Of a stretch of DNA of 64,000 bases, positions 1-64,000 are shown piece after piece; positions within the stretch are counted from its first letter, which is position 1, and the number at the start of each line of letters is the position of its first letter. The notes under the pieces were generated by a model that worked only from the letters and a program-made list of their open reading frames with translations, ran no database searches and was not told the DNA's origin. Position numbers and translations under genes: made by a program. Origin of the DNA: Methanomicrobiales archaeon (GTDB lineage Archaea; Halobacteriota; Methanomicrobia; Methanomicrobiales; Methanospirillaceae); assembly GCA_025350045.1 (NCBI GenBank), contig JANXYM010000012.1, forward strand, positions 1-64,000, in the 5' to 3' direction.

Positions 1-2
1 CG

Positions 3-149
3 AAATGGGTGTATGCCTTTAATGAAGGCGAGGGGAAGAACAAAAAACTGCTGGGAGACAAGGGGGCGCTGCCCTTGGACAGCCTCCCCATCTGGGGGAG
101 TGTGTGGGTCACATTCTTACTCTCCGGAAAGCATGAACATAATCTATGA
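3..149 (+). pseudogene. Truncated duplicate of the ppdK 5' end
   Basis: The first 70 or so bases encode KWVYAFNEGEGKNKKLLGDK, nearly the same as residues 4-23 of the intact PpdK that starts at 502 (KWVYTFTEGDGKNKKLLGGK). After GDKGA the similarity stops abruptly. The frame runs on through unrelated residues to a TGA at 147-149. The fragment therefore looks like the start of a ppdK copy cut off at about position 70. Its own start codon lies outside the window. It is either a remnant of a tandem duplication or the result of a recombination event. Substitutions such as T to A, D to E and G to D show that it is not a fresh copy. Confidence 0.75.
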
Positions 150-287
150 TTAAAATAGGATTTCAACCGTGTAAAAGCAAACATATCTCATTTCCACTCA
201 GTGACAAAAATCTATCCTATTTATCTCCTTTCCTTTAGGAACCCCATCGACAATACAGAACCTTTTTTTTGTCCCGGTGCCAATTTT

Positions 288-416
288 TCATTGGATTAAA
301 AAAAAGTGCTGGAAACCTTCCACGTTCACCGGATCTTTAACAATGATGCGCCAACCATGTTCACGAGCAGAAGAGATCAACGACAATGTTTTTGCTTTTT
401 TCTCGTAACCTTGCAT
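288..416 (-). CDS. Possible small protein of 42 residues, unknown
   Basis: A short leftward frame begins with ATG at 416-414 and ends with TGA at 290-288. The peptide starts MQGYEKKAKTLSL, continues AREHGWRIIVKDPV and ends HFFLIQ. The composition (charged N-terminus, alternating hydrophobic strand-like segment) looks protein-like rather than random. No Shine-Dalgarno sequence is visible and I recognise no family. It could be a real small protein, the tail of a decayed gene, or chance. The rest of 150-501 shows nothing else I can support apart from the ppdK ribosome binding site. Confidence 0.3.
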   Translation of the reverse strand: MQGYEKKAKTLSLISSAREHGWRIIVKDPVNVEGFQHFFLIQ

Positions 417-501
417 TTACGGAAGCTAAAATTCGGATAACTCCGACAAGCGATCCAAAAAATCCGGCGGCCCAGTGCAGATTTTATTTAAGGAGGAGTT
501 C

Positions 502-3276
502 ATGAACAGGAAATGGGTATATACCTTCACTGAAGGCGACGGCAAGAACAAAAAACTGCTGGGCGGCAAGGGAGCAAACCTCTGCGAGATGACACAGATA
601 GGGCTTAAGGTTCCCCCGGGTTTTGTCATCACAACCGAAGCCTGTCTTGCCTGTCTGGCAGATCCGAAACGAGAACTCCCCGCGGGTATGATGGACCAGG
701 TGCACACCCAGCTTGCCGAAGTGGAACGTAAAAGTAAGCACGTTTTTGGCGGGCGGAATAATCCTCTCCTGATCTCCGTCCGTTCGGGTTCCGCCATGTC
801 CATGCCGGGCATGATGGACACCATCCTCAACCTCGGACTCAATGCAGAAACGCTCCAGGGCCTGATCGCCCAGACCGGTAACGAACGGTTCTGTTATGAT
901 GCCTACCGGCGCTTCATCCAGCTCTTCGGTAAAGTTGCGCTGGGAGTTCCGGAAGCAGAGTTCGATAATGAGTTCGAGGCCATCAAGCAGAAAGCTGGCG
1001 CAAAGCATGATGTGGATCTCTCCTCCCATGACCTGGCCGAGATCTCGGAGCGGTTCTTGAAAGTGGTCCACCGCAACACCGGTAAGCCCTTTCCGGTAGA
1101 CCCCTATGAGCAATTGGATATTGCCATCAGGGCCGTATTCAACTCCTGGTGCGGTAAACGTGCGGTAGACTACCGCAGGGAATTCAAGATCACTCCCGAA
1201 ATGGCCGACGGTACTGCAGTGAACGTGATGCAGATGGTCTTTGGTAACATGGGCAATGACTCTGCAACCGGGGTTGGTTTCACCCGGGATCCCGGCACTG
1301 GTGAAAATATCATGTTCGGGGAGTACCTGGTCAATGCGCAGGGAGAGGATGTGGTAGCTGGTATCCGCACGCCCAAATCGCTGGCTGCTATGGCCGATGA
1401 GATGCCGGGTCTTTTCCGTGAACTTCAGGTGCTTCACAAAATATTAGAAGCTCACTACAAGGAAGTCCAGGATTTCGAATTCACGATAGAAAAAGGGATA
1501 CTTTACCTCCTCCAGACGAGAAACGGCAAGATGAATGCATCAGCGCTGGTGCGTACATCCGTTGAGATGGTCAAAGAAGGGCTCATCGATAAACGCCAGG
1601 CGCTTCTTCGCATCCAGCCCGAGATGCTGGACCAGATGCTCTTCCCCCGTCTTGACCCGCGGGTCACGGAAAAGCCTATAGCAAAAGGTCTGCCTGCATC
1701 CCCGGGAGTAGCAGTGGGTATTGCCGTTTTCGATGCAGACCGGGCCGAGCAGCTGGGACGGACTGGCGAGCGCGTGATTCTCGTGCGGGAAGAGACCAAG
1801 CCTGAAGACATCCACGGTTTCTTTGCCTCGCAGGGAATTCTTACGAGCCGTGGCGGCAAGACCTCTCATGCCGCAGTTGTTGCCCGGGGCATGGGTAAAC
1901 CGTGCGTTTCCGGTGCCGAGGGTATCCACGTAGACGTCCGTCTGCGCCAGGCAAGAGCGGGTGACCAGGAATTTGGTGAGGGCGCACTGATCACCATTGA
2001 TGGCACGACCGGTGCTGTCTATCTCGGTGAGGTTGCCATGATCGAGGCGGAGTTCTCACCCGAACTCAACATTCTTCTCTCTTGGGCAGATGAACTGGCC
2101 CGGCTCGGTGTCATGGCCAATGCAGACACGCCGGATGATGCGGCGAGGGCAGTGAAATTCGGTGCTGTAGGCATCGGGCTGTGCCGCACCGAGCGCATGT
2201 TCAATGGTACCGAGCGACTCCCGATCATGGTGGAGATGATAGTTGCCGAGACAAAAGCCGATCGCCAGGCAGCTCTCGACAAGCTGCTGCCGATACAGCG
2301 CGAGGACTTCAATGGCATCTTCAAGGTCATGACACCCCGGCCGGTCACCATCCGATTGTTAGATCCGCCCATCCACGAGTTCCTGCCAACGGAAAACCTT
2401 CTCGTAGATGATATCGGCCATCTCCGCAACCTGCGCGAGATCCTCCGGGGCATGCAGGTGCTCTCTGAAGCAGTTACGTTCATGAACCATACCCGGGAGA
2501 CAAAACCCCAGGTGCAGAAGTTTACCGACCCGGTACTGGTGGACGAGGCGATTGTAAAAAAGGAGGCGATCTTACGAAAAGTCCGTGCCCTGCACGAGGT
2601 TAACCCGATGCTAGGCCACCGGGGTGTCCGGCTCGGCCTTACCTTCCCGGAGATCTACACCATGCAGATCCGGGCCATTCTGGAAGCTGCGGCCGAGTGC
2701 CAGAAAGCAGGTATCGAGGTACATCCTGAGATCATGGTGCCTCAGGTCTGCACAGCCCAGGAATTAAAACGGGTAAAAGTGTGGGTGGATGAGATCCGCA
2801 AGGATGTGGAAGCAGCCTACAAGGTAAAACTCGATTTCAAGTTCGGTTCCATGTTGGAAGTTGTCCGGGCCTGCATGCGTGCAGACAATCTCGCTGAAGA
2901 GGCGGAGTTCTTCTCGTTTGGTACCAACGATCTGACGCAGGCTACATTTTCCTTCTCGCGCGAAGATGCCGAGAATAAGTTTCTGCCCATGTACAACCAG
3001 AGCGGCATCCTGCAGGATAACCCGTTTGAAGTACTGGATGTCAAGGGTGTCGGGCGGCTCATGGAACAGGCAGTGAAGTGGGGCCGCCACACCCGTCCGG
3101 GCATGAAGATGGGCATCTGCGGTGAGCATGGCGGTCACCCGGCTTCCATTATGTTCTGTCACAGGATTGGCCTGACCTACGTATCCTGCTCCGGTCCAAG
3201 GATCCCTATCGCCCGACTGGCGGCAGCACAGGCCGCGATCCTTGATACGGAAAAGATATCTGACAAAGCAGCCTGA
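502..3276 (+). CDS. ppdK: Pyruvate, phosphate dikinase
   Basis: This 924-residue protein interconverts pyruvate, ATP and Pi with PEP, AMP and PPi. It supplies PEP for gluconeogenesis or works in reverse in glycolysis. The order is ATP-grasp nucleotide-binding domain, central swivelling phosphohistidine domain and C-terminal PEP/pyruvate TIM barrel. The phosphohistidine motif GGKTSHAAVVARG places the catalytic His at residue 456, and the C-terminal GICGEHGG carries the catalytic Cys near residue 873. Length and motif positions match the bacterial/plant family closely. I chose ATG 502 because AGGAGG at 491-496 sits just ahead of it; the frame extends upstream to 475 without a better start. The gene lies 850 bp from the convergent glucan phosphorylase gene. 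A truncated copy of its 5' end lies at the left edge of the window. Confidence 0.97.
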   Translation: MNRKWVYTFTEGDGKNKKLLGGKGANLCEMTQIGLKVPPGFVITTEACLACLADPKRELPAGMMDQVHTQLAEVERKSKHVFGGRNNPLLISVRSGSAMSMPGMMDTILNLGLNAETLQGLIAQTGNERFCYDAYRRFIQLFGKVALGVPEAEFDNEFEAIKQKAGAKHDVDLSSHDLAEISERFLKVVHRNTGKPFPVDPYEQLDIAIRAVFNSWCGKRAVDYRREFKITPEMADGTAVNVMQMVFGNMGNDSATGVGFTRDPGTGENIMFGEYLVNAQGEDVVAGIRTPKSLAAMADEMPGLFRELQVLHKILEAHYKEVQDFEFTIEKGILYLLQTRNGKMNASALVRTSVEMVKEGLIDKRQALLRIQPEMLDQMLFPRLDPRVTEKPIAKGLPASPGVAVGIAVFDADRAEQLGRTGERVILVREETKPEDIHGFFASQGILTSRGGKTSHAAVVARGMGKPCVSGAEGIHVDVRLRQARAGDQEFGEGALITIDGTTGAVYLGEVAMIEAEFSPELNILLSWADELARLGVMANADTPDDAARAVKFGAVGIGLCRTERMFNGTERLPIMVEMIVAETKADRQAALDKLLPIQREDFNGIFKVMTPRPVTIRLLDPPIHEFLPTENLLVDDIGHLRNLREILRGMQVLSEAVTFMNHTRETKPQVQKFTDPVLVDEAIVKKEAILRKVRALHEVNPMLGHRGVRLGLTFPEIYTMQIRAILEAAAECQKAGIEVHPEIMVPQVCTAQELKRVKVWVDEIRKDVEAAYKVKLDFKFGSMLEVVRACMRADNLAEEAEFFSFGTNDLTQATFSFSREDAENKFLPMYNQSGILQDNPFEVLDVKGVGRLMEQAVKWGRHTRPGMKMGICGEHGGHPASIMFCHRIGLTYVSCSGPRIPIARLAAAQAAILDTEKISDKAA

Positions 3277-4128
3277 ATATGCAACCTTTTTTTAATGAAA
3301 ATTGTTCTGTCATTTTCACATGCATCAGAGTTTATGGATTCCTGAACCTGACGTTTTTATTGATTACTCAATGACCTCCCACGATATTCGTGAACAGCCT
3401 GTACGTCGTTCACCAGTTTAACCCCCCCATGTCCCCTCGCGATACGTCAATGGGGCGATCTTTTCATCCCAGATGTGTTCCCGTGTCTCATCTTTGGTAA
3501 TGAGCTGATTGCGCCCCATGATCCTGCCGCACTCGGGTCCGTTTCGGTCAAAGATAATAATACGGTATCTCCGGAATTCTTTGTACACCCGGGGTCGCGT
3601 AGCATAGACTGCACAGGGTAATCCCTCCCAGGACCGTTTTTTAGTATGAATGGGCAGCCGCTTGCAGTTTTTCCCTCTTTTGGCTCAGATGAATAACTGC
3701 CTATATAGTCCCCCCAACGTGGGCGAGAAACATCTCATTTTTATCCAGTAACAGGCAGTAATTACCATGGTTGGTGAGCTGCCGTTCTGTTTGATAAAAT
3801 CCCCATCACATGCACAACATTTCTCACACCGGGTACATGCGAATGCCACAATACCAATCATCGAGGTATTGATGGCAAGGATATTAGATAAGCGGTGTAT
3901 CTGGTATCATCTGCAGGATCACCTTTTTGCAGGAATCCGTTTTTGCAATGTTACCGGCAAAAAAGGATAAAAATCTTGTTTTTATGCATATCTCTGCCAT
4001 TCTCTGGATCCGCACATGGTTAAAAATTGCTCATAGGTTATAAGGTGGATATGCTGATGCCGGTACTTTGCGAAAATAAAAAAGATGATCCTGTAGGAAA
4101 AGATGGAAGCATCTTCTCATAATTGCGG
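3277..4128. other. Long intergenic region between convergent ppdK and glgP
   Basis: About 850 bases with no convincing complete gene. It holds one leftward open stretch that looks like gene debris (3418-3684, listed separately), and several T-rich tracts such as that just after the ppdK stop, which could end transcription. A rightward frame at 3767-3970 has no ribosome binding site and an odd composition, so I do not call it. Confidence 0.6.
3418..3684 (-). pseudogene. Start-less open frame, probable gene remnant
   Basis: A leftward frame stays open for about 88 codons between a TGA (3687-3685) and a TAA (3420-3418), but has no ATG or GTG at a sensible upstream position. The translation contains RPRVYKEFRRYRIIIFDRNG and then MGRNQLITKDETREHIWDEK, which reads like the C-terminal part of a real, charged, folded protein. 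I do not recognise the family. It is best described as the tail of a gene that lost its front half. Confidence 0.35.
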
Positions 4129-6291
4129 TCAAATCTCCTCACGTTTGTATTTAGCTGCTATTGTAAGTGCCGGGTCATACCCCTTCCTGACATACTCTTT
4201 GAGCATCCTTTTTGCGGAGAAATGAGGGGCTGTGCTGCGGATCGTCTCCTTCATCTTTTTCACCCATATATGGGGGATCCCGTCATCGGAAAGGGTGTAA
4301 TACATCGGAACTACCTCGCGTTCAAGCAGATCGTAGAGCTGTTCGGCATCCCGGTGATCCTGGTTCTGACCGGGAGGACTATCGCCAAAAGCCCACCCGT
4401 TCTTTCCGTTGTACGCTTCAATCCACCAGCCATCGAGAACGCTCATATGGAGAACTCCGTTTAATGAGGCTTTTATCCCACTGGTCCCGCAGGCTTCCAT
4501 GGGAGGAACCGGGTTATTGAGCCAGACGTCAACCCCATGAACTAGGTATTGTGCCATCTGTTCACCGTAATCCTCGACAAAGGCAATCCTTCCCCCGAAA
4601 TCCTGCTGGTGGGCATACCGGTATATCTTCTGGATGATCCGTTTTCCGTCATCATCGGCGGGATGAGCTTTGCCGGCAAAGACGATTTGTACCGGCATCC
4701 ACCGGTTATTGACGATTCTCTTAAGTCGTTCGATATCCTGGAAGATGAGATCGGCACGCTTGTAGGTGGAAAACCTGCGGGCAAATCCAATCGTAAGGGC
4801 ATAAGGATCGAGAAGAGCTCCACCGGTAATTACATTGACAGGATCCGTTCCCTCCCCACCCCATTTACGGCGTTTAGACTCTCGTATCCTGTTGACCAGT
4901 TTTCGTTTGAGTGTGGTATGAACCGCCCACAATTCTTCATCCGGAATCTCGTTGATCATCTCCCATACGAGTGGATTGTCATGGTTTGTTATCCAGTTCG
5001 GGCAGGAGGGTGAGAAATATTTGTTTATCAGAAGTGACATTTTTGGATCGAGCCATGTGGGCACATGCACGCCGTTTGTTATGTGGTGAATGGGAATATT
5101 TTCTTTGCGGAGCTCCGGCCAGAGTGGTTGCCACATCTCACGGGCAACCTCACCATGCTTTTTGCTTACGCCATTTTTGAACGCACACATTTTCAAGGCA
5201 AATGCGGTCATATTGAACAATTCCCCGTGATCCTTGGAAGAATGCCCTAATTCGAGGAAGGTTTGCCGGTCTATGCCAAGAAGGGGGAAATAGTGGGAAA
5301 AATATTTGTCCATAAGTGAGTAGGGAAAAGCATCATGCCCTGCCGGTACCGGTGTATGGGTAGTAAAGATGCTGGTCTCGCGCACCTTTTTTGATGCTTC
5401 TGTAAAACTCAGCTTGTCGGCAACCTGTTCACGGATCCGTTCAAGAAGGGCAAAGGCCGGGTGCCCTTCATTCAGGTGGATGATGGAAGGGCGTATCCCG
5501 AGGATGTCCAGTACATAACTTCCGCCAACCCCCAGCACGATCTCCTGCTTGAGCCGGAGTTCGTTGTTACCGGTATAGAGCCGGTACGTGATCATCCGGT
5601 TGATCGGATCATTCTCTTTGATATCGGTGTCCAGCAGATAGAGTGGGATATTTCCCACATCCACTCTCCAGACTGCTACGTAGATTGGCGGATCGATAAA
5701 TGGTACCCGTGCCACCAGCTGGGTATCGTGGTTATACATGACCCTTTTGATGGGTGCAGCATCCCGGTTCAGGAGCTCATTGATATCCGCCTGCCAGCCA
5801 TCCGCTCCGATATGCTGGTGAAGATACCCCTCCGAGTACATGAAACCGACAGCTACCAGTGGCAGGCCGAGATCACTGGACTCTTTTAAGTGATCTCCGG
5901 CAAGAAAACCTAATCCTCCTGCATAAAACGGGAGGGAATGCTGAAGGCCGTATTCAGCAGAAAAATAAGCTATGGAAGATTCATGATTTTCCGGAAAATG
6001 CTCAGTGAACCAGCTGTTTTTCTGTTTCAGTTCCTGGAACCGGGCCATAACAAGATCGTAATGACGGAGATAAAGGGGATTTTTTGAAGCCGCATCCAGG
6101 GTCTCTACCGGAAGTTCCCGAAGCATTTTTACCGGGTTATGAATACTTTCAATCCATGCCTGAGGATTTAGGTTTTTAAAAACCATCTTTACTGCCGGGT
6201 TCCAGCTCCACCAGAGATTATAAGCAAGATCGATGAGTCCAGAAATTCGATCAGGCACCTGTGGGAAATCCTTATTGGTGATATCAGCCAC
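4129..6291 (-). CDS. glgP: Alpha-glucan (glycogen) phosphorylase, GT35
   Basis: This 720-residue enzyme cleaves terminal alpha-1,4 glucose from glycogen or maltodextrin with phosphate, giving glucose 1-phosphate. The PLP-binding region is clear near the C-terminus: EACGTSGIKASLNGVLHMSV followed by DGWWIEAY, with the Lys of GIKAS as the cofactor lysine. The protein is shorter than the roughly 800-residue enteric and animal enzymes. It matches the short alpha-glucan phosphorylase subfamily found in archaea and thermophilic bacteria. Translation appears to start at GTG (6291-6289) behind a GAGGCG-like site. The gene is divergent from the ADP-dependent sugar kinase across about 270 bp, so the two probably share a control region. 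Its neighbours are all glycogen or hexose phosphate genes. Confidence 0.95.
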   Translation of the reverse strand: MADITNKDFPQVPDRISGLIDLAYNLWWSWNPAVKMVFKNLNPQAWIESIHNPVKMLRELPVETLDAASKNPLYLRHYDLVMARFQELKQKNSWFTEHFPENHESSIAYFSAEYGLQHSLPFYAGGLGFLAGDHLKESSDLGLPLVAVGFMYSEGYLHQHIGADGWQADINELLNRDAAPIKRVMYNHDTQLVARVPFIDPPIYVAVWRVDVGNIPLYLLDTDIKENDPINRMITYRLYTGNNELRLKQEIVLGVGGSYVLDILGIRPSIIHLNEGHPAFALLERIREQVADKLSFTEASKKVRETSIFTTHTPVPAGHDAFPYSLMDKYFSHYFPLLGIDRQTFLELGHSSKDHGELFNMTAFALKMCAFKNGVSKKHGEVAREMWQPLWPELRKENIPIHHITNGVHVPTWLDPKMSLLINKYFSPSCPNWITNHDNPLVWEMINEIPDEELWAVHTTLKRKLVNRIRESKRRKWGGEGTDPVNVITGGALLDPYALTIGFARRFSTYKRADLIFQDIERLKRIVNNRWMPVQIVFAGKAHPADDDGKRIIQKIYRYAHQQDFGGRIAFVEDYGEQMAQYLVHGVDVWLNNPVPPMEACGTSGIKASLNGVLHMSVLDGWWIEAYNGKNGWAFGDSPPGQNQDHRDAEQLYDLLEREVVPMYYTLSDDGIPHIWVKKMKETIRSTAPHFSAKRMLKEYVRKGYDPALTIAAKYKREEI

Positions 6292-6562
6292 GCTTCGCCT
6301 CAGTGAATGAGTAGTGGTTGCATCTCATTTAAAAACTATTGTGCTGCATTTTTCCGATCTCGAATTACGGGTAGTCCTGCTCGATTAAGAACTGCAAAAT
6401 CCCTTACCCATAGTGCGGCCAAAATCTCCGGTGAGATTTTATCCTGTGATCTGCAAGCGTTTTTTGGCTCTGCTCCGGATCGCTGGCAGACAATAAAAAA
6501 CCCTTTGCTAAGATACAATTGAAATTGCAGCACATCAAAAGAGAATTTAGGGAAACAATCTA

Positions 6563-7813
6563 ATGGCAGACAAGACCTGGCAAGAACTCTACAATGATGT
6601 CAGTTCCTTTCCGATAAATTCCTCTATAGTGGGATTCAATGTGAACCTTGACCGCATCATCCCGGTCACCCCGGCATTCCTCAAATCAGCACTCTTCAAT
6701 CAGCCGGTTATGACTGAACTCCGATCCCGGCTCCTTCATTCCATGCATACCTGCACCGCTGAAGAATGGTTTGTGACCGATCATCATCTGTACCAGCAGT
6801 TTACCCGGATATTTGCAAATACCGGCCACCTCTCTATCGGGGGACAGGCTGGTATTGCAGCAGTTCATTTGGCATCGATAGGTTGTCCAGAAGTGCTCTG
6901 TATCGCGCATGTTCCCGGACCTTATTCCCGAAAAATCCTTGATGATGCCGGAGTTAATCTGCTGAATCTCAATGGATGTAAAAGCCCCTCTACAGATACC
7001 ATCCATCTTATATTCGAATACCCTTCGGGTATTACGCCGGTGGCTGATGGTGTAATCCAAAGAAATAACCGTTTTATTGTGTCCCCGCTTCATCCTCCAG
7101 AGTCTGTTCTTATCCCTGTAGATAAAGAGATCGAGTTCAGTGCTGGAATCGCCCGTTACGACCGGGCGTTTCTCTCCGGGTACCAGTACCTCCGGACCGA
7201 TGAAGAGTTCCGGCGGGCAGCCTCACAGTGCCTGCTCATGAAAAACAACAATCATTATATGCGGATTCATGTGGAATGCGTATCTGTCACCGATACGATG
7301 GTAATAAGCGGTTTTATCCATCATATCCTGCCCGTGGCAGACAGTATAGGACTCAATGAACATGAGCTAGTGTTACTCCTTCATTGTCTGTATCAACAGA
7401 ATCCGGAAAATGGGGGATTTGAGGTCCTGTCTCCAGTTCAACTGGTAAAAGGTGCACTCGAAATCTGTAAAAAAAGTGGAATCAAACGTCTTCATCTTCA
7501 TACGTTTGGTTATTATATTCTGATTATCAGAAATGATTGTGCACATCCGGGCGCATCGCTCAATGCCCTGCTCTTTGCTTCTCGTGCAGTTGTCAAAGCT
7601 GCCCAAGGAATACACGAGGAAATTTCCCTTGCAGGTATCTCTGCATATATGGAGATTAACAAGATATTCGGGCCCCCACTATCTCCGGGAATTTTTTGTA
7701 ATACCACTCACACAATCGTTATGATTCCGACAATAATTGTTAAAGATATTACAAAATCCTCAGGCCTTGGAGATATCCTTTCATCAAGCGCATTTGTTGC
7801 AGATGCGTTCTGA
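6563..7813 (+). CDS. pfkC: ADP-dependent phosphofructokinase/glucokinase
   Basis: A 416-residue member of the archaeal ADP-dependent sugar kinase family (ribokinase-like fold), which phosphorylates fructose 6-phosphate and/or glucose with ADP as donor. Three family signatures can be read: HVE in MRIHVECVSV (HXE motif), NEHE in GLNEHELVLL (NXXE, metal binding), and GLGD at residues 401-404 with the catalytic Asp. All are intact, so the enzyme should be active. The sequence alone does not decide between fructose 6-phosphate and glucose. It is somewhat shorter than the usual 450-480 residues. The gene stands between the divergent phosphorylase and the GH57/glycogen synthase pair. A second, unrelated phosphofructokinase lies 4.4 kb downstream. 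Confidence 0.9.
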   Translation: MADKTWQELYNDVSSFPINSSIVGFNVNLDRIIPVTPAFLKSALFNQPVMTELRSRLLHSMHTCTAEEWFVTDHHLYQQFTRIFANTGHLSIGGQAGIAAVHLASIGCPEVLCIAHVPGPYSRKILDDAGVNLLNLNGCKSPSTDTIHLIFEYPSGITPVADGVIQRNNRFIVSPLHPPESVLIPVDKEIEFSAGIARYDRAFLSGYQYLRTDEEFRRAASQCLLMKNNNHYMRIHVECVSVTDTMVISGFIHHILPVADSIGLNEHELVLLLHCLYQQNPENGGFEVLSPVQLVKGALEICKKSGIKRLHLHTFGYYILIIRNDCAHPGASLNALLFASRAVVKAAQGIHEEISLAGISAYMEINKIFGPPLSPGIFCNTTHTIVMIPTIIVKDITKSSGLGDILSSSAFVADAF

Positions 7814-8137
7814 ATCCGAAATCCTGTCATAGCACCGGGTTACACTATTTATACCGATAAAAACAGAGCGAAATGTCATTTTCTTGTTTTGTATTTTCAT
7901 TCATCACTAAATATGTTCTCTGGCTATAATCGTAGAAACATATATATCCCACATGCTGGTTATGTAATATTACTGGGGAAAGGAACGATCAGTACCTTAT
8001 GCCGAGGAAGGTTTTTTTAAAATCCAGCCTTCTCGTGGTTATCCTGCAAACCCTGTGATGACAGATTCGCGTAGGTGAACCAGTGGGTATGGTACCCGGG
8101 GTTTTGTCCCTTTTCTCAAAAGAGGGATCTGTCTATC
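7814..8137. other. Intergenic leader ahead of the GH57-glycogen synthase pair
   Basis: No gene. It holds a TATA-like element (7936-7948) and, downstream of it, a short inverted repeat GAAGG/CCTTC around 8003-8032 separated by an A/T-rich loop. If transcription starts about 25 bases after the TATA element, the amylase mRNA would have an unusually long leader of about 165 bases. Confidence 0.4.
7936..7948 (+). promoter_or_regulatory. Putative archaeal TATA box for GH57/glycogen synthase
   Basis: The sequence AACATATATATCC is the best TATA-like element between the sugar kinase stop and the GH57 start. It is called by eye. The distance to the start codon (about 190 bases) is long, so another promoter is possible. 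Confidence 0.4.
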
Positions 8138-9592
8138 ATGCCACCCATATGCATCGGGTTCGAAGTTCATCAGCCATACCGGTTGAACCGGCAGTTTGAA
8201 CCCGTACCAAAGATGAAGAAGAAAGATCTTTTTGATAATTATTTTGACGGTTTGAATAAGGAAATACTCGTGCGTGTAGCAGAAAAGTGTTACAATCCTG
8301 CCACAAAGATCATTTTGGAAAAGCTCGATGATGGATTTTCCTGCTCTTTTTCCTTGTCGGGCATTCTTATTGAGCAGCTGGAAAAGTGGAGCAAGGACAC
8401 CCTCTTACTCTTTGAACAGGTGGCACGGCATAAAAATAGTGAGATGATTGGGCAGACCTACTACCATAGTATCGCCAGTTGTTTTCATGATAAAACTGAA
8501 TTCAGAGAACAGGTCAGGCTTCACTCGGATCTGATGTATGATCAGTTTAAAGTAAGGCCTGTCATTTTTGAAAATACAGAATTCACCTTCAATAATGATG
8601 TAGCCGCTACCGCAAAAGATATGGATTTCTCAGGAATTTTTACCGAGGGTGTAGATCGTGTTCTCGGGTGGCGCAGCCCGAATCATCTTTACACCTGTAA
8701 GGGAATTCCGGTTCTTCTTCGCAACACCCGGTTTTCGGATGACATTGCATTCCGTTTTTCCAATCGTAGCTGGGACATGTATCCTCTTACGGCCGATATT
8801 TATGCCCAGTGGATAGCTGCATCTGAGGGAGATGTTGTCAATGTGTTCCTGGATTACGAAACCTTTGGTGAACACTTCTGGCAGGAAACAGGGATATTTG
8901 ACTTCATTAGTTCCCTGCCCCATGAACTTGCTGAACGTGGTGTGGAATCTATCTTGCCCTCAGATAGTATATCCCGTTTTTCCCCCGTTGGAGAAATTGA
9001 TGTCAGGGAGACTATTTCCTGGGCAGACCTTGAGAAAGATACATCTGCATGGATGGGAAATGATCGACAGAGGGCAGCGTTTCATGCAGTGCAGCTTGCA
9101 CGACCCTTTGCCATTGACAAACCGATCTGGCGATATCTCCAGACAAGTGATCATTTCTACTACATGGCCTCCAAATACGGTACGTGTGGCGAAGTCCACA
9201 CCTATTTCAGCCACCATGAGGCCGAGGATGCATTCAAAACATACATGAGGGTGCTGGCAGACTACGAATTGCGAAATATCCGCGTCATGAAAAACCGGAA
9301 ATCGGCCAAAACACTGCGAACACTTACTCCTGAGCAGGCATTTCATTTCGCAGGACCCTCAGGGTTTATCGGACATTCGGCCTATAACCTCAACCAGTTT
9401 GAAGAATTGTTATACATAGTGCCTAAGGATTCAATCCAGTTCCACCAGGAACGAGGCGACTTCTCACGCTGGATCACAGATATCCTCGAGGATCCACGTC
9501 TGGCAGAGAGTATTGCCGGGCTTACAGAACGTCATGACCTGGCCAGAATCATAAAAGAACGGAAGGACCTGCTGTGGAGTCACTTAAGATAG
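8138..9592 (+). CDS. GH57 family alpha-amylase-like glycoside hydrolase
   Basis: A 484-residue glycoside hydrolase family 57 protein, expected to act on alpha-glucans such as intracellular glycogen. It starts MPPICIGFEVHQPYRLNRQF, the usual GH57 opening, with HQP near residue 11. Region FENTEFTFNN probably carries the nucleophile Glu and LDYETFGEHF the second acidic region. I set the start at ATG 8138 because AGAGGGA lies about 10 bases upstream; an in-frame GTG at 8075 would add 21 residues not typical of the family. The C-terminal end overlaps the start of the glycosyltransferase gene by 19 bases, so the two are translated together. Archaeal genomes often pair this amylase with glycogen synthase. 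Confidence 0.88.
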   Translation: MPPICIGFEVHQPYRLNRQFEPVPKMKKKDLFDNYFDGLNKEILVRVAEKCYNPATKIILEKLDDGFSCSFSLSGILIEQLEKWSKDTLLLFEQVARHKNSEMIGQTYYHSIASCFHDKTEFREQVRLHSDLMYDQFKVRPVIFENTEFTFNNDVAATAKDMDFSGIFTEGVDRVLGWRSPNHLYTCKGIPVLLRNTRFSDDIAFRFSNRSWDMYPLTADIYAQWIAASEGDVVNVFLDYETFGEHFWQETGIFDFISSLPHELAERGVESILPSDSISRFSPVGEIDVRETISWADLEKDTSAWMGNDRQRAAFHAVQLARPFAIDKPIWRYLQTSDHFYYMASKYGTCGEVHTYFSHHEAEDAFKTYMRVLADYELRNIRVMKNRKSAKTLRTLTPEQAFHFAGPSGFIGHSAYNLNQFEELLYIVPKDSIQFHQERGDFSRWITDILEDPRLAESIAGLTERHDLARIIKERKDLLWSHLR

Positions 9593-10716
9593 CCTTTTTC
9601 TGCTGGGAATCAATGTACGCGGAACGGGTTGGCGGACTTGCCGCTGCTGCCACAAATCTTGCAGAAACATTAGTAAAACAGCAGCATGAGGTGCATTTTT
9701 TTACCCGGGGAACAATGCCGGATCAAGCTATCAATGGTGTATACTACCACTATTGCCAGCCAGCAGGAAAAAATATTGTAGAATATTGCGATGCCATGAG
9801 CAGAGCGATGGTGGAGCAGTTCGGGAAACATGATGCACCCGACCGGTTTGATATTCTTCATTTTCATGACTGGCACGTAGTTCAGGCACTCCATTACCAG
9901 CAGGACAGGAATACCATTTTCACCTACCACTCAACGGAATATGGCAGGAATGGCAACCAGTTTGGAGAGTGGTGGGAGTTCAAGGAGATCTCCGGAAAGG
10001 AGTGGTACGGCGGGCTTATTGCAAAACGTGTGACTGCTGTATCAGCAACCTTGAAAAATGAAGTGATGCAGTTATACAATATTCCTGATGGTAAATGCGA
10101 TGTCATTCCAAACGGAGTTGTCCCCCGCGAATACCACACAAATATCGACCCGGGTGAAGTGAAACAGGCATATGGGATTCATCCGTTTGCCCCTCTTGTC
10201 CTGTTTGTCGGCAGGCTTGTCTACCAGAAAGGACCGGATTTGTTCATAGAGGCGATACGCAAAGTCTGCCAGAACCACTGGGATGCAAAAGTGATCATTG
10301 CCGGAGAAGGAGGTATGCGGAAGTTCCTGCAGGAACACGCAAAAGATCTTCCGATAAACTTTGTTGGGTATATCCCCGACTCAGAGTATATCCGAATTTT
10401 GAATGCTGCAGATATTGTAGTAATCCCCAGTCGCAATGAACCGTTTGGTCTTGTGCTGCTCGAGGCATGGAGTGCTGAAAAATGTGTTGTTGCCTGTAAT
10501 GTCGGTGGTCTCTCTGAGAACATCGAAGCTTTTGTAAACGGGGTAAAAGTAGAGGTGAACCCGGATTCCATTGCCTGGGGTATTGCTACCATGATTGACG
10601 AACCCTGGAATGCTGAAGCCCTGGGAAAACGGGGGAGAAAAAAAGTGGATCGGCTTTTTCTCTGGGGTCCGATAGTAAAAGGGCTGACCAACACGTATGC
10701 CCGTACTGTTTCTTAG
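9574..10716 (+). CDS. glgA: Glycogen synthase-like glycosyltransferase
   Basis: A 380-residue GT-B glycosyltransferase, most likely the enzyme that extends glycogen from a nucleotide-activated glucose. The N-terminal half has the glycine-rich acceptor loop (ERVGGLAAAATNLAE). The C-terminal half has GRLVYQKGPDLFIEAIRKV and the donor-binding motif PSRNEPFGLVLLEAWS with the two conserved Glu residues. Translation starts at GTG 9574 inside the end of the GH57 gene, behind GGAAGGA, indicating translational coupling. It is shorter than bacterial GlgA (about 480 residues) and resembles the archaeal form next to GH57. ADP-glucose versus UDP-glucose preference cannot be read from the sequence. Confidence 0.88.
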   Translation: MESLKIAFFCWESMYAERVGGLAAAATNLAETLVKQQHEVHFFTRGTMPDQAINGVYYHYCQPAGKNIVEYCDAMSRAMVEQFGKHDAPDRFDILHFHDWHVVQALHYQQDRNTIFTYHSTEYGRNGNQFGEWWEFKEISGKEWYGGLIAKRVTAVSATLKNEVMQLYNIPDGKCDVIPNGVVPREYHTNIDPGEVKQAYGIHPFAPLVLFVGRLVYQKGPDLFIEAIRKVCQNHWDAKVIIAGEGGMRKFLQEHAKDLPINFVGYIPDSEYIRILNAADIVVIPSRNEPFGLVLLEAWSAEKCVVACNVGGLSENIEAFVNGVKVEVNPDSIAWGIATMIDEPWNAEALGKRGRKKVDRLFLWGPIVKGLTNTYARTVS

Positions 10717-11172
10717 ACAATGGTCTCCTTACTGTTTTGGAGGAGGAGTGCAGGTATTGGGTGGGTTAACCCCAAAAATGAGAATTGGTGCCCGATTCCC
10801 CCAAATATAATAAACCCCGCCGTACCAAAACCACAATCCTGCAGGGGTAATAAAAAATTCCTTCCGGCAGTACCTCAGAGAGACTCTGATGCGGAAAACC
10901 CCTTTTTTATAACCTTCTTACTCTTGTTTTACAGAGAATAACTTTGAACGGGGTATCGTATTGACCCGTGCCCCCTTTTTCTAATCTTGAACCTGAGTTG
11001 TCTCACTATCTTGGTGAGGGACATTATGTTTTCATGCATTACTTCGGCTTTCCAAGGGAGAACTTGTTGTGTTGGTATTGCAAACCGATTAAATGGATCG
11101 GCACTATTACTGAACTAAGTGGGAAATGCAGTATGGTTTTTACCAGATGCAATCACCATACAGGAAATACGG
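10717..11172. other. Intergenic region, nothing identified
   Basis: About 455 bases between glycogen synthase and phosphoribulokinase. Short open frames are present but have no ribosome binding sites and no protein-like composition. The gap suggests phosphoribulokinase has its own promoter, but I could not pick out a clear TATA element. Confidence 0.5.
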
Positions 11173-12135
11173 ATGGATCATAAGAATTTTAAAGATACGA
11201 TTGCCGCATCCCCGTATATTTTTACCTTGGGTGTTGCCGGAGACAGCGGTTCTGGAAAGACTACGTTTACACAGGGTGTGCGGAGCATATTTGGCACTGA
11301 TCTTGTCTCTACCATCACGCTTGACGATTATCACAGTCTTGACCGGGATGAACGCAGGGAACAGGGCATTACAGCCTTGAATCCGAAGGCAAACCGTATT
11401 GATCAGCTCGAGCTGGATCTCATCACGCTCAAACGAGGGGTTCCGGTAGACAAACCGTCCTACAACCATACCACAGGCACTTTTGACCCTCCCGCTATCT
11501 TTCGTCCAAAAAAAATCCTCATACTTGAAGGACTTCACACGTTATTCACTCCCACACTGCGCAAATATCTTGATTTTACTCTATTTGTAGATCCTGCAAA
11601 GCAGGTGAAGTATGACTGGAAGATCTTAAGAGATGTAGACCAGCGGGGGTATTCCCGCGATGCAGTCCTCCAGGAAATTGCAGAACGGGAACCGGAATAT
11701 GAACGTTATATCGCTCCCCAGAAAGAGTACGCCGATGCTGTGATAGGTATCGATTATTCCCGGTACGGAAGGCAGTTCGGCAAAGAACGGAACGTTTACA
11801 AGGTCACCCTCTCCCAGAACCGGATGAAGCAGAGTATTGAAAATATCGACCTCTCATTAGACCTGTATTCCATCCTTTCGTTGTCTGAACGAAATTTCTC
11901 TTTGGAGTTTGTGACAAGTCTTCATGATGGCCATAAGATGGGGGAGCTTATTATTGATGGGGAACTGAGCGAGCATGTGGTGAAAAAACTCGAGCATAGT
12001 ATTGAAGAGCAGACCGGGGTTCATCCCATCTCCATTTTCAAAGACAGAAACTACGTTAACGCTGGCGATCTTGTCCAACTTATTCTCTGCTGGCGCATTA
12101 TCCATCGCCGCATTTTCATGGAAACCTGCAGGTAA
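11173..12135 (+). CDS. prk: Phosphoribulokinase
   Basis: A 320-residue P-loop kinase of the phosphoribulokinase/uridine kinase family. The Walker A motif GDSGSGKTTF is at about residue 21. It is followed by LDDYHSLDR with the catalytic Asp, a substrate-binding region with KPSYNHTTGTFDPP, and ILEGLHTLF. This arrangement, and the C-terminal extension beyond uridine kinase length, agree with phosphoribulokinase, which makes ribulose 1,5-bisphosphate. A functional archaeal enzyme is known from Methanospirillum, where it was proposed to work with RuBisCO in a reductive hexulose phosphate pathway. RuBisCO is not in this window. Start ATG 11173 (MDHKNF) is chosen because it gives the normal N-terminus. 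The gene lies between glycogen synthase and PfkA. Confidence 0.88.
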   Translation: MDHKNFKDTIAASPYIFTLGVAGDSGSGKTTFTQGVRSIFGTDLVSTITLDDYHSLDRDERREQGITALNPKANRIDQLELDLITLKRGVPVDKPSYNHTTGTFDPPAIFRPKKILILEGLHTLFTPTLRKYLDFTLFVDPAKQVKYDWKILRDVDQRGYSRDAVLQEIAEREPEYERYIAPQKEYADAVIGIDYSRYGRQFGKERNVYKVTLSQNRMKQSIENIDLSLDLYSILSLSERNFSLEFVTSLHDGHKMGELIIDGELSEHVVKKLEHSIEEQTGVHPISIFKDRNYVNAGDLVQLILCWRIIHRRIFMETCR

Positions 12136-12208
12136 TGCCACTCATAATGATACTTGCATACAAAAAGACCATAACCTGTGAATGAAAAGGAAAGAGTAGG
12201 AGCGATCA

Positions 12209-12235
12209 ATGAAAACAGGGGTTGTTTGGGAATGA
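12209..12235 (+). CDS. Possible 8-codon leader peptide overlapping the pfkA start
   Basis: ATG at 12209 is preceded six bases upstream by a strong site (AGGAG, 12198-12202) and encodes MKTGVVWE. It stops at TGA 12233-12235, which overlaps the pfkA ATG (12232) as ATGA. The pfkA start itself has only a weak site, so ribosomes may load on the leader and reinitiate. The leader resembles the PfkA N-terminus (MKTIGVL), so it may instead be a partial duplication of the start region. Confidence 0.4.
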   Translation: MKTGVVWE

Positions 12236-13272
12236 AAACCATTGGTGTCCTGACCGGGGGTGGGGACTGCCCCGGGCTTAACGCGGTAATCCGGGCTGTG
12301 GAGAGAGCGGGTGTAAAATATGATTTTGCAACCCTTGGAATCCGGAACGGGTGGCAGGGACTCATTGATGGCGATGTCGAACCGCTCACCGATTTCTCGG
12401 TATCAGGTATCCTGCCAAAAGGGGGGACGATTCTCGGTACATCCCGCACTAACCCTCTGAAAAATCCTTCGGATTTACAGAAGATCAAGGCCAATATAAA
12501 AAAATACGGAATTCATGCTCTCGTAGTCATTGGAGGCGACGGTACCCTTTCTGCTGCCCGCGATGTGGTAAAGCAGGGAGTCTCCATTGTGGGAATACCC
12601 AAAACCATAGACAATGACATCTGCGGAACCGATATGACGTTCGGTTTTGATACTGCTGTTTCGACGGTAACCGAAGCGATCGACCGGCTCCATACTACGG
12701 CAGAGTCGCACCATCGGATCATCGTTGTTGAGGTAATGGGAAGAAATGTAGGGTGGATTGCGGTCATGGCAGGTATTGCCGGAGGAGCTGACGAGATCCT
12801 GATCCCGGAAGTGCATTTTACCCTGGACGCGGTCTGTAAAAAATTAAAGGCCCGGTATGATACAGGGAAAAAATTCTCGATTGTTGTTATCGCGGAAGGA
12901 GCTCATGAAAAAGATCTTGGTCTCTCATCAGTTCCCGAAAACGAACGGGATGAATGCGGTCACGAGAAGTTTGTAGGTGTGGGAAATATTTTAGGAAAAG
13001 AACTGGAACGCCGCCTCGGTATAGAGACCAGAGTCACCATTCTCGGGCATGTCCAGCGGGGAGGATCGCCAACTGCGTATGACCGTATTCTTGCCACCCG
13101 GTTCGGTGTTGCCGCTGTCCAGCTCGTACATGCAGGTGATTTCGGGAAGATGGTTGCCCTGCAGGGAAACCGGATCACCAGCATTTCTCTTGAAACAGCG
13201 GTCAACCAGTTAAAAACCGTTGACGCAGACTTCTATGAACTGGCTATGACGGTGATTGGGGGTCGTAAATGA
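12232..13272 (+). CDS. pfkA: 6-phosphofructokinase, PfkA family (ATP/PPi mixed group)
   Basis: A 346-residue classical phosphofructokinase, making fructose 1,6-bisphosphate. From MKTIGVLTGGGDCPGLN the numbering runs in register with the E. coli enzyme. GGDGT places Gly at 104 (as in ATP-using enzymes), while PKTIDND has Lys at 124 (as in PPi-using ones). This combination belongs to the mixed-substrate group, so the donor cannot be settled by eye. MGRNVGW and RGGSPTAYDR are the other conserved segments. I start at ATG 12232; an in-frame GTG at 12178 adds 18 residues with no family support. The stop overlaps the pgi start as ATGA. PfkA-type enzymes are uncommon in archaea, so horizontal acquisition is plausible. 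Confidence 0.92.
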   Translation: MKTIGVLTGGGDCPGLNAVIRAVERAGVKYDFATLGIRNGWQGLIDGDVEPLTDFSVSGILPKGGTILGTSRTNPLKNPSDLQKIKANIKKYGIHALVVIGGDGTLSAARDVVKQGVSIVGIPKTIDNDICGTDMTFGFDTAVSTVTEAIDRLHTTAESHHRIIVVEVMGRNVGWIAVMAGIAGGADEILIPEVHFTLDAVCKKLKARYDTGKKFSIVVIAEGAHEKDLGLSSVPENERDECGHEKFVGVGNILGKELERRLGIETRVTILGHVQRGGSPTAYDRILATRFGVAAVQLVHAGDFGKMVALQGNRITSISLETAVNQLKTVDADFYELAMTVIGGRK

Positions 13273-14027
13273 ACAGAAATTTCTCCTCTCAATCAAATAG
13301 GCCCCCCAAACCGGCATGTACGGTCTGCTGGAGAGGACCGTTGCCTGAACCTGCGGTTAGAACCGCTGAAGATCTCAGGAGTGTTCTGGCAAATCCCGGA
13401 TGTACCTGCACAGGACCGGTATATTACATGTACCGGGATGTCGCCCGAACACCTGGTGACCGTACCTGGCTGGTGTCACAGAAGTTACGATTTGATATCA
13501 CGGTAATTCCCCCGCGTGAACTCTGTGGGGAGTACAATAAAACAAAAGGACATTATCACCCTGCTGACCCTTCCGGTACCGGCTACCCGGAGATATACGA
13601 AGTCCTTGCCGGAGAGGCACATTACCTGATCCAGAACAAGGATTGTTCCGATATTGTCATGATTGCGGCATGTACCGGGGATGTCGTTGTAGTTCCCCCG
13701 GCATATGGGCATGTGACCATCAACCCTTCCCGTTCAGCTGTCCTCCAGATGGCAAACATTGTCTCCTCCCGGTTTTCCAGCAATTATCACGGTTATGAAG
13801 CGCAGAATGGGGCTGCATATTTTGAGTGGATACAAGAAGGGTTTGTAAAGAACCCGACCTACCGGAGCCCCGCGCGTCTCCGTCTCGTAAAAGCGCAGCG
13901 CCTTGTGGATGTCAGGGATGCTATTCCCGACCCGCTCTATAACCTCATTGAAAACCGGGCCCCGGTCCTTGAGTTTCTGAATCATCCGGAAAAGTTTGAA
14001 TCGTTATTCCAGGAACTGTATCCGTAA
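13269..14027 (+). CDS. pgi: Glucose-6-phosphate isomerase, archaeal cupin type
   Basis: A 252-residue protein of the cupin phosphoglucose isomerase family, interconverting glucose 6-phosphate and fructose 6-phosphate with a bound metal. The metal-binding cupin motif is visible as KGHYHPADP, then GYPEIYEVLAGEAHYLIQ, and VVVPPAYGHVTINPS, supplying His, His, Glu and His ligands. It has about 60 residues more than the 190-residue Pyrococcus enzyme, spread over both ends, including a Cys-containing N-terminus. The ATG overlaps the pfkA stop (ATGA), so expression is coupled to PfkA, the next enzyme in the pathway. It is convergent with malQ seven bases later. Confidence 0.92.
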   Translation: MNRNFSSQSNRPPKPACTVCWRGPLPEPAVRTAEDLRSVLANPGCTCTGPVYYMYRDVARTPGDRTWLVSQKLRFDITVIPPRELCGEYNKTKGHYHPADPSGTGYPEIYEVLAGEAHYLIQNKDCSDIVMIAACTGDVVVVPPAYGHVTINPSRSAVLQMANIVSSRFSSNYHGYEAQNGAAYFEWIQEGFVKNPTYRSPARLRLVKAQRLVDVRDAIPDPLYNLIENRAPVLEFLNHPEKFESLFQELYP

Positions 14028-14034
14028 ATTTTTT

Positions 14035-15534
14035 TTAGGTTCTGCCAAAAATCCGTGTCATTTCTGCAAGATTCCTGCTTACGAATGGATCGATCTGGTT
14101 TCTTTTCATCTGCCATTGCCAGTTACCCTTGTCAGTTCCCGGAATATTCATACGGGATTTGCCCCCCAGTCCGAGAATATCCTGCATGGGAAGGATTGTT
14201 GTATCCGCAACTGACATCATGGCAAGCCGGATAATTTCTGCAGGTAATTTTTCTGCAGTGATTTCCCTCCCCATGTAGGTTACGAGTCTCTTTTTCTCTT
14301 CTGGGGAGGCATCCGATTCGAGCCACCCCCGGGTGGTAGCATTGTCATGCGTGCCGGTATACAGCACGCAGTTTCGTTTCATATTATGCGGGGCATGCGG
14401 ACTTGTTGACGGATCACTTGTGAATGCAAAGAGAATCACGCGCATGCCAGGAAGACCAAACCTGTCAATAAGCTCAGATACATCAGGTGTAATAATGCCA
14501 AGATCTTCTGCAATAAGGGGAAGATCTGCAAACCGGTTTTTCATAACGGTTAATAATTTTTGACCAGGTGCCGTGACCCATCTTCCGTTTATTGCATTTC
14601 TTTCTCCCGCTGCAACTTCCCAGTACGCGACAAATCCCCGGAAGTGATCGATTCTCGTATAATCAAAAAAAGCCAGATTATGCTCCAAACGTTTAATCCA
14701 CCAGGAAAATCCCTCTTTCTCATGTTCTTCCCATCTATAGAGCGGGTTTTTCCAGAGCTGCCCGGTTTTGCTGAAATAGTCCGGAGGTACTCCTGCCACA
14801 ACCATTGGCCGAAGTCTTTCGTCGAGCTGGAACAACGCCGGGTGTGTCCAGACATCAGCACTGTGATAATGAACGTAAATCGGGATATCCCCAATCAGGC
14901 TGATACCTTTTTTCCTGGAGTATTCCCGCAGCTCCTGCCACTGTTGGTAGAAAAGATACTGGAGAAATTTTTCCTTATCTATCTTCATTTTTAAAGATTG
15001 TCGCATTGCATCCAGTGCAGAGGGCTCGCGATTTTTTATTTCATCCGGCCAGTTGCTCCATAAGCTGCCCTTATACTGCTGATCTAATGATGTAAATAGG
15101 GCAAAATCCTCAAGCCACCATGAGTTATTCCTGCAAAAATCGTAAAAATCAGGAAGATCAGTTTTTTCTTGGATGAATCTGTCATAGGCAAGAGAAAAAA
15201 TTCGTTCCTTGAACCGGGCAACAGCATTAAAATCCACAGTGCCGCAGGGAAAATCCGGTACTGTGTCTATATCGTTTTTTCTCAAAAAACCGCCCTTTAC
15301 CATACATTCGGGACTTATGAGATGGGTATTGAACGCAAAGGCAGATGTACTATGATAGGGAGAATTATCAGATTCCAGACTGGTGGGATTCAATGGTAGT
15401 ACCTGCCAGTAACTCTGTTGTGCATCAGAAAGGAAATCCACAAACCGGCAGGCACAGGGTCCGAGATCCCCAATGCCGTATTGGGAAAAAAGAGACGTGA
15501 TATGTAAAAGGACTCCGCTCCCTCTTCGTTTCAC
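14035..15534 (-). CDS. malQ: 4-alpha-glucanotransferase (amylomaltase), GH77
   Basis: A 499-residue GH77 enzyme that transfers alpha-1,4 glucan segments between oligosaccharides, producing chains that phosphorylase can use. The N-terminus MKRRGSGVLLHITSLFSQYGIGDLG is typical. The catalytic residues lie in YTRIDHFRGF (Asp nucleophile), AEDLGIITPDV (Glu acid/base) and GTHDNATTRGW (stabilising Asp). The length is that of bacterial amylomaltase. Translation begins at GTG 15534 behind GGGGGA. It is followed, in the same leftward direction, by nothing until the pgi gene, which it faces. Confidence 0.95.
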   Translation of the reverse strand: MKRRGSGVLLHITSLFSQYGIGDLGPCACRFVDFLSDAQQSYWQVLPLNPTSLESDNSPYHSTSAFAFNTHLISPECMVKGGFLRKNDIDTVPDFPCGTVDFNAVARFKERIFSLAYDRFIQEKTDLPDFYDFCRNNSWWLEDFALFTSLDQQYKGSLWSNWPDEIKNREPSALDAMRQSLKMKIDKEKFLQYLFYQQWQELREYSRKKGISLIGDIPIYVHYHSADVWTHPALFQLDERLRPMVVAGVPPDYFSKTGQLWKNPLYRWEEHEKEGFSWWIKRLEHNLAFFDYTRIDHFRGFVAYWEVAAGERNAINGRWVTAPGQKLLTVMKNRFADLPLIAEDLGIITPDVSELIDRFGLPGMRVILFAFTSDPSTSPHAPHNMKRNCVLYTGTHDNATTRGWLESDASPEEKKRLVTYMGREITAEKLPAEIIRLAMMSVADTTILPMQDILGLGGKSRMNIPGTDKGNWQWQMKRNQIDPFVSRNLAEMTRIFGRT

Positions 15535-15622
15535 ACAAAGTCCCCCGTTTTCATCCCGGACCGGCTAAAAAGTTTGATCTGTTTATCAAAGATTGCTGCC
15601 AAAACCCATCTGCTACAGCGCA

Positions 15623-18127
15623 TCATGAGAATTTCACTCCGAGGTATCCACCCAGTTCCTCAAATAATCTGATCCATTGCCGTGCATGGGCATCTCCGGA
15701 TCCTGAAAGCAGCTGCAAATCCATTGCTTTTTTTCTGCCTATGAAGAAATAGTCATTCTGGGATTCCCAAAGATTATATTTGAGTAAAAGTGGTGACAAA
15801 ACCCTAAATATTGTAGCAATCTTCTCCATAAGAAGAATATCGTCGGGGTGTTCTAAAAGAAGCTTCATGTGGTTCGTTATTGCAATACTTGCAGTAAAAT
15901 TCAGTGTTGAAGTATCCGGCTCGAATTTCCCTTTGGTCATTTCATCAACCAGAATTGCAAGTCGTTGTGTATCGAGATTACCATTTGAAAGAATTTTCTT
16001 GAGATCAAGATTGATAATATACCAGACCGGATCCTCAAGCACTTTTGGCGGAGGTATCTGCATCTCTTTCATGGCATGGAGAAGCGGAAAAAACTGGTTG
16101 TAAATATGCCGGAATGAAGACTCCATCTCTGCAAGTGTGGAGTTCAGAATTGAGTACAGTACTTTTCGCTGTCCATCCCGGAAAAGGTCCCAGAGTGAAT
16201 AGAAACGATTGCCATAGTGATGCTCAAGGATACGAATCATCCGGGGGATATCGCTGTTTAAAAAAGCATCCTGTAATTCATCCCGCATGGAAAAATATGC
16301 CAGATCTCCGGGAAATTCTGTTGCACCACCCATAAAATTCTGATTTCCCAGATGAAGCACGGCAAACATCAGGGTATTTTCTTCCCAGGTGATATCGGAA
16401 TACAAAAAGACCTTCCCAATGGCGATTTTGAGTTCGCCTGATTCTGACCTATGGTACTCCTCATTTTTCAGGGTATAATTTTTTATCCGGATATTTTCCG
16501 GGGAATCAACAATTAACGATGATAATGCATAGTGAAAACCTACCCGGGAGAGATCAACTACAGATGTCTGAACAAAATTCCGGTACACCTGTGCCCCGTC
16601 TTTATAATCCGGAACATTACTGGGGGCATTTTTCAGAATGAAAATAAAATCCGGTTCAGGATCAATCCCTGCCACTTCCCGCACAAGCTGCATTGCGCGG
16701 CAGGCGTATCGTAGTACCTGGACTGATTCTATGCCGGAAATGTCTTCAAAAAACCATCCGCAGCTGGTATACATGAGCATACCATTCCGCTGGATCTCAA
16801 GCAGTTTGAGTACTTCGATTTTCTCGGTGTCCGACAGTGTCCGGGTAGCGTGTTTTGAGAAGAATAATTCGATGTTCTGGACAGACCGGTCCAGGATGAT
16901 ATCAATATAATCATCCCGTGCCTGCCAGGGATTGGTTACGAATGCGTTCATACGGTCATTAAAAAGTGATATCAGTGTCTGGCGGAGCCAGTCCATGGCT
17001 TCCCGAAGGGAGGACCGCCATTTCTGTCGTGAGGCCAATGCACAACTCTGGACTGGGATGGCCCGATCCCGTGCTGTCGAATGGACAAATGGATTGGATG
17101 CGGTCATCTGGACAAGGGTGCCGGTGTTACAGCACCCACAGTCCGATCTCCAGCGTTCTACCCCGTGAATGCAGCTCCATGAAGTATTTTCGAGTATTTC
17201 GACCTGATGGGCAGGGGGATTTTTACTTAAATATTCTCCATAAATGGTAATCCGGGCAAGATTTTTGGATTCAATCAGGTAGAGGGCATACGCAAGCGCC
17301 ATATCCCCAAACCGGTGATGATGCCCGTAGGTTTCCCCATCGGACGCAATAGTTAACAGCCCGGACTGTTTCTGGTACTGGGAAAAAAAACGGATCATCC
17401 GATTAGCAAACACTTCGCCATTTTCCAGGAGATTGGAAAACGCGATCTCCTGGGAAATACCCTCATCATAAAAAAAGATGGCAATCGATTCGCCGGATGG
17501 CAACTGGCAGAGGTATGGCATGGAAGTATCAATACTCCCCCGGCTCACATCGGTCCATTGTTGATCATTGACCGGTTTTATACGACTGGCCTGTTTTGGA
17601 GAGAGAATGGTAAATTTTATCTTCTGTTCTGCAAGGATCTCTAAAGTCTCGGTGTCAACCGCCGTCTCAGGCAGCCACATACCTTCGGGCTCCCTTCCGA
17701 ACCGGGATTTGAAATCCTTAATTCCCCAGATCACCTGAGTTCGTTTGTCCCTGCTGTTTGCGAGGGGCATAATAATATGGTTGTACACCTGGGCAATGGC
17801 TGAACCATGCCCGGAGAAACGGTTCATGCTCTCTTTATCCGCATCGAGAATCGCCCGGTAGACCTCCTTTTTGTTCTGTTCCAGCCAGGCAAGCAGGGTA
17901 GGGCCGAAATTGTAACTTATCTTTGCATAATTATTGACGATATCGATGATCTTTTTATCCGGATCGAGGATACGGGAAGCCGCATTAGGTGCATAACATT
18001 CAGCAGTGATGCGTTCATTCCAGTCATGATAGGGATATGCAGAATCCTCAGTCTCAACTTCCTCAAGCCAGGGATTTTCACGGGGTGGTTGGTAAAAATG
18101 GCCATGTATACAGACAAAACGACTCAT
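15623..18127 (-). CDS. Large GH57 glycoside hydrolase with C-terminal DUF3536-like region
   Basis: An 834-residue GH57 protein. The N-terminal catalytic part starts MSRFVCIHGHFYQPPRENPW. It contains the acidic segment EGMWLPETAVD and the conserved SDGETYGHHH. The long C-terminal half is alpha-helical in composition and corresponds to the extra domain found in long GH57 proteins of uncertain specificity. The likely role is alpha-glucan cleavage, rearrangement or branching, inferred from family and location. I use ATG 18127 because AAGGATGG lies just before it and MSRFVCIHGHFYQPP is the standard family start; upstream codons add eight residues. It lies 88 bp upstream of malQ on the same strand, and the two may form one transcript. 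Confidence 0.85.
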   Translation of the reverse strand: MSRFVCIHGHFYQPPRENPWLEEVETEDSAYPYHDWNERITAECYAPNAASRILDPDKKIIDIVNNYAKISYNFGPTLLAWLEQNKKEVYRAILDADKESMNRFSGHGSAIAQVYNHIIMPLANSRDKRTQVIWGIKDFKSRFGREPEGMWLPETAVDTETLEILAEQKIKFTILSPKQASRIKPVNDQQWTDVSRGSIDTSMPYLCQLPSGESIAIFFYDEGISQEIAFSNLLENGEVFANRMIRFFSQYQKQSGLLTIASDGETYGHHHRFGDMALAYALYLIESKNLARITIYGEYLSKNPPAHQVEILENTSWSCIHGVERWRSDCGCCNTGTLVQMTASNPFVHSTARDRAIPVQSCALASRQKWRSSLREAMDWLRQTLISLFNDRMNAFVTNPWQARDDYIDIILDRSVQNIELFFSKHATRTLSDTEKIEVLKLLEIQRNGMLMYTSCGWFFEDISGIESVQVLRYACRAMQLVREVAGIDPEPDFIFILKNAPSNVPDYKDGAQVYRNFVQTSVVDLSRVGFHYALSSLIVDSPENIRIKNYTLKNEEYHRSESGELKIAIGKVFLYSDITWEENTLMFAVLHLGNQNFMGGATEFPGDLAYFSMRDELQDAFLNSDIPRMIRILEHHYGNRFYSLWDLFRDGQRKVLYSILNSTLAEMESSFRHIYNQFFPLLHAMKEMQIPPPKVLEDPVWYIINLDLKKILSNGNLDTQRLAILVDEMTKGKFEPDTSTLNFTASIAITNHMKLLLEHPDDILLMEKIATIFRVLSPLLLKYNLWESQNDYFFIGRKKAMDLQLLSGSGDAHARQWIRLFEELGGYLGVKFS

Positions 18128-18587
18128 ACTTCCATCCTTGATAAAGAACAACCTGATCCCACTGCCGGTTTTTCAACTATCCACCCATTCTCTTTTTTAC
18201 CAGATAATAATCTTCCGAACGGGACTGTATTTGGCGTTTTTATGAGTGTATGATTTCTCTGGATTGGCACGTGACATTTCAAAAAATGGTCCCTCCAAAA
18301 GCACAGCATCCGGCCCAATGATGCGTCTTATTAAGAAAAAGTCCTAGTAACGCTATTGATGTTCCCCTGCACTGGCATCTGTTGAGGGCACAATGGGGCA
18401 ATATGGGGTACTCTGTCAGTCATAACCCCCCTCCCCGAACTCAATCCCTGTTGGGGTGTTCATCATATTTTAGAGGTATGGGAGCACGAACCCCCATCTC
18501 GTAATTTTCCCGATATCCGGATAGCCATTTTAAAACGGTAACGAGTAAAAAAAAGGCAGTGTAATGCCATAACCGGAGTAAAAAAAA
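18128..18587. other. Intergenic region, nothing identified
   Basis: About 460 bases between the GH57 start and the end of a small leftward gene. The base composition is mixed, with several C/G runs around 18425-18500 but no hairpin long enough to call. No open frame has both a ribosome binding site and a protein-like translation. Confidence 0.5.
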
Positions 18588-18776
18588 TCAGATTTTTTCT
18601 ATGGTAATTCGGATCCGGTCACCTGCTTTCAGGATATGACCTTTGGGGATGTCGATGTTGTACCAGAGAGCGTTTGGTGTCTCCTGCGTGGGATCCTGTG
18701 ACATCAGGCAGTCTTTGTGGTCATTGATATCTGCGACAAATTCTATCTCGGATTCGAACTCCAGAATTTTAGCCAT
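18588..18776 (-). CDS. Small conserved-looking protein, 62 residues, unknown
   Basis: A small protein starting MAKILEFESEIEFVADI and ending DRIRITIEKI. It is acidic in the first half and strand-rich, with a PKGHILKAGDRIRI segment that would suit a small beta-barrel. I do not recognise the family. The frame is open up to 18857, but the codons ahead of ATG 18776 overlap the preceding gene in another frame and look unnatural. It follows the small winged-helix-like gene by 29 bases on the same strand, so the two are probably co-transcribed. Confidence 0.6.
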   Translation of the reverse strand: MAKILEFESEIEFVADINDHKDCLMSQDPTQETPNALWYNIDIPKGHILKAGDRIRITIEKI

Positions 18777-18805
18777 GATAAAAAAGTGAGATGAAATGGA
18801 TGGGA

Positions 18806-19057
18806 TTAGCACGCCCTTGGCGTGACCATCCATGTTGTGCTGTTCGAATAGCTCCACCGTTTGATGTCCAGTTCCTTGCAGTTGTCTGCAAGGATCGCCA
18901 TGTTGGTTCCTACCTCTTTCGGTGATAATCCAAGGTCTTTTGCTATGTATTTCGATTTGAAATAATGCTTGCCCAGGGTTATACCGGAATTGAGGTACTG
19001 GACGATCTTGTGCTGGGTCTCATTATACGTTTCACGTAACTTTTTGGTAGTTGACAT
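18806..19057 (-). CDS. Small winged-helix-like DNA-binding protein (DUF7123-like)
   Basis: An 83-residue protein from MSTTKKLRETYNETQHKIV to the C-terminal TTWMVTPRAC. The core (YFKSKYIAKDLGLSPKEVGTNMAIL, then a strand pair ending in SYSNSTTWMV) matches a small archaeal family well represented in haloarchaea and looks like a compact winged helix. A regulatory, DNA-binding role is inferred only from this fold impression. ATG 19057 is chosen; an in-frame ATG at 19072 would add five residues and lies close to the expected transcription start. A TATA-like box lies at 19096-19105. Confidence 0.7.
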   Translation of the reverse strand: MSTTKKLRETYNETQHKIVQYLNSGITLGKHYFKSKYIAKDLGLSPKEVGTNMAILADNCKELDIKRWSYSNSTTWMVTPRAC

Positions 19058-19095
19058 GTCATGCCTCAGCATTAGAAACTCATATAATTTAATTC

Positions 19096-19105
19096 CTATA
19101 TAAGT
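19096..19105 (-). promoter_or_regulatory. Putative TATA box for the small winged-helix-like gene
   Basis: CCTATATAAG on the plus strand (CTTATATAGG on the coding strand) lies 24-33 bases before the alternative ATG at 19072, the usual archaeal distance to a transcription start. The transcript may be leaderless or nearly so. Confidence 0.5.
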
Positions 19106-19283
19106 GTTTCTGTTTTTCGGGCGAAAAATTCGGTCTTTAATTTTGTACTGCATCAAAATTCTGACCAGAAAGAATTTATCGGCCGCTCCGGTCGGATTTT
19201 TTTTGAAAAACCTGGTTTTCGGGCATGTTTGGAGTTTTATGGCGATATTTGCGTAAAAAATGAAGATATTTGTCAAAAAAATA

Positions 19284-21131
19284 TTATTGCTGTACCTGTG
19301 CATCGGCTATTTTCTCTATCAATGCTTCGAGAACAACGGAGCGCATACCTTCAACAAATTTTATACTGCCAACCACCAGGTGCCCGCCCCCGCTGATGCC
19401 GCCACCGGGAATCTCGACTCGCAATTCCCTGACCATTTTTGGGATATTCATCAGGACACCGCGTGACCTGAGCACGGCAAAGTCCGGCCCAAATCCGATA
19501 GTAACAACCGGTTTGCCTTCATTCTGCTTACAGAGCCGGTCATGCACCTCACCGGATGTTTTACCCGGGGGTGGGAAGGTGAACTTGTGGGCATGGATCT
19601 CCACATCGAGAAGGAAGAGACGAGCCTCATTTTTTAAGACGCGGGGATCGATGTGGGCCATGCAGGCGCTCATCTGGTCAGCAATCATGGTGTTTGCACC
19701 ATCTATAAGGAGCACTAAGAGTTTCTTGTGGCGCTCGGTATTTCCGGTTAAGTTTAAGATATCCTTGACTATCTCCCGGCCATCATTAAACCGGAGCCAG
19801 AACTGTTCGTAATCAAGGGCAAGGGCAATATCCTTGCAGTGCTGTTCAGGAAAGTTGTCCTGCACAAGGGCAAGGAATAATGCCCGTTCGGGAGCCTCGG
19901 AGCGGTCTCCGACAGCTGCTACTGCCGGCAGGTGGCGGATCAACGATTCAACTTTGGGGTTGATCAACCGTGCGACTTCTGTGCCAAGCATACCTGCAGT
20001 GATGCCAAAGTCTCCCCCGACATGGTAGGGATTGACGTGAGCGAGGAGGTATTTGTCTATTGATGTATCCGGGTGGTGGTGGTCAATCACCACAAACGGG
20101 ATCTCGTAGACACTGGCGATCTTATAGGATGGTTCGTCTTCCTCGGTTGATCCATTATCCGTGAGGATCACGAGCGGCATCTTCTGGCCGAAACGGACAT
20201 GGTCTTTTAACGAGAAGTCAAGGTCACGGGTGATATCTTCGATCTCGTAGAACGGTGCTTTTGAAGGAGCCCGCTTGAATAAGAAGTACTCTGCATCAAA
20301 GTCCCCGCCACTCTCGCGGATAAGGGAAACAACTGCCTGCTCGATTGCCACCGCCGAGCAGATGCCGTCAGCATCCGCATGGTGCCGCAGAATGATCGGC
20401 TGGGAAGTAAAGACCGCTTTTCTGATGATCTTTGCAACCTTTCTCATCTCGGGACGAAGTTTTTCCATGACTTCACTCGGGACAAGGAGCGGGATATTCT
20501 CCGGCTCTGAACGGAGATCCAGTGCCTTTTCAATCCGTACCCTGACAACGCCTGCTTCTTCATCAGTTAGGATTGAAAGGCCGTCGACTTCAATCTGGAG
20601 CTGACCGTTTCTCATCATCACTTCGCCGATAAGCTTGACCATGTTCCCGAGTTCCGCTTCCGGATATGCCCGTACACCGGCTTCGATAAATGCGGCGCCG
20701 TTCTGCGTTCCGGTTTCATCAACAATGGTAAAGATGGTTGGACCACTCGTCTGTTTAATCTGGGCGATCTCACCTTCGATGGCTACGGTCTTTCCCAGTT
20801 TTGAAGGAAGATCGATTATTCTTACCGTGGTGGACTTCCGCTCCACATTCTCCACCTGGTATACCTGGTGCTGTACCTCTTCCAGATCGATATTGCCATT
20901 CGGTCTGATCTCGCGAACTTTGACCAGGATGGAATCGCGTTCCTTGTGTTCTGCTTTTACATTGCTCTTGTGCACAAGCCCCTTGATACGGTCATTTAAC
21001 TGTACGAACATACCAAAGGTTGCAAAACCCTGCACCTTTCCCTGGTAGATATTTCCTGCTTCTACGTCAGCAAGGTCACAGCCGGAACCAAGCCGGTACA
21101 CGAGCACATTGTTTGAATCGTTATTTTCCAT
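19284..21131 (-). CDS. Archaeal RecJ-like DHH phosphoesterase with S1 and OB domains
   Basis: A 615-residue protein. Residues about 20-90 form an S1 RNA-binding domain (GKVQGFATFGMFVQL, KGLVHKSNV). Residues about 100-185 form a nucleic-acid-binding OB fold. Residues about 240-430 are a DHH phosphoesterase domain (RHHADADGIC, LTDNGS, VIDHHHPD). The C-terminus carries DHHA1 with GGGISGGGHLVVGS. It is related to the archaeal RecJ-like nucleases (COG1107 type) and should act as a 5' to 3' exonuclease or a nucleotide phosphodiesterase; the substrate is not evident. It lies 168 bases downstream of the RNase Z gene on the same strand. ATG 21131 is preceded by a GAGAG-type site. Confidence 0.85.
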   Translation of the reverse strand: MENNDSNNVLVYRLGSGCDLADVEAGNIYQGKVQGFATFGMFVQLNDRIKGLVHKSNVKAEHKERDSILVKVREIRPNGNIDLEEVQHQVYQVENVERKSTTVRIIDLPSKLGKTVAIEGEIAQIKQTSGPTIFTIVDETGTQNGAAFIEAGVRAYPEAELGNMVKLIGEVMMRNGQLQIEVDGLSILTDEEAGVVRVRIEKALDLRSEPENIPLLVPSEVMEKLRPEMRKVAKIIRKAVFTSQPIILRHHADADGICSAVAIEQAVVSLIRESGGDFDAEYFLFKRAPSKAPFYEIEDITRDLDFSLKDHVRFGQKMPLVILTDNGSTEEDEPSYKIASVYEIPFVVIDHHHPDTSIDKYLLAHVNPYHVGGDFGITAGMLGTEVARLINPKVESLIRHLPAVAAVGDRSEAPERALFLALVQDNFPEQHCKDIALALDYEQFWLRFNDGREIVKDILNLTGNTERHKKLLVLLIDGANTMIADQMSACMAHIDPRVLKNEARLFLLDVEIHAHKFTFPPPGKTSGEVHDRLCKQNEGKPVVTIGFGPDFAVLRSRGVLMNIPKMVRELRVEIPGGGISGGGHLVVGSIKFVEGMRSVVLEALIEKIADAQVQQ

Positions 21132-21299
21132 TTTCTCTCACCACACACACAGCGAAACGGGCATTTTCTTTTGGTTTTTTTGTAAATGCCACGCGATTGA
21201 ATACTGCTCTGTATATGCATGAATGGGTGGCTGAAGGTTTAATTTACTTGTTACCAATAAAAAAAGTGGAAACCGCGGTTAAATAAAAGAAGAACCTGT

Positions 21300-22238
21300 T
21301 CAATCCCGGAACGGGACTTCAATCATATCGAGGTCATTGGGGGATAGTACCGTTCCGGAGAACTTTTTCTTTGCATCGCTGATATGCGACTGTGCATCGA
21401 TATAGCGTGAACTGGTGTGTACAAGAACCAACGTGTGGACAGACAGGATGGCTGCTGCTTCCCCGGCCTGGGTTGCGGTAGCATGATAAAATTCCGCAGC
21501 CCGTTGCGCCTCCGATTCATCATACGTGGCATCATGGATCAGCATATCTGCATTTCGGGCAATGTTTCCCAATGTTGCATGGATGGCCCGGGTGTCACCG
21601 GTATATACAATCTTACGCCCCGGGCGCGGGGTGCCGAGGACCTCTTCAGGCTTCACTTCGCGTTTTTGCCCTTCGACACCGATCGTAACGGTCTCCCCGC
21701 GCTGGAGCCGGCCGAACAGGGGTCCCGGGGGGACGCCAAGAGCGATTGCTCCTTCGCGGTCGAACCTGCCCGGACGGGGATCTTCTTCCAGTGAATATCC
21801 CAGAGCGGGCATCCCGTGACTGACGGCAAATGCGGTGATGGTATACCCATCGAACCGCACCCATGATCCATGCGTGAGTTCAACAGCGTCAATAGTGAAT
21901 TTCAGATTGAACCGTGTTACCTGACGCAGGGTGGTGACGAACTCCTGTACCCATTCCGGCCCGTAGATGGTGAGGGGTTCAGTCCGGCCGTTGAATGACA
22001 TGGTCTGGACAAGACCGAATATGCCAAGGAAATGATCGGCATGCCAGTGGGTAACAAAGATTGCGTTGACTAAAAATCCGCATCGCGCTCTCATCATCTG
22101 CTGCTGGGCGCCTTCCCCGCAGTCAAAGAGGAGGGTATCGGCACCGCGTCGTATCATAATGCAGGGAGGATTACGTTGCGGTGTTGGCAGGGCACCGGCA
22201 GTGCCCAGGAAATACACGTGCAGTGTCTCGCCGCTCAT
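21300..22238 (-). CDS. rnz: Ribonuclease Z
   Basis: A 312-residue metallo-beta-lactamase fold endonuclease that removes the 3' trailer of tRNA precursors. The N-terminal FLGTAGALPTPQRN, the zinc motif THWHADHFLG, the later VYTGDTR and IHDATYDES, and the C-terminal LVHTSSRY are the expected conserved blocks. The length fits the short (dimeric) RNase Z. I use ATG 22238, whose ATGA overlaps the stop of the upstream isomerase-like gene; a GTG at 22247 would add three residues. Confidence 0.94.
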   Translation of the reverse strand: MSGETLHVYFLGTAGALPTPQRNPPCIMIRRGADTLLFDCGEGAQQQMMRARCGFLVNAIFVTHWHADHFLGIFGLVQTMSFNGRTEPLTIYGPEWVQEFVTTLRQVTRFNLKFTIDAVELTHGSWVRFDGYTITAFAVSHGMPALGYSLEEDPRPGRFDREGAIALGVPPGPLFGRLQRGETVTIGVEGQKREVKPEEVLGTPRPGRKIVYTGDTRAIHATLGNIARNADMLIHDATYDESEAQRAAEFYHATATQAGEAAAILSVHTLVLVHTSSRYIDAQSHISDAKKKFSGTVLSPNDLDMIEVPFRD

Positions 22239-23008
22239 GAAAAACACCTGTTAAAGACCGGCAGGCTCTTTTTAGCCTCTTCTATGGATCGCCCTTCAAT
22301 AACAACTATGCCATTATATTTTTCACAGACAGCCTTTCCCACTACTGCCCAGTTGATTAACCCGTCTCCCAGTGCCAGATGTTCATCAGAAGAACCGTGG
22401 TTGTCGTGAATATGGATCTGGCTGGCTTTACCGACATACGGCAGGAAACTGTTCACTTTACCCAGCGTATTCGCGTGACCGAAATCAAAGGTCATACCAA
22501 TTCCCTCTATTCCCTCAGTCATGCCCATGAGTTCTTCGGGAAGCTGGCAAAGGAATTCTTTCACATTGATCATATTTTCCACACACGCAAGGACAGAATG
22601 GTCAGCAGCACATTTCCCGATCTGCCTGAGTGCCTCTTTCTGGAGATTCCAGACTTTCTGGGGCATTAGTTTCCCTACAGGAGAAAGGTAGCCGGGATGG
22701 ATGGTTATCCGGTCTGCAAAAGCAGAGGCATGGGTTATGCAGGTACATATCTGCCGGATTGATTCACGCCATATGGGATCGTTTAACGTGGCAAGGTTCA
22801 GGTCCCCAAACGGGGCATGCACAGAAATACCCAGGTCTGTGCTTGCAATCACCTCTTTAATTTTTTTGAGGCATTCGGGATTGTCGAGTTTGTAGTTCCC
22901 GTCAGCTACGATCTCCCACCCCTCATATCCGGCTTCTTCTATTCCATACACCCACGCGATGTCGTCCCAGACTTTTGATGAGGAAGAAAAGAACGGTTTG
23001 AGGGTCAT
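22235..23008 (-). CDS. TIM-barrel sugar phosphate isomerase/epimerase-like protein
   Basis: A 257-residue protein of the xylose isomerase-like/AP endonuclease 2 TIM-barrel superfamily. Conserved metal-binding positions appear as SVHAPFGD, ITIHPGY, VENM, MTFDFGHANTLG and IHIHDNHGSSDEHLALGDG. The last region is typical of sugar isomerases/epimerases and endonuclease IV. The substrate is unknown. Its start overlaps the stop of the upstream kinase gene (ATGA) and its stop overlaps the RNase Z start, so it sits inside a tightly coupled chain. Confidence 0.82.
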   Translation of the reverse strand: MTLKPFFSSSSKVWDDIAWVYGIEEAGYEGWEIVADGNYKLDNPECLKKIKEVIASTDLGISVHAPFGDLNLATLNDPIWRESIRQICTCITHASAFADRITIHPGYLSPVGKLMPQKVWNLQKEALRQIGKCAADHSVLACVENMINVKEFLCQLPEELMGMTEGIEGIGMTFDFGHANTLGKVNSFLPYVGKASQIHIHDNHGSSDEHLALGDGLINWAVVGKAVCEKYNGIVVIEGRSIEEAKKSLPVFNRCFS

Positions 23009-23553
23009 GGATCCCGTCCCAGTGAAGCAAGTACCGAAATGACCGCTGTGGAGAACTCCTCGAGACTGCCCTCATTTTTTATCCTGATATCCGCTTCTGC
23101 AAGTGCATTATTAAGTCCCCAGTTCATTTCGCGTTCATCCCGGGTACGCAGGGATTCAGGCAGCACAAAATCATCCGAACGACCACGAACCCTGATTCGG
23201 TCAAGTCGTTTTTCAAATGAGGAATCAATGCTGATGAGCGTGAACGCGGGAAACTGCTTCCGGAATAACCTTACTTCCGCATCTCCCCGTATTCCATCGA
23301 CAAGGACCAGGGGCGCAGTCTGCTTCATTATTTCCGGTACGCACAGCGCAGCGATCGCATCCATGCCGCTCTCCGCACGAAGCCTGTTGGCGGTTGCCCC
23401 GAAATTCGTATCCGTAGGATCGAGTCCCGCTTTGAGAACCGCAGCCCGGATCCTATCGCCCATGACTATGACCGGGATACCTGTTTCTGCCGCAATCTTT
23501 GAAAATTCACCTTTGCCGCTTGCGGGCAGCCCGACGACTCCTATCACCTTCAT
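23005..23553 (-). CDS. P-loop nucleotide kinase-like protein, UPF0200 type
   Basis: A 182-residue P-loop protein starting MKVIGVVGLPASGKGEFS (Walker A). It is related to dephospho-CoA and adenylate kinases and to the archaeal UPF0200 family. LVDGIRGDAEVRLFR is the Walker B-like segment and DRIRVRGRSDD a likely lid region. The substrate is unknown. A very good ribosome binding site (AGGAGGTGA) precedes ATG 23553, inside the end of the radical SAM gene, with a 47-base overlap. The stop overlaps the next start as ATGA. Confidence 0.82.
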   Translation of the reverse strand: MKVIGVVGLPASGKGEFSKIAAETGIPVIVMGDRIRAAVLKAGLDPTDTNFGATANRLRAESGMDAIAALCVPEIMKQTAPLVLVDGIRGDAEVRLFRKQFPAFTLISIDSSFEKRLDRIRVRGRSDDFVLPESLRTRDEREMNWGLNNALAEADIRIKNEGSLEEFSTAVISVLASLGRDP

Positions 23554-24238
23554 AGACAATTTCACCTCCTTCACGGGTCCGGATCCTGACACTGCGTGCA
23601 AGCCCGTCAGCAATTTTCTTCATCTCTGCTTCAGAGAGCGGGCGCACATCTTCGGCCACACCCTGTTGCAGCACAATATCCACACTTCCTGCCTCTTGTG
23701 CGATGATGGAAACTTCATCGTCGTATCCCCGGAACAGGGTGATCACGACTTCGAACTCCGGAAGGAGTCCGCTTTCGTGGGCTCCTTTGCAGAGTGAAAG
23801 GGACTTCTGTACATCCTTAACATAATCTCCCTTGAGGAGATTATTATACCGCGCCCATCGCGCTTTTATGTCCAGTGCCACGTGATCGATGAGTCTCTCG
23901 TTGATCAGGGCTTCAAGTGTGCCCGGATAAACACCGTTGGTATGCACTCCCACGGCAAGTCCCATAGTTTTTACCGACCGGGCCAGTGAGAGCAGGGCCT
24001 CTTTCTGTGCGGTAGGTTCTCCTCCGGAGAAGACAACTCCGCTGATGGCGAGGAGGGATCCGGAAATCAGTTCCACAATCTCTTCGCAGTCGCGCTCGTC
24101 TTTACCTGCAAGAATCGCAGAGTTCTGGCAGTACGTGCACCGGACCGGGCATCCCCGGAAAAATACCGCGCAGGCAGACCTCCCCCGCCAGTCAACCGTT
24201 GATAGCGGGACAAACCCCCCGAAGTTCAGTTTGATCAA
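23507..24238 (-). CDS. Radical SAM activating enzyme (NrdG/PflA type)
   Basis: A radical SAM protein of about 243 residues. The 4Fe-4S motif CPVRCTYC (Cys 30, 34, 37 from the start used here) is followed by VVFSGGEPTAQKEAL, the SAM-binding GGE region. The opening NFGGFVPLSTVDWRGR is typical of anaerobic ribonucleotide reductase activases and their relatives. It should generate a glycyl radical on a partner that is not visible in the window. The start is uncertain: I use TTG 24238, which gives the usual family N-terminus, but the frame is open to a GTG at 24325. It overlaps the P-loop kinase gene downstream. Confidence 0.82.
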   Translation of the reverse strand: MIKLNFGGFVPLSTVDWRGRSACAVFFRGCPVRCTYCQNSAILAGKDERDCEEIVELISGSLLAISGVVFSGGEPTAQKEALLSLARSVKTMGLAVGVHTNGVYPGTLEALINERLIDHVALDIKARWARYNNLLKGDYVKDVQKSLSLCKGAHESGLLPEFEVVITLFRGYDDEVSIIAQEAGSVDIVLQQGVAEDVRPLSEAEMKKIADGLARSVRIRTREGGEIVYEGDRSRRAARKRQR

Positions 24239-24416
24239 ATCACCGTGGGGTAGTATTTTGGCACAAAGATTATTTGACCTTATTGAGTGGGAATTGCAGC
24301 ATTCTGAATGTAGGAGGAACAACACCGTATTCCTGGCGGCTGATCAGAAACGTGATCAGGGCGCATAAAATCATAAGCTGTGGTAAAGGGCGCCTGAGAA
24401 AAAAAGAGGATCGGTA

Positions 24417-25694
24417 TCAGAACTGGAAGTGCTTGTTCACGATCTTGATCGCACAATAGTCGCCGCACATGGTGCAGCCATCCGTGTCTGCCGGCATACG
24501 TTCCTTCCTTATGGCTTTTGCGCGTTCCGGGTTCATGGCAACGGCAAACTGGCGGTCCCAGTCAAGATCACGGCGGGCATGTCCCATCTCCAGATCGAGA
24601 TCCCGGGTCTTTTTCAGTTTGATCATATCCCCGACATGGGCGGCAATGCGGGAACTCATGACTCCTTCATAGACCTCTTCGGGCGTTGGAAGCGCGAGGT
24701 GTTCAGCAGGTGTAACATAGCAGATGAAATCTGCGCCAAGGGATGATGAGATTGCTGCACCGATTGCAGCAACCCGGTCATCATACCCCGGGGCAATATC
24801 CGTGACAATGGGACCCAGCATGTAGAACGGTTTGTTATTGGTGACCCGTTTCATCAGGGTAACATTTGCAGCGATCTCATCGATGGGTACATGGCCCGGG
24901 CCTTCGACAATGACCGGAACATTCTGCTTATGCGCAATATCGGCAAGCTCGGCATTGATGAGCAGTTCCTGGACCGCTGCGCGATCGGTAGCGTCATGGA
25001 TTGCCCCGGCGCGCATACCGTTACCCATGGAGAGGGTGACTTCGTGCTCCTTCATAATCTCCAGCAGGTAATCAAATTCACTGTAGAGCGGATTCTCCTT
25101 CTCATTGTGGAGCATCCATGCGGTCATGAATGCGCCGCCGCGTGAGACAAGCCCGCCATGGCGACCCTGGTTTTTCAGGCGCTTGACCGTATCAAAGTTG
25201 ATGCCGGTATGGATGGCCATGAAGTTGGTCCCGAGTTTGGCCTGTTCTGCGGTGATGCGGAAAAGGTCATCCTCTTTCATGTTGACAACAGCGCCATCTT
25301 TGATAGCCGCTTCAATGAATGCCTGGTAGAGGGGGACGCACCCTACCGACAGGTTCGTGTTGGCGATGACCTGTTTGCGGATCTCAACAAAATCGCCGCC
25401 GGTTGAGAGTTCCATCAGGGTATCGGCACCGGCACGCTCGGCCTGTTTTGCCTTCTCGATCTCCTGGGGAATATCAACAATATCTGTCGATGTACCTATG
25501 GATGCATTGACCTTGGTGCGGAGTCCGTCGCCAATCCCGCAGATCTTCACTTTGCGGTAAGGCGAGACCGGGATGACGATGTGGCCTCCTGCAACGCCGC
25601 GCCGGACAAAGTCTTCGGTGACTCCTTCCTGCCTGGCGACAATCTTCATCTCTTCGGTGACGATACCCTTCTTGGCATCCGCAACTATACTCAT
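24417..25694 (-). CDS. thiC: Phosphomethylpyrimidine synthase ThiC
   Basis: A 425-residue radical SAM enzyme converting aminoimidazole ribotide to hydroxymethylpyrimidine phosphate for thiamine synthesis. The core motifs MELSTGGDF, NGMRAGAIHDATD and VEGPGHVPIDE are clear. The C-terminal cluster motif is CTMCGDYC, with Cys at 407, 410 and 414. The CX2CX3C spacing is one residue shorter than the bacterial CX2CX4C and is usual for archaeal ThiC. It has no long N-terminal extension. I looked in 25695-26008 for a thiamine riboswitch and saw none. Confidence 0.95.
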   Translation of the reverse strand: MSIVADAKKGIVTEEMKIVARQEGVTEDFVRRGVAGGHIVIPVSPYRKVKICGIGDGLRTKVNASIGTSTDIVDIPQEIEKAKQAERAGADTLMELSTGGDFVEIRKQVIANTNLSVGCVPLYQAFIEAAIKDGAVVNMKEDDLFRITAEQAKLGTNFMAIHTGINFDTVKRLKNQGRHGGLVSRGGAFMTAWMLHNEKENPLYSEFDYLLEIMKEHEVTLSMGNGMRAGAIHDATDRAAVQELLINAELADIAHKQNVPVIVEGPGHVPIDEIAANVTLMKRVTNNKPFYMLGPIVTDIAPGYDDRVAAIGAAISSSLGADFICYVTPAEHLALPTPEEVYEGVMSSRIAAHVGDMIKLKKTRDLDLEMGHARRDLDWDRQFAVAMNPERAKAIRKERMPADTDGCTMCGDYCAIKIVNKHFQF

Positions 25695-25953
25695 GGCATA
25701 CAGGTTGCTGTAAAGACCAGATAAAGGCTCGTTTTTGCAATTCTGGATTAAAACTGGCTTGTCTTCTTAACAAGTAAAGTTGATTTGGAATAACGCAGAA
25801 TTCTTTGCTTTGCGATTTTGACGCCAAGTGCGATTCCGGTCGTGAAAAACAACCCGGGGTCTTTTATCCGGACAATTACATTCCTGGCGAATTGATCAAC
25901 GGGTTTCCCCATCATTTCTCCCGGGTATTGTGTCGATTTCCTCTACGCTTTAG

Positions 25954-25965
25954 TTTATATATAAT
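25954..25965 (+). promoter_or_regulatory. Putative TATA box for cdc48
   Basis: TTTATATATAAT lies 44-55 bases upstream of the cdc48 ATG at 26009. A start of transcription about 25 bases downstream would give a leader of roughly 25 bases. This is one of the clearest TATA elements in the window. Confidence 0.6.
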
Positions 25966-26008
25966 TGAACGCTAACTTATGGTAAACCTTGAATGAACGG
26001 GGTGTTTT

Positions 26009-28405
26009 ATGATGACTGAAAAAGATTTTGCAGAAGTAACCGTGAAGGAAGCAACCCACGATGACGCCGGTCGCGGTATTGCCCGGGTGAGCATTGAAGT
26101 GATGAAGAAACTCGGGCTGGTTTCGGGCGATGTGATCGAGATCCAGGGTAAGAAGAAGGCAGCTGCAGTTGTCTGGCCCGGGTTTGCACAGGATACCGGG
26201 TATTCGATCCTCCGTGTGGACGGGAACATACGGGGAAATGCCGGAACCGGTATCGATGAGCGGGTAAAGATCAAAAAATCCGAAGCAGTGTATGCCAAAA
26301 AGGTGGTGATACAGCCAACCCAGCCGATTCGGCTCGTCGGAGGTGAACAGTACCTTGCACGGGTATTGCGCGGCCGGTCCGTGATGGAAGGCCAGACTGT
26401 CCGCGTGGATGTGATTGGAAACTCGATCACCCTGGTGATTGCCAAAGTCGCCCCGAAGGGGATTGCAATTGTCACTGATGAGACCGAGATCGAACTCAAG
26501 GAGGAGCCTTATAAACCCGAAGAGGGAATGCGGGAAGTCTCGGACATCCACTATGAAGATATTGGCGGGCTTGGCCGGGAGCTCCAGCTTGTGCGGGAGA
26601 TGATCGAACTTCCCCTGCGGCATCCTGAGATCTTTGAGCGCCTGGGTATCCAGCCCCCCAAGGGTGTGCTGCTCTACGGGCCTCCGGGAACCGGAAAGAC
26701 CCTTATTGCAAAAGCGGTAGCCAACGAAGTGGATGCGCATTTCATCACCATCTCCGGCCCGGAGATCGTGAGCGGAACTTATGGCGCAAGTGAAGGAAAA
26801 CTCCGGGAAGTCTTTGAAGAAGCGCAGGCCAATGCTCCGGCTATCATCTTCATTGATGAAGTCGATTCAATCGCCCCGAAACGCGAGGATACCAAGGGAG
26901 AACTCGAACGACGTGTGGTTGCCCAGCTTCTCGCCCTCATGGACGGGCTGAAAGGGCGCGGGCAGGTTATTGTGATCGCTGCAACCAACCTGCCGGACTC
27001 CATTGACCCGGCACTCCGCCGGGGGGGCCGGTTTGACCGGGAGATCGAGATCGGGATACCGGACAAGAAAGGCCGGCTGGAGATCTTCCAGGTACACACC
27101 CGTGGTGTACCGCTTGCAGATAACGTGAAGATCGAGGAATATGCCAATTCCACTCACGGGTTTGTGGGAGCAGATGTTGCACTGCTGGTCAAGGAAGCGG
27201 CAATGCATGCTCTCAGGAAAGTCATTCCCTTAATCAAGATCGATGAGGAGATCCCCAATGAAGTGCTCGATGCGCTGCGCGTGACCAATGAAGATTTTGC
27301 AGAGGCAAGGAAGCATGTCGAGCCCTCGGCAATGCGTGAAGTGCTTGTTGAAGTGCCCGATATCACCTGGAAGCAGGTGGGAGGACTTGAAGAGACCAAG
27401 CAGGAACTCAAGGAGGCAGTCGAATGGCCCCTGAAGTACCCGGATGTCTTTGCACGGCTCCAGACCAAGCCCCCGAAAGGCATACTCCTCTTCGGTCCGC
27501 CCGGCACGGGAAAGACCCTGCTTGCAAAAGCGGTGGCAAACGAGAGCGAGTGCAACTTCATCGCGGTAAAAGGCCCCGAACTCCTCTCAAAATGGGTGGG
27601 GGAGTCAGAAAAAGGGGTCAGGGAGATCTTCCGGAAAGCGCGGCAGGCATCGCCGTCCATCATCTTCTTCGATGAGATCGATGCGCTGGTGCCTAAAAGG
27701 GGAAGCTACCAGGGTTCATCCCATGTAACTGAGAGTGTGGTATCCCAGATTCTCACGGAACTTGACGGCATGGAAGAGCTAAAAAATGTTACCGTTCTTG
27801 CAGCAACAAACCGCCCGGACATGCTCGACGATGCCCTGCTCAGGCCGGGCAGGCTCGAGCGGCACATCTATGTACCAGCCCCGGATGAAGAGAGCAGGAA
27901 GAAGATCCTCGAAGTCTATCTTGGAGGGGAGGCCGGGAATATCTTATCAAAGGATGTGGATATCGACGCTCTCGTGAAACAGACCGAAGGGTATGTGGGT
28001 GCAGATATCGAATCGCTTGTCCGCGAAGCCAAGATGGCAGCCATGCGCGAATTCATCGTCCTGATGGGTGACCGGGGGGAACAGGAACGCAACGATGCGA
28101 TCATCAATGTGATGATCACCAAAGCGCATTTTGATGCTGCACTGCTCAATGTAAGGGGTTCTCTTGACCGTGAAGCCATCGAGGTGTCAGAGCAGCAGGC
28201 ATGGCAGATGCTCTACAACGAAGATCAGCGCACTCTTCTGAAGAACGCAGCAGCAGCCCTCAGTCGTGCCGGAGTAATGAAAAAGGGTAACTCTGACCCC
28301 CGGGCAGATGAGCTTCGTAAGGCTCTCTACCACGGGAAAAAAGACTTTACCGCCATTAAAAAACTGAACGATGAACTGGAAAAAAAAGAAAAGCCGAGTA
28401 AATGA
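26009..28405 (+). CDS. cdc48: Cdc48/p97 (VAT) AAA+ ATPase
   Basis: A 798-residue double-ring AAA+ unfoldase that pulls substrates apart and feeds them to the archaeal proteasome. Residues 1-185 are the N-terminal double-psi barrel domain. The two AAA domains each have Walker A GPPGTGKT (about residues 227 and 497) and Walker B (IIFIDEVDS and IIFFDEIDA). The SRH of the first domain is [13 protein letters not shown] and of the second [12 protein letters not shown]. The start is ATGATG at 26009; either Met could be used. A broken small heat-shock protein gene follows, so a protein quality-control pair may once have stood here. Confidence 0.95.
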
Positions 28406-28434
28406 AACAAAAATCAAAAAAAATGAGGAAAATC

Positions 28435-28949
28435 ATGCATGAGGATACGCAGGACATATCCCGTGAGATGGATGCATGAGCGGACCCTCTCTTTGCCCGC
28501 ATGGCCCGGAACTTCGGTGACGGTGTATCGCAGGATCTGGTTCCCTTATATCCATTTGAGGATGGTGATACCCTGCCGGCACCGTCCGGCTTTACGGAAT
28601 CGTACCCCTCGTGTGCAGTTTTAAGAACCTGTACCGGAACTGCACAGGATAGAAAATGCCGTGATGGTAGTAGCCGGACTGCCGGGTGCGACACCGGAAT
28701 CCGTCCGCCTTACGGTTGCAGGAGATAACCTCCTCATCGATACGGATGGCGGCGTAAAGTCAGTATCCTGCAACGGTCGCACTTCCCCCGGTGTATCCGG
28801 GTTCAATACAGAGTTCGATCAAAAACGGCGTGCCCGAAGTGACATTCAGGTCTGCAGCAGAGTCCCGGGGATATGAATTCCGGCGTGAAAACCACCCCTA
28901 TCTCTTTTGTAATAATCCGGTTCCGGGTTTTAAGCAGTGCATCTCCTGA
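28435..28949 (+). pseudogene. Broken Hsp20/alpha-crystallin small heat-shock protein gene
   Basis: Fragments of one small heat-shock protein lie in three frames. Frame one begins MHEDTQDISREMDA, meets an in-frame TGA (28477-28479), then continues ADPLFARMARNFGDG. After a frameshift near 28620-28660, frame two reads VMVVAGLPGATPESVRL and NLLIDTDGG, the core of the alpha-crystallin domain. After a second shift near 28765, frame three reads ATVALPPVYPGSIQSSIKNG, then PEVTF, ending at TGA 28947-28949. The order and the total of about 170 codons fit a complete sHSP. One stop and two frameshifts argue for true decay rather than a single sequencing error. Confidence 0.8.
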
Positions 28950-29192
28950 CTCTCTCTTCAGGTAATCCAACCCTGACGTCAGCCGGATTCATCCTCGCGA
29001 GACTGAGAGGGAAATGAAGGTAAGGTTATCTCCGTTCCTTAAGGATAATGGGATGATAAGAAAGCCCCTGGACTTCACATCAGGATAATAATCCTGATAA
29101 ACCACGGAATCAAACGACTACACAACAGATCAAAAAATAATGGAATAATTATTGGTTTGTTGCACTCTGTTGCAAAAGAAGGAAGTAAAAAA

Positions 29193-30113
29193 ATGATACT
29201 CAAAGATTTCCTTGTCCGTGCAGGAACAGACAAAAACCTGATGGAGTTGATTCTCTTTTTGGGCAGCCAGGCTCAGCAGGTGAAGAAAGGATTTTTCTGT
29301 TCGATCAGGAAAACCCCGGCCGATGAAAAGACCAAAAATATGTACGGCGAAGAGCAGATGGCTCTTGATATGTACGCAGATGACGTGTTCATTTCAGGAC
29401 TCCAAAAAACACGTCTTGTACGGTATATTGCAACAGAAGAACAGCATAAGATTATCGAAATAGAAGATCCGAAGAACAACTTCGGGATTGTTATTGATCC
29501 TCTTGACGGGTCTTCTCTTATTGATGTAAATCTCTGCACGGGTTCCATTATCGGCATCTATCCCGGGCATGTCCTTGAAAAGGGCGCGACCATGATTGCT
29601 GCCCTGTATATCCTGTACGGGCCGCTCACCACCCTGACCTTCACCACCGGGAAAGGTGTTCATGAATTCGCCCTGGATGATGAGGGTGAATTTTTCTTAC
29701 GGCATCAGGATCTCAAAATTCCCGAAGGCAAGATATACGCACCCGGGGCCCTGAGGAGGGATTACCTTCCTGCTCATGCACGATGGATTGAGAAGCTCGA
29801 GCATTCCGGATACAAGCTCCGGTTCAGTGGCTGTTTTGTTGCCGATGTCCACCAGATCCTCCATAAAGGCGGGGTGTTTACCTATCCCGGTTTCAAGGGA
29901 AGGGAAAAGGGGAAGCTGCGATTATTGTACGAAGCCAATCCTATGGGTATGATCATCCATGAAGCCGGGGGGGCGATCAGCAATGGTAAGGGAAGCATCC
30001 GGGATATTATGCCGGAAGGGATCGATGATGTCACCCCCATCTATGTCGGGGGAAAAGAGGAGATCCGGCTGATTGAAAAGTATATGCTGGATGAATGCGG
30101 TAAACAGGAGTGA
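29193..30113 (+). CDS. fbp: Fructose-1,6-bisphosphatase, class I
   Basis: A 306-residue class I fructose-1,6-bisphosphatase, hydrolysing fructose 1,6-bisphosphate to fructose 6-phosphate in gluconeogenesis. The metal-binding signature [12 protein letters not shown] is clear. [16 protein letters not shown] and the C-terminal [15 protein letters not shown] with its glycine-rich stretch complete the family pattern. I start at ATG 29193, behind GAAGGAAG; an in-frame codon at 29157 has no support. Class I enzymes are mainly bacterial and eukaryotic. This one sits directly ahead of a class II aldolase and the archaeal bifunctional enzyme. Confidence 0.92.
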
Positions 30114-30119
30114 AGATCT

Positions 30120-31262
30120 ATGCGGGAGAATACATTTGGTCCAATCCCCGGTTCAACGATACTGGGAGGCATTTCCGGAAGGAGAGCAATTGTCATGGCT
30201 GCAAACATCCGGATAGCAACGGTAGCACAGGGAATATTCCGGGCCGCGAAAGATACCGATTCTGCCGTTTTTATGGAGCTCGCCCGTTCGGAGTGCGACT
30301 TAAACGGCGGGTATACCGGGTTCACCCCCGGGACTTTTTCAGAAAAGATGCATGAGGCAGCAAGGGCAGCAGAGTTTGATATCTGGGCTCTTCACGCAGA
30401 TCATATCTCGATAAAGACGGGCTCTCCTTTAGAGATCGAAGGGACGAAACAGTTGATCGATGCCCAGATTGCAGCAGGGTATACGTCATTTGCCATTGAC
30501 GCTTCCCATCTCTTCAATTTTGAAGGAAAAAATGTCCGGGAAGAACTGGAAAAGAATATCGTTGCCACAACGGATCTGGCCCACCATATCAAAAACCGGA
30601 TGAACGGAAAGGAGTTCGGTCTCGAAGTTGAAGTAGGAGAGATTGGCAGGAAAGACGGACAGGGACTGATCCTGACAAAACCTGAAGAAGCGGTTGCATT
30701 CATCCAGGCCCTGCAGGAGAACAGTGTCTTTCCCCAGGTGATTGCCATCGCGAATGGCAGCACGCATGGCCATGTATATGATGAGGCAGGCAATATCGTA
30801 GAACAGCTCTCCATTGATATCCCTCAGACCCAGGCAGTTGCAAAAGCATTGCGGGATAATCACCTGCATGTCGGTATTGCCCAGCATGGTATTACCGGTA
30901 CTCCCCGGGATCTCATCAACCAGCATTTCCCGAAAGGCGATATCATAAAAGGAAATGTGGGAACCTTCTGGCAGGACGTAGTATTCACCACGTTAAAAGT
31001 GTACGAACCCGCTCTCTACAAGGAGATCAGAGACTGGACACTCGGAAAATACCTCCCGCTGAATCCCGGAAAGAAAGAGAAACAGGTCTTTGACGGGAAC
31101 TGCAAAATGGCCATAAAGGAATTTTTCAAACAGATCTATTCCGTTGACGAAGAGACCGAACAGGCAATCCGGGCCATGGCATATGCTGAAAGTCTTGTCT
31201 TTTTCCGGGCGTTCAGCTCGTATGGGACTGCTTCTCTTGTCAGAAATGCAATGAAAAAATAA
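30120..31262 (+). CDS. fba: Class II fructose-bisphosphate aldolase family protein
   Basis: A 380-residue TIM-barrel aldolase of class II (zinc-dependent) type, expected to cleave or form fructose 1,6-bisphosphate. Metal and substrate motifs are readable: HADHISI with the zinc His, IDASHLFNF, EVEVGEIG with the Glu ligand, ANGSTHGHVYD and GIAQHGITGTP. Compared with the E. coli enzyme it has the same set of blocks in order, but the sequences vary enough that a different sugar-phosphate substrate is possible. AGGAGTGA just before ATG 30120 overlaps the end of fbp, so the two form an operon. Confidence 0.85.
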   Translation: MRENTFGPIPGSTILGGISGRRAIVMAANIRIATVAQGIFRAAKDTDSAVFMELARSECDLNGGYTGFTPGTFSEKMHEAARAAEFDIWALHADHISIKTGSPLEIEGTKQLIDAQIAAGYTSFAIDASHLFNFEGKNVREELEKNIVATTDLAHHIKNRMNGKEFGLEVEVGEIGRKDGQGLILTKPEEAVAFIQALQENSVFPQVIAIANGSTHGHVYDEAGNIVEQLSIDIPQTQAVAKALRDNHLHVGIAQHGITGTPRDLINQHFPKGDIIKGNVGTFWQDVVFTTLKVYEPALYKEIRDWTLGKYLPLNPGKKEKQVFDGNCKMAIKEFFKQIYSVDEETEQAIRAMAYAESLVFFRAFSSYGTASLVRNAMKK

Positions 31263-31310
31263 TCAGCGTCATTTTTTTATCCAGCAGAGAGATTCTATTA
31301 GTGATCTCTC

Positions 31311-32408
31311 ATGCCAAAAACGACTATTTCCGTAATCAAAGCGGATGTGGGAAGTTTTCCCGGCCACTCCCGCACCCACCCGAAGCTTCTGGAAAAAGCG
31401 GCAAAGATGCTCAGGGAGCAGAAAGGGAAGATCCTCATCGATTCCTTTGTCACCCACTGTGGCGATGATCTCGAACTGATCATGACCCATGCCCATGGTG
31501 TGGATAATAAGGAGGTCCACAAGCTGGCATGGGATGTTTTCATGGAATGCACCAAAATTGCAAAGGGCATGAAGCTCTATGGTGCAGGGCAGGACCTGCT
31601 CTCCGATGCCTTCTCCGGCAATGTCAGGGGTCTCGGGCCCGGTGTTGCCGAGATGGAGTTTGAGGAGCGGGGATCGGACCCGGTACTCATATTCATGGCC
31701 GATAAAACCGAACCCGGCGCATGGAACTTCTTTCTCTACAAGATATTTGCCGATCCCTTCAACACGGCCGGTCTGGTGATCGATCCCAGCATGCACGAGG
31801 GATTTGTTTTCGAAGTGCATGATGTGATCAAGAAACGGCGTATCACATTCCGGTGTCCTGAAGAGACCTATACCCTCCTCTCCTATATCGGGGCATGTTC
31901 CCGGTACGTGATCAAGTATGTCTACCGGAAAGACGGGATGATTGCCGCATCGACAAGTACGGAGAAACTGAATCTCACTGCAGGCCGGTACGTGGGAAAG
32001 GACGATCCGGTCATGATCGTCCGGGCCCAGAGCGGCCTTCCGTCTGTAGGTGAAGTGATTGAACCTTTCTGCACGCCAACGATAGTTGCCGGCTGGATGC
32101 GGGGATCCCATCACGGACCGTTCATGCCGGTCGGTGTCTGCGATGCCAACATGACGCGGTTTGACGGTCCTCCCCGGTGTATCTGCCTGGGTTTCCAGAT
32201 CTGTAATGGCGAACTTATCGGTCCTGCTGATATGTTCGATGATATCGGGTTTGACCGCGTCCGGGCACGCTGCAATGAGCTTGCCGATATGATACGGGAC
32301 CAGGGCCCCTTCGAACCTCACCGGCTTTCTTTGGAAGAGATGGAATACACAACGTTACCGGGAATTGAGAAACAGTTCCGCGACCGGTGGGAAGCCCTAC
32401 CTGAATAA
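31311..32408 (+). CDS. fbp: Bifunctional fructose-1,6-bisphosphate aldolase/phosphatase (class V)
   Basis: A 365-residue archaeal enzyme that condenses two triose phosphates and then dephosphorylates the product to fructose 6-phosphate. It drives gluconeogenesis in one direction. The N-terminal ISVIKADVGSFPGHSRTHP and the metal-rich DSFVTHCGDDLELIMTH are diagnostic. GAGQDLLSDAFSGN and YVYRKDGMIAAS (with the Schiff-base Lys) are also present, as is the C-terminal HHGPFMPVG. It is full length. It lies 48 bases after the class II aldolase gene, so three fructose-bisphosphate enzymes stand in a row. Confidence 0.95.
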   Translation: MPKTTISVIKADVGSFPGHSRTHPKLLEKAAKMLREQKGKILIDSFVTHCGDDLELIMTHAHGVDNKEVHKLAWDVFMECTKIAKGMKLYGAGQDLLSDAFSGNVRGLGPGVAEMEFEERGSDPVLIFMADKTEPGAWNFFLYKIFADPFNTAGLVIDPSMHEGFVFEVHDVIKKRRITFRCPEETYTLLSYIGACSRYVIKYVYRKDGMIAASTSTEKLNLTAGRYVGKDDPVMIVRAQSGLPSVGEVIEPFCTPTIVAGWMRGSHHGPFMPVGVCDANMTRFDGPPRCICLGFQICNGELIGPADMFDDIGFDRVRARCNELADMIRDQGPFEPHRLSLEEMEYTTLPGIEKQFRDRWEALPE

Positions 32409-32491
32409 TTTCCGTTTTTAGAAAAATAGCTCTGCAGTATCCTGTCAGGTTCCGGCCGGGCAAAGCGCCCGGGAACCGAACAATGAGCAAG

Positions 32492-32501
32492 CTTTAATTA
32501 T
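32492..32501 (+). promoter_or_regulatory. Putative TATA box for the lsm gene
   Basis: CTTTAATTAT lies 23-32 bases upstream of the lsm ATG at 32524, so transcription would begin at or next to the start codon and the mRNA would be leaderless. No Shine-Dalgarno sequence is needed or seen. Confidence 0.45.
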
Positions 32502-32523
32502 CTTACATCCCAAATTAGGGCAG

Positions 32524-32760
32524 ATGGTTAACGGAATTGTTTTGCCGATAAAAAAAGTGTTTGCGCTTGTGGATTCAAAAATATCTGTGGAGATCAAAGA
32601 CGAACACAGGAAACTGCAGGGTCGCCTCGTTGCCGTGGATGAGTATCTCAATATCCATATGGACGAGACGATAGAGTTTGTCGATAACCAGCGGGGCAGG
32701 AGCCTTGGAACCGTTGTGATACGGGGCAACAACATCCTGACCATCGCACCGGTTATCTGA
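32524..32760 (+). CDS. Lsm/Sm-like archaeal RNA-binding protein
   Basis: A 78-residue Sm-fold protein. The Sm1 region is KKVFALVDSKISVEIKDEHRKLQGRLVAVDEYLNIHM and the Sm2 region is GTVVIRGNNILTIAP, with the RG that contacts RNA. Archaeal Sm proteins form six- or seven-membered rings that bind U-rich RNA. The gene appears leaderless and is followed 22 bases later by a TFE-beta-like gene on the same strand. Confidence 0.92.
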   Translation: MVNGIVLPIKKVFALVDSKISVEIKDEHRKLQGRLVAVDEYLNIHMDETIEFVDNQRGRSLGTVVIRGNNILTIAPVI

Positions 32761-32782
32761 TACTTATCAATGGTGGGAAAGA

Positions 32783-33133
32783 ATGGAAGATCCTGTTGAT
32801 GAAGCACTGAAACTTATTCAGTCGAAACCTGAAGGCGTTCTTCAGAGCGAGCTCTGGAAGGAGCTGGGTGTTGATAGCCGGAAGTGTTCACGCATCGTCA
32901 AGAAACTCGAAGAGAGTGAACTCATTGACCGGATCGAATTCAAAAAGGAAGGTATCAAGACCTACCTCTTAAAAGCACGACAGATGCCGGTTAACCCGTC
33001 CGATCTGCTTGCCGGGGATGAACTCATCCCGTGCATCTGTTGCGAGCTGGAGTGCGTTGTTGAAGAATGTCACCCGCTCATGGACTGGATGTACCAGCTG
33101 GCGATTGTCCAGAATACCGAGGAACCGGTCTAA
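32783..33133 (+). CDS. Winged-helix protein with C-terminal Cys cluster, TFE-beta-like
   Basis: A 116-residue protein. Residues about 5-70 are a winged helix (GVLQSELWKELGVDSRKCSR, then IVKKLEESELIDRIEF, then KTYLL). Residues about 90-110 have PCICCELECVVEECHPLMDW, a compact Cys cluster. The same layout, wH domain then Fe-S cluster ending in a hydrophobic WM-type helix, is known from archaeal transcription factor TFE-beta, related to Rpc34/RPC39. I infer a basal transcription role on that basis. The exact Cys spacing should be compared with known TFE-beta before the name is used. A generic MarR/Lrp-like regulator is the alternative. Confidence 0.6.
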   Translation: MEDPVDEALKLIQSKPEGVLQSELWKELGVDSRKCSRIVKKLEESELIDRIEFKKEGIKTYLLKARQMPVNPSDLLAGDELIPCICCELECVVEECHPLMDWMYQLAIVQNTEEPV

Positions 33134-33342
33134 ACGGTTCTCTCCGGAAAACAAAAAACCAGCACGTATCTTTTTTTGTTGTTGAACCGTGGGGATCCAT
33201 GGTACGTAAAAAAACCTGAAACCCGGTCTGTTTTCCTATGGCAGTATCAATCTGATGAAAAGAAACCCGGTACCGTATGAATGGATCTTAACCAGAGCGA
33301 CAAAAAACTCTAAAAAAATTTTGTTGTACCTTTAAAAAAAAT

Positions 33343-33975
33343 TTATCTCATAAGCAGATTTTTGAGCTGGACAAATTCCTCGACCGAGTACTGTCCCTCC
33401 GCGGTGGTCTCTCCCATATGGCAGTACACCAGTTCAGAGCCAAAGAGCGGCAGCACAGCCCGGGCATAGCGGAACGCAGCACCCATAACACCACAGCAGA
33501 TCGGTTGTTTCACAGAGTGCGTGAACGCGATAAGCTCGATGACATCATCGGCATTTGACGGCGTGACAATGATCTTGACAATATCCCCGTACGCCCGGAG
33601 TTCGCGTTCCAGCACAAACAGCACATGGAGCGGCATCATGATGGGGGCATGGTGGGAAGCGATGATCTTCGTTCCCGCCTCCTTTACACAGACCGCATTT
33701 CTTACAAACTGCTGTTCCACGTCAACATAATCAACAAGGGAAATGATCGGCCGGATCTTCTTCTCCCATTCCCTGCCATCACCAAAAAACTGTCCGCCTT
33801 CACGCCCGGACCGCAGGGTTGCAATAATGGGCAGTGTACATGTTTTTTTGCACTGCTGCACCAGCTTCTTTGGATCCCCTTTCATCAGGTCGAACCGGAG
33901 TTCAATCATATTGGCTCCCTGCTCCTGGGCACGGGACGCCTGGAGCGGATCCGAAAGCGCTGCTACAATCTTCAT
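33343..33975 (-). CDS. aroD: 3-dehydroquinate dehydratase, type I
   Basis: A 210-residue class I 3-dehydroquinate dehydratase in the shikimate pathway. The substrate-binding opening IELRFDLM and the ATLRSGREGG segment are typical. TKIIASHH carries the catalytic His and DIVKIIVTP the Schiff-base Lys. The length is slightly below the bacterial 250 residues, as is usual in archaea. The gene is divergent from the membrane protein gene at 34126 across 150 bases. No other aro genes are adjacent. Confidence 0.93.
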   Translation of the reverse strand: MKIVAALSDPLQASRAQEQGANMIELRFDLMKGDPKKLVQQCKKTCTLPIIATLRSGREGGQFFGDGREWEKKIRPIISLVDYVDVEQQFVRNAVCVKEAGTKIIASHHAPIMMPLHVLFVLERELRAYGDIVKIIVTPSNADDVIELIAFTHSVKQPICCGVMGAAFRYARAVLPLFGSELVYCHMGETTAEGQYSVEEFVQLKNLLMR

Positions 33976-34125
33976 GTACCGGGTGTTGGCCGGCAGTTCT
34001 TAAAAATGATACCCCGTAAACCCGTCCTGGCGATCAGAAAGGGACAAAGATTTACCGGCATCTTCTTTGTCTCCTGCCGGAAGATACCTGTTTATCCCAT
34101 TCCGGGCAATAGATCAATCACTGTC

Positions 34126-34662
34126 ATGGCAAGCGACGTGATTCCCCCCTATATCCGCCAGGTTACCGGCGCGATCATACAAGGTGTGGCCCTCATTCTG
34201 CTCATTCCCTGTGCAGCCGCATTCCTCCTTGCCCAGCCGCTGCCGGCAACCCTGGCTCTTATCACGAGTACGCTCATCATCGAATACGGTGCAGCACCGA
34301 TCGGCATCGGTCTTGGCCTTCATCCCGTGTTTGTTCTCCTGGTCCTTTCCTGTGTGGCCCTGGGAATCATCCTGTTCATGTTCGATATATTCGATGCGCT
34401 GGGCCGGCATTCCGAACGGGTGGCAGGGTTTTTAGCCCGGGCGGAAGAAAAAGTTCACCAGTCCACGCTCATTTCAAAGTACGGCATCTTTGGACTCATA
34501 CCCTGTGTCCTCACCCTCGGCCTCTATGTCTGTCCGCCGGTTTCGTGGGCACTGGCGTGGCGCAGGGATCAGGCGATCTTCCTGATCATGGGAGGATTTA
34601 TCACCATATCGGCCATCCTGATCCTGGTAACCCTTGGCGTGTTTGGCATCATCTTTCATTAA
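34126..34662 (+). CDS. Small multidrug export-like membrane protein (COG2426 type)
   Basis: A 178-residue integral membrane protein with four to five hydrophobic segments, including TGAIIQGVALILLIPCAAAF and VFVLLVLSCVALGIILFMFD. A charged loop follows (RAEEKVHQSTLISKYG), then GIFGLIPCVLTLGLYVCPPV and a final helix. The middle loop and GLIP element match the small multidrug export-like family in archaea. The transported substance is unknown. Start ATG 34126 is the most natural because the upstream open frame is antisense to aroD. It ends 14 bases before the U32 gene and probably shares its transcript. Confidence 0.72.
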   Translation: MASDVIPPYIRQVTGAIIQGVALILLIPCAAAFLLAQPLPATLALITSTLIIEYGAAPIGIGLGLHPVFVLLVLSCVALGIILFMFDIFDALGRHSERVAGFLARAEEKVHQSTLISKYGIFGLIPCVLTLGLYVCPPVSWALAWRRDQAIFLIMGGFITISAILILVTLGVFGIIFH

Positions 34663-34676
34663 CAGGGAGAAACGTT

Positions 34677-37331
34677 TTGTCCGGACCTGCACACACATCC
34701 ACAAAAAAAACCCTGCCCGAGCTGCTCGCCCCGGCCGGGTCTCCCGAAGCATTCAGGGCTGCAATAGCAGCGGGTGCGGATGCAGTATACCTGAGCGGAA
34801 AGCGGTTTGGCGCCCGGAAATTTGCCGCCAATTTCTCAGAAGAGGAGATCGAGGAATCGATCCGGTTTGCCCATGCCCGGGGCGTGCGGGTGTACGTAAC
34901 GGTCAATACCCTCATCCATGACTCGGAGATCGCAGGCACCATCGAATATCTCATCCGGCTGTACTCGATCGGTGTTGATGCAGTCCTCATCCAGGATATC
35001 GGGATCGCCGCACTGGCTCACGAAATTATGCCGGGTCTCCTCATCCACGCCTCCACCCAGATGACCATCCACAATGCTGAAGGGGTGAGGTGGGCGGCAG
35101 AACAGGGATTCTCCCGCATAGTGCTCGCCCGGGAACTCTCCCTGGCTGAAGTGGAGCGGATTGCCCACGATACCCGGGATACCGGTGTCGGGCTCGAAGT
35201 CTTCGCCCACGGGGCCCTCTGTTACGGGTATTCCGGACAATGTCTCCTCTCTTCAGTCATTGGCGGCAGGAGCGGGAACCGGGGCATGTGTGCCCAGCCG
35301 TGCCGGAAACCCTACACCCTCGTCACCGGCCCCATGGATGCCTGTGGCAGACCGGAACGGGTACAGGCACTTCCGTCCCGTGGCGGGTATCTCCTCTCGC
35401 CAAAAGATCTCTGCACGTACCGGCACCTCCCGGCACTGACCGCTTCGCCCATAGCATCACTCAAGATAGAGGGACGGATGAAATCTGCAGAGTATGTGGC
35501 AGTGGTTGTCGCTGCCTACCGGCGGGCTCTCGACAGCATTGCAGAGGGAAATACGAATCCTCCTCCTGACGAGATGGACAACCTCCTTCTCGCATTCAAC
35601 CGCGGTTTTACGAACGGATACCTGTTCGGCGACCGGCACCGGGCAGTCATGGGCAGGGATGCGCCCGACAACCGGGGACTCTGCATCGGCATGGTGAGCC
35701 GGTACGAGGCAAAGACGAGGACCGTTTCGGTCAGGATCGGGAGAGAAAGGTTCCCTAAGCCGGGAGACGGGTTGTTTTTCATAGACCCGGAAAGGCCCGA
35801 AGAGCAGTTCGGGTTCTCCCTCAACACCGTCCCCGTCTTGATGATGGAAGAGATCATCATTGCCGTTCCGCAGCCGGTCAGTGCGGGAACACGGGTATAC
35901 ATCACCTCATCTGTGGACCTGAATGCCAAAACCCGGCATCTCATCAGCCACCCTGCCTCAGCCCTCCGCCATCCACTGCCGCTCGATCTTACCGTTCATG
36001 TGGATGAAAAAGGCATGCTGACCCTTGATGGCCGGATCCATCCGGGTGACGGGCGTGAGATTCCCGTATTCCACATAACGGCAATCACGCTTGTACCGGC
36101 ACAATCCCGCCCGCTCACCGCGGAACAGATGGAACAGCAGCTGAGAAAGAGCGGGGGTACACCCTTTGTCATCAACGCGGTGACAATGCAGTACCACGGC
36201 GATCGGTTCACCCCGGTAGCAGAACTGAACCGGGCACGCAGGGAGTTTCTCGCCCTCGCAGAATCCGCACTCATTGCAGCATTTAGGCCCGCCGCAGAAC
36301 AGGTTGCGCTTGCCTATGCCCGCTGGCAGGCCCGGGCGGGTGACTATCCATCAACAAATCACGCTCTCTCTCCCATAAAATCCCCCCACCCGCCCCGTCT
36401 CGCACTCTACACTGATTCGTTAGACGCGGTCCGCCAGGCAGCTGAGGCCGGGTGTGACCGGGTGTATTTCGAACCGGATATCCCGGTTTCGAAAACTGCC
36501 TCGTGCTGCAGTGTTTCCCCCTATGCAGGAACTGAAGAGCTGATCAGGACAGCCGTTGACCTCTGCCGTTCCCCTGCTGTCCCCCTCTTCTGGAAGTTCC
36601 CCCGCATCACCCGTACTGCTTTTTCTGACGTGGTTCTTCCCCTGGTGCCGCGGATAACAGAAATGGGAATTGCCGGAATTATGGTGGAAAACCCCGGTAT
36701 GGTCTCTGCACTCAGCACGATCGCACCACTCATTCCTGTCGCCGGCGCCACCGGGCTCAATGTGTTCAACCATGCCACCGCAGAAGAACTCGCCCCCCGT
36801 CTCAACCTGCTCACCCTGTCATCGGAGCTCTCGCGGGACGAGTGCAGGTTCTTAGTATCTGCTGCCCGGAAACAGGTGCCCGGTGCATCCTTTGCCCTTA
36901 TCGTGCAGGGAATCAGCGAAGCGATCATTACCGAAGACTGCCCCTTAGAACCCCGGCTGCACTGCCGGGGTGAAGCAGGACAACAACACGGGGTTTTTTA
37001 TGGTATCCGGGACGCCACCGGTCACCTGTTTCCCGTGCGCATGGATCGTGAATGCAGGGCCCATATAGGCAATGCAGCAGAGCTCTGCCTGGTAGATCAT
37101 CTGCCCGAAATAATCAGCATGGGGATCAGCGAAGTCGTGATCGATGCGAGGGGAAGACCAGTGGGCTATGTTTCCGAAATGATACGGATATATTGCGAGG
37201 CACTCTGCATCATTGCCGCCGGAAAACCCGGCTGGGAAAAGCAGCTGCAGGCGCGAAAGGAGCAGCTGAAAAGGTGCGTTTTTGAAGAGATCACCGCAGG
37301 GCATTTCCTGCGGGGTCTCAAAGAGGTATAG
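34677..37331 (+). CDS. Peptidase U32 family protein
   Basis: An 884-residue U32-family protein. The N-terminal TIM-barrel part begins LPELLAPAGSPEAFRAAIAA and holds the family signature EVFAHGALCYGYSGQCLLSS followed by GRSGNRGMCAQPCRKPY, whose Cys residues bind an iron-sulfur cluster in studied relatives. A middle DUF3656-like insert follows, then a second barrel-like half. Relatives act in RNA hydroxylation or cofactor hydroxylation rather than simple proteolysis, so no substrate is proposed. The start is a TTG at 34677 behind AGGGAG (34664-34669); the frame extends upstream inside the membrane protein gene but without family sequence. Confidence 0.85.
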   Translation: MSGPAHTSTKKTLPELLAPAGSPEAFRAAIAAGADAVYLSGKRFGARKFAANFSEEEIEESIRFAHARGVRVYVTVNTLIHDSEIAGTIEYLIRLYSIGVDAVLIQDIGIAALAHEIMPGLLIHASTQMTIHNAEGVRWAAEQGFSRIVLARELSLAEVERIAHDTRDTGVGLEVFAHGALCYGYSGQCLLSSVIGGRSGNRGMCAQPCRKPYTLVTGPMDACGRPERVQALPSRGGYLLSPKDLCTYRHLPALTASPIASLKIEGRMKSAEYVAVVVAAYRRALDSIAEGNTNPPPDEMDNLLLAFNRGFTNGYLFGDRHRAVMGRDAPDNRGLCIGMVSRYEAKTRTVSVRIGRERFPKPGDGLFFIDPERPEEQFGFSLNTVPVLMMEEIIIAVPQPVSAGTRVYITSSVDLNAKTRHLISHPASALRHPLPLDLTVHVDEKGMLTLDGRIHPGDGREIPVFHITAITLVPAQSRPLTAEQMEQQLRKSGGTPFVINAVTMQYHGDRFTPVAELNRARREFLALAESALIAAFRPAAEQVALAYARWQARAGDYPSTNHALSPIKSPHPPRLALYTDSLDAVRQAAEAGCDRVYFEPDIPVSKTASCCSVSPYAGTEELIRTAVDLCRSPAVPLFWKFPRITRTAFSDVVLPLVPRITEMGIAGIMVENPGMVSALSTIAPLIPVAGATGLNVFNHATAEELAPRLNLLTLSSELSRDECRFLVSAARKQVPGASFALIVQGISEAIITEDCPLEPRLHCRGEAGQQHGVFYGIRDATGHLFPVRMDRECRAHIGNAAELCLVDHLPEIISMGISEVVIDARGRPVGYVSEMIRIYCEALCIIAAGKPGWEKQLQARKEQLKRCVFEEITAGHFLRGLKEV

Positions 37332-37432
37332 ATAGCTGTTGCCCGGATGCGGAGTTTTTTTTATAAAAACCTTCATCAGGTAAAAAACTGCAATCGTGTA
37401 ATCAGGACTTAATCATTCATGGAGTGTCAGAT

Positions 37433-38101
37433 ATGCCTTCACCACTGATCCTTGTAAACCTCAAGACGTACCGGGAGGGGATGGGTAACCGTGCCCATAT
37501 GATCGCACAGGCAGCAGAACTCGTGGCGCGTGAAAGCGGGGTTACGATTGGTATCGCACCTTCCTGTATCGATCTTCACCCGATCAGCCGCCACTTTGAA
37601 ATCCCGGTCTATGCCCAGCATGTCGACGGTTGCGAACCCGGTGCAAACACCGGGCATATCACCGTTGACGCGATCAAGACTGCCGGAGCGGCAGGGTCAC
37701 TCGTAAACCACTCGGAACGGCAACTCTCTCTTGCAGATATCGAAGCTGCAGTCAGGGGACTTAAGGTGCACAACCTCATCTCGGTCGTCTGTACCAACAA
37801 TGAACTCTCAAGTGCCGGTGCTGCTGCCCTGGGACCGGATTATGTAGCCATTGAACCGCCGGAACTCATCGGCAGCGGCGTCTCGGTCTCAAAAGCGAAC
37901 CCGGATATTATCCGGCGATCGGTTGCCGCGGTGCACGCAATACATCCCAACGTGAAAGTCTTAACCGGTGCAGGAATCCAGTCCGGGGAATGCGTAAAGA
38001 TTGCCGTTGATCTCGGGACTGACGGTGTGCTGCTCGCCTCCAGCGTAGTAAAGGCAAAAGATCCGGGCGCGATCCTCCGGGATCTGGTATCAAAGCTCTG
38101 A
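37433..38101 (+). CDS. tpiA: Triosephosphate isomerase, archaeal type
   Basis: A 222-residue archaeal triosephosphate isomerase, interconverting glyceraldehyde 3-phosphate and dihydroxyacetone phosphate. The catalytic Lys is in [10 protein letters not shown], the His in LVNHSERQ, and the Glu in [26 protein letters not shown] is the phosphate-binding end. It is about 30 residues shorter than bacterial enzymes, as in other archaea. I start at ATG 37433 with GGAG 8 bases upstream; the GTG at 37424 would add three residues. It supplies the aldolases at 30120 and 31311. Confidence 0.95.
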
Positions 38102-38140
38102 TAAATCAAAAACGATGATACTTTTTTTACGAGAGCCGTG

Positions 38141-38242
38141 TTATTTAAGAAACAGGTACCAGGCTCCGACAATCATTACACAGATCACAATGCCGATTCC
38201 AATTACCGTCATGCTGCTGATATCACCCGACTCTTCTGCCAT
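38141..38242 (-). CDS. Small single-pass membrane protein, 33 residues
   Basis: A 33-residue peptide: an acidic start (MAEESGDISS), one hydrophobic helix (MTVIGIGIVICVMIVGAWYL) and FLK at the end. A strong site GGGAGGA lies 8 or so bases before ATG 38242, which is good support for translation. I recognise no family; comparable tiny membrane proteins are common in methanogens. It is convergent with tpiA and downstream of the XRE-CBS regulator in the opposite orientation group. Confidence 0.65.
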   Translation of the reverse strand: MAEESGDISSMTVIGIGIVICVMIVGAWYLFLK

Positions 38243-38384
38243 GAAACGTTCCTCCCACGTGGATGGATCCACGATTAGGTAAGTCGTTTGAGTAATTGCA
38301 TGTATATTTCCCGTTCTCCCGGCCTGGTTGTCCTGTTGAGGCACAACAATAATGCAGAGAAAGGGAATAAAAAAAGAGCGATGA

Positions 38385-38939
38385 TCAGATGATCAGCGAG
38401 ATCAGGTCATGCTTGGTGATCACGCCCCGGACAATCCTGCCCTCCACTACCAGTACCGCATGATTCTGCTGGAGGATGTTGATCACGGTCTCCACATCCA
38501 TATCCGGAGGAACCGTAGGAAAACCCGGCTCCATGAAATCCCGCACAACAAACAGGTGGGTCTTGTGCAGGCGCTGCTGCTCGATTGCCTTTACAATCAC
38601 CGTTTCAGAGATGCATCCTACCGGTACCCCGTGTTCGATGACCGGGAGCTGGGAAATATTGTTCTTCTCAAAGATCTCGACTGCCCGGGTGATGGAATCC
38701 TGGGGCTGCACAGAAAGTACGGGAATATGCATGATCTGCGTTGCCTTGATCTTCTTGGGCTCTGCACTGTTGAGCACCACGATGATCTTGTTGAGGGTGC
38801 TGATCCGTGGGTCCACATTTCCTGCTTCAATCCGTGCAACCATCGACTGGCTGATACCGGCGCGTTTGGCAAGTTCAGTCTGTTTCAGGCCTAGAGATTC
38901 ACGGCGCGTCCGGAGTTCTTCGGGAGTGGGAATATGCAT
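38385..38939 (-). CDS. XRE-family regulator with two CBS domains
   Basis: A 184-residue protein. Residues 1-65 are an XRE/Cro helix-turn-helix (LRTRRESLGLKQTELAKRAG, then ISQSMVARIEAGNVDPR). Residues about 70-184 are a pair of CBS domains (IMHIPVLSVQPQDSITRAVEI and FMEPGFPTVPPDMDVETVI), which normally bind adenine nucleotides. This archaeal layout points to a DNA-binding regulator that senses cell energy state. Its target is not known. It is divergent from the ADP-forming acyl-CoA synthetase gene across 150 bases, which makes that gene a reasonable candidate target. Confidence 0.9.
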   Translation of the reverse strand: MHIPTPEELRTRRESLGLKQTELAKRAGISQSMVARIEAGNVDPRISTLNKIIVVLNSAEPKKIKATQIMHIPVLSVQPQDSITRAVEIFEKNNISQLPVIEHGVPVGCISETVIVKAIEQQRLHKTHLFVVRDFMEPGFPTVPPDMDVETVINILQQNHAVLVVEGRIVRGVITKHDLISLII

Positions 38940-39091
38940 TGCTGATTACTGATAGTTATAGAAAGTAATCAACCTTATGTTCGTTTCAGCATATGACGGG
39001 TAAAAACGTATCTCACAAATACCATCCGGCACAACAACAATAACACTTAATACAAGCCTGCATGTATCCATTGGATAAGAGAGGATTGTGA

Positions 39092-41170
39092 TTGTCGCGT
39101 AGACTTGTTTCTGAGGCAGAGGGATATGAAATTCTCCGGATGATTGGCGTGCCGGTTCCCCGGTATGCACGTGTCACCACGATTTCCGAGGCGGTTTTGG
39201 CTGCCGAAACGACAGGATTTCCCCTGGTTCTCAAAGTCGTTTCTCCCCAGATCGTGCATAAGAGTGATGCCGGGGGGGTGATCACCGGTATCCGGAATAC
39301 TGAAGTGCTGCTGGGTGCCTACGACAAGCTCCTCAGCAATGTCCGGAACTATGACCCGTCAGCAACGATCGAAGGCGTCATGGTCGAGCAGCAGCTCGAA
39401 AAAGGACTCGAGATCATCATTGGCGGGAGGATCGACCCGGCGTTTGGAAAAGTGATCACCATCGGCATGGGAGGGACACTGGTCGAACTGATAAAAGACG
39501 TGTCCATCCGCATACTCCCGGTCACGGTTACCGATATCAATGCCATGCTCCATGAACTGAACGGGTACCAGCTGATCAAGGGGTTCCGCAACGAACCCCC
39601 CCGGGACAGGGAAGCACTCGTAAACATCATCGATACCATTGCCCGTTTTTTTATGGACAGTGCAGATATCATTGAATTCGATATCAACCCGGTCTTTCTC
39701 TATGAGCACGGGTTGTGTGCGGTCGATGCCCGGTTCTATACCGATGACGCCCCCGCCCCGGTAACCATTGAAGCGACGAGGACGCTTCCCAGAGAACTGC
39801 TCGATATCAAATCCATAGCCCTGGTTGGCGCTTCTGCTGAGCCCAACAAGGTCGGCTATGCCGTACTTCGTAATCTCCTCTCGTTTCCCGGAACGTTGTA
39901 CCCGGTAAACCCGAAACACCCGGTGATTCTTGGCCGCACCACCTATCCAACGCTTACTTCCCTCCCGGATCCGGTCGATGTTGCCGTGGTGGTTGTCCCG
40001 GCCAGAGTCGTCCCTTCGATCGTTGAAGAGGCCGGTAAGAAAGGAATCCCACTTGTGGTGATCATCTCATCAGGATTCCGGGAGAGCGGGCCTGCGGGAA
40101 CACAACTGGAAGATCGGGTGACGGCGATTGCACGCCAGTATGGCATACGCATTATGGGTCCGAACTGCCTGGGGCTCATGTTCCCGCACCAGGGTATCAA
40201 TACCACCTTTGACCCGGTCTCGCCAAAACCCGGAAGCCTTGCCTTTCTGTCCCAGAGCGGAGCCATCATCACCACCATGGTGGACTGGAGCCTGCCTGAA
40301 GCGATCGGATTTTCTGAAGTGATCAGTGTCGGGAACCAGGCTGATCTCACGTTTGAAGATTTTATCCTCTTTGCAGCCGGAGATCCTGACACCAAAGCCA
40401 TCATCATGTACGTGGAGCAGATCCGCAATGGCCGGCGCTTCATGGAGATCGTGCGGCAGGTAACCCCGAAAATGCCGGTGGTGGCAATAAAAGCCGGTTC
40501 ATCAAAGATCGGCCAGATGACCGCTGCATCCCATACCGGTTCGCTCGCGGGCAGTTACGAGGTGTACCAGGCTGCCTTCTGGCAATCCGGGGTGATACCT
40601 GCCAGGTCCATGCGGGAGGCATTCCAGACCGCAGAACTCCTCTCATCGGAAGGATATCCCAAAGGCATCCGGGCAATGGTGATCAGCAATGCCGGGGGGT
40701 TTGCCGTGCTGTCATCCGATTACGCCGAGATGATGGGCATCGAGATGGTGGAGTTGCCCCAAACGGTGATCAAGGAACTCGACGCCATCCTGCCCGTGGA
40801 CTGGAACCGCCGCAACCCCATCGACATGGTCGGGGATGCAAGTGCAGACCGGTTTGCCCGGACATTTGATGTGATGATCCGGAACCAGGAACTCTGGGAT
40901 ATTGCATTTGTTATCGCCGTGCCATCGGCTATTTCCGATCCGATCCGGGTGGCAAACGAGCTCGTCCGGTTCTCCAAGAGCACGCAGAAGATGATCGTCG
41001 GGTGCATGATCGGCGGCGATTCGATGAAGACCCCCTTGCGGATACTGAGGGATTCCGGTATTCCCAACTTCCCGGATCTCGAGGATGCGTTCAAGGCAGT
41101 CGGCAACATCTGCCGGCACATCTGCTGGGAAGAGTTCCACGGACGCCGGTGCAGTGCCGACAAGCGGTAA
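39092..41170 (+). CDS. acd: ADP-forming acetate/acyl-CoA synthetase, fused subunits
   Basis: A 692-residue fusion in beta-alpha order. Residues about 1-225 form an ATP-grasp domain (GFPLVLKVVSPQIVHKSDAGG, EFDINPVFL). From about 245 the CoA-binding (ALVGASAEPNKVGYAV) and ligase-CoA domains follow, with the phosphorylated His expected in AASHTGSLAGSYEVYQAAF. Such enzymes make ATP from acyl-CoA, ADP and Pi. The substrate (acetate or another acid) cannot be told. Start is TTG 39092, preceded by GAGAGGA. The XRE-CBS gene is divergent across a short region. Confidence 0.9.
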   Translation: MSRRLVSEAEGYEILRMIGVPVPRYARVTTISEAVLAAETTGFPLVLKVVSPQIVHKSDAGGVITGIRNTEVLLGAYDKLLSNVRNYDPSATIEGVMVEQQLEKGLEIIIGGRIDPAFGKVITIGMGGTLVELIKDVSIRILPVTVTDINAMLHELNGYQLIKGFRNEPPRDREALVNIIDTIARFFMDSADIIEFDINPVFLYEHGLCAVDARFYTDDAPAPVTIEATRTLPRELLDIKSIALVGASAEPNKVGYAVLRNLLSFPGTLYPVNPKHPVILGRTTYPTLTSLPDPVDVAVVVVPARVVPSIVEEAGKKGIPLVVIISSGFRESGPAGTQLEDRVTAIARQYGIRIMGPNCLGLMFPHQGINTTFDPVSPKPGSLAFLSQSGAIITTMVDWSLPEAIGFSEVISVGNQADLTFEDFILFAAGDPDTKAIIMYVEQIRNGRRFMEIVRQVTPKMPVVAIKAGSSKIGQMTAASHTGSLAGSYEVYQAAFWQSGVIPARSMREAFQTAELLSSEGYPKGIRAMVISNAGGFAVLSSDYAEMMGIEMVELPQTVIKELDAILPVDWNRRNPIDMVGDASADRFARTFDVMIRNQELWDIAFVIAVPSAISDPIRVANELVRFSKSTQKMIVGCMIGGDSMKTPLRILRDSGIPNFPDLEDAFKAVGNICRHICWEEFHGRRCSADKR

Positions 41171-41188
41171 CAAGGCGATACGCCACAG

Positions 41189-42868
41189 TTACAGGGTTAT
41201 CTTCTTTAAGATCTGACCGTTCCGGAAGATGGTGATCACACCCCCGCTCTGGGAGACCACGATCCCCACCGTCTTGGTCACCTGCGTAATTGCTGCAACC
41301 GAGTTATGCCGCGTGCCCATTCCCGGGGGGAGTTTGACACTGCTCGTATCTACCGTAATATATCGCCCCACCGATTCAACGAACCCATCCCCGGTGATAA
41401 TAAAAGCACCGTCGAGCTGGGCCAGGGCCTTGATATTTTCCTTGAGCCCGGGATTCATCACAACCCTGGCTTCGGGCTTGTGCCCCTCAAAGGGATTTAA
41501 GATGATCTGGCGGGATTTTTCCAGCACGTTTTTGGTATCGCCGATGAGAAATGTGGTACCAACCGGCTTTCCTTCACGGCCCTCAATTGAGATCTCAGTA
41601 CAGATGTGAAAGACCGCATCAAAGACCTCTTCGTTTACATCGCTGTCGGCGATTACCAGATCCTTCCAGGTATCCGTGCTGATACGCACCACGCCGTCGC
41701 GTTTCCGGTCCGTAATGTCGTTACCGATACAGAGGATCTCGACAATATGTCCCTTCTCATCCCGGATGGCTTTGTTGATCCAGGCAATCCAGACCCGGTC
41801 GCCATTGCGCCGGACATTTTCATTCACGTTGACCGCATATCCTTCTGCATTGAAACCGAGATCGTCAGCCATCATGGAGAGATCATTACCGGAACGGGTC
41901 TTTGCCGGAACGATCGTACTGTTCACATTCTTTCCAATCACATCATCACTGGTATAATCAAAGAAGGCAAGAGCGTAGTGATTGAAGAACGTGATGATAC
42001 CCTGCATATCCATGCGAATGATGATACTCTGGGTATTCTGCACGACCTCCCGGTACTTAGCTTCACTCTCTTTTAATGCGTCAGCGATCTTCTGTTTTTC
42101 AGAAATATCGGTGATGACAAATGTTCCGCCCAGGCTGATGTCACGGGAATCGAGCGGCAGTACCTGCACCTGGCAGGCAAGCATTTTTTTATCCTGTTTC
42201 ACCAGCAGGCATGCGGATAGGCAAACTCCCCTGGCATCCCGTTTGAACTGCAGGGTACGCAAAAGGAGCTCGTACTCTTCGGGAGATACGAGGAAGGATT
42301 TGAGATCTTTTCCCACCATCTGCGACTCTTCATAGCCAAGCATTGCAGGGAACTGGCGGTTCACCCATTCGATGACACCATTCCTTGCCTGGAAGATACC
42401 CAACGGGGTTGCAGAAAGGATTGCGGCAAGCTGCTCGTTCTGCGCTTTTCCTTCGCGTTCGGATTTTTTCCGCAGGAGGGTCTGTTTGATTAAGTTGATC
42501 ATCTCAAAGACCTGCGGCCTGATGTCGCCGGTCTTTGGGAAGGAGATCTCGGTTCCATGGGCAACTTCCATGACCGCAATCTTCCCCGGTCCCCGCATAC
42601 CCAGGAGAATGACCGGGGTTACATTTCCCACTGATTTGAGGTACTTGATGAACTCGATCCCGTTCATATCCGAGACGAACTCGATCCCGTTCACATCCGG
42701 CTGCCGCTCATAGGAGACGATCACATCGTAATTGCGCCCTTTGAGTTTTTCTATCGCCTGTTTTATGGAATGGGCAGTATCGATCCTTATTTCCCCGGTC
42801 TTTTCCAGAAACGAGCGCACCTGAGCAAGGAGATCGGTAGTGTCATCGACAAACAAAACAGATATCAT
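41189..42868 (-). CDS. Receiver-PAS-PAS-diadenylate cyclase protein
   Basis: A 559-residue protein. Residues 1-125 are a receiver fold (SVLFVDDTTDLL), residues about 140-260 and 265-385 two PAS domains, and residues about 405-557 a DisA_N-type diadenylate cyclase domain. The cyclase has LDGAFIITGDG (DGA at 486-488) and PPGMGTRHNSVAAIT (RHN at 520-522 where the family normally has RHR). The receiver Asp is replaced by Tyr53 (VIVSYERQPD). Residues 58-75 are a doubled segment. The role suggested is synthesis of c-di-AMP under control of PAS-sensed cues. I start at ATG 42868; the frame extends 44 residues upstream without receiver sequence. Confidence 0.85.
   Translation of the reverse strand: MISVLFVDDTTDLLAQVRSFLEKTGEIRIDTAHSIKQAIEKLKGRNYDVIVSYERQPDVNGIEFVSDMNGIEFIKYLKSVGNVTPVILLGMRGPGKIAVMEVAHGTEISFPKTGDIRPQVFEMINLIKQTLLRKKSEREGKAQNEQLAAILSATPLGIFQARNGVIEWVNRQFPAMLGYEESQMVGKDLKSFLVSPEEYELLLRTLQFKRDARGVCLSACLLVKQDKKMLACQVQVLPLDSRDISLGGTFVITDISEKQKIADALKESEAKYREVVQNTQSIIIRMDMQGIITFFNHYALAFFDYTSDDVIGKNVNSTIVPAKTRSGNDLSMMADDLGFNAEGYAVNVNENVRRNGDRVWIAWINKAIRDEKGHIVEILCIGNDITDRKRDGVVRISTDTWKDLVIADSDVNEEVFDAVFHICTEISIEGREGKPVGTTFLIGDTKNVLEKSRQIILNPFEGHKPEARVVMNPGLKENIKALAQLDGAFIITGDGFVESVGRYITVDTSSVKLPPGMGTRHNSVAAITQVTKTVGIVVSQSGGVITIFRNGQILKKITL
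42644..42697 (-). repeat. 27-base tandem duplication in the receiver domain
   Basis: Two adjacent 27-base units encode DVNGIEFVS and DMNGIEFIK (residues 58-66 and 67-75). They differ at a few bases. The unit is inserted right after the phosphorylation-site loop of the receiver domain. It keeps the frame. Confidence 0.85.
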
Positions 42869-43323
42869 CGGGCATCTCCCGGAGGAAATTGCGTTGAATT
42901 CACTACTAAGTGGTAGATGGCTGAATGATAAATAGTTGTTGAGAATCAGGACGCCGGTGAGAATTTTTTTAAAACTGACCGCGGTTGGAGAACAAGACAC
43001 CCGCTGAGGGGAAGTACGAGGATTCTTTTTAAGGACTTTCTTTAAATAAAAAAAGACAGAGAAAAAAACTTATCTTTCTCGTATAATTCGCAAATATATC
43101 CCAACGATTATGAGGGTGATCCCCTCTCTTCCCCGTTGTGGAAGCAACCCAAGGGGAGCACCCCCTTGACCCCCTTTATTTTTCTAATAATCCACTACCC
43201 CTCCTTGCCCACCATTGTTACTGGCGGATGCCCAAAAGAGCGACTGCGTGTTTTTCGTAATGGTTTCAACAGAGCGGTTTTTTCCATATTTGACAAACAG
43301 GAGAATCCAGAGCAAAAAAAAAA
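42869..43323. other. Intergenic region, nothing identified
   Basis: About 455 bases between the diadenylate cyclase start and the ilvE stop. It has A/T-rich stretches and a weak frame at 43136-43495 with proline-rich, unnatural sequence. No RNA gene, hairpin or credible ORF was found. The promoter of the cyclase gene must lie here, but I could not pick a clear TATA element. Confidence 0.5.
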
Positions 43324-44196
43324 TTATTTTTTATTGATAGGATATCCTTCAGTCTCGGTCACCGATTTGAATGATGCCATCAGCTGCCGGGTGATCGGCC
43401 CGGGTTTACCACTGCCTATCGTGCGCCCGTCCACCCAGGTGATGGGGGCAACTTCGGCAGCCGTACCTGTGCAGATCAGTTCATCTGCCGTGTAGAGATC
43501 AAAATATCCCATATTCTGTTCCTTTACCGTAATGCCCAGTGATTTGGCGATCTCAATGAGTACCATCCGGGTAACTCCCCGGAGATTGTTGAGCGTAGGC
43601 GGGGTGATAATCTCCCCGTTCTTTACGATATAAAGATTATCGCCTGAACCTTCCGACAGGTAACCGTTCGTATCAAAGAAGATGGCTTCATCTCCCCCCT
43701 TATAATTCGCCTCGATCTTTGCAAGGATATTATTCAGGTAATTAAGGCTCTTGACATTGGGGGGCATGGATTCTGCAGGATTGCGCCGCACGGATACGGT
43801 AACGCCCTTCAGACCTTTCTCGTACAGATCACCGTACATCGCACCCCAGGTGACCGCGATGATGATCACGGATGGCTTTGGACATTTGCGCGGATCAAGG
43901 CCGAGATCGCCAACGCCCCGGGTGATGATCGGGCGGATATACGCGTCGGTCAGATTGTTTTTCCTCAGCGTCTCGCAGATCGCTTCAGTCATCTCTTCTT
44001 TTGAGATTGGGGGATGGATGTCGATGGTCTTAGCCGAATCGTAAAGACGGTCGATATGTTCTTTTAACCGGAATATTCTGCCGTTATAAGCCCGGATACC
44101 TTCAAACACGCCATCCCCGTACAGGAACCCGTGATCAAACACCGAGACTTTTGCCTGGTCATCGGGCACAAATTTCCCATCATAATAGATGATCAT
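43324..44196 (-). CDS. ilvE: Branched-chain amino acid aminotransferase
   Basis: A 290-residue fold-type IV PLP aminotransferase acting last in Leu, Ile and Val synthesis. The opening [20 protein letters not shown] with [18 protein letters not shown] is standard. The PLP Lys lies in [16 protein letters not shown], and [26 protein letters not shown] and ICTGTAAEV follow. It is full length. It stands alone, 68 bases downstream of cfbB on the same strand. Confidence 0.95.
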
Positions 44197-44264
44197 AGTT
44201 TCTGATGGATCGCCGGGGTTTTTGTAGTTTTTTCTTTTGAGCGGGGGGTTTTAAACAATCCCGC

Positions 44265-45641
44265 TCACCGCTTCTGCCGGCATAACCGGACAAAGTGTTC
44301 GAACATACCCCTGCTCCCTACCGGATGCAGGTGGGTATAACTGCCCAGCGTGTTGTCGATCACAGCCCCGTCAAGATTGTCATGTATGCCGATACCGCGG
44401 GAAAGCTGGTACGCATACCGTGTACGGGAAGAGAGCACTACATCTGAATGGTGAAACTCATGCCCATGGAATTGTGCCTGGCCGAAAAGTGAGGTGGCAT
44501 CGCTCGTTCCGGTTACGTAGCTGACAACCCTGCGGGCAGGCATCCGGGTCTCTCCGGAAAAGACCCCGCACATCGCATACGTATGCTCTTCAGGATCACC
44601 CTGCCAGCCGGCTTTAAGGATGATGCGATCCGTGAGATACATCAGACCACCACATTCTGCATAAATGGGTGTCTTGTTCTTTGACACGGTACGGATTGCA
44701 TCTCTCATCTTCTGGTTGGATTCCAGCTCACGGGCATAGAGTTCCGGATATCCCCCGCCAATGATATAGCCGTCAGCATCCGGAAGACTGTCATGGACAG
44801 GGCTGAACATCACGGGCTTTGCCCCCAGTGACGCGAGGACATCGAAGAGATCTGCATAATAGAAGTTGAATGCTTCATCAAATGCTACGCCGATCGTAAC
44901 ATCCGGTGCGATCGTTCTTTCAAAGGATGGTGATTCCTGTACCGGAACGTTACTCTCTTTCATTAAGGAGAGCAGCCGGTCGAGATCCACGTACTGATCA
45001 ATCATCTCAGTGATCGCACGAATCCGCAGGTCAAAGTCGCCTTTTCCAGTCCCCTCACGGTAGGGCACCAGTCCCAGGTGACGCATGGTCAGCTGCATCT
45101 CTTCCATCCGGGGGATAGCACCGATGACCGGTACCCCGCAATAGTGCTCAATGGCTGCAACCGCCTTTGCCTTGTGGGTGCCGCCTTTCACATTATTGAG
45201 AATTACCCCCACGATTCGTACCTTCGGGTCAAAATACTGGAATCCTTTCACGAGTGCCGCAGCACTGCGGGTGATGCTCTGTGCAGAGACCACGAGAATT
45301 ACCGGAAGATCCAGTTCTTTTGCTATCGCAGCAGTGCTCCCCAGATCGGTGAGTGCTTCAGCCCCCTCGTAGAGCCCGCGGACACCTTCCACAATGGCAA
45401 TGTCAGCACCGCGGCAACCGTAAGAATATATTTCCTGGATCTGGGCAGTTGAGAGAGCAAAACTATCAAGGTTCCGGCATGGCCGGCAGGATGCTGCTGC
45501 AAGATAGGAGGGATCGATATAATCCATGCCCACCTTGAATGTCTGGACGCGGTGCTTTTTTGCAAGCAGTGCTGTCAGGGCAAGCGTGATACTGGTCTTG
45601 CCGCTTCCGGATCGATCTCCTGTGATGAGGATCTGTTTCAT
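44265..45641 (-). CDS. cfbB: Ni-sirohydrochlorin a,c-diamide synthase CfbB
   Basis: A 458-residue CbiA/CobB-type amidotransferase that amidates the a and c side chains of Ni-sirohydrochlorin with glutamine, an early step of coenzyme F430 synthesis. The N-terminal ATP-binding part has ITGDRSGSGKTSITLAL. The C-terminal glutaminase has IIGGGYPELYA and YAECGGLMYL with the catalytic Cys. I assign CfbB rather than cobyrinate synthase because of its cfb neighbours. ATG 45641 overlaps the cfbD stop as ATGA. The open frame runs 51 more codons upstream inside cfbD without family sequence. Confidence 0.93.
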   Translation of the reverse strand: MKQILITGDRSGSGKTSITLALTALLAKKHRVQTFKVGMDYIDPSYLAAASCRPCRNLDSFALSTAQIQEIYSYGCRGADIAIVEGVRGLYEGAEALTDLGSTAAIAKELDLPVILVVSAQSITRSAAALVKGFQYFDPKVRIVGVILNNVKGGTHKAKAVAAIEHYCGVPVIGAIPRMEEMQLTMRHLGLVPYREGTGKGDFDLRIRAITEMIDQYVDLDRLLSLMKESNVPVQESPSFERTIAPDVTIGVAFDEAFNFYYADLFDVLASLGAKPVMFSPVHDSLPDADGYIIGGGYPELYARELESNQKMRDAIRTVSKNKTPIYAECGGLMYLTDRIILKAGWQGDPEEHTYAMCGVFSGETRMPARRVVSYVTGTSDATSLFGQAQFHGHEFHHSDVVLSSRTRYAYQLSRGIGIHDNLDGAVIDNTLGSYTHLHPVGSRGMFEHFVRLCRQKR

Positions 45642-46702
45642 CTCAGGCTCCGGAGAACCGCCCCGAATTCGCTCTCCACGATATCCCGGACTCCCAGGGT
45701 CTTGGGGTGGAGGTCGATCTCGACCATCACGTGCTGGTGCCCGAGATCCCGGAGCGGTTCCACCTGCCGGGGACCATTGGTGATAGAGAAGCACTCAATA
45801 CCGGCGGTATATTCCAGGGGAATTGCATGAGGAACCCCGGCAATCAGGGCAAACGATGGGGCGATCTCGCGTATGCGCTTTCCGAGAATATCCCCGTTTG
45901 CGCCGTACTCGTCGAGCGCTCCTGCCAGTTCAATCGTCATGCCCCTTCTTTTCATCTCGTCAAGAATGATTGCAGCATCCCTGCGCACTTTGGGCAGTCC
46001 CCGCTGGTCCAGGTTGGCAATATAGGTGATATCAGCATCCGGGCAAAGGTCATGAAGCGCGATCAGTTCGTCGGCAAACATGTATGCGGTCTCTTTCTTT
46101 GCGTTCAGGATTGCTATCCCCTTTGCCCCGCTCCGTGCGCAATGCTGCAGTCGTTGTGCTGCCAGATGTTTCAGATCGCCGCGGGAAGGTTCTATGTAGG
46201 CCTTGCAGGCAGCGCCACGGACACGCTCAACCTCGTTAGCCTTTGCCATCAGGAACTGCTGGCGGGTGAGTTCCTCTTTGCTTATCCAGCCTGCTGCCTG
46301 TGCGGCTTCAAGCGTTGCAAGCACACCTGCGATGTTTTCGAGAAAGCCGGCATGGATGTCGACAGCAATCGTCGGGGTGGTGACACCGGCCCCGTCAATA
46401 GCGGACTGGAGATCTTCGCCAATGATCATAGAGACGCAGGTCCCCACGACAACCAGCCGTTTGGGAGCAAAGTGATCTTCGGCATACCGGAGTACGTTCT
46501 CAAGCGAAGACTGGCCACCGAAGATAAACTCATTATCCGCTAAGGACGTAGTGAGCACACGCATCCCATCTTCTTCTAAAAGACGGGCATGCTTGAATGA
46601 ACATCCTGAAGGGCCGTGCAGAATCGCGACATCGGCTTCAAGATCGCGGGCCGTGTAGAGCGCAGCCACGATCGAACTGGGGCGGGGGTGCATGTATTTC
46701 AT
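45638..46702 (-). CDS. cfbD: Ni-sirohydrochlorin a,c-diamide reductive cyclase, catalytic subunit CfbD
   Basis: A 354-residue nitrogenase-component-1-like protein. Together with the NifH-like CfbC it reduces the Ni-tetrapyrrole ring by six electrons and forms the extra lactam ring of F430. It begins MKYMHPRPSSIVAALYTARD, with Cys residues in HGPSGCSFKHARLL and VVGTCVSMIIGEDL positioned to bind an iron-sulfur cluster as in NifD/K. AGVPHAIPLEYTAG lies near the C-terminus. Its stop overlaps cfbB and its start lies 11 bases from cfbE. CfbC is not in this window. Confidence 0.93.
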   Translation of the reverse strand: MKYMHPRPSSIVAALYTARDLEADVAILHGPSGCSFKHARLLEEDGMRVLTTSLADNEFIFGGQSSLENVLRYAEDHFAPKRLVVVGTCVSMIIGEDLQSAIDGAGVTTPTIAVDIHAGFLENIAGVLATLEAAQAAGWISKEELTRQQFLMAKANEVERVRGAACKAYIEPSRGDLKHLAAQRLQHCARSGAKGIAILNAKKETAYMFADELIALHDLCPDADITYIANLDQRGLPKVRRDAAIILDEMKRRGMTIELAGALDEYGANGDILGKRIREIAPSFALIAGVPHAIPLEYTAGIECFSITNGPRQVEPLRDLGHQHVMVEIDLHPKTLGVRDIVESEFGAVLRSLR

Positions 46703-46713
46703 AGTTATATCAG

Positions 46714-47931
46714 TTATCTCCAGGTTTTTACGGCAAGAACAATGGATCCTTTACCGGTTATTTGAATGGCTGTATTTCGGCCTTCTTCAAGGGTCGTGCA
46801 GTGAGCATCTATACTATCCTTAACTGACCGGCAGGCCTCTGAACCCGGGTCCGGAACCCGGCCCACCCAGATTACTTGTGAAGGATGCACCTTTTGGATA
46901 GTACAGATGATCTGATCAAAGGAGAAACCTTCACAGACCGCACCATCGCCTTCCACCTGCCCGATGACCAGGGTCAGCTCCCCAGTTCCTGCACAATGCC
47001 GCGCGTAACGGGCAGCGCACAGGGTAGTTGCGATATTTGTCCCGCTGTTGGCATTGTCAACAATAATGAGATCTTTTTCGTGACTGACTGACATCCTGCC
47101 CGGAAGCGCGTCAAAATGATTGAGGGGCGTGGGATCCTGGTTGAGCATCATTGCGGCTGCTGCGGCGAGCATGAGGGGAATGCGGTAGGGAGGCAGGGAA
47201 AATAGGGGATTTTTTAAGGTACAACACTTCCCATCCAGTTCAATCGTGCAGTTCATACCATTGCACCGGGCTACATCCCCGATATGCACAATATTTTCGT
47301 GGTCACAAAAAACCCTGTCTGCAACAAGGATGCGTTTTGCGTGTTTTGCAGAAGCAATCTTCTCTTTTAACGCACACTTCTTTCCTGCCGCAAAGCTGTA
47401 ATCCTCTGCTGAAGTGATGATGGCAAGGTCCCCGGCCCCGGTAACCCCCAGTGAGATCTCCGCAATCATCCAGCCGGGCATCTGATTGGCATATTTTACC
47501 CCGGGCAGAACCGATGCAGGGGTGATACTCCGTTTCCAGAGGAGATGCTTTGTCGGATAGGTATAGGTCCCGGTCGAAGTATGCAGTACACCTTTTCCCG
47601 GTAACAGGTGAGCAAGCGCATGTGCTGTGGTGGTCTTTCCCCGCGCCCCGGTAATCTCGATCATCGGAACGGGGAGTTTTTCACCCAGCAACCTGCGCAC
47701 TGCCTCATGATGGCTGATAACAGGAGTACGACGGTTCAGGAGGAGGGGGTGATCCGGATCGAGGTGGACCGGGGCAATGATCAGATTATAGTTCTGATTT
47801 TTTGCTTTCTCTGCCATTTCGGGCGTAGTGTCATTATAGACATCCACCGCATCAACGATATTGCCTGCATCTGCAAACGTATCGCCTATCTCCCTGCCGC
47901 CGTGAATTGTATCCAGTACCAGAATATGCAT
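46714..47931 (-). CDS. cfbE: Coenzyme F430 synthase CfbE
   Basis: A 405-residue Mur-ligase-like enzyme that closes the final carbocyclic ring of F430 using ATP. The P-loop is ITGARGKTTTAHAL. The conserved AEISLGVTGAGDLAIITSAEDY and the later VDNANSGTN and VIGQVEGDGA are Mur-family features. It begins 7 bases after the cfbA stop. Size and position agree with CfbE of other methanogens. Confidence 0.93.
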   Translation of the reverse strand: MHILVLDTIHGGREIGDTFADAGNIVDAVDVYNDTTPEMAEKAKNQNYNLIIAPVHLDPDHPLLLNRRTPVISHHEAVRRLLGEKLPVPMIEITGARGKTTTAHALAHLLPGKGVLHTSTGTYTYPTKHLLWKRSITPASVLPGVKYANQMPGWMIAEISLGVTGAGDLAIITSAEDYSFAAGKKCALKEKIASAKHAKRILVADRVFCDHENIVHIGDVARCNGMNCTIELDGKCCTLKNPLFSLPPYRIPLMLAAAAAMMLNQDPTPLNHFDALPGRMSVSHEKDLIIVDNANSGTNIATTLCAARYARHCAGTGELTLVIGQVEGDGAVCEGFSFDQIICTIQKVHPSQVIWVGRVPDPGSEACRSVKDSIDAHCTTLEEGRNTAIQITGKGSIVLAVKTWR

Positions 47932-47938
47932 AAAAAAG

Positions 47939-48340
47939 TTAGAGGATTGAAAGCGCTTTTGTCGCGTTCTTGACCATCAGATCGGCAAGAAGGGGATCGC
48001 TCCCGATGGGATCTGCGTAAAAAAGCGGGATCGATCTCCCGTTCATGGCAAAGCTTCCTTTCTTGATGCCTTCAGGTAACCCAATCTCCCCGGGAATATC
48101 TTTCTCAATATGAACACCTTTTGCAAGGAACAGGGGGACAACAACAAGTGCATCGATGTTTTCATGCCGGAACTCATTGAGAGAGTCCTTGATCGTGGGT
48201 TTATTCATATTCATAAAACCGCATTTTACAATAAATTCGGTATTGCCAGCCTTGATCATGGCTGCAGTTTTCTCAACAAGATCCTGATTGTAAGGCATCG
48301 TACTTCCATGCCCGACAAGTAACATTCCCTTCTTACCCAT
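47939..48340 (-). CDS. cfbA: Sirohydrochlorin nickelochelatase CfbA
   Basis: A 133-residue short CbiX-type chelatase that inserts nickel into sirohydrochlorin, the first committed step to F430. The metal-binding His residues are in LLVGHGSTMP and FLAKGVHIEKDIP. The single-domain length is typical of the homodimeric archaeal form. It is the first gene of the cfbA-cfbE-cfbD-cfbB order, and a TATA element lies 34-43 bases upstream. Confidence 0.95.
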   Translation of the reverse strand: MGKKGMLLVGHGSTMPYNQDLVEKTAAMIKAGNTEFIVKCGFMNMNKPTIKDSLNEFRHENIDALVVVPLFLAKGVHIEKDIPGEIGLPEGIKKGSFAMNGRSIPLFYADPIGSDPLLADLMVKNATKALSIL

Positions 48341-48373
48341 GTATGTAACTCCAATGGTATGATTTCAGGTGTT

Positions 48374-48383
48374 TTTTATAAGG
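48374..48383 (-). promoter_or_regulatory. Putative TATA box for the cfb operon
   Basis: On the coding strand CCTTATAAAAAA lies about 34-43 bases before the cfbA ATG (48340-48338). Transcription would start near 48350, leaving a leader of about 10 bases. Confidence 0.55.
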
Positions 48384-48773
48384 TCCGGTATTTTGATCCC
48401 TATACAATCAACCTGTATGAAAAATGGGTACTGATAGTAATAATTTTTACCGATATTGATCGGTTTTGTAGCACCCGAATGCACGGGCTCCGCGTTGGAT
48501 GTAAAAGTGATACCCGGCAGAAAGGAGATACCATTCCCCCGGACAAAATACCGGTTATCAGAGCAGGCGTCTGCATGTTGTTTTTTGCCGTTGTTCTCTG
48601 GTTATCTGCCATCCTTCTCAATATCGCAATCACCGGTCAGGTTTTTACGAGGATGGATTTTTTTACCTTATCCTCTTGTCCCCTTATTCGTGTATCCCCG
48701 TCCCATCGCATTTTGCCGGATAATTTTTACTGCTTTTACCAACGATGTTGTTGTCTGCCCGTGCAGGCTTGTT
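48384..48773. other. Intergenic region with a weak hydrophobic frame
   Basis: No gene I can support. A rightward frame from about ATG 48479 includes the hydrophobic stretch CMLFFAVVLWLSAILLNIAI, which would make one membrane helix. It lacks a ribosome binding site, and what follows is Cys-rich and unnatural. It may be a remnant of a membrane protein gene. Confidence 0.35.
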
Positions 48774-49028
48774 TTAAGGATTTTTCCTGCTACTGGTAAT
48801 CTTCGCTCTGCATCCACAACCACTCTCATCGGAAAATGCGAACCAGCGATATTGCAGCTTTGGATCCGTGTTGTGGATCTCACAATCGACCGTGATACTC
48901 CTGCAGGCTGCCGGATCCTTTGAAACATAGATATCATTGGGGGTAAATACCAGATCTGGTTCATCGCATCCCATACAGAAGTACAGGCTTACAAGGCAGA
49001 GAATCATCAAAAATGGAACAAATCTCAT
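48774..49028 (-). CDS. Small exported lipoprotein-like protein, unknown
   Basis: An 84-residue protein with an N-terminal signal (MRFVPFLMILCLVSLYFCMG) followed by Cys21, resembling a lipoprotein signal with a weak lipobox. The mature part contains five further Cys residues and strand-like sequence (ITVDCEIHNTDPKLQYRWFAF). I recognise no family. ATG 49028 overlaps the stop of the preceding ORF as ATGA, which suggests the two are translated together. Confidence 0.5.
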   Translation of the reverse strand: MRFVPFLMILCLVSLYFCMGCDEPDLVFTPNDIYVSKDPAACRSITVDCEIHNTDPKLQYRWFAFSDESGCGCRAKITSSRKNP

Positions 49029-49447
49029 AGTAAACGGTTCTTCTGGCTTTTGATAAATTTTCTTATTGGGGGATGATTCATCCGGGGTACCATCAGTTCG
49101 AGCTTTTCAGGACCTTCGTGATCCAGTATCCGCCAGGAAAACAATTTTGTCCATCCATAACAATTCCCCTTTTTTTTAGTTTCGGATACTTGTTGCAGGG
49201 AGGGTGCATCAATATCCGGACATTTGACCGATAGGAGACCACACATCTTCTCAGGAAAGGCAGAATCAATCCGGGCATATGAGATCCTGATGTTTGCGGG
49301 AGTAACTCCCGTACGGCAGAAAAAACCAGACCCGTTTTTACAAAAAAGAGTCCCATACACATGAAGAAACGTGAGCGCGTATTTCTCCGGGTTTGCCGCT
49401 GGCAAAATAATTCCGTGAATTTTCCTTAAATTTCCCAGCAAATCCAT
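49025..49447 (-). CDS. Hypothetical protein, 140 residues
   Basis: A leftward frame starting MDLLGNLRKIHGIILPA and ending KFIKSQKNRLL, with six Cys residues and a basic C-terminus. I recognise no family. Support comes from the ATGA overlap with the next ORF and the lack of any competing gene. No good ribosome binding site precedes ATG 49447. Its start is only 41 bases from the divergent methanogenesis marker 9 gene, so both promoters would have to overlap. Confidence 0.4.
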   Translation of the reverse strand: MDLLGNLRKIHGIILPAANPEKYALTFLHVYGTLFCKNGSGFFCRTGVTPANIRISYARIDSAFPEKMCGLLSVKCPDIDAPSLQQVSETKKKGNCYGWTKLFSWRILDHEGPEKLELMVPRMNHPPIRKFIKSQKNRLL

Positions 49448-49488
49448 GCAAAGTAATTTGTTCCATCAGCCTCAACGGATATGAACTC

Positions 49489-50628
49489 ATGATGGATGCA
49501 TTTGAGCGTTTTGGGCTGCTCATTAACGACAGGGTCGTCAGGACACCGGTGGGAATCGCATCCATGGCTGGCATGGTTGATGCGTCCTATGTGATCGAAC
49601 GGAGCGAACACATCGGTTTTGCATTCATTGGCGGATATTCGATCGACCAGAGCACCATGAACGCAGCGAAAGCAATGGCTGCCCAGGGAGAACGCAAGGA
49701 ATTCATATACAGCGATCCGGTGGTGGAGCTGAAAGCGCAGATCGCAAATATGGAGAAGAGCACGGTCATCCCGGGGATCAATCTCCGGGGAAGTACCCCG
49801 GAAGCATTCAGTTCCCTGGCAGGAGCCATCGGGGATAAGGTTGTCTATGAGATCGACGCCCATTGCCGCCAGCCGGAAATGATAGCCGCAGGTTGTGGCG
49901 AGTACTACTTAAAAAAACCGGACGCTCTTGCTGCAATCATCAGGGCATTAAAGGCTCACGGGGTTACCGTATCAGTAAAGATACGGGCAGGTGTGGCAGC
50001 AGATGACCGGGAACTCGTCCGTACCCTCTGGAAAGCCGGAGCAGACATCCTGCATATCGACCTGATGGATTTTGGTCCTGCAAAACTCCGGCAGATCCGG
50101 AACAGTTGTCCCCTGATGCTCATTGCCAATAATTCCATCACCAGTTTTGACAAGATGAAGGATATGCTCTCCCATGGGGCTGACATGGTATCTCTTGCGC
50201 GGCAGTCTGATATACGCACTCTTTCAGGACTTGATGCAGCCATCACCCGGTATGCAGATGAAGAGGGATGGTACAATGCACCCAAGCAGCTCTGTCGTGG
50301 CGGGGATATCCGTTCACTGGCGTTCTGCTGTATGCCCGTAAAAGAGTGCCCCCTCATTCCGACGCTGACACGCATGGGGATAACAAAGGAAAAATACATA
50401 CGCACAAAGCAGGAGGCAGTGAAGGGCACACCTCTCGAAAGCGGTCAGCAGACCTGTTTTGGCAGTCTGGTCTGGTGCTGTAAAACATCATCCCCCTGCA
50501 TGTTCCGGGATATGACCATCAGGCAGATTGGCCTTTCAAAGAAAGAATATATGCGCAGGAAACGCGAGCTCTCTGATACCCTGATGAGCGGTGTTTTTCA
50601 TGACATGCCTACCGATGAGAGCAGCTGA
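49489..50628 (+). CDS. Methanogenesis marker 9 protein with DUS-like TIM barrel
   Basis: A 379-residue protein. Residues 1-265 resemble the flavin-binding TIM barrel of tRNA-dihydrouridine synthases (NifR3 family), with VSVKIRAGVAADDRELV as the substrate/cofactor loop. The C-terminal 110 residues carry two Cys clusters, FCCMPVKEC and WCCKTSSPC, the hallmark of the methanogenesis marker 9 domain, which is found only in methanogens. The function is unknown; a link to methanogenesis or its cofactors is assumed from its distribution. Either Met of MMD could be the start. Its end overlaps the following CitG-like gene. Confidence 0.85.
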   Translation: MMDAFERFGLLINDRVVRTPVGIASMAGMVDASYVIERSEHIGFAFIGGYSIDQSTMNAAKAMAAQGERKEFIYSDPVVELKAQIANMEKSTVIPGINLRGSTPEAFSSLAGAIGDKVVYEIDAHCRQPEMIAAGCGEYYLKKPDALAAIIRALKAHGVTVSVKIRAGVAADDRELVRTLWKAGADILHIDLMDFGPAKLRQIRNSCPLMLIANNSITSFDKMKDMLSHGADMVSLARQSDIRTLSGLDAAITRYADEEGWYNAPKQLCRGGDIRSLAFCCMPVKECPLIPTLTRMGITKEKYIRTKQEAVKGTPLESGQQTCFGSLVWCCKTSSPCMFRDMTIRQIGLSKKEYMRRKRELSDTLMSGVFHDMPTDESS

Positions 50629-51421
50629 ACGGGCCCAGCTGGCGATGATGCTGGAAGTGTGCGCATTTCCAAAACCCGGAAATGTCGATCGCTGCCATGA
50701 CTATCCTGAAACCCGTCTCGAACATTTTCTTGCATCCACCATCTTTGCCCGCCCGGCTCTTGAAGAGGCAGAGAAGGGTGAAGGAAGGATGGGCGAGATT
50801 ATCCGGCATGCGGTCCAGCTGACCAGTTGTCACGCGGGGGGAAATACCCACTTTGGGGCATTTATTCTCCTGATCCCTCTTGTGTATGGCCGCTCCATTG
50901 AAGGAGCCCTGAAAGCCATTGAAAAAACAGATACCTCGGATGCGGTTGCTTTTTACCGGGCATTCGGTCTGACCAAAGTCCACACCTATTCAGATGATGT
51001 GCTGGATGTGAATGATCCAAAATCGCTTGCGGTATTGCGGGAGCGCGATATGACACTTCTGGATGTCATGCTGCATTCCGCAGCACACGACATGGTAGCA
51101 CGGGAGTGGGTGACCGGCTTTCCCTTAAGCCGTCGCGGTGCAGATCTGCTCAAACAGTTTGGAACGGGACGCAAAGCAATTGTCCAGATGTTCATCACCC
51201 TGCTTGCACAGGAGCCGGATACCTTCATTGTAAAAAAACACGGCAGCATCATAGCACAGGAAACCATGCGCAAAGCCCGTGAAGTACTCGATGGCATCGA
51301 GACTTTGGAAAATTTCGATCAGGACTGTATTGACCGGAACATCAACCCGGGTTCGATTGCCGACATTACCATAGCAGCGATCTTTATCGCTCTTACGGAG
51401 GGTTGGGAATGGGACTCTTGA
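50615..51421 (+). CDS. Triphosphoribosyl-dephospho-CoA synthase (CitG)-like protein
   Basis: A protein of about 268 residues in the CitG family. CitG joins a ribosyl-triphosphate to dephospho-CoA in citrate fermenters; the archaeal branch is believed to have another substrate. CAFPKPGNVDRCHDY, SCHAGGNTHFGAFILLIPL and NPGSIADITIAAIF are conserved blocks. The start is uncertain: ATG 50615 (MRAAERAQ) fits best, with ATG 50600 and GTG 50591 also in frame. It overlaps the marker 9 stop and the DUF447 start. From memory, CitG-like and DUF447 genes also occur among tetrahydromethanopterin-linked C1 genes of methylotrophs, which hints at C1 cofactor synthesis. Confidence 0.8.
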   Translation: MRAAERAQLAMMLEVCAFPKPGNVDRCHDYPETRLEHFLASTIFARPALEEAEKGEGRMGEIIRHAVQLTSCHAGGNTHFGAFILLIPLVYGRSIEGALKAIEKTDTSDAVAFYRAFGLTKVHTYSDDVLDVNDPKSLAVLRERDMTLLDVMLHSAAHDMVAREWVTGFPLSRRGADLLKQFGTGRKAIVQMFITLLAQEPDTFIVKKHGSIIAQETMRKAREVLDGIETLENFDQDCIDRNINPGSIADITIAAIFIALTEGWEWDS

Positions 51422-51963
51422 AACCGGGTATCAACGAAGTCATTGCCACGACGGAGTACAATGCTGCACCCATGGGAATCATTGTGAGAGAGGGTGTAGC
51501 AAGAATGGTCCTGTTCTCCGGCAGCCATACAGCGAATAATATCGAAAAAAATGGTTGGCTTGTGGCTAATTTCGTGTTTGATCCAGTCCTGTACGTAAGA
51601 ACGGCTTTTGAGGATCTCCCTAACGAAGCATTTGCAGAAGAAACGGTCAATGGCAGGAAGATGCACAGGCTCAAAGAGACGGATGCCTGGGCTGCATTCA
51701 CGGCAACCATTGAAAAAAAAACCGACGAGGCCCTTATAGTCAGCCTGACCCTTGAAAAAGAGATCATTGAAGAAGTGTCTGTGCACCCGGTAAACCGCGG
51801 TTTTAACAGTATCATTGACACGACCGTGCATGCCACACGATACCGGATGAACCGTGATCCGAAACTCAAAGAACAGATCGATTATCATGCAGGCATTGTC
51901 AGGAAGTGTGGCGGAAAACGGGAACTTGAGGCCCTGGAACTCCTTATGCACCGGATTTCCTGA
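51409..51963 (+). CDS. DUF447 family protein, FMN-binding split barrel-like
   Basis: A 184-residue member of DUF447. It has the split-barrel features IVREGVARMVLFSGSHTAN, then WLVANFVFDPVLYVRTAF, then the C-terminal helical part. A flavin-binding role has been suggested for the fold, but the reaction is unknown. ATG 51409 is preceded by GGAGG (51397-51401). The start lies inside the CitG-like gene, a 13-base overlap, so the marker 9, CitG-like and DUF447 genes are one coupled unit. Confidence 0.82.
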   Translation: MGLLKPGINEVIATTEYNAAPMGIIVREGVARMVLFSGSHTANNIEKNGWLVANFVFDPVLYVRTAFEDLPNEAFAEETVNGRKMHRLKETDAWAAFTATIEKKTDEALIVSLTLEKEIIEEVSVHPVNRGFNSIIDTTVHATRYRMNRDPKLKEQIDYHAGIVRKCGGKRELEALELLMHRIS

Positions 51964-52114
51964 TTTTTCCTTCCCGGTGCCCGGACAACGACCTTTTCCT
52001 GCAGTTCAAAGCACCATATGATTTTATATTACACTGCTGAAACTCACTATGTCAGCCTTTTTGTCGGAAAGAATGCGGAAGCAACACAAAATCACGGTGG
52101 AGACTTGAGAGAAC

Positions 52115-53461
52115 ATGCGTCCTATCAGTAATCGGAAGAAGTTCATCTATGACATATTCATCATTCTGAGCGTTATTGCATCTATCGCGATAACGTACAT
52201 CTCCATATCCCGGGGGATCTATGATGTCTTTCCGTACTTCTACCTTATTCCGGTAGTGCTCATCGCGTTCACCCGGCCAAAGATCAGCATCTTTGTTACC
52301 GTGTTTGTCGGGTGGCTCTATATCGGCCTGGTATACTCACTGGGTCTGCCGGATACCGGCATATTTGCCCGGGCAACGGTCTGGTTCTTTATTTTTGTCT
52401 CTATCGGGGTACTCATATCAACCTATTCACGGGAATACCAGAAAGAAGGCGAACGGAGTTGCGGATCGTTTTTCAACTCGCAGGCAGGGGCATTCGGATA
52501 TGACCGGGAAAGTCTGCAGATACTAGATCCAAACCGGAAATTTTCCCAGTTCATAGGCTATGACTGCCCGGCGCTGCTGTCAAAGACGCTTCCTGAGATC
52601 ATCACCGAGACTACAGAGCGGGAAACATTTCTCGCAAAAGTGCGCGATACCCGAAGGGCTGGGGATATTGAGGTACAATTCACCTGTGCTGACGGGAGTA
52701 AACGCTGGGCACTGGTATCTGCCACGGACTGCGCTGAACCATCAATTCTCTGTACTGCGGTAGATATTACCGAGCAAAAACAGGCACAGGATTCCCTCAG
52801 TCTTGCAAACCGGAAACTTAACCTGCTCAACAATGTTACCCGTCATGATATCCTCAACCAGCTCACCGCGCTCATCGGGTATCTCGAACTCTCTAAAGAT
52901 GACATACAAGACCCCCGGTTACTGAGCTATGTTACCAAGGAAGAAAAGGCAGCAAATGCGATTCGCAACCAGATCCTGTTCACCCGGGATTACCAGAATA
53001 TCGGGGTTCATTCCCCCCAGTGGCATAATATTGCAGAGACGGTCTCCCTTGCCATGGCCACTCTTGATATTCACCAGATTAAAATGACGGTAAACCTCGC
53101 TTCCGTTGAAGTCTATGCAGATCCCTTACTTGAAAAAGTGTTTTACAATCTGATCGAAAACTCCCTTCGTCATGGGGAACGGGTGACAGAGATAGAGATT
53201 TTCTCGGAGCCGGTCGGTGGGGGTATCGATATCGTCATTAAAGACAATGGTTCAGGAATTCCTGAGGATGCCAAAGAGCGGATCTTCCGGAGAGAATATT
53301 TCAAACATACGGGCTTTGGTCTCTTTTTAACCCGCGAAATTCTCGCCATTACCCATCTGACCATATCAGAGACCGGAACCTTGGGAAAGGGGGCCCGGTT
53401 TGTGATCCATGCACCCATGGGAACCTATCGCTCCCTTGCGGGTAATGGTACAGAAAAATAG
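52115..53461 (+). CDS. Membrane-bound PAS histidine kinase
   Basis: A 448-residue sensor kinase. Residues about 10-105 hold four hydrophobic helices, residues about 125-225 a PAS domain, and residues about 235-300 the phosphoacceptor region with NNVTRHDILNQLTALIGYLE, His in RHD. Residues about 330-440 are the ATPase domain (FYNLIENSLRHGERV, VIKDNGSGIPEDAKERIF, GFGLFLTREIL). This is the common methanogen kinase layout. No response regulator gene is adjacent, so the partner is unknown. The stimulus is unknown. Confidence 0.9.
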   Translation: MRPISNRKKFIYDIFIILSVIASIAITYISISRGIYDVFPYFYLIPVVLIAFTRPKISIFVTVFVGWLYIGLVYSLGLPDTGIFARATVWFFIFVSIGVLISTYSREYQKEGERSCGSFFNSQAGAFGYDRESLQILDPNRKFSQFIGYDCPALLSKTLPEIITETTERETFLAKVRDTRRAGDIEVQFTCADGSKRWALVSATDCAEPSILCTAVDITEQKQAQDSLSLANRKLNLLNNVTRHDILNQLTALIGYLELSKDDIQDPRLLSYVTKEEKAANAIRNQILFTRDYQNIGVHSPQWHNIAETVSLAMATLDIHQIKMTVNLASVEVYADPLLEKVFYNLIENSLRHGERVTEIEIFSEPVGGGIDIVIKDNGSGIPEDAKERIFRREYFKHTGFGLFLTREILAITHLTISETGTLGKGARFVIHAPMGTYRSLAGNGTEK

Positions 53462-53792
53462 TTTTTTTCACCAGAAATTATCCGTACACTCCTTCTGCTC
53501 TTTTGGGCAGGACCGCAAAATTCCCCGTATGTTCCCGCATCACCCCATGGCGTGTTGCCCGGGGGGATTTTTTTTAGGAACCCCGGGCAAAAATGGGATC
53601 AAAGGAACGTTTCAGCGGGGGGCTGACTTCCTTGAGAAGAAGAGAGAAAAAACAATCAAAAAAACCTCCGGAGGGATGAGTGCATTACATGATAATTCCA
53701 GGTTTTTTCCCGGGCATTTTTTATTTAAAAAAAGGATCCCCGCCACCCTTTTTTACCAAAAGGATTTGCCTTTTCCAAAATGGTTCCCAAAG
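53462..53792. other. Intergenic region with one strong inverted repeat
   Basis: No gene supported. A perfect 8-base inverted repeat GCCCGGGG/CCCCGGGC is at 53557-53588 (listed separately). Several homopolymer A and T runs occur. A frame at 53409-53882 crosses it but reads like noise. Confidence 0.5.
53557..53588. repeat. Inverted repeat, possible hairpin
   Basis: GCCCGGGG at 53557-53564 pairs with CCCCGGGC at 53581-53588 across a 16-base loop containing an A/T-rich tract. It lies about 100 bases after the histidine kinase stop. It could end transcription or be a stable RNA structure, and the symmetry means it would also form on the other strand. Confidence 0.5.
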
Positions 53793-54413
53793 TCATTTGG
53801 TAAATGTTGCCTGTATTTCAGCCCGGGGAAAATCCTGCCCGCGGACACGCAGGGACCATCGTTCTGTGATGATCATGGTTAAGGTAAGTCCAGAAAACAG
53901 GTCCTGCGTCTCGGGTTGGGAAAAATAATGGGTACAGATCCCATTGCCCCGTAGCACCGTTCCTTCTTCAACTGCGGATCCAGTACCGGATCGAAAATCC
54001 AGATGAGAGAACCCGGAGAAATACAGAATGCCCCCCTTTCTCAACACTCTCACCGCTTCAGCGGCTGCAGCTGCACGATCATTTTTCAGGAGGTGCGAAA
54101 ACAGGTGAACCGCAAATACCGCATCGAACCGTTCTGTGGCAAATGGCAGCCTGCGGGCATCAGCGACACAAACTTCTCCTTTCTGCAGCCGGACGCTGTT
54201 CATCCGGCTCATGGCAACAGCTCTTTCAGAGAAGTCAATTGCCGTTACCTCCCAACCCCGCTGGATCAAAGCAGACTGGGTCTTACCATTCCCGCACCCC
54301 AGTTCAAGCACCTGTGAACCCGGCGGCAGTAATGGAAGATGGTGTACCGCACCACCCCAGACGGATCCTTTGAAGAGATACTCCTCATCCCAGGCTACGA
54401 AATCATCTTTCAC
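53793..54413 (-). CDS. SAM-dependent class I methyltransferase
   Basis: A 206-residue Rossmann-fold methyltransferase. Motif I is VLELGCGNGKTQSAL, followed by VTAIDFSERAVAMSR, VCVADARRLPFATERFDAVF (motif IV region) and VLRKGGILYFSGFS. It resembles small-molecule methyltransferases, but the substrate is unknown. Translation starts at GTG 54413 behind AAGGAGG. It has no obvious operon partner and is convergent with the histidine kinase gene. Confidence 0.85.
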   Translation of the reverse strand: MKDDFVAWDEEYLFKGSVWGGAVHHLPLLPPGSQVLELGCGNGKTQSALIQRGWEVTAIDFSERAVAMSRMNSVRLQKGEVCVADARRLPFATERFDAVFAVHLFSHLLKNDRAAAAAEAVRVLRKGGILYFSGFSHLDFRSGTGSAVEEGTVLRGNGICTHYFSQPETQDLFSGLTLTMIITERWSLRVRGQDFPRAEIQATFTK

Positions 54414-54671
54414 GCTGCTTCAGCCTCCTTATTTAAGTATCTCCTTTTTTAGTAAAAAGAGGGTTACTATTAAAAAAAGGGTATACACACCCGTGCTCCG
54501 GAAGAGGCAAAGAACAGACCCATAAAAGATCAGAACCGGACATCATGCACCAAAGCACTCATATAACCGGGGGTGAAAATATGTATTTGTATTGACGATT
54601 ATCGACACATCGCAGAGAAAGCATGTCGGAATGAAACAGGTTCATAGCGTAAGGACAACCGGGGCGCATGC

Positions 54672-55466
54672 ATGACCGAGGTAGTCTATCACGAGTTCCA
54701 GAAGTCCAAAAGAAACCATATCGATCATTCCTACCTTATTGATGTCGGCGAAGAGATCGATATCCAGCAGATCATGGAATATAAATGGAAAGTGTTCGAC
54801 AGCGTCATCTTAAAACCCCCTCACCCGAGAACAAGATATTTTGAACTGGTCATCAATGAGCATATCCACGACGGGACATCGATGATTGAGGATCTTCAGG
54901 TGTATCCGGCCCTTGTCATGAAGAAACCCGACTTGCGGATCCTCGGGTACGTTCTCAAACGCGGGGACTGGGTTATCATCGAAAGGATCTACAAAAAAGC
55001 AAATACAACCGAGATTCAGTGGATATATTCCGATGATTTCCACCTGTTTGCCATCACCCATGCACAGGACAATCTTGAACGCATGGTAGAGCAGATCCTC
55101 GTAAAAATTGACGAGATCGCTACCTCAATAAAAACCGGGTACCGGGTCTACTCCCATATGGAGAACCAGCGGATGCGCAGGGAGGCTTTCGATGCAGTGA
55201 TGGAAAGCCACAGCGGTATCACGATCAACAAGACCGCTATCCTGAAACACCCTGAATTCCAGCTCATTGCTGAATTGGGTGAAGGAGATCGCAGGAAGAT
55301 GCAGGATGAGATCCTGCAGGATCTCGTTGCGCTGGGTGCAACCCTGGATACGTTTGGCGGTTCCAACAAGATCGTTGCCAAACTAAACATACCGGAAGAT
55401 ACCGACATCAACAAACAACTGGCCCATATCGAGGAACTGCAGGATCTCGGCTGGCTCTTTGAGTAA
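54672..55466 (+). CDS. Conserved-looking protein of 264 residues, unknown
   Basis: A soluble protein from MTEVVYHEFQKSKRNHID to DLGWLFE. It has a strand-rich N-terminal half (DVGEEIDIQQIMEYKWKVF, then SVILKPPHPRTRYFELVINE) and a helical C-terminal half with many acidic and basic residues. There is no signal peptide, membrane segment or Cys motif. I do not recognise the family. ATG 54672 is the natural start. The gene stands alone, followed by about 200 bases and then serS. Confidence 0.7.
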   Translation: MTEVVYHEFQKSKRNHIDHSYLIDVGEEIDIQQIMEYKWKVFDSVILKPPHPRTRYFELVINEHIHDGTSMIEDLQVYPALVMKKPDLRILGYVLKRGDWVIIERIYKKANTTEIQWIYSDDFHLFAITHAQDNLERMVEQILVKIDEIATSIKTGYRVYSHMENQRMRREAFDAVMESHSGITINKTAILKHPEFQLIAELGEGDRRKMQDEILQDLVALGATLDTFGGSNKIVAKLNIPEDTDINKQLAHIEELQDLGWLFE

Positions 55467-55671
55467 AACGACCGTTTAGAAAAACTCTTTTTTTTGGGGG
55501 GAAATTTACCGGTGAAGCGGATGACCGGTTAAGGTAACGGTATGCATTCTGCCGCTGCAGGCTGAAGCGCTGCCAGCACATCACCTGTGTAAAATAAGAA
55601 TGAAAACATACCATAATGATGAGTAATCATTCAACCGGTTACCAAGAGTAACCGACAAGAGGGTATCATCA

Positions 55672-56949
55672 ATGCTGGATATCAGGTTCGTCAGGGCTAA
55701 CCCGGATGCAGTTAAGTCCGATCTCAAAAAACGCAATGATACAGAGAAGATCGCGTGGGTAGATGACCTGCTCAGAATAGATGCCCGTTCCCGGGAACTC
55801 AAAGGGGAAACGGATGTGCTCCGCCAGCGGCGCAACACCATCGCCCGCGAGATCAATGCTGCACGAAAAGCCGGCCAGGATGCAGCTGCACTCATGACCG
55901 AAGCTGCCGCTCTCCCGCAGAAGATTAAGGATTGCGACTGCGAGCAGGAAGAGAATGCGGCTGCCATCCGCTCTTTTTTAATGCGCCTGCCCAATATCCT
56001 GCACGACAGTGTTCCCGTGGGGAAAGATGATACCGAAAATATTGAAATAAAACGGGATGGTACCCCCAGGACCTTTGATTTCGAACTCAAAAACCATGGT
56101 CAGCTGGCTGCTGACCAGGGCTGGGCCGATTTCGAACGGGCCACCAAGATTTCCGGTGCAGGTTTTTATTTCTTAAAAGGCAGCCTCGTTCTTCTCGATA
56201 TGGCACTGCAGCGGTTCGCACTTGACCTGCTCGCAACGAAAGGCTACATACCGGTCATACCCCCCTATATGATCAACCGTGCTTCGTACGAAGGCGTCAC
56301 GGACCTGGGTGATTTTGAGAAAGTGATGTACAAGATCGATGGCAGCGATGCATACCTTATCGCAACCAGCGAGCACCCGATTGGCGCAATGTACCAGGAC
56401 GAGATCTTCGAAGAGAAAGATCTCCCGCTCCGGCTTGCCGGCATCTCTCCCTGCTTCCGCCGTGAGATTGGGGCACACGGCCTCGACACAAAAGGCTTGT
56501 TCCGGGTCCACCAGTTCACAAAAGTCGAGCAGTTTGTCTTCTGCAAACCGGAAGACTCCTGGAAAATTCACGAAGAACTCTTAACCAATGCAGAAGAGCT
56601 GTTCCTGCAACTCGGGCTTCCTTACCATGTGGTCAATATCTGTACTGGCGATATCGGTACGGTGGCTGCCAAAAAATATGACATCGAGGTATGGATGCCC
56701 CGGGAAAATGCCTACAAAGAGGTGGTCTCCTGCTCTAACTGTACTTCCTACCAGGCGGTACGGCTCAACATCAAAGTGAGGGATAAGAGTGAGTTTGAAA
56801 TCAAGCAGCACATCCATACGCTCAACTCAACGGCCATTGCCACCTCGCGTGTCATGCGGGCAATTCTCGAAAATTACCAGGAAGCGGATGGACGGGTACA
56901 GATTCCACCTGTGCTCCGCCCCTATATGCATGATCGGGAGTATCTCTGA
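55672..56949 (+). CDS. serS: Seryl-tRNA synthetase, bacterial type
   Basis: A 425-residue class II synthetase that charges tRNA-Ser. The N-terminal coiled-coil arm (residues about 30-100) is followed by class II motif 1, motif 2 (SPCFRREIGAHGLDTKGLFR) and motif 3 (NSTAIATSRVMRAILENYQ). It has the common bacterial/eukaryotic form, not the rare zinc-dependent methanogen SerRS that some methanogens use. It is a full-length gene with GAGGG upstream of ATG 55672. Confidence 0.96.
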   Translation: MLDIRFVRANPDAVKSDLKKRNDTEKIAWVDDLLRIDARSRELKGETDVLRQRRNTIAREINAARKAGQDAAALMTEAAALPQKIKDCDCEQEENAAAIRSFLMRLPNILHDSVPVGKDDTENIEIKRDGTPRTFDFELKNHGQLAADQGWADFERATKISGAGFYFLKGSLVLLDMALQRFALDLLATKGYIPVIPPYMINRASYEGVTDLGDFEKVMYKIDGSDAYLIATSEHPIGAMYQDEIFEEKDLPLRLAGISPCFRREIGAHGLDTKGLFRVHQFTKVEQFVFCKPEDSWKIHEELLTNAEELFLQLGLPYHVVNICTGDIGTVAAKKYDIEVWMPRENAYKEVVSCSNCTSYQAVRLNIKVRDKSEFEIKQHIHTLNSTAIATSRVMRAILENYQEADGRVQIPPVLRPYMHDREYL

Positions 56950-57027
56950 TTTTTTTATAAAAAGTCCTGTTTTTTTGCAAATCCTTTTTTTATCAAGATA
57001 ACGTAGATAATAGTAAGAAGGGGTAGT

Positions 57028-58635
57028 ATGGTTTTTCCTGAACTGAACAGTGATGAGTCGGTGATCCTCCAGGCTCACAATATCAAAGTAAAATCGGTTG
57101 TGTTTGATGCAGTCCTCACGAATAAGCGCCTGATTCTTGTAGATGACAAGAAAGGTCTCATCCCACCCCAGGAGATCCTGATTGCAGCTATCAATACAGT
57201 TGATGGCGGCGAGAATGCAATCCGTGATCCCATCCTCACGTTCTCCATCTTTTCAGCGGGGAGTTCTGCCCGTCAGATGATTCTAACCTTCCCGCGCGTA
57301 GCCAGCGGTGAACGGCGGCGTGAACGGGATGACTGGCTCAAGGCTCTCACCGCCCAGATCGCATCTTCTGATAGTTCCCAAGTAATGCCTGAGACACCCG
57401 ATTTCGATCCACACCCTTCGCAAAACGCCGGCGTTACCCCCCCATCATACCCCGGTAGTTCCGCGGGGTCTCCCCAAAAAAAGAAGATCGATATCTCCCG
57501 GCCCCGGAGGAGTATTATCGAAGCCGCGCCGGCAATGCCCCGCCCGGTTGAGACCACATCCCTCCCTGTCGGTTCATTCTGCTCGCGGTGTGGCAACCGG
57601 GTTCCTCCCGAATCGGTGTTCTGTAACCGGTGCGGGACAGCAGTAGTGAGTTCTGCAGAACAACCCGCAGCAGCAGTGCCGCAGGCAGTCATCTCGATAC
57701 CGCCGGTTGCCCCAACACCGCCGGTTGCAGCACCCTCATCGGTCCCCCAGGTGCAGATTCCAACCCCGCCGGTCTTTGGTATGGGAGCTGAGCGCAAGGA
57801 TCGCACGCTTGAAGAGGTTATTCACTCGATAGAACCGTTGATTGAGGATTCAAAACCCCGCAGCAGTGAGCCGGCACCCCTGGTCCCCCGCCAGTATCCT
57901 GCACCCCCCGCCGTGACAGAGACTCCTGCGGTTGAACCACTCACCACAGATACTCCCGTGCAGGAAGCCTCTGAACAACTACGTTCCGGTGAGCCTGCGC
58001 CGAATGATTCACCCCCCTCGGTTCCGACCCCTCCTGCACCCCTGATAATTCCCCCCCGTCCCCCAAAAAAAGGAAAACTCGTCAGTATGGCAGTGCTTGC
58101 CATCGTAATTCTGGCAGTTATTGGCGGTATTGTTATCTTCTCAAATATATTGGGAACAACACCGGGAAACACAGCAATAACCCCGGCAATTACACCGGTT
58201 CCCACCATCGCCGTGGCAACACCCGCGCCGGTTCCTTCGCCCACACCCAAGACGACTTTCGTGGCAACCGCGACACCGGCCCCGGAACCAAAATTCAGTA
58301 TCCCGGCCAGCGGGGTTTGGTTGAGGATTACCTATCCCGGCAAGTACAGTGGTACATTCGGTACACCGGGAAGCCAGTACCCTGTCGGGGAGAGGGATAC
58401 CGGGGACCAGCTCTATACGGTATCAACCATTAACGGCCCGGTTGTAGCATCCATCCAGAAGCTGGACGGTTCGTCAGATAAACTCACTATCGAAGTGTAT
58501 AAAAACGGCGCACTGATGAAACGTGCGGTTACGGTAGCCCCCAAGGGTATCATCGATCTCCAGGTAGATCTCAAACCAACACCGGCACCCACACCCGTTC
58601 CCACTCAAACCGTGAATGTAACCGAAACAGCATAG
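57028..58635 (+). CDS. PH-like/zinc-ribbon membrane protein with Pro/Thr-rich linkers
   Basis: A 535-residue modular protein. Residues about 1-115 resemble a bacterial PH-like domain (VVFDAVLTNKRLILVDDKKG). A Pro-rich linker leads to a double zinc ribbon at about 189-210 (FCSRCGNRVPP, FCNRCGTA). After another long Pro-rich linker there is one transmembrane helix near residue 355 (MAVLAIVILAVIGGIVIF). The outer part is a Pro/Thr/Ala-rich stalk and a beta-rich domain near 430-515, with a final Pro/Thr tail. The N-terminus is presumably cytoplasmic. The function is unknown. AAGGGG precedes ATG 57028. Confidence 0.78.
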   Translation: MVFPELNSDESVILQAHNIKVKSVVFDAVLTNKRLILVDDKKGLIPPQEILIAAINTVDGGENAIRDPILTFSIFSAGSSARQMILTFPRVASGERRRERDDWLKALTAQIASSDSSQVMPETPDFDPHPSQNAGVTPPSYPGSSAGSPQKKKIDISRPRRSIIEAAPAMPRPVETTSLPVGSFCSRCGNRVPPESVFCNRCGTAVVSSAEQPAAAVPQAVISIPPVAPTPPVAAPSSVPQVQIPTPPVFGMGAERKDRTLEEVIHSIEPLIEDSKPRSSEPAPLVPRQYPAPPAVTETPAVEPLTTDTPVQEASEQLRSGEPAPNDSPPSVPTPPAPLIIPPRPPKKGKLVSMAVLAIVILAVIGGIVIFSNILGTTPGNTAITPAITPVPTIAVATPAPVPSPTPKTTFVATATPAPEPKFSIPASGVWLRITYPGKYSGTFGTPGSQYPVGERDTGDQLYTVSTINGPVVASIQKLDGSSDKLTIEVYKNGALMKRAVTVAPKGIIDLQVDLKPTPAPTPVPTQTVNVTETA

Positions 58636-58655
58636 GATGGAAGTCAGTCCCTTTT

Positions 58656-58931
58656 TTAGCCATTCATATATTGCATAAAAAACCGATACGCATCATAAAA
58701 AAATACCTTCTTCACTGAGACCGTGCCGGATGTACGTTCAACGGTTATCCGGCCAATAAAATGGTTATATCCGGACCATTTCCCGGTTTTTGGATTCTCA
58801 GAACGGGATGCTCTTTTTGGGATCGATTCATGCCTTTGAACCGGTCGGGATCCGGAAAGTCTGCAAAAAAACTCCTGCAATTTCCGGGTGACCGGATCTA
58901 CACGTCCAGTGCAGTGCACTGCATGGGTCAT
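58656..58931 (-). CDS. Hypothetical protein, 91 residues
   Basis: A leftward frame from ATG 58931 (MTHAVHCTGRVDPVTRKLQE) to a TAA at 58656. Codon choice looks like the neighbouring genes and the C-terminal half (KWSGYNHFIGRITVERTSGT, then SVKKVFFYDAYRFFMQYM) reads like real protein. No ribosome binding site is evident and I recognise no family. It could be a small gene or the end of a decayed one. Confidence 0.35.
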   Translation of the reverse strand: MTHAVHCTGRVDPVTRKLQEFFCRLSGSRPVQRHESIPKRASRSENPKTGKWSGYNHFIGRITVERTSGTVSVKKVFFYDAYRFFMQYMNG

Positions 58932-59087
58932 GTCATAGACAATCAATACGCGGGTTTGTTCTCAGGGTACAATCTCTTTTTTTCATTTCGGTGTGCATAT
59001 TTTTTTTAAAGGCCAATCAGTTCCCGGTAGTGAACAAAAGGAGAAAGTGACAATGGATATCTATAGTATTATTATATGCTGTGTGCC

Positions 59088-59258
59088 ATGGATCCTGAGC
59101 AGGATCCCGAATGGAAGTCCCCTGAACTGATTGCGCTGGTGCGGAGTACAGCAGAAGAGGCGATGCTTTCGCCCTGCAGGTGCAGCGATGTGATGATACT
59201 TCAGAATTTTTTTAAGAGAAATTGCCAGATGTCTCAATGCGAGGCATGCTTTGAATAG
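59088..59258 (+). CDS. Hypothetical Cys-rich protein, 56 residues
   Basis: A frame from ATG 59088 (MDPEQDPEWKSPELIALV) to TAG 59258. It has five Cys residues, in the pattern CRC near the middle and CQMSQCEAC close to the end, which could bind a metal. Codon use is gene-like. No clear ribosome binding site is present. I recognise no family. Confidence 0.4.
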   Translation: MDPEQDPEWKSPELIALVRSTAEEAMLSPCRCSDVMILQNFFKRNCQMSQCEACFE

Positions 59259-59411
59259 ACAGGATCTGAATCCCCTTCTTTCGGGTTTTGGCAATAACGC
59301 GAATTCATGAAAGAAAGCGAAGGTTGCGGACCCTGCGGCATGCACAAACTCTGAACTTCCTTCCCAGAGATGGCATGAATCAGTTCTTTAATTAATCCAA
59401 AAAAACGAAGA

Positions 59412-59486
59412 TGCTGCTATGGGGATTCGAACCCCAGTCGCGGGCGTGAAAGGCCCGCATGATTGGCCGGACTACACTATAGCAGC
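59412..59486 (-). tRNA. tRNA-Glu (UUC anticodon)
   Basis: The 75-base cloverleaf has 7 acceptor pairs (GCTGCTA with TAGCAGC), a discriminator A, an anticodon stem CGGGC/GCCCG enclosing CTTTCAC, and a T stem TGGGG/CCCCA with loop TTCGAAT. Loop positions 34-36 are TTC. The D arm sequence (GTGTAGTCCGGCCAATCATG) is the usual archaeal tRNA-Glu form. No intron. The 3' CCA is not encoded. Confidence 0.96.
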
Positions 59487-59512
59487 AAGTTGCTCTCTAT
59501 AATTACCCTGCT

Positions 59513-59524
59513 GCTTATAAATAG
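59513..59524 (-). promoter_or_regulatory. TATA box of the tRNA-Glu gene
   Basis: On the coding strand CTATTTATAAGC lies about 27-38 bases upstream of the mature tRNA 5' end at 59486. This is the expected archaeal distance for a transcript starting just ahead of the tRNA. Confidence 0.55.
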
Positions 59525-60710
59525 ATTATGGAAGAAAACAGACCTTTTTACCCGATTTCCTGTGAATGGATCTGGCCAGGGATATCCCACCCGGAAACGG
59601 AACGGTGAAAAACCTGTTAAATCATTTTTTTTTATTTTTGGACCCTTCGAAATAAATAAATATTATAGCAATAAATTAAAACATGAAGTGAAGAAACAGT
59701 CTCCATGGCCGGTGGAAAATACAACAGCAGTTACTGAAAAGTTTAAAAGAATGGTTTTTTTATAACGGATACGTAAAGAGTATATTGAGCGTCCCATGTC
59801 CATAACACAGCCGAATTCCTCACCCATATCGCTTCTTTGTGTGGATGATGATATCTGGATCCTGGATGCACTCAAAAAATATTTTGATCATGAACCGGAT
59901 ATTACCCTCCAGACCAGTACATCGGCAATGGATGCACTGGATCTCCTGAATTCACAACATTTTGATGCGATCATCTGTGACTATTCGATGCCGGATATGG
60001 ATGGTATTTCATTGCTCCGGGAGATTCGTTCACGGGGAGATAATGCAATTTTCATTATTTTTACCGGGCGGCGCCTTGCCCATGTGGCAATTGAGACACT
60101 CAACAGTGGTGGAAACTACTACCTGCAAAAAGGTGCCGACGTCCTTGCCGAGATTCCAAAAGTTGTTGGCTATATCAGGAAACACCGGAATAACGGAACT
60201 GCAGCAGCCATCACGCCACGCACGGACAGCCCCTACCACTCACTGGTAGAGAACCTGTTCGATCCCGTCTGCTGTTTTGACAAGGACGGACAGTACCGCT
60301 ACACCAACCGTTCCTTTAACCGGGATATTGGAACCGGAACAACGCAAGGAGGAGTCACAGGTTTCTATTCAGCGGTTCCTGAAGATGAACGCGATGAACT
60401 TATCAACCGCCTCATATCCCTCTCGGTCATCAGTCCCAACGTCCATCTCGGGCACCATATCAGGGCCAGTGATGGTTCACTCAAGGAATACCTGTGGATC
60501 TACCGGGCGATTACTGATGAGTCCGGTGAGATCACGGGATTCACAGCACAGGGAACAAATCTATTTGGAATCGTCCGCCTCTATTCACCATCTTCCCCTG
60601 AACCGGCTGGATCGGCTGCTGAACCCGAACCCGTTGCAGATGAATCGTCCCTGTCCGGGGAGGATACTCCTGTTCCGGTAAAGAGGGTAAAAACACTCAA
60701 TGACCATTTT

Positions 60711-61590
60711 GTCGACCTTGCGGATTCTGTTGAACACGTCCAGTACCCGATATTTGCCATTGACCGTGCGGGGAAGATCATTGCCTGGAATCATGCAATT
60801 GCAGAACTTACCGGTATTGAATCGGCAGAAATTCTTGGCAGGGATGATCATGCCTACGCGGTTACACTCTACGGCAATAAAAGACCCATGCTGATCGATT
60901 TTATCTTTGATCCGCCCGGCGAACAGGAACTTAAAGAGAAACAGGGAATTACCCGGGACGGGGATGCATTTACCGGGGATCTCGAAACCGTCACGATCCA
61001 TGGAAAGCCGATGCTCCTCTGGAGTAAAGGGGCGGGCATATTCGATACAGAGGGATCGATGATTGCAGCGGTCCAGTCGATCCTTGTCAGCTCGGAACAT
61101 ACTGAGAAAAATGGTGACGAGATAACCGATGAGGAGGTGTATATCGGGGGCATCTCCAGCATCATCCTCAAAGTTACCGGCAAGGGAATGGGGGGAGCGA
61201 TAGCCGGGGCGATTGGATCAGCAGTTGGGGGATACGGAGTATATACCACCAACAGGAGATTGTTTGTTATCCATAACCCGACACTTGATGCCCGGAGAAA
61301 TGACAGTGTTCAGTTCGGGACATTCATCATTGATGAACTTTTTGGGACAACGGTGGATATCGGCCCCCGGTTAATCGGGGAACTTGAAGGACATAAGGTA
61401 TTTGAAGTCTGGAGAAAGGATATCACCAGCATAGAACTCAAAAAACCCCGGCTCCTTGCCGGGTTCCTTATCATCAATACGGCAGAAGGGGAGTCGTTCC
61501 GGGTCTATGTTGATCACAGCAAGGCATTTTTACACCTCGAACAGCTCCTCATAATGTCCTATCCGGATCTTCTCGTAAAACCCACGACAG
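60711..61590 (+). repeat. Module copy 1: PAS, Gly-rich, PH-like
   Basis: First copy of the duplicated module inside the receiver-PAS gene. It shares the order of PAS core, ITRDGD loop, YIGGISSI, Gly-rich segment, NRRLFVIHNP and FIIDELFGTTVD with copy 2. It is intact, ending in a full PH-like domain (SFRVYVDHSKAFLHLEQLL). Confidence 0.75.
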
Positions 61591-61779
61591 GGTTTGAAGA
61601 TTCAAAGCGTACTGAAGACTCTGATCTGGTCTGGATCGATGAGATCCACTCCTATGATCTCATGGGGAACTTTTCGATCCAGGATCCCTTTGACGATATT
61701 GGCAGTACCGCACACCATATTCCTGCTCCACTCAGAACGGCACCGGTACCCATTGCCCGAAGACCCGTTATCGTAACCT

Positions 61780-62660
61780 CGCATGAATGGGATAATCTCG
61801 CAGAGGCCATCAGTTCTGTTCCCTATCCCATTTTTGCCATAAACCGGAGGGGAAACGTGATTGCCTGGAATACAGCAATGGAGACATTGACCGGCATACG
61901 TGCACAGGAAATAATAGGGAAAGGGGATCATGCCTATGCAATACCGTTTTACGGAGAAGCCCGGTCGATGCTGATCGACTATATTGTCATGCCACCCGAT
62001 GCACTGGTAAGCGGTGAAATCCCTTCCATTACCCGGAACGGCGATACCTTCATTGGCGATCTCGAAAACGTCACTATCAAAGAAAAACCGATGGTGATGT
62101 GGGGGAAGGGGACCGGTATCTGTGATGCGCAGGGATTTACGATCGCAGCCATCCAGTCAATACTGGTGAGCGAACCACCCACGGTTAAAACAATTCTGGG
62201 TATGTTTGAGCAGGAGAGATATATCGGGGGCATTTCGAGCATTACCGTGAAACTGGGCGGGGAAGGTATGACCGGTACTATTGCCGGTGCCATAGGATCA
62301 ACAACCGGGGGGTACGGCGTTTATGCAACCGACCAGCGATTATTTGTTATCCTCAACCCGGAGCTCGATGCAACGCGATCCGATGGCATCTCATTTGGGT
62401 CATTCATTATCGATGAACTCTTTGGCACAACCGTCGATACCCGCGCCCCCGCCTGATTGAGGAGCTCGAAGACCGTAAAGTTATTGAGATCTGGAGACGG
62501 GACATCACCAGCATTGAGATGAAAAAGCCCATGCTGCTCGCAGGACATATCATCTTCAAGACGCGGACAGGCGAGGCATTCCGGATCTATATTGACCACC
62601 AGAAGGCTTTCACCCATATCGATCAACTGCTCAGGTTATTCTATCCCGAGATCCTCAGAA
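61780..62660 (+). repeat. Module copy 2: PAS, Gly-rich, PH-like (frameshifted)
   Basis: Second copy of the module, with the same segments in the same order. The two copies are clearly related in protein sequence, but many substitutions show an old duplication. The frameshift at about 62443 falls just after FGTTVD. Confidence 0.75.
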
Positions 62661-62847
62661 TTGAATGAGCATTTTGTCCGGGTTATTTAAAAAAAATCCT
62701 TATTCCTGGCATCCCCCTCCCTGTCCTTCCCGGATCAAGAGGGGTTCCCTTTTGCGATTCCCCTACGCAAAGCTATAACCGTTATGATGAAACAGAGCGA
62801 TACTACGATAGCTCCGGTACCTGGCAGAGCGGAGAAGGATATGGTAT

Positions 62848-63738
62848 ATGAACGATACTGGTCCAAAACACCCGGTTCGGGGCGGAATACAATGGGTCAC
62901 CCGGGAATGGCTGGCTGCACATCTTAACGATGCAGGACTGATCGTGATCGATTGCCGGCAGAACAGTCACGCCTATTTTACGGATCATATCCCCGGCGCC
63001 ATTCATCTCCATGAAGGGCTCCTCCGCATGCATATCGGCAGGATGCCGGTGTGCTGGATTCCTGCCGAAGCAGCACAGGTGCTGTTCCGGACGCTCGGAT
63101 TGGCGCAGGATCGCCCGATCGTTGTATACTCAGAGGGCAGGCCGAAAAACGCCGCAGCAGCAACCGCCGGTGACGGGCTGGAAGCGGCTTTTGTTGCCTA
63201 CACGCTGGTCCGGTTCGGGTGCCGGCGGGTGATGATCCTGGATGGCGGTCTTTTGCAATGGCGAACTGAAGGCGGCCTGCTGGCACAGGATTATGGGGAG
63301 ACCTCCCCCTCGGCTTTTATGGTCGAGATGCCGATCGAGCTCGTTATCGGGTACGAGGAATGCGTCCGGATCAAGGACCGTCCGGAGGTGATCCTGTTAG
63401 ACACCCGGCCGACTGCCTGGTACGAGGGTCCGGGCCCGTGGCGAAGATCCGGTCATATTCCCGGTGCCGTCAACCTGCCGGCAACATTGCTGCTGGACCC
63501 GGATAACGCAACTCTCTTAAAATCTGAGACGGATATCCGTTCCATCCTTGCCGATCGTGAGATCACCCCGGACAAAACGATCATCTGCTCCTGCGGCACC
63601 GGCAGGACGGCAACATCGGTTTTTCTCATCCTGAAATGGTATCTCGGGTATCCCGATGTGGTGATGTACGAAGGCGGGTTCACCGAGTGGGTCTCGCATG
63701 AGGATAATAAAACCGTGACGGGGACGCTGCCCCGGTGA
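62848..63738 (+). CDS. Two-domain rhodanese-like sulfurtransferase
   Basis: A 296-residue protein with two rhodanese domains. The first (residues about 15-140: WLAAHLNDAGLIVIDCR, YFTDHIPGAIHL, PIVVYSEGRPKNAA) has no Cys at the active-site position and is probably structural. The second (about 160-290) has VILLDTRPTAWYEG, SGHIPGAVNLPA and the active loop CGTGRTA starting at Cys249. The expected activity is sulfur transfer from thiosulfate or a similar donor to a thiophile. ATG 62848 is used, with GAGAAGGA upstream. Confidence 0.9.
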   Translation: MNDTGPKHPVRGGIQWVTREWLAAHLNDAGLIVIDCRQNSHAYFTDHIPGAIHLHEGLLRMHIGRMPVCWIPAEAAQVLFRTLGLAQDRPIVVYSEGRPKNAAAATAGDGLEAAFVAYTLVRFGCRRVMILDGGLLQWRTEGGLLAQDYGETSPSAFMVEMPIELVIGYEECVRIKDRPEVILLDTRPTAWYEGPGPWRRSGHIPGAVNLPATLLLDPDNATLLKSETDIRSILADREITPDKTIICSCGTGRTATSVFLILKWYLGYPDVVMYEGGFTEWVSHEDNKTVTGTLPR

Positions 63739-63870
63739 TCCTCTTTTTGCTCTTTTGACCAACTGCTTCAGCTGCAGCCCGCTATCCTTCCGGTCGTGTG
63801 CCGGTCACGGGTATGAGGAGATGTGCGGAAGCGCAAATCAGAAATAGGGAGTAACATCAAGCCTCTTGTC

Positions 63871-64000
63871 ATGAAACGTGGCATAATCCTCATATTCGCT
63901 CTTGTGACGCTGATGGCGGTGCTCTCTTCCGGTTGCACCACCGGTTCTGCACCGGTCCCCCCCACGCCTGCCGTGCCGGTTACGGTAATTGCGACTGAAC
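63871..64000 (+). CDS. Lipoprotein, N-terminal part (runs off the window)
   Basis: The frame opens at ATG 63871 and continues to the window end. The peptide begins MKRGIILIFALVTLMAVLSS and then GCTTGSAPVP: a signal sequence with a lipobox SSGC at Cys22, followed by a Pro/Thr/Val-rich segment. This is a typical start of an exported methanogen lipoprotein such as a substrate-binding or cell-surface protein. Which family cannot be told from 43 residues. Confidence 0.75.
   Translation, partial: MKRGIILIFALVTLMAVLSSGCTTGSAPVPPTPAVPVTVIATE

Follow-up and report, generated by a model that had tools for sequence, protein, structure and literature searches.

Probable remnant of a lost aldolase gene as a putative translational leader of pfkA in a Methanomicrobiales archaeon

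In the window analysed here, a stretch of 64,000 nucleotides from a Methanomicrobiales archaeon (contig JANXYM010000012.1 of assembly GCA_025350045.1), the start codon of pfkA is overlapped by the stop codon of an eight-codon open reading frame (ORF). Taken as a whole, this ORF is probably best understood as the scar of a deleted aldolase gene which acts as a termination-reinitiation leader for pfkA. Ribosomes would still load at the old aldolase ribosome-binding site, translate the few remaining leader codons, halt at the TGA and immediately reinitiate at the pfkA ATG overlapped by it, with the help of the motif CAGGGG, while the leader peptide itself would be without function.

Leader ORF and start of pfkA

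The window genome (G000) is an assembly of 2.53 Mb in 121 contigs. The genes of interest follow each other in the order phosphoribulokinase (PRK), eight-codon ORF, pfkA and cupin-type phosphoglucose isomerase (Table 1). Both pfkA and PRK are housed in a sugar/glycogen cluster (8075–18151) together with two GH57 proteins, a glycosyltransferase and a 4-alpha-glucanotransferase. The PRK frame extends to a GTG at 11119; the start at 11173 was picked by comparison with the PRK of L055. A further ATGA (13269–13272) unites the pfkA stop with the isomerase start, so that each of the three successive frames, leader, pfkA and isomerase, overlaps the next.

Table 1. Features around the pfkA start in the window; SD, Shine-Dalgarno sequence.
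Feature	Position	Strand	Remarks
Phosphoribulokinase (PRK) gene, upstream	11173..12135	+	PF00485 E 7e-49; NCBIfam phosphoribulokinase; start set by L055 PRK N-terminus
Conserved stretch ahead of leader, very probably the 5' flank of the lost aldolase gene	12149..12193	+	89.2% mean pairwise identity in 7 clade species; putative promoter/5'UTR
GTG, alternative in-frame upstream start of pfkA, rejected	12178..12180	+	SD −0.3 kcal/mol
SD of leader (GTAGGAG), very probably the former aldolase ribosome-binding site	12196..12202	+	AGGAG ahead of leader ATG in 7/7 clade species; not in L009
Eight-codon leader ORF MKTGVVWE, very probably an aldolase gene relic	12209..12235	+	34-codon form in relatives is longer by 78 nt
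Likely 78-nt deletion junction	12209..12221	+	ATGAAA of start region brought next to pfkA SD region; relatives have partly similar motifs at a distance of 78 nt
CAGGGG, pfkA's own SD, 10 nt ahead of ATG	12216..12221	+	CAGGAG in several relatives; −6.3 kcal/mol
ATGA, overlap of pfkA start and leader stop	12232..12235	+	identical overlap in G008, G006, G012, G001
pfkA, 346 aa, PFK_mixed subfamily	12232..13272	+	PF00365 E 4e-114; TIGR02483
Cupin-type glucose-6-phosphate isomerase	13269..14027	+	PF06560 E 5e-33; start on pfkA stop as ATGA

As had been proposed in a sequence-only reading of this DNA, the ORF is preceded by a strong SD, with AGGAG (12198–12202) separated by six bases from the ATG (12209–12211), and its TGA (12233–12235) overlaps the pfkA ATG (12232–12234). 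Calculated with a longer anti-SD sequence and scored up to the start codon, the leader site amounts to −10.8 kcal/mol and the pfkA site to −6.5 kcal/mol; scored over positions −20 to −4, the values are −6.2 and −6.3 kcal/mol, respectively. The anti-SD was taken from relatives since G000 yielded no match to the 16S-tail pattern, which is present in the other four of the five genomes checked. Among 36 hand-picked ORFs of the window, pfkA included, 21 match or exceed the leader site in strength and 17 are weaker than the site of pfkA itself, which sits inside the leader ORF. The latter site is thus mid-range, contrary to the earlier assertion that the pfkA ATG lacks a good one, and because its strength is ordinary, de novo initiation at pfkA could suffice.

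The GTG at 12178, which had been entertained as the real start of pfkA, was rejected: it opens an in-frame extension in the window alone, stops interrupt the corresponding frame in six of six relatives, and the codon has no SD to speak of (Table 1).

By itself, the arrangement is not exceptional. When the 96-nt window spacer was subjected to 20,000 dinucleotide shuffles, 28.9% of the products had an ATG ORF with an ATGA overlap at its end and 5.4% one which also carries an SD core; therefore the bare observation is mildly unusual only, and its meaning comes from the relatives. ATG ORFs ending at +4 were found upstream of pfkA at 13 of 30 loci (120 nt searched, L016 being cut off at the gene), which is unremarkable when set against the 29% of shuffled window spacers.

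Leader forms in related species

A PfkA match is present in 26 of the 39 genomes of the window's genus (G000–G038), fragments counted, and the upstream region can be aligned in seven close relatives with 90–95% PfkA protein identity. Four of these (G008, G006, G012 and G001, corresponding to L044, L045, L046 and L049) show the same TAGGAG and ATG, followed by a 34-codon ORF that ends as ATGA on the pfkA start; the window leader equals this form minus 78 nt, in frame. In G004 and G015 (L047, L048) one extra base makes the leader read in frame into pfkA, the pfkA ATG is replaced by ATT, and the pfkA SD reads CAGTAG. The fused frame opens just 9 nt before the leader ATG (−10.8 kcal/mol), which is the sole in-frame start with a good SD: the in-frame GTGs, one in each species at −39 and −66, score −5.0 and −4.7 kcal/mol and the ATT −2.9 kcal/mol. 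Because L047 and L048 retain no other good in-frame start, use of the leader start within the clade is indicated.

In the seventh close relative, G034 (L009), leader SD and frame are lost, and pfkA has a good site of its own (−9.1 kcal/mol). SD, ATG and open frame are kept in six of the seven other species of the group. The sister pair L050/L053 has no ATG at the leader start position (CTC and ACG, respectively).

These comparisons also bear on the suspicion that a one-base assembly or sequencing error has split a single longer pfkA frame. Leader and pfkA do share one frame in L047 and L048, where the joined form is real; however, the ATGA split is common to four other binned assemblies of related species, which makes an error in the window unlikely, and pfkA in the relatives begins at the same MKTIGVLTGGGD position. 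An artefact is accordingly judged very improbable.

Probable origin of the leader from an aldolase gene

Sequence comparison argues that the leader is very probably an eroded remnant of a PRK06852-type aldolase gene formerly situated between PRK and pfkA. In more distantly related Methanomicrobiales, a full aldolase gene (NCBIfam PRK06852, E 2e-157; Pfam DeoC) is located directly upstream of pfkA, as in L054, L055, L056 and L059. The order in L055 is PRK–aldolase–pfkA and that in the window PRK–leader–pfkA, with aldolase and leader in the same position; PRK C-terminal sequence also precedes the aldolase in L056 and L059, and none was seen within 300 nt in L054. As judged by comparing the match positions of both genes, full-length aldolase lies directly before pfkA in nine genomes (G049, G051, G054, G073, G078, G083, G088, G093 and G098). 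In G043, G046 and G050, whose PfkA matches are weaker, a full aldolase exists but does not precede pfkA in the same orientation.

In the genus of the window (39 genomes, G000–G038), no full-length PRK06852-type aldolase is seen. L054 and L055, which are titled Methanoregula and carry the gene, have 71% PfkA identity and match no entry of that genus set. Matches in G000 are limited to two distant aldolase paralogues (C64:70844–72114, E about 1e-14), which adjoin each other about 58 kb downstream, outside the window, and might provide aldolase activity in place of the lost PRK06852-type enzyme.

Remnants of the gene body are found in several relatives. G022 (L053) bears an aldolase relic covering residues 250–303 (E 1.6e-16) just upstream of pfkA. 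By eye, remnants can be recognized upstream of pfkA in both L050 and L053, as can, in several relatives, degraded aldolase C-termini where the old stop lay (MKIY..REP followed by the stop in L056). At the 5' end, leader SD and ATG occupy the positions of the aldolase SD and start in the alignment. The L046 leader aligns without gaps to residues 1–14 of the L059 aldolase (MKADEPISIPLDVP / MTGHQPLRIPLDVP), and for L046 and L049 alike the ungapped match comprises aldolase residues 1–14 (L059, L054) or 4–13 (L055, L056). Against the aldolases of L055, L056, L054 and L059, the L046 scores are reached by 0, 0, 10 and 1 of 1000 shuffles and those of L049 by 3, 0, 36 and 0. The fused leaders of L047 and L048 match the aldolase N-terminus more weakly, and the leader peptides of L044 and L045, taken alone, not significantly. 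The same is true of the window's own eight codons, which are too short to reveal homology; the link between leader and aldolase runs via the other relatives and the DNA alignment.

The 3' part of the leader would correspond to the aldolase–pfkA junction including the pfkA SD region. In the relatives, the two sites 78 nt apart agree at 12, 11, 11 and 6 of 22 positions (L045, L046, L049 and L044, respectively), which lends modest support to a repeat-mediated deletion as the cause of the 78-nt loss. An origin of this kind leaves little room for the view that the leader is a duplicated PfkA start region. The motif ATGAAAAC is indeed present at both starts, but the longer leaders open with MKAD or MKTD and the clearest of them align with the aldolase N-terminus, so that the first leader codons would derive from the lost aldolase start and the remaining ones, via deletion, from the pfkA junction and its SD. 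A duplication is therefore hardly credible.

A pfkA tree was calculated from 29 sequences, of which two were truncated to 280 codons. In this tree, the eight leader species and the pair L050+L053 (support 99) share a node with a support of 74; the eight-species group itself has a support of 68, and its internal nodes range from 55 to 69 except for L046+L047+L048 (99) and L047+L048 (97). The aldolase gene would have shrunk by internal deletions from about 306 codons via a longer relic to 34 codons and, by a further 78 nt, to the eight codons of the window, the order of the steps being inferred. Fusion of leader and pfkA presumably took place in the ancestor of L047 and L048.

Constraint on peptide and initiation site

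Over the first 23 codons of L044, L046, L047, L048 and L049, the leader shows a pN/pS of 0.88 and change rates of 0.157, 0.196 and 0.183 at the three codon positions; L045 was excluded from this five-species set owing to its divergent leader body. For the four ATGA species, L045 included, pN/pS is 0.84. The corresponding values for pfkA are 0.056–0.066. Read in other frames, the leader stretches yield 0.94 and 0.38 (five species) or 0.83 and 0.76 (four species), so the measure is noisy here; leader ratios and codon-position rates thus give no sign of constraint on the peptide. This speaks against a regulatory leader peptide or a metabolite-sensing RNA attenuator, to which a short ORF with its own SD ahead of a glycolytic gene would otherwise point. 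An Rfam search of 11900–12600 returned no match up to E 1, and folding was not better than that of shuffles (z −0.45, −0.27, 0.61 and 2.16 for two window stretches and two relatives). Regulation of this type is barely conceivable.

The initiation region is better kept. Among the seven clade species, identity is 89.2% in the 45 nt from −60 to −16 ahead of the leader and 88.6% in SD plus spacer, compared with 72.8% in leader codons 1–25 and 64.7% at the third positions of the first 19 pfkA codons. A gapped alignment was used for the 45-nt flank, as the ungapped differences (31%, 52%) are spoiled by indels.

Retention of the features was compared with neutral simulations on the pfkA tree, conditioned on the window SD and ATG and including L009, with a scale of 1.5 that matches the leader divergence. 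At this scale, SD and ATG are kept in at least six of the seven other species in 0.5% (root L046) and 1.0% (root L049) of the runs; when the open frame is required in addition, the figures fall to 0 of 1500 (root L046) and 0.1% (root L049). Unscaled branch lengths give 5.1% and 2.3% for SD plus ATG and 0.7% and 0.6% with the open frame added. Without L045, at a matched scale of 1.1, the value for SD plus ATG is 7.5% and that with the open frame 1.2%. Without L009, at scale 1.5, SD and ATG are kept in seven of seven in 0.13% of the runs and all features in 0 of 1500; the conclusions on retention rest on the simulations that include L009. Since the simulations comprise substitutions without indels, start from a root sequence that has the features by construction and cover few species, there is moderate support for the notion that SD, ATG and open frame are kept above neutral expectation; for SD and ATG alone it is weaker. 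Selection, if any, would thus seem to preserve initiation and an open path to pfkA and not the peptide.

Translational coupling or inert scar

Coupling at ATGA overlaps is described for archaea and bacteria in two studies (Huber et al. 2019, PMC6728339; 2023, PMC10666635). The later one reports coupling in both H. volcanii and E. coli for −4 overlaps; a distance of about 20 nt almost abolishes it, and the last 15 nt of the upstream gene are sufficient for it in E. coli (PMC10666635). An SD ahead of the second start is, according to the earlier one, of variable help and not essential (PMC6728339). The window has the −4 overlap and the SD within the upstream ORF that the published coupled pairs share. 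It differs from them in that the upstream ORF is an eight-codon relic instead of a functional gene and that coupling is predicted from sequence.

The putative translational coupling device put forward in the sequence-only reading agrees with the ATGA overlap and the presence of both SDs and is the best functional reading. From the sequence features we consider a coupling function of the leader for pfkA fairly likely. The main rival holds that the leader is an aldolase leftover without any role, pfkA being translated de novo from CAGGGG. It draws on the mid-range strength of pfkA's own site, the apparently unconstrained peptide, the loss of leader SD and frame in the close relative L009 and the comparable ORFs in 5.4% of the shuffled spacers. 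Coupling is further weakened by the missing leader ATG in L050/L053 and by the retention of SD and ATG alone, for which P is 0.075 without L045 and 0.023–0.051 at unscaled branch lengths with all species. Such an inert scar is nevertheless unlikely: pre-leader region and SD are better conserved than the leader body (89% versus 73%), the joint retention of SD, ATG and open frame exceeds neutral expectation, and the two fused relatives L047 and L048 are left without another good in-frame start.

Relation to known systems

Short ORFs that deliver ribosomes to a neighbouring gene are known, both natural, as in MIRU elements, and engineered, as in the bicistronic design (BCD). The BCD leader cistron has an SD of its own. 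As in published BCDs, a short leader cistron is followed in the window by a target gene with a second-cistron SD (PMC5995908); the window leader, however, is natural, archaeal and not engineered. With mycobacterial MIRU elements coupled at −4 nt it shares a short ORF without protein role ending on the next start, but MIRUs arrive by insertion whereas the window leader would have arisen by deletion of a resident gene (PMC12548453). With respect to the intact PRK06852-family aldolase gene, start region and 3' end are homologous in the leaders and relics of the relatives, whereas the coding body is deleted in the leader and no enzyme is possible.

What appears to be new, among the literature matches listed, is that a resident operon gene has been eroded to a leader with its stages preserved. 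Among the same matches, no paper deals with this locus or derives a coupled leader from gene loss; the one paper there that combines Methanoregula, phosphoribulokinase and phosphofructokinase (PMC5241800) contains nothing on pfkA in two passages, a reference and a figure legend.

As a tentative generalization, gene loss may leave behind a natural bicistronic leader, in which the ribosome-binding site of the deleted gene is captured by the downstream neighbour and initiation and frame are selected while the peptide is not. The Methanoregula relatives would then display a series from intact gene via long relic and 34-codon leader to eight-codon leader, with fusion into an N-terminal extension on a separate branch. 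The origins of natural coupled leader ORFs are seldom visible, and here several stages appear to coexist among related species. With these stages side by side, a peptide that appears neutral and an initiation site that is kept better, the idea of a deletion scar turned initiator is directly testable. The case also cautions against labelling such ORFs as leader peptides or frameshift errors.

Additional observations at other pfkA loci

A conserved ATATACC-plus-ATG motif at about −23 in relatives was considered as a promoter or second leader and rejected, as it corresponds to the last aldolase codons and the stop. In L009, L011, L050, L058 and L096, the ATG at −23 upstream of pfkA is made of one base and the old aldolase TGA and opens eight-codon ORFs that end on the pfkA start, with SDs of −4.0 to −7.3 kcal/mol. 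The pfkA frame of L060 (G027) terminates prematurely, with a protein match that falls into two overlapping pieces, possibly owing to an assembly gap or a frameshift. L106, on a contig titled Methanospirillum, contains part of a pfkA gene (match over 52 residues at 85% identity), on whose start an eight-codon ORF ends; misbinning or transfer is a possible explanation.

Follow-up and report, generated by a model that had tools for sequence, protein, structure and literature searches.

The 64,000-nucleotide stretch of DNA analyzed here, hereafter the window, encodes a 559-residue protein that joins a receiver-like domain, two PAS domains, and a diadenylate cyclase (DAC) domain in that order (REC-PAS-PAS-DAC). 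Judged from its sequence, it is a real and conserved enzyme that is probably active. We consider it likely that this protein is an active c-di-AMP synthase of the DacX type, controlled through its PAS domains and a non-phosphorylated receiver, and that it probably serves K+ and osmotic balance. What this analysis adds to the probably known class is a built-in receiver that lacks the phosphate-accepting residue throughout the methanogen family. The interest of the system thus lies in its regulator and in its usual status as the only DAC of the genome, not in the RHN triplet of its active site.

c-di-AMP is essential in Haloferax and in many bacteria and, to our knowledge, how its synthesis is controlled in archaea is not known. 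A genus that nearly always carries one DAC, joined to recognizable sensor domains, makes this question testable with a single purified protein.

The dacX-type gene occupies 41189..42868 on the minus strand, with its ATG at 42868 and its stop codon at 41189-41191. An earlier sequence-only reading had placed it correctly at these positions; the plus strand of the interval is riddled with stops. The start methionine is common to relatives by sequence comparison, and GGGAG sits a few bases 5′ of the ATG. The same reading had described a DAC, two PAS domains, and a receiver-like domain in one protein, and all four matches exceed their own Pfam cut-offs: Response_reg (REC) at residues 4-95 (E 1.1e-10), PAS at residues 145-258 and 271-387 (best E 2.6e-20), and DAC (DisA_N, PF02457) at residues 427-552 (E 7.2e-18). 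The DAC profile search, which that reading had offered as the test of its own assignment, recovers the domain with 64.7 bits where 27 would suffice (68 bits in the whole-genome profile scan). With the models considered, the receiver-like domain spans residues 1-115 (42524..42868, minus strand), PAS1 residues 145-262 (42083..42436, minus), PAS2 residues 271-390 (41699..42058, minus), and the cyclase domain residues 427-552 (41213..41590, minus). The cyclase domain is the most conserved of the four (mean identity 71%), followed by PAS2 (60%), REC (51%), and PAS1 (42%).

Occurrence and copy number

The nearest named contigs, from Methanoregula and Methanomicrobiales MAGs, are 87-91% identical across all 559 residues, which makes the host a Methanoregula. 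A DAC is carried by 58 of the 60 relatives searched, and 59 homologues with the REC-PAS-PAS-DAC layout, at 29-91% identity, could be aligned over their full length; on these comparisons, the finding stands far above chance. A profile scan of the genome to which the window belongs (G000, 95.9% complete) returned a single DAC match. The search for another DAC that the sequence-only reading had called for therefore yielded none besides the 559-residue protein, with the proviso that a second could sit in the missing ~4%. Among 23 Methanoregula genomes, each at least 90% complete, 19 carry exactly one DAC, single-contig genomes included, four carry two or three, and none lacks one. Those Methanoregula DACs whose layout was read are REC-PAS-PAS-DAC, and DAC frames run to ~560-630 residues in most Methanoregula and sister genera; other Methanomicrobiales families have mostly short DacZ. 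Across Methanoregula and its sister genera, REC-PAS-PAS-DAC orthologues stand in for the short DacZ of other Methanomicrobiales.

A tree built from 158 DAC domains sets the Methanoregula-type sequences, a clade of 96 rows (SH-aLRT 98), apart from Methanomicrobiales DacZ. Five rows of this clade are labelled DacZ; each is either a DacX copy that is interrupted or lies at a contig end, or a paralogue at a contig end. Members of this clade have taken up REC-PAS-PAS, PKD, TPR, and TrkH partners. Some related DACs carry PKD domains (L135, L122, L048, L071, L080, L149, and L153), a number of them with what looks like a signal or membrane segment at the N terminus. Others carry TPR repeats (L112, L114, L143, and L133), and in one genome (G117) the TPR type is the sole DAC found. 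Interrupted REC-PAS-PAS-DAC copies, possibly assembly errors, occur in two Methanoregula genomes (L162:2698-4377, minus strand, and L004). A second DAC paralogue (L013, L068, L076, L124, and L146) has a more degenerate receiver-like domain, an MDGAF motif, and mostly Ser or Thr in place of Gln/Glu after VS; by its sequence, this paralogue may be an enzyme that is genuinely altered.

PAS domains and catalytic site

PAS1 is the least conserved domain, and PAS2 has an invariant Asn296 and Trp363. The sequence-only reading had proposed that a redox or ligand cue sensed by PAS governs c-di-AMP synthesis. In the redox version, the PAS domains would use heme or flavin to detect redox state or oxygen and so gate the cyclase. 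In its favor are the best Foldseek matches, which, among many PAS proteins, include FixL, DosP, NifL, and MmoS. Such matches, at 13-17% identity, reflect the common PAS fold and are expected for any tandem PAS. In the 59-homologue alignment, no position of either PAS domain is always His or always Cys, the best-kept cysteines being Cys232 (51 of 59 rows) and Cys380 (49 of 59), and no solved PAS structure matches PAS1 or PAS2 by sequence search. Since the PAS domains bear no heme or flavin signature, the redox cue is unsupported and we regard it as unlikely; non-covalent binding of FAD by these domains is possible.

The cyclase domain has both active-site motifs, namely, DGA (D486-G487-A488; 41405..41413, minus strand, read directly from the DNA) and GxRH (G518-T519-R520-H521). 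No variation occurs across the 59 homologues at D486, G487, G518, T519, R520, H521, or S539. The third Arg of the bacterial RHR motif is absent, replaced by N522 in the triplet R520-N522 (41303..41311, minus strand, likewise read from the DNA), which the sequence-only reading had singled out as an anomaly that put activity in question. We reject RHN as a loss of function. Archaeal DACs differ widely in the third residue: Methanoregula and genus g17 have N, related DACs have S, A, V, T, or G, and short DacZ-type proteins have R, L, M, V, I, or A. Being mostly non-Arg in archaeal DACs, this position is not family-defining in archaea.

The residues that have been tested in bacterial enzymes are kept. 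In Leptospira CdaA, D172A and R203A abolish activity and S222A halves it (PMC12974146); these positions correspond to D486, R520, and S539, with an R-to-S spacing of 19 residues in both proteins. In Staphylococcus aureus DacA, nucleotide contacts are made by the HDG Asp and Gly and by the Thr that precedes RHR (PMC6368335), and the counterparts of all three are present in the 559-residue protein. The inactive RHR-to-AAA mutant of the Mycobacterium tuberculosis enzyme (PMC3328451) alters all three residues at once. With the third residue variable and the tested catalytic residues invariant, RHN is no warning sign. A sequence search found no solved archaeal DAC structure.

A second replacement lies in Ser539-Gln540 (41249..41254, minus strand), where VSQSGG takes the place of the VSESGG of most ordinary DacZ; Gln540 stands where most DacZ carry Glu. 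Loss of a metal ligand through this Glu-to-Gln change is a candidate reading that was considered, and some short DacZ have Gln there as well. Taken together, RHR to RHN, Glu to Gln in most of the clade, and a receiver that is itself degenerate in the same protein could be read as the marks of a pseudo-enzyme, which would sense ATP or c-di-AMP by binding and synthesize nothing. Against this, the counterparts of the essential CdaA residues are invariant, no other domain of the protein is as well conserved as the DAC, and Gln and non-Arg third residues are found also in short DacZ, several of which are the sole DAC found in their genome. Moreover, a dead DAC would leave nearly the whole genus without c-di-AMP synthesis. 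A pseudo-enzyme is therefore quite unlikely, and an active DacX-type synthase remains the preferred reading.

The receiver-like domain and proposed control of the cyclase

The receiver-like domain described by the sequence-only reading is indeed present; what that reading missed is that the phospho-acceptor Asp is absent from every homologue. It also passed over the family-wide occurrence of the layout, its very probable identity with the named class DacX, and the lack of any other DAC match in the genome. In an ungapped alignment, Tyr53 (TAT; 42710..42712, minus strand) takes the place of the CheY acceptor Asp at the end of β3. Over 71 rows, this position is Y in 50 and C in seven, the rest being F, N, R, H, P, G, or a gap; Asp occurs in none. 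In the acidic pocket, 63 of the 71 rows retain Asp9 and 16 have His in place of the first acid; the position of the switch Thr/Ser shows no conservation. The model of the domain (pLDDT 87) runs β1-α1-β2-α2-β3-α3-β4, followed by a strand in place of α4, then β5 and α5, the last of which continues into a long coiled coil. Its fold matches are to the receivers of KdpE, NtrC1, and CheY (Foldseek E 1e-4, TM 0.5-0.6 over ~94 residues), with helix 4 missing. A nine-residue NGIEF repeat in the β3-α3 loop is common to all REC-PAS-PAS orthologues of the family.

By these comparisons, the domain is a pseudo-receiver whose phospho-acceptor Asp has been lost throughout the methanogen family, a loss that would keep it from acting as a normal two-component switch. 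Phosphorelay control of the DAC through the receiver is unlikely; the module most likely serves dimerization or partner binding. An ordinary response regulator, switched on or off when a histidine kinase phosphorylates its receiver, would fit the placement of the domain among receivers by Pfam and Foldseek and the retained Asp9, and is nevertheless very improbable given an acceptor Asp missing from 71 of 71 rows, the His and unconserved switch positions, the absent helix 4, and the lack of any upstream neighbor common to the window, the rest of Methanoregula, and the sister genera.

The only neighbor kept in Methanoregula and genus g17 is a convergent acyl-CoA synthetase-like gene on the 3′ side. 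On the upstream side, most Methanoregula have LSm and HTH genes, the sister genera have a gene for a DEAD-box helicase, and the window has ilvE. With upstream neighbors so different, an operon or partner gene was rejected, and no kinase partner is suggested.

DAC enzymes require two domains face to face (PMC8573169), and the model of the protein, a monomer with a pTM of 0.49, shows long helices at residues 117-153 and 256-278. We propose that signals would arrive at the two PAS domains and at a non-phosphorylated receiver platform and be relayed by these helices to the DAC domains. Because DAC domains act head to head, such signals could set their pairing and with it the rate of c-di-AMP synthesis. 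The enzyme, the one diadenylate cyclase detected in this Methanoregula species, would convert two ATP to c-di-AMP. As in other organisms, this product most likely acts through RCK/Trk proteins to tune the balance of K+ and osmolytes. The literature searched offers no assay of any DacX enzyme and no report of c-di-AMP in Methanoregula.

Potassium transport and known cyclase classes

On the output side, RCK_C proteins, two TrkH, and an RCK channel are encoded in the genome. So is a 513-residue TrkA_N-DHH-DHHA1 protein (L181:937-2475, plus strand, contig C103), a candidate c-di-AMP phosphodiesterase. A further DHH protein in the window (19284-21131, minus strand; 615 residues, S1/OB-fold plus DHH) is probably an archaeal RecJ-like nuclease. 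Three genomes in two genera of a neighboring Methanomicrobiales family encode TrkH with a C-terminal DAC (L072:3378-5453, plus; L158:856-2997, plus; L201:368-2266, minus), whose DACs fall in the same 96-row clade; in each such fusion the potassium transporter has a c-di-AMP synthase built in, and no mention of them was found in the literature searched. Given the RCK/TrkH proteins of the genome and the TrkH-DAC fusions of the clade, K+ and osmotic balance is the likeliest role of c-di-AMP here, in line with Haloferax (PMC6741144).

More broadly, and tentatively, Methanoregulaceae may have dropped DacZ in favor of a DAC lineage of their own, in which the active site is changed (RH[N/S/A/G], VSQSGG) and the input modules can be swapped (pseudo-receiver-PAS-PAS, PKD with a membrane segment, TPR, or TrkH), and in whose REC-PAS-PAS branch a phosphate-independent Tyr receiver would be the regulatory platform of the genome's only c-di-AMP source. 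The literature searched contains no description of a family-wide loss of the receiver Asp or of a replacement of DacZ. For annotation, these results are a warning that the receiver is not to be read as a two-component input, nor RHN as a lesion. A 2023 survey of DAC architectures by Galperin reportedly covers archaeal forms too.

Compared with the receivers of KdpE, NtrC1, and CheY, the pseudo-receiver shares the first five or six fold elements but lacks the acceptor Asp and helix 4 and has the NGIEF repeat. Bacterial CdaA/DacA (PDB 6hvl, 4rv7, and 6gyw) have the same catalytic domain, with the D, first R, and S kept, whereas the 559-residue protein has no membrane helices and no His before DG, with RHN replacing RHR and VSQSGG replacing VSEETG. 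DacZ/CdaZ of Haloferax volcanii and Methanocaldococcus jannaschii has an archaeal DAC domain with the same DG and RH motifs. The usual partner there is DacZ_A, which is pyruvate-kinase-C-like (PMC6741144), and the sequence-only reading was right that the partner differs. This DacZ_A/PK_C-like N-terminal domain, present in the short DacZ L085 and L050, is absent from the 559-residue protein (P0001), which scores 109.9 bits over residues 366-555 with the NCBIfam DacZ model NF041371, below its cut-off of 430, and whose DAC lies in the separate 96-row clade (SH-aLRT 98). The closest counterpart is the class DacX, named by Corrigan and Gründling (2013, as cited in PMC6741144), under which the Methanoregula boonei DAC A7I8S2 and one from a Methanoregulaceae archaeon were listed in 2019 (PMC6741144). 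As the M. boonei protein is already there, the REC-PAS-PAS-DAC layout has very probably been catalogued as DacX, and the fusion itself is very probably not new. The 559-residue protein very probably belongs to this class: M. boonei is of the same genus, in which nearly every genome has one DAC, with this layout in those read.
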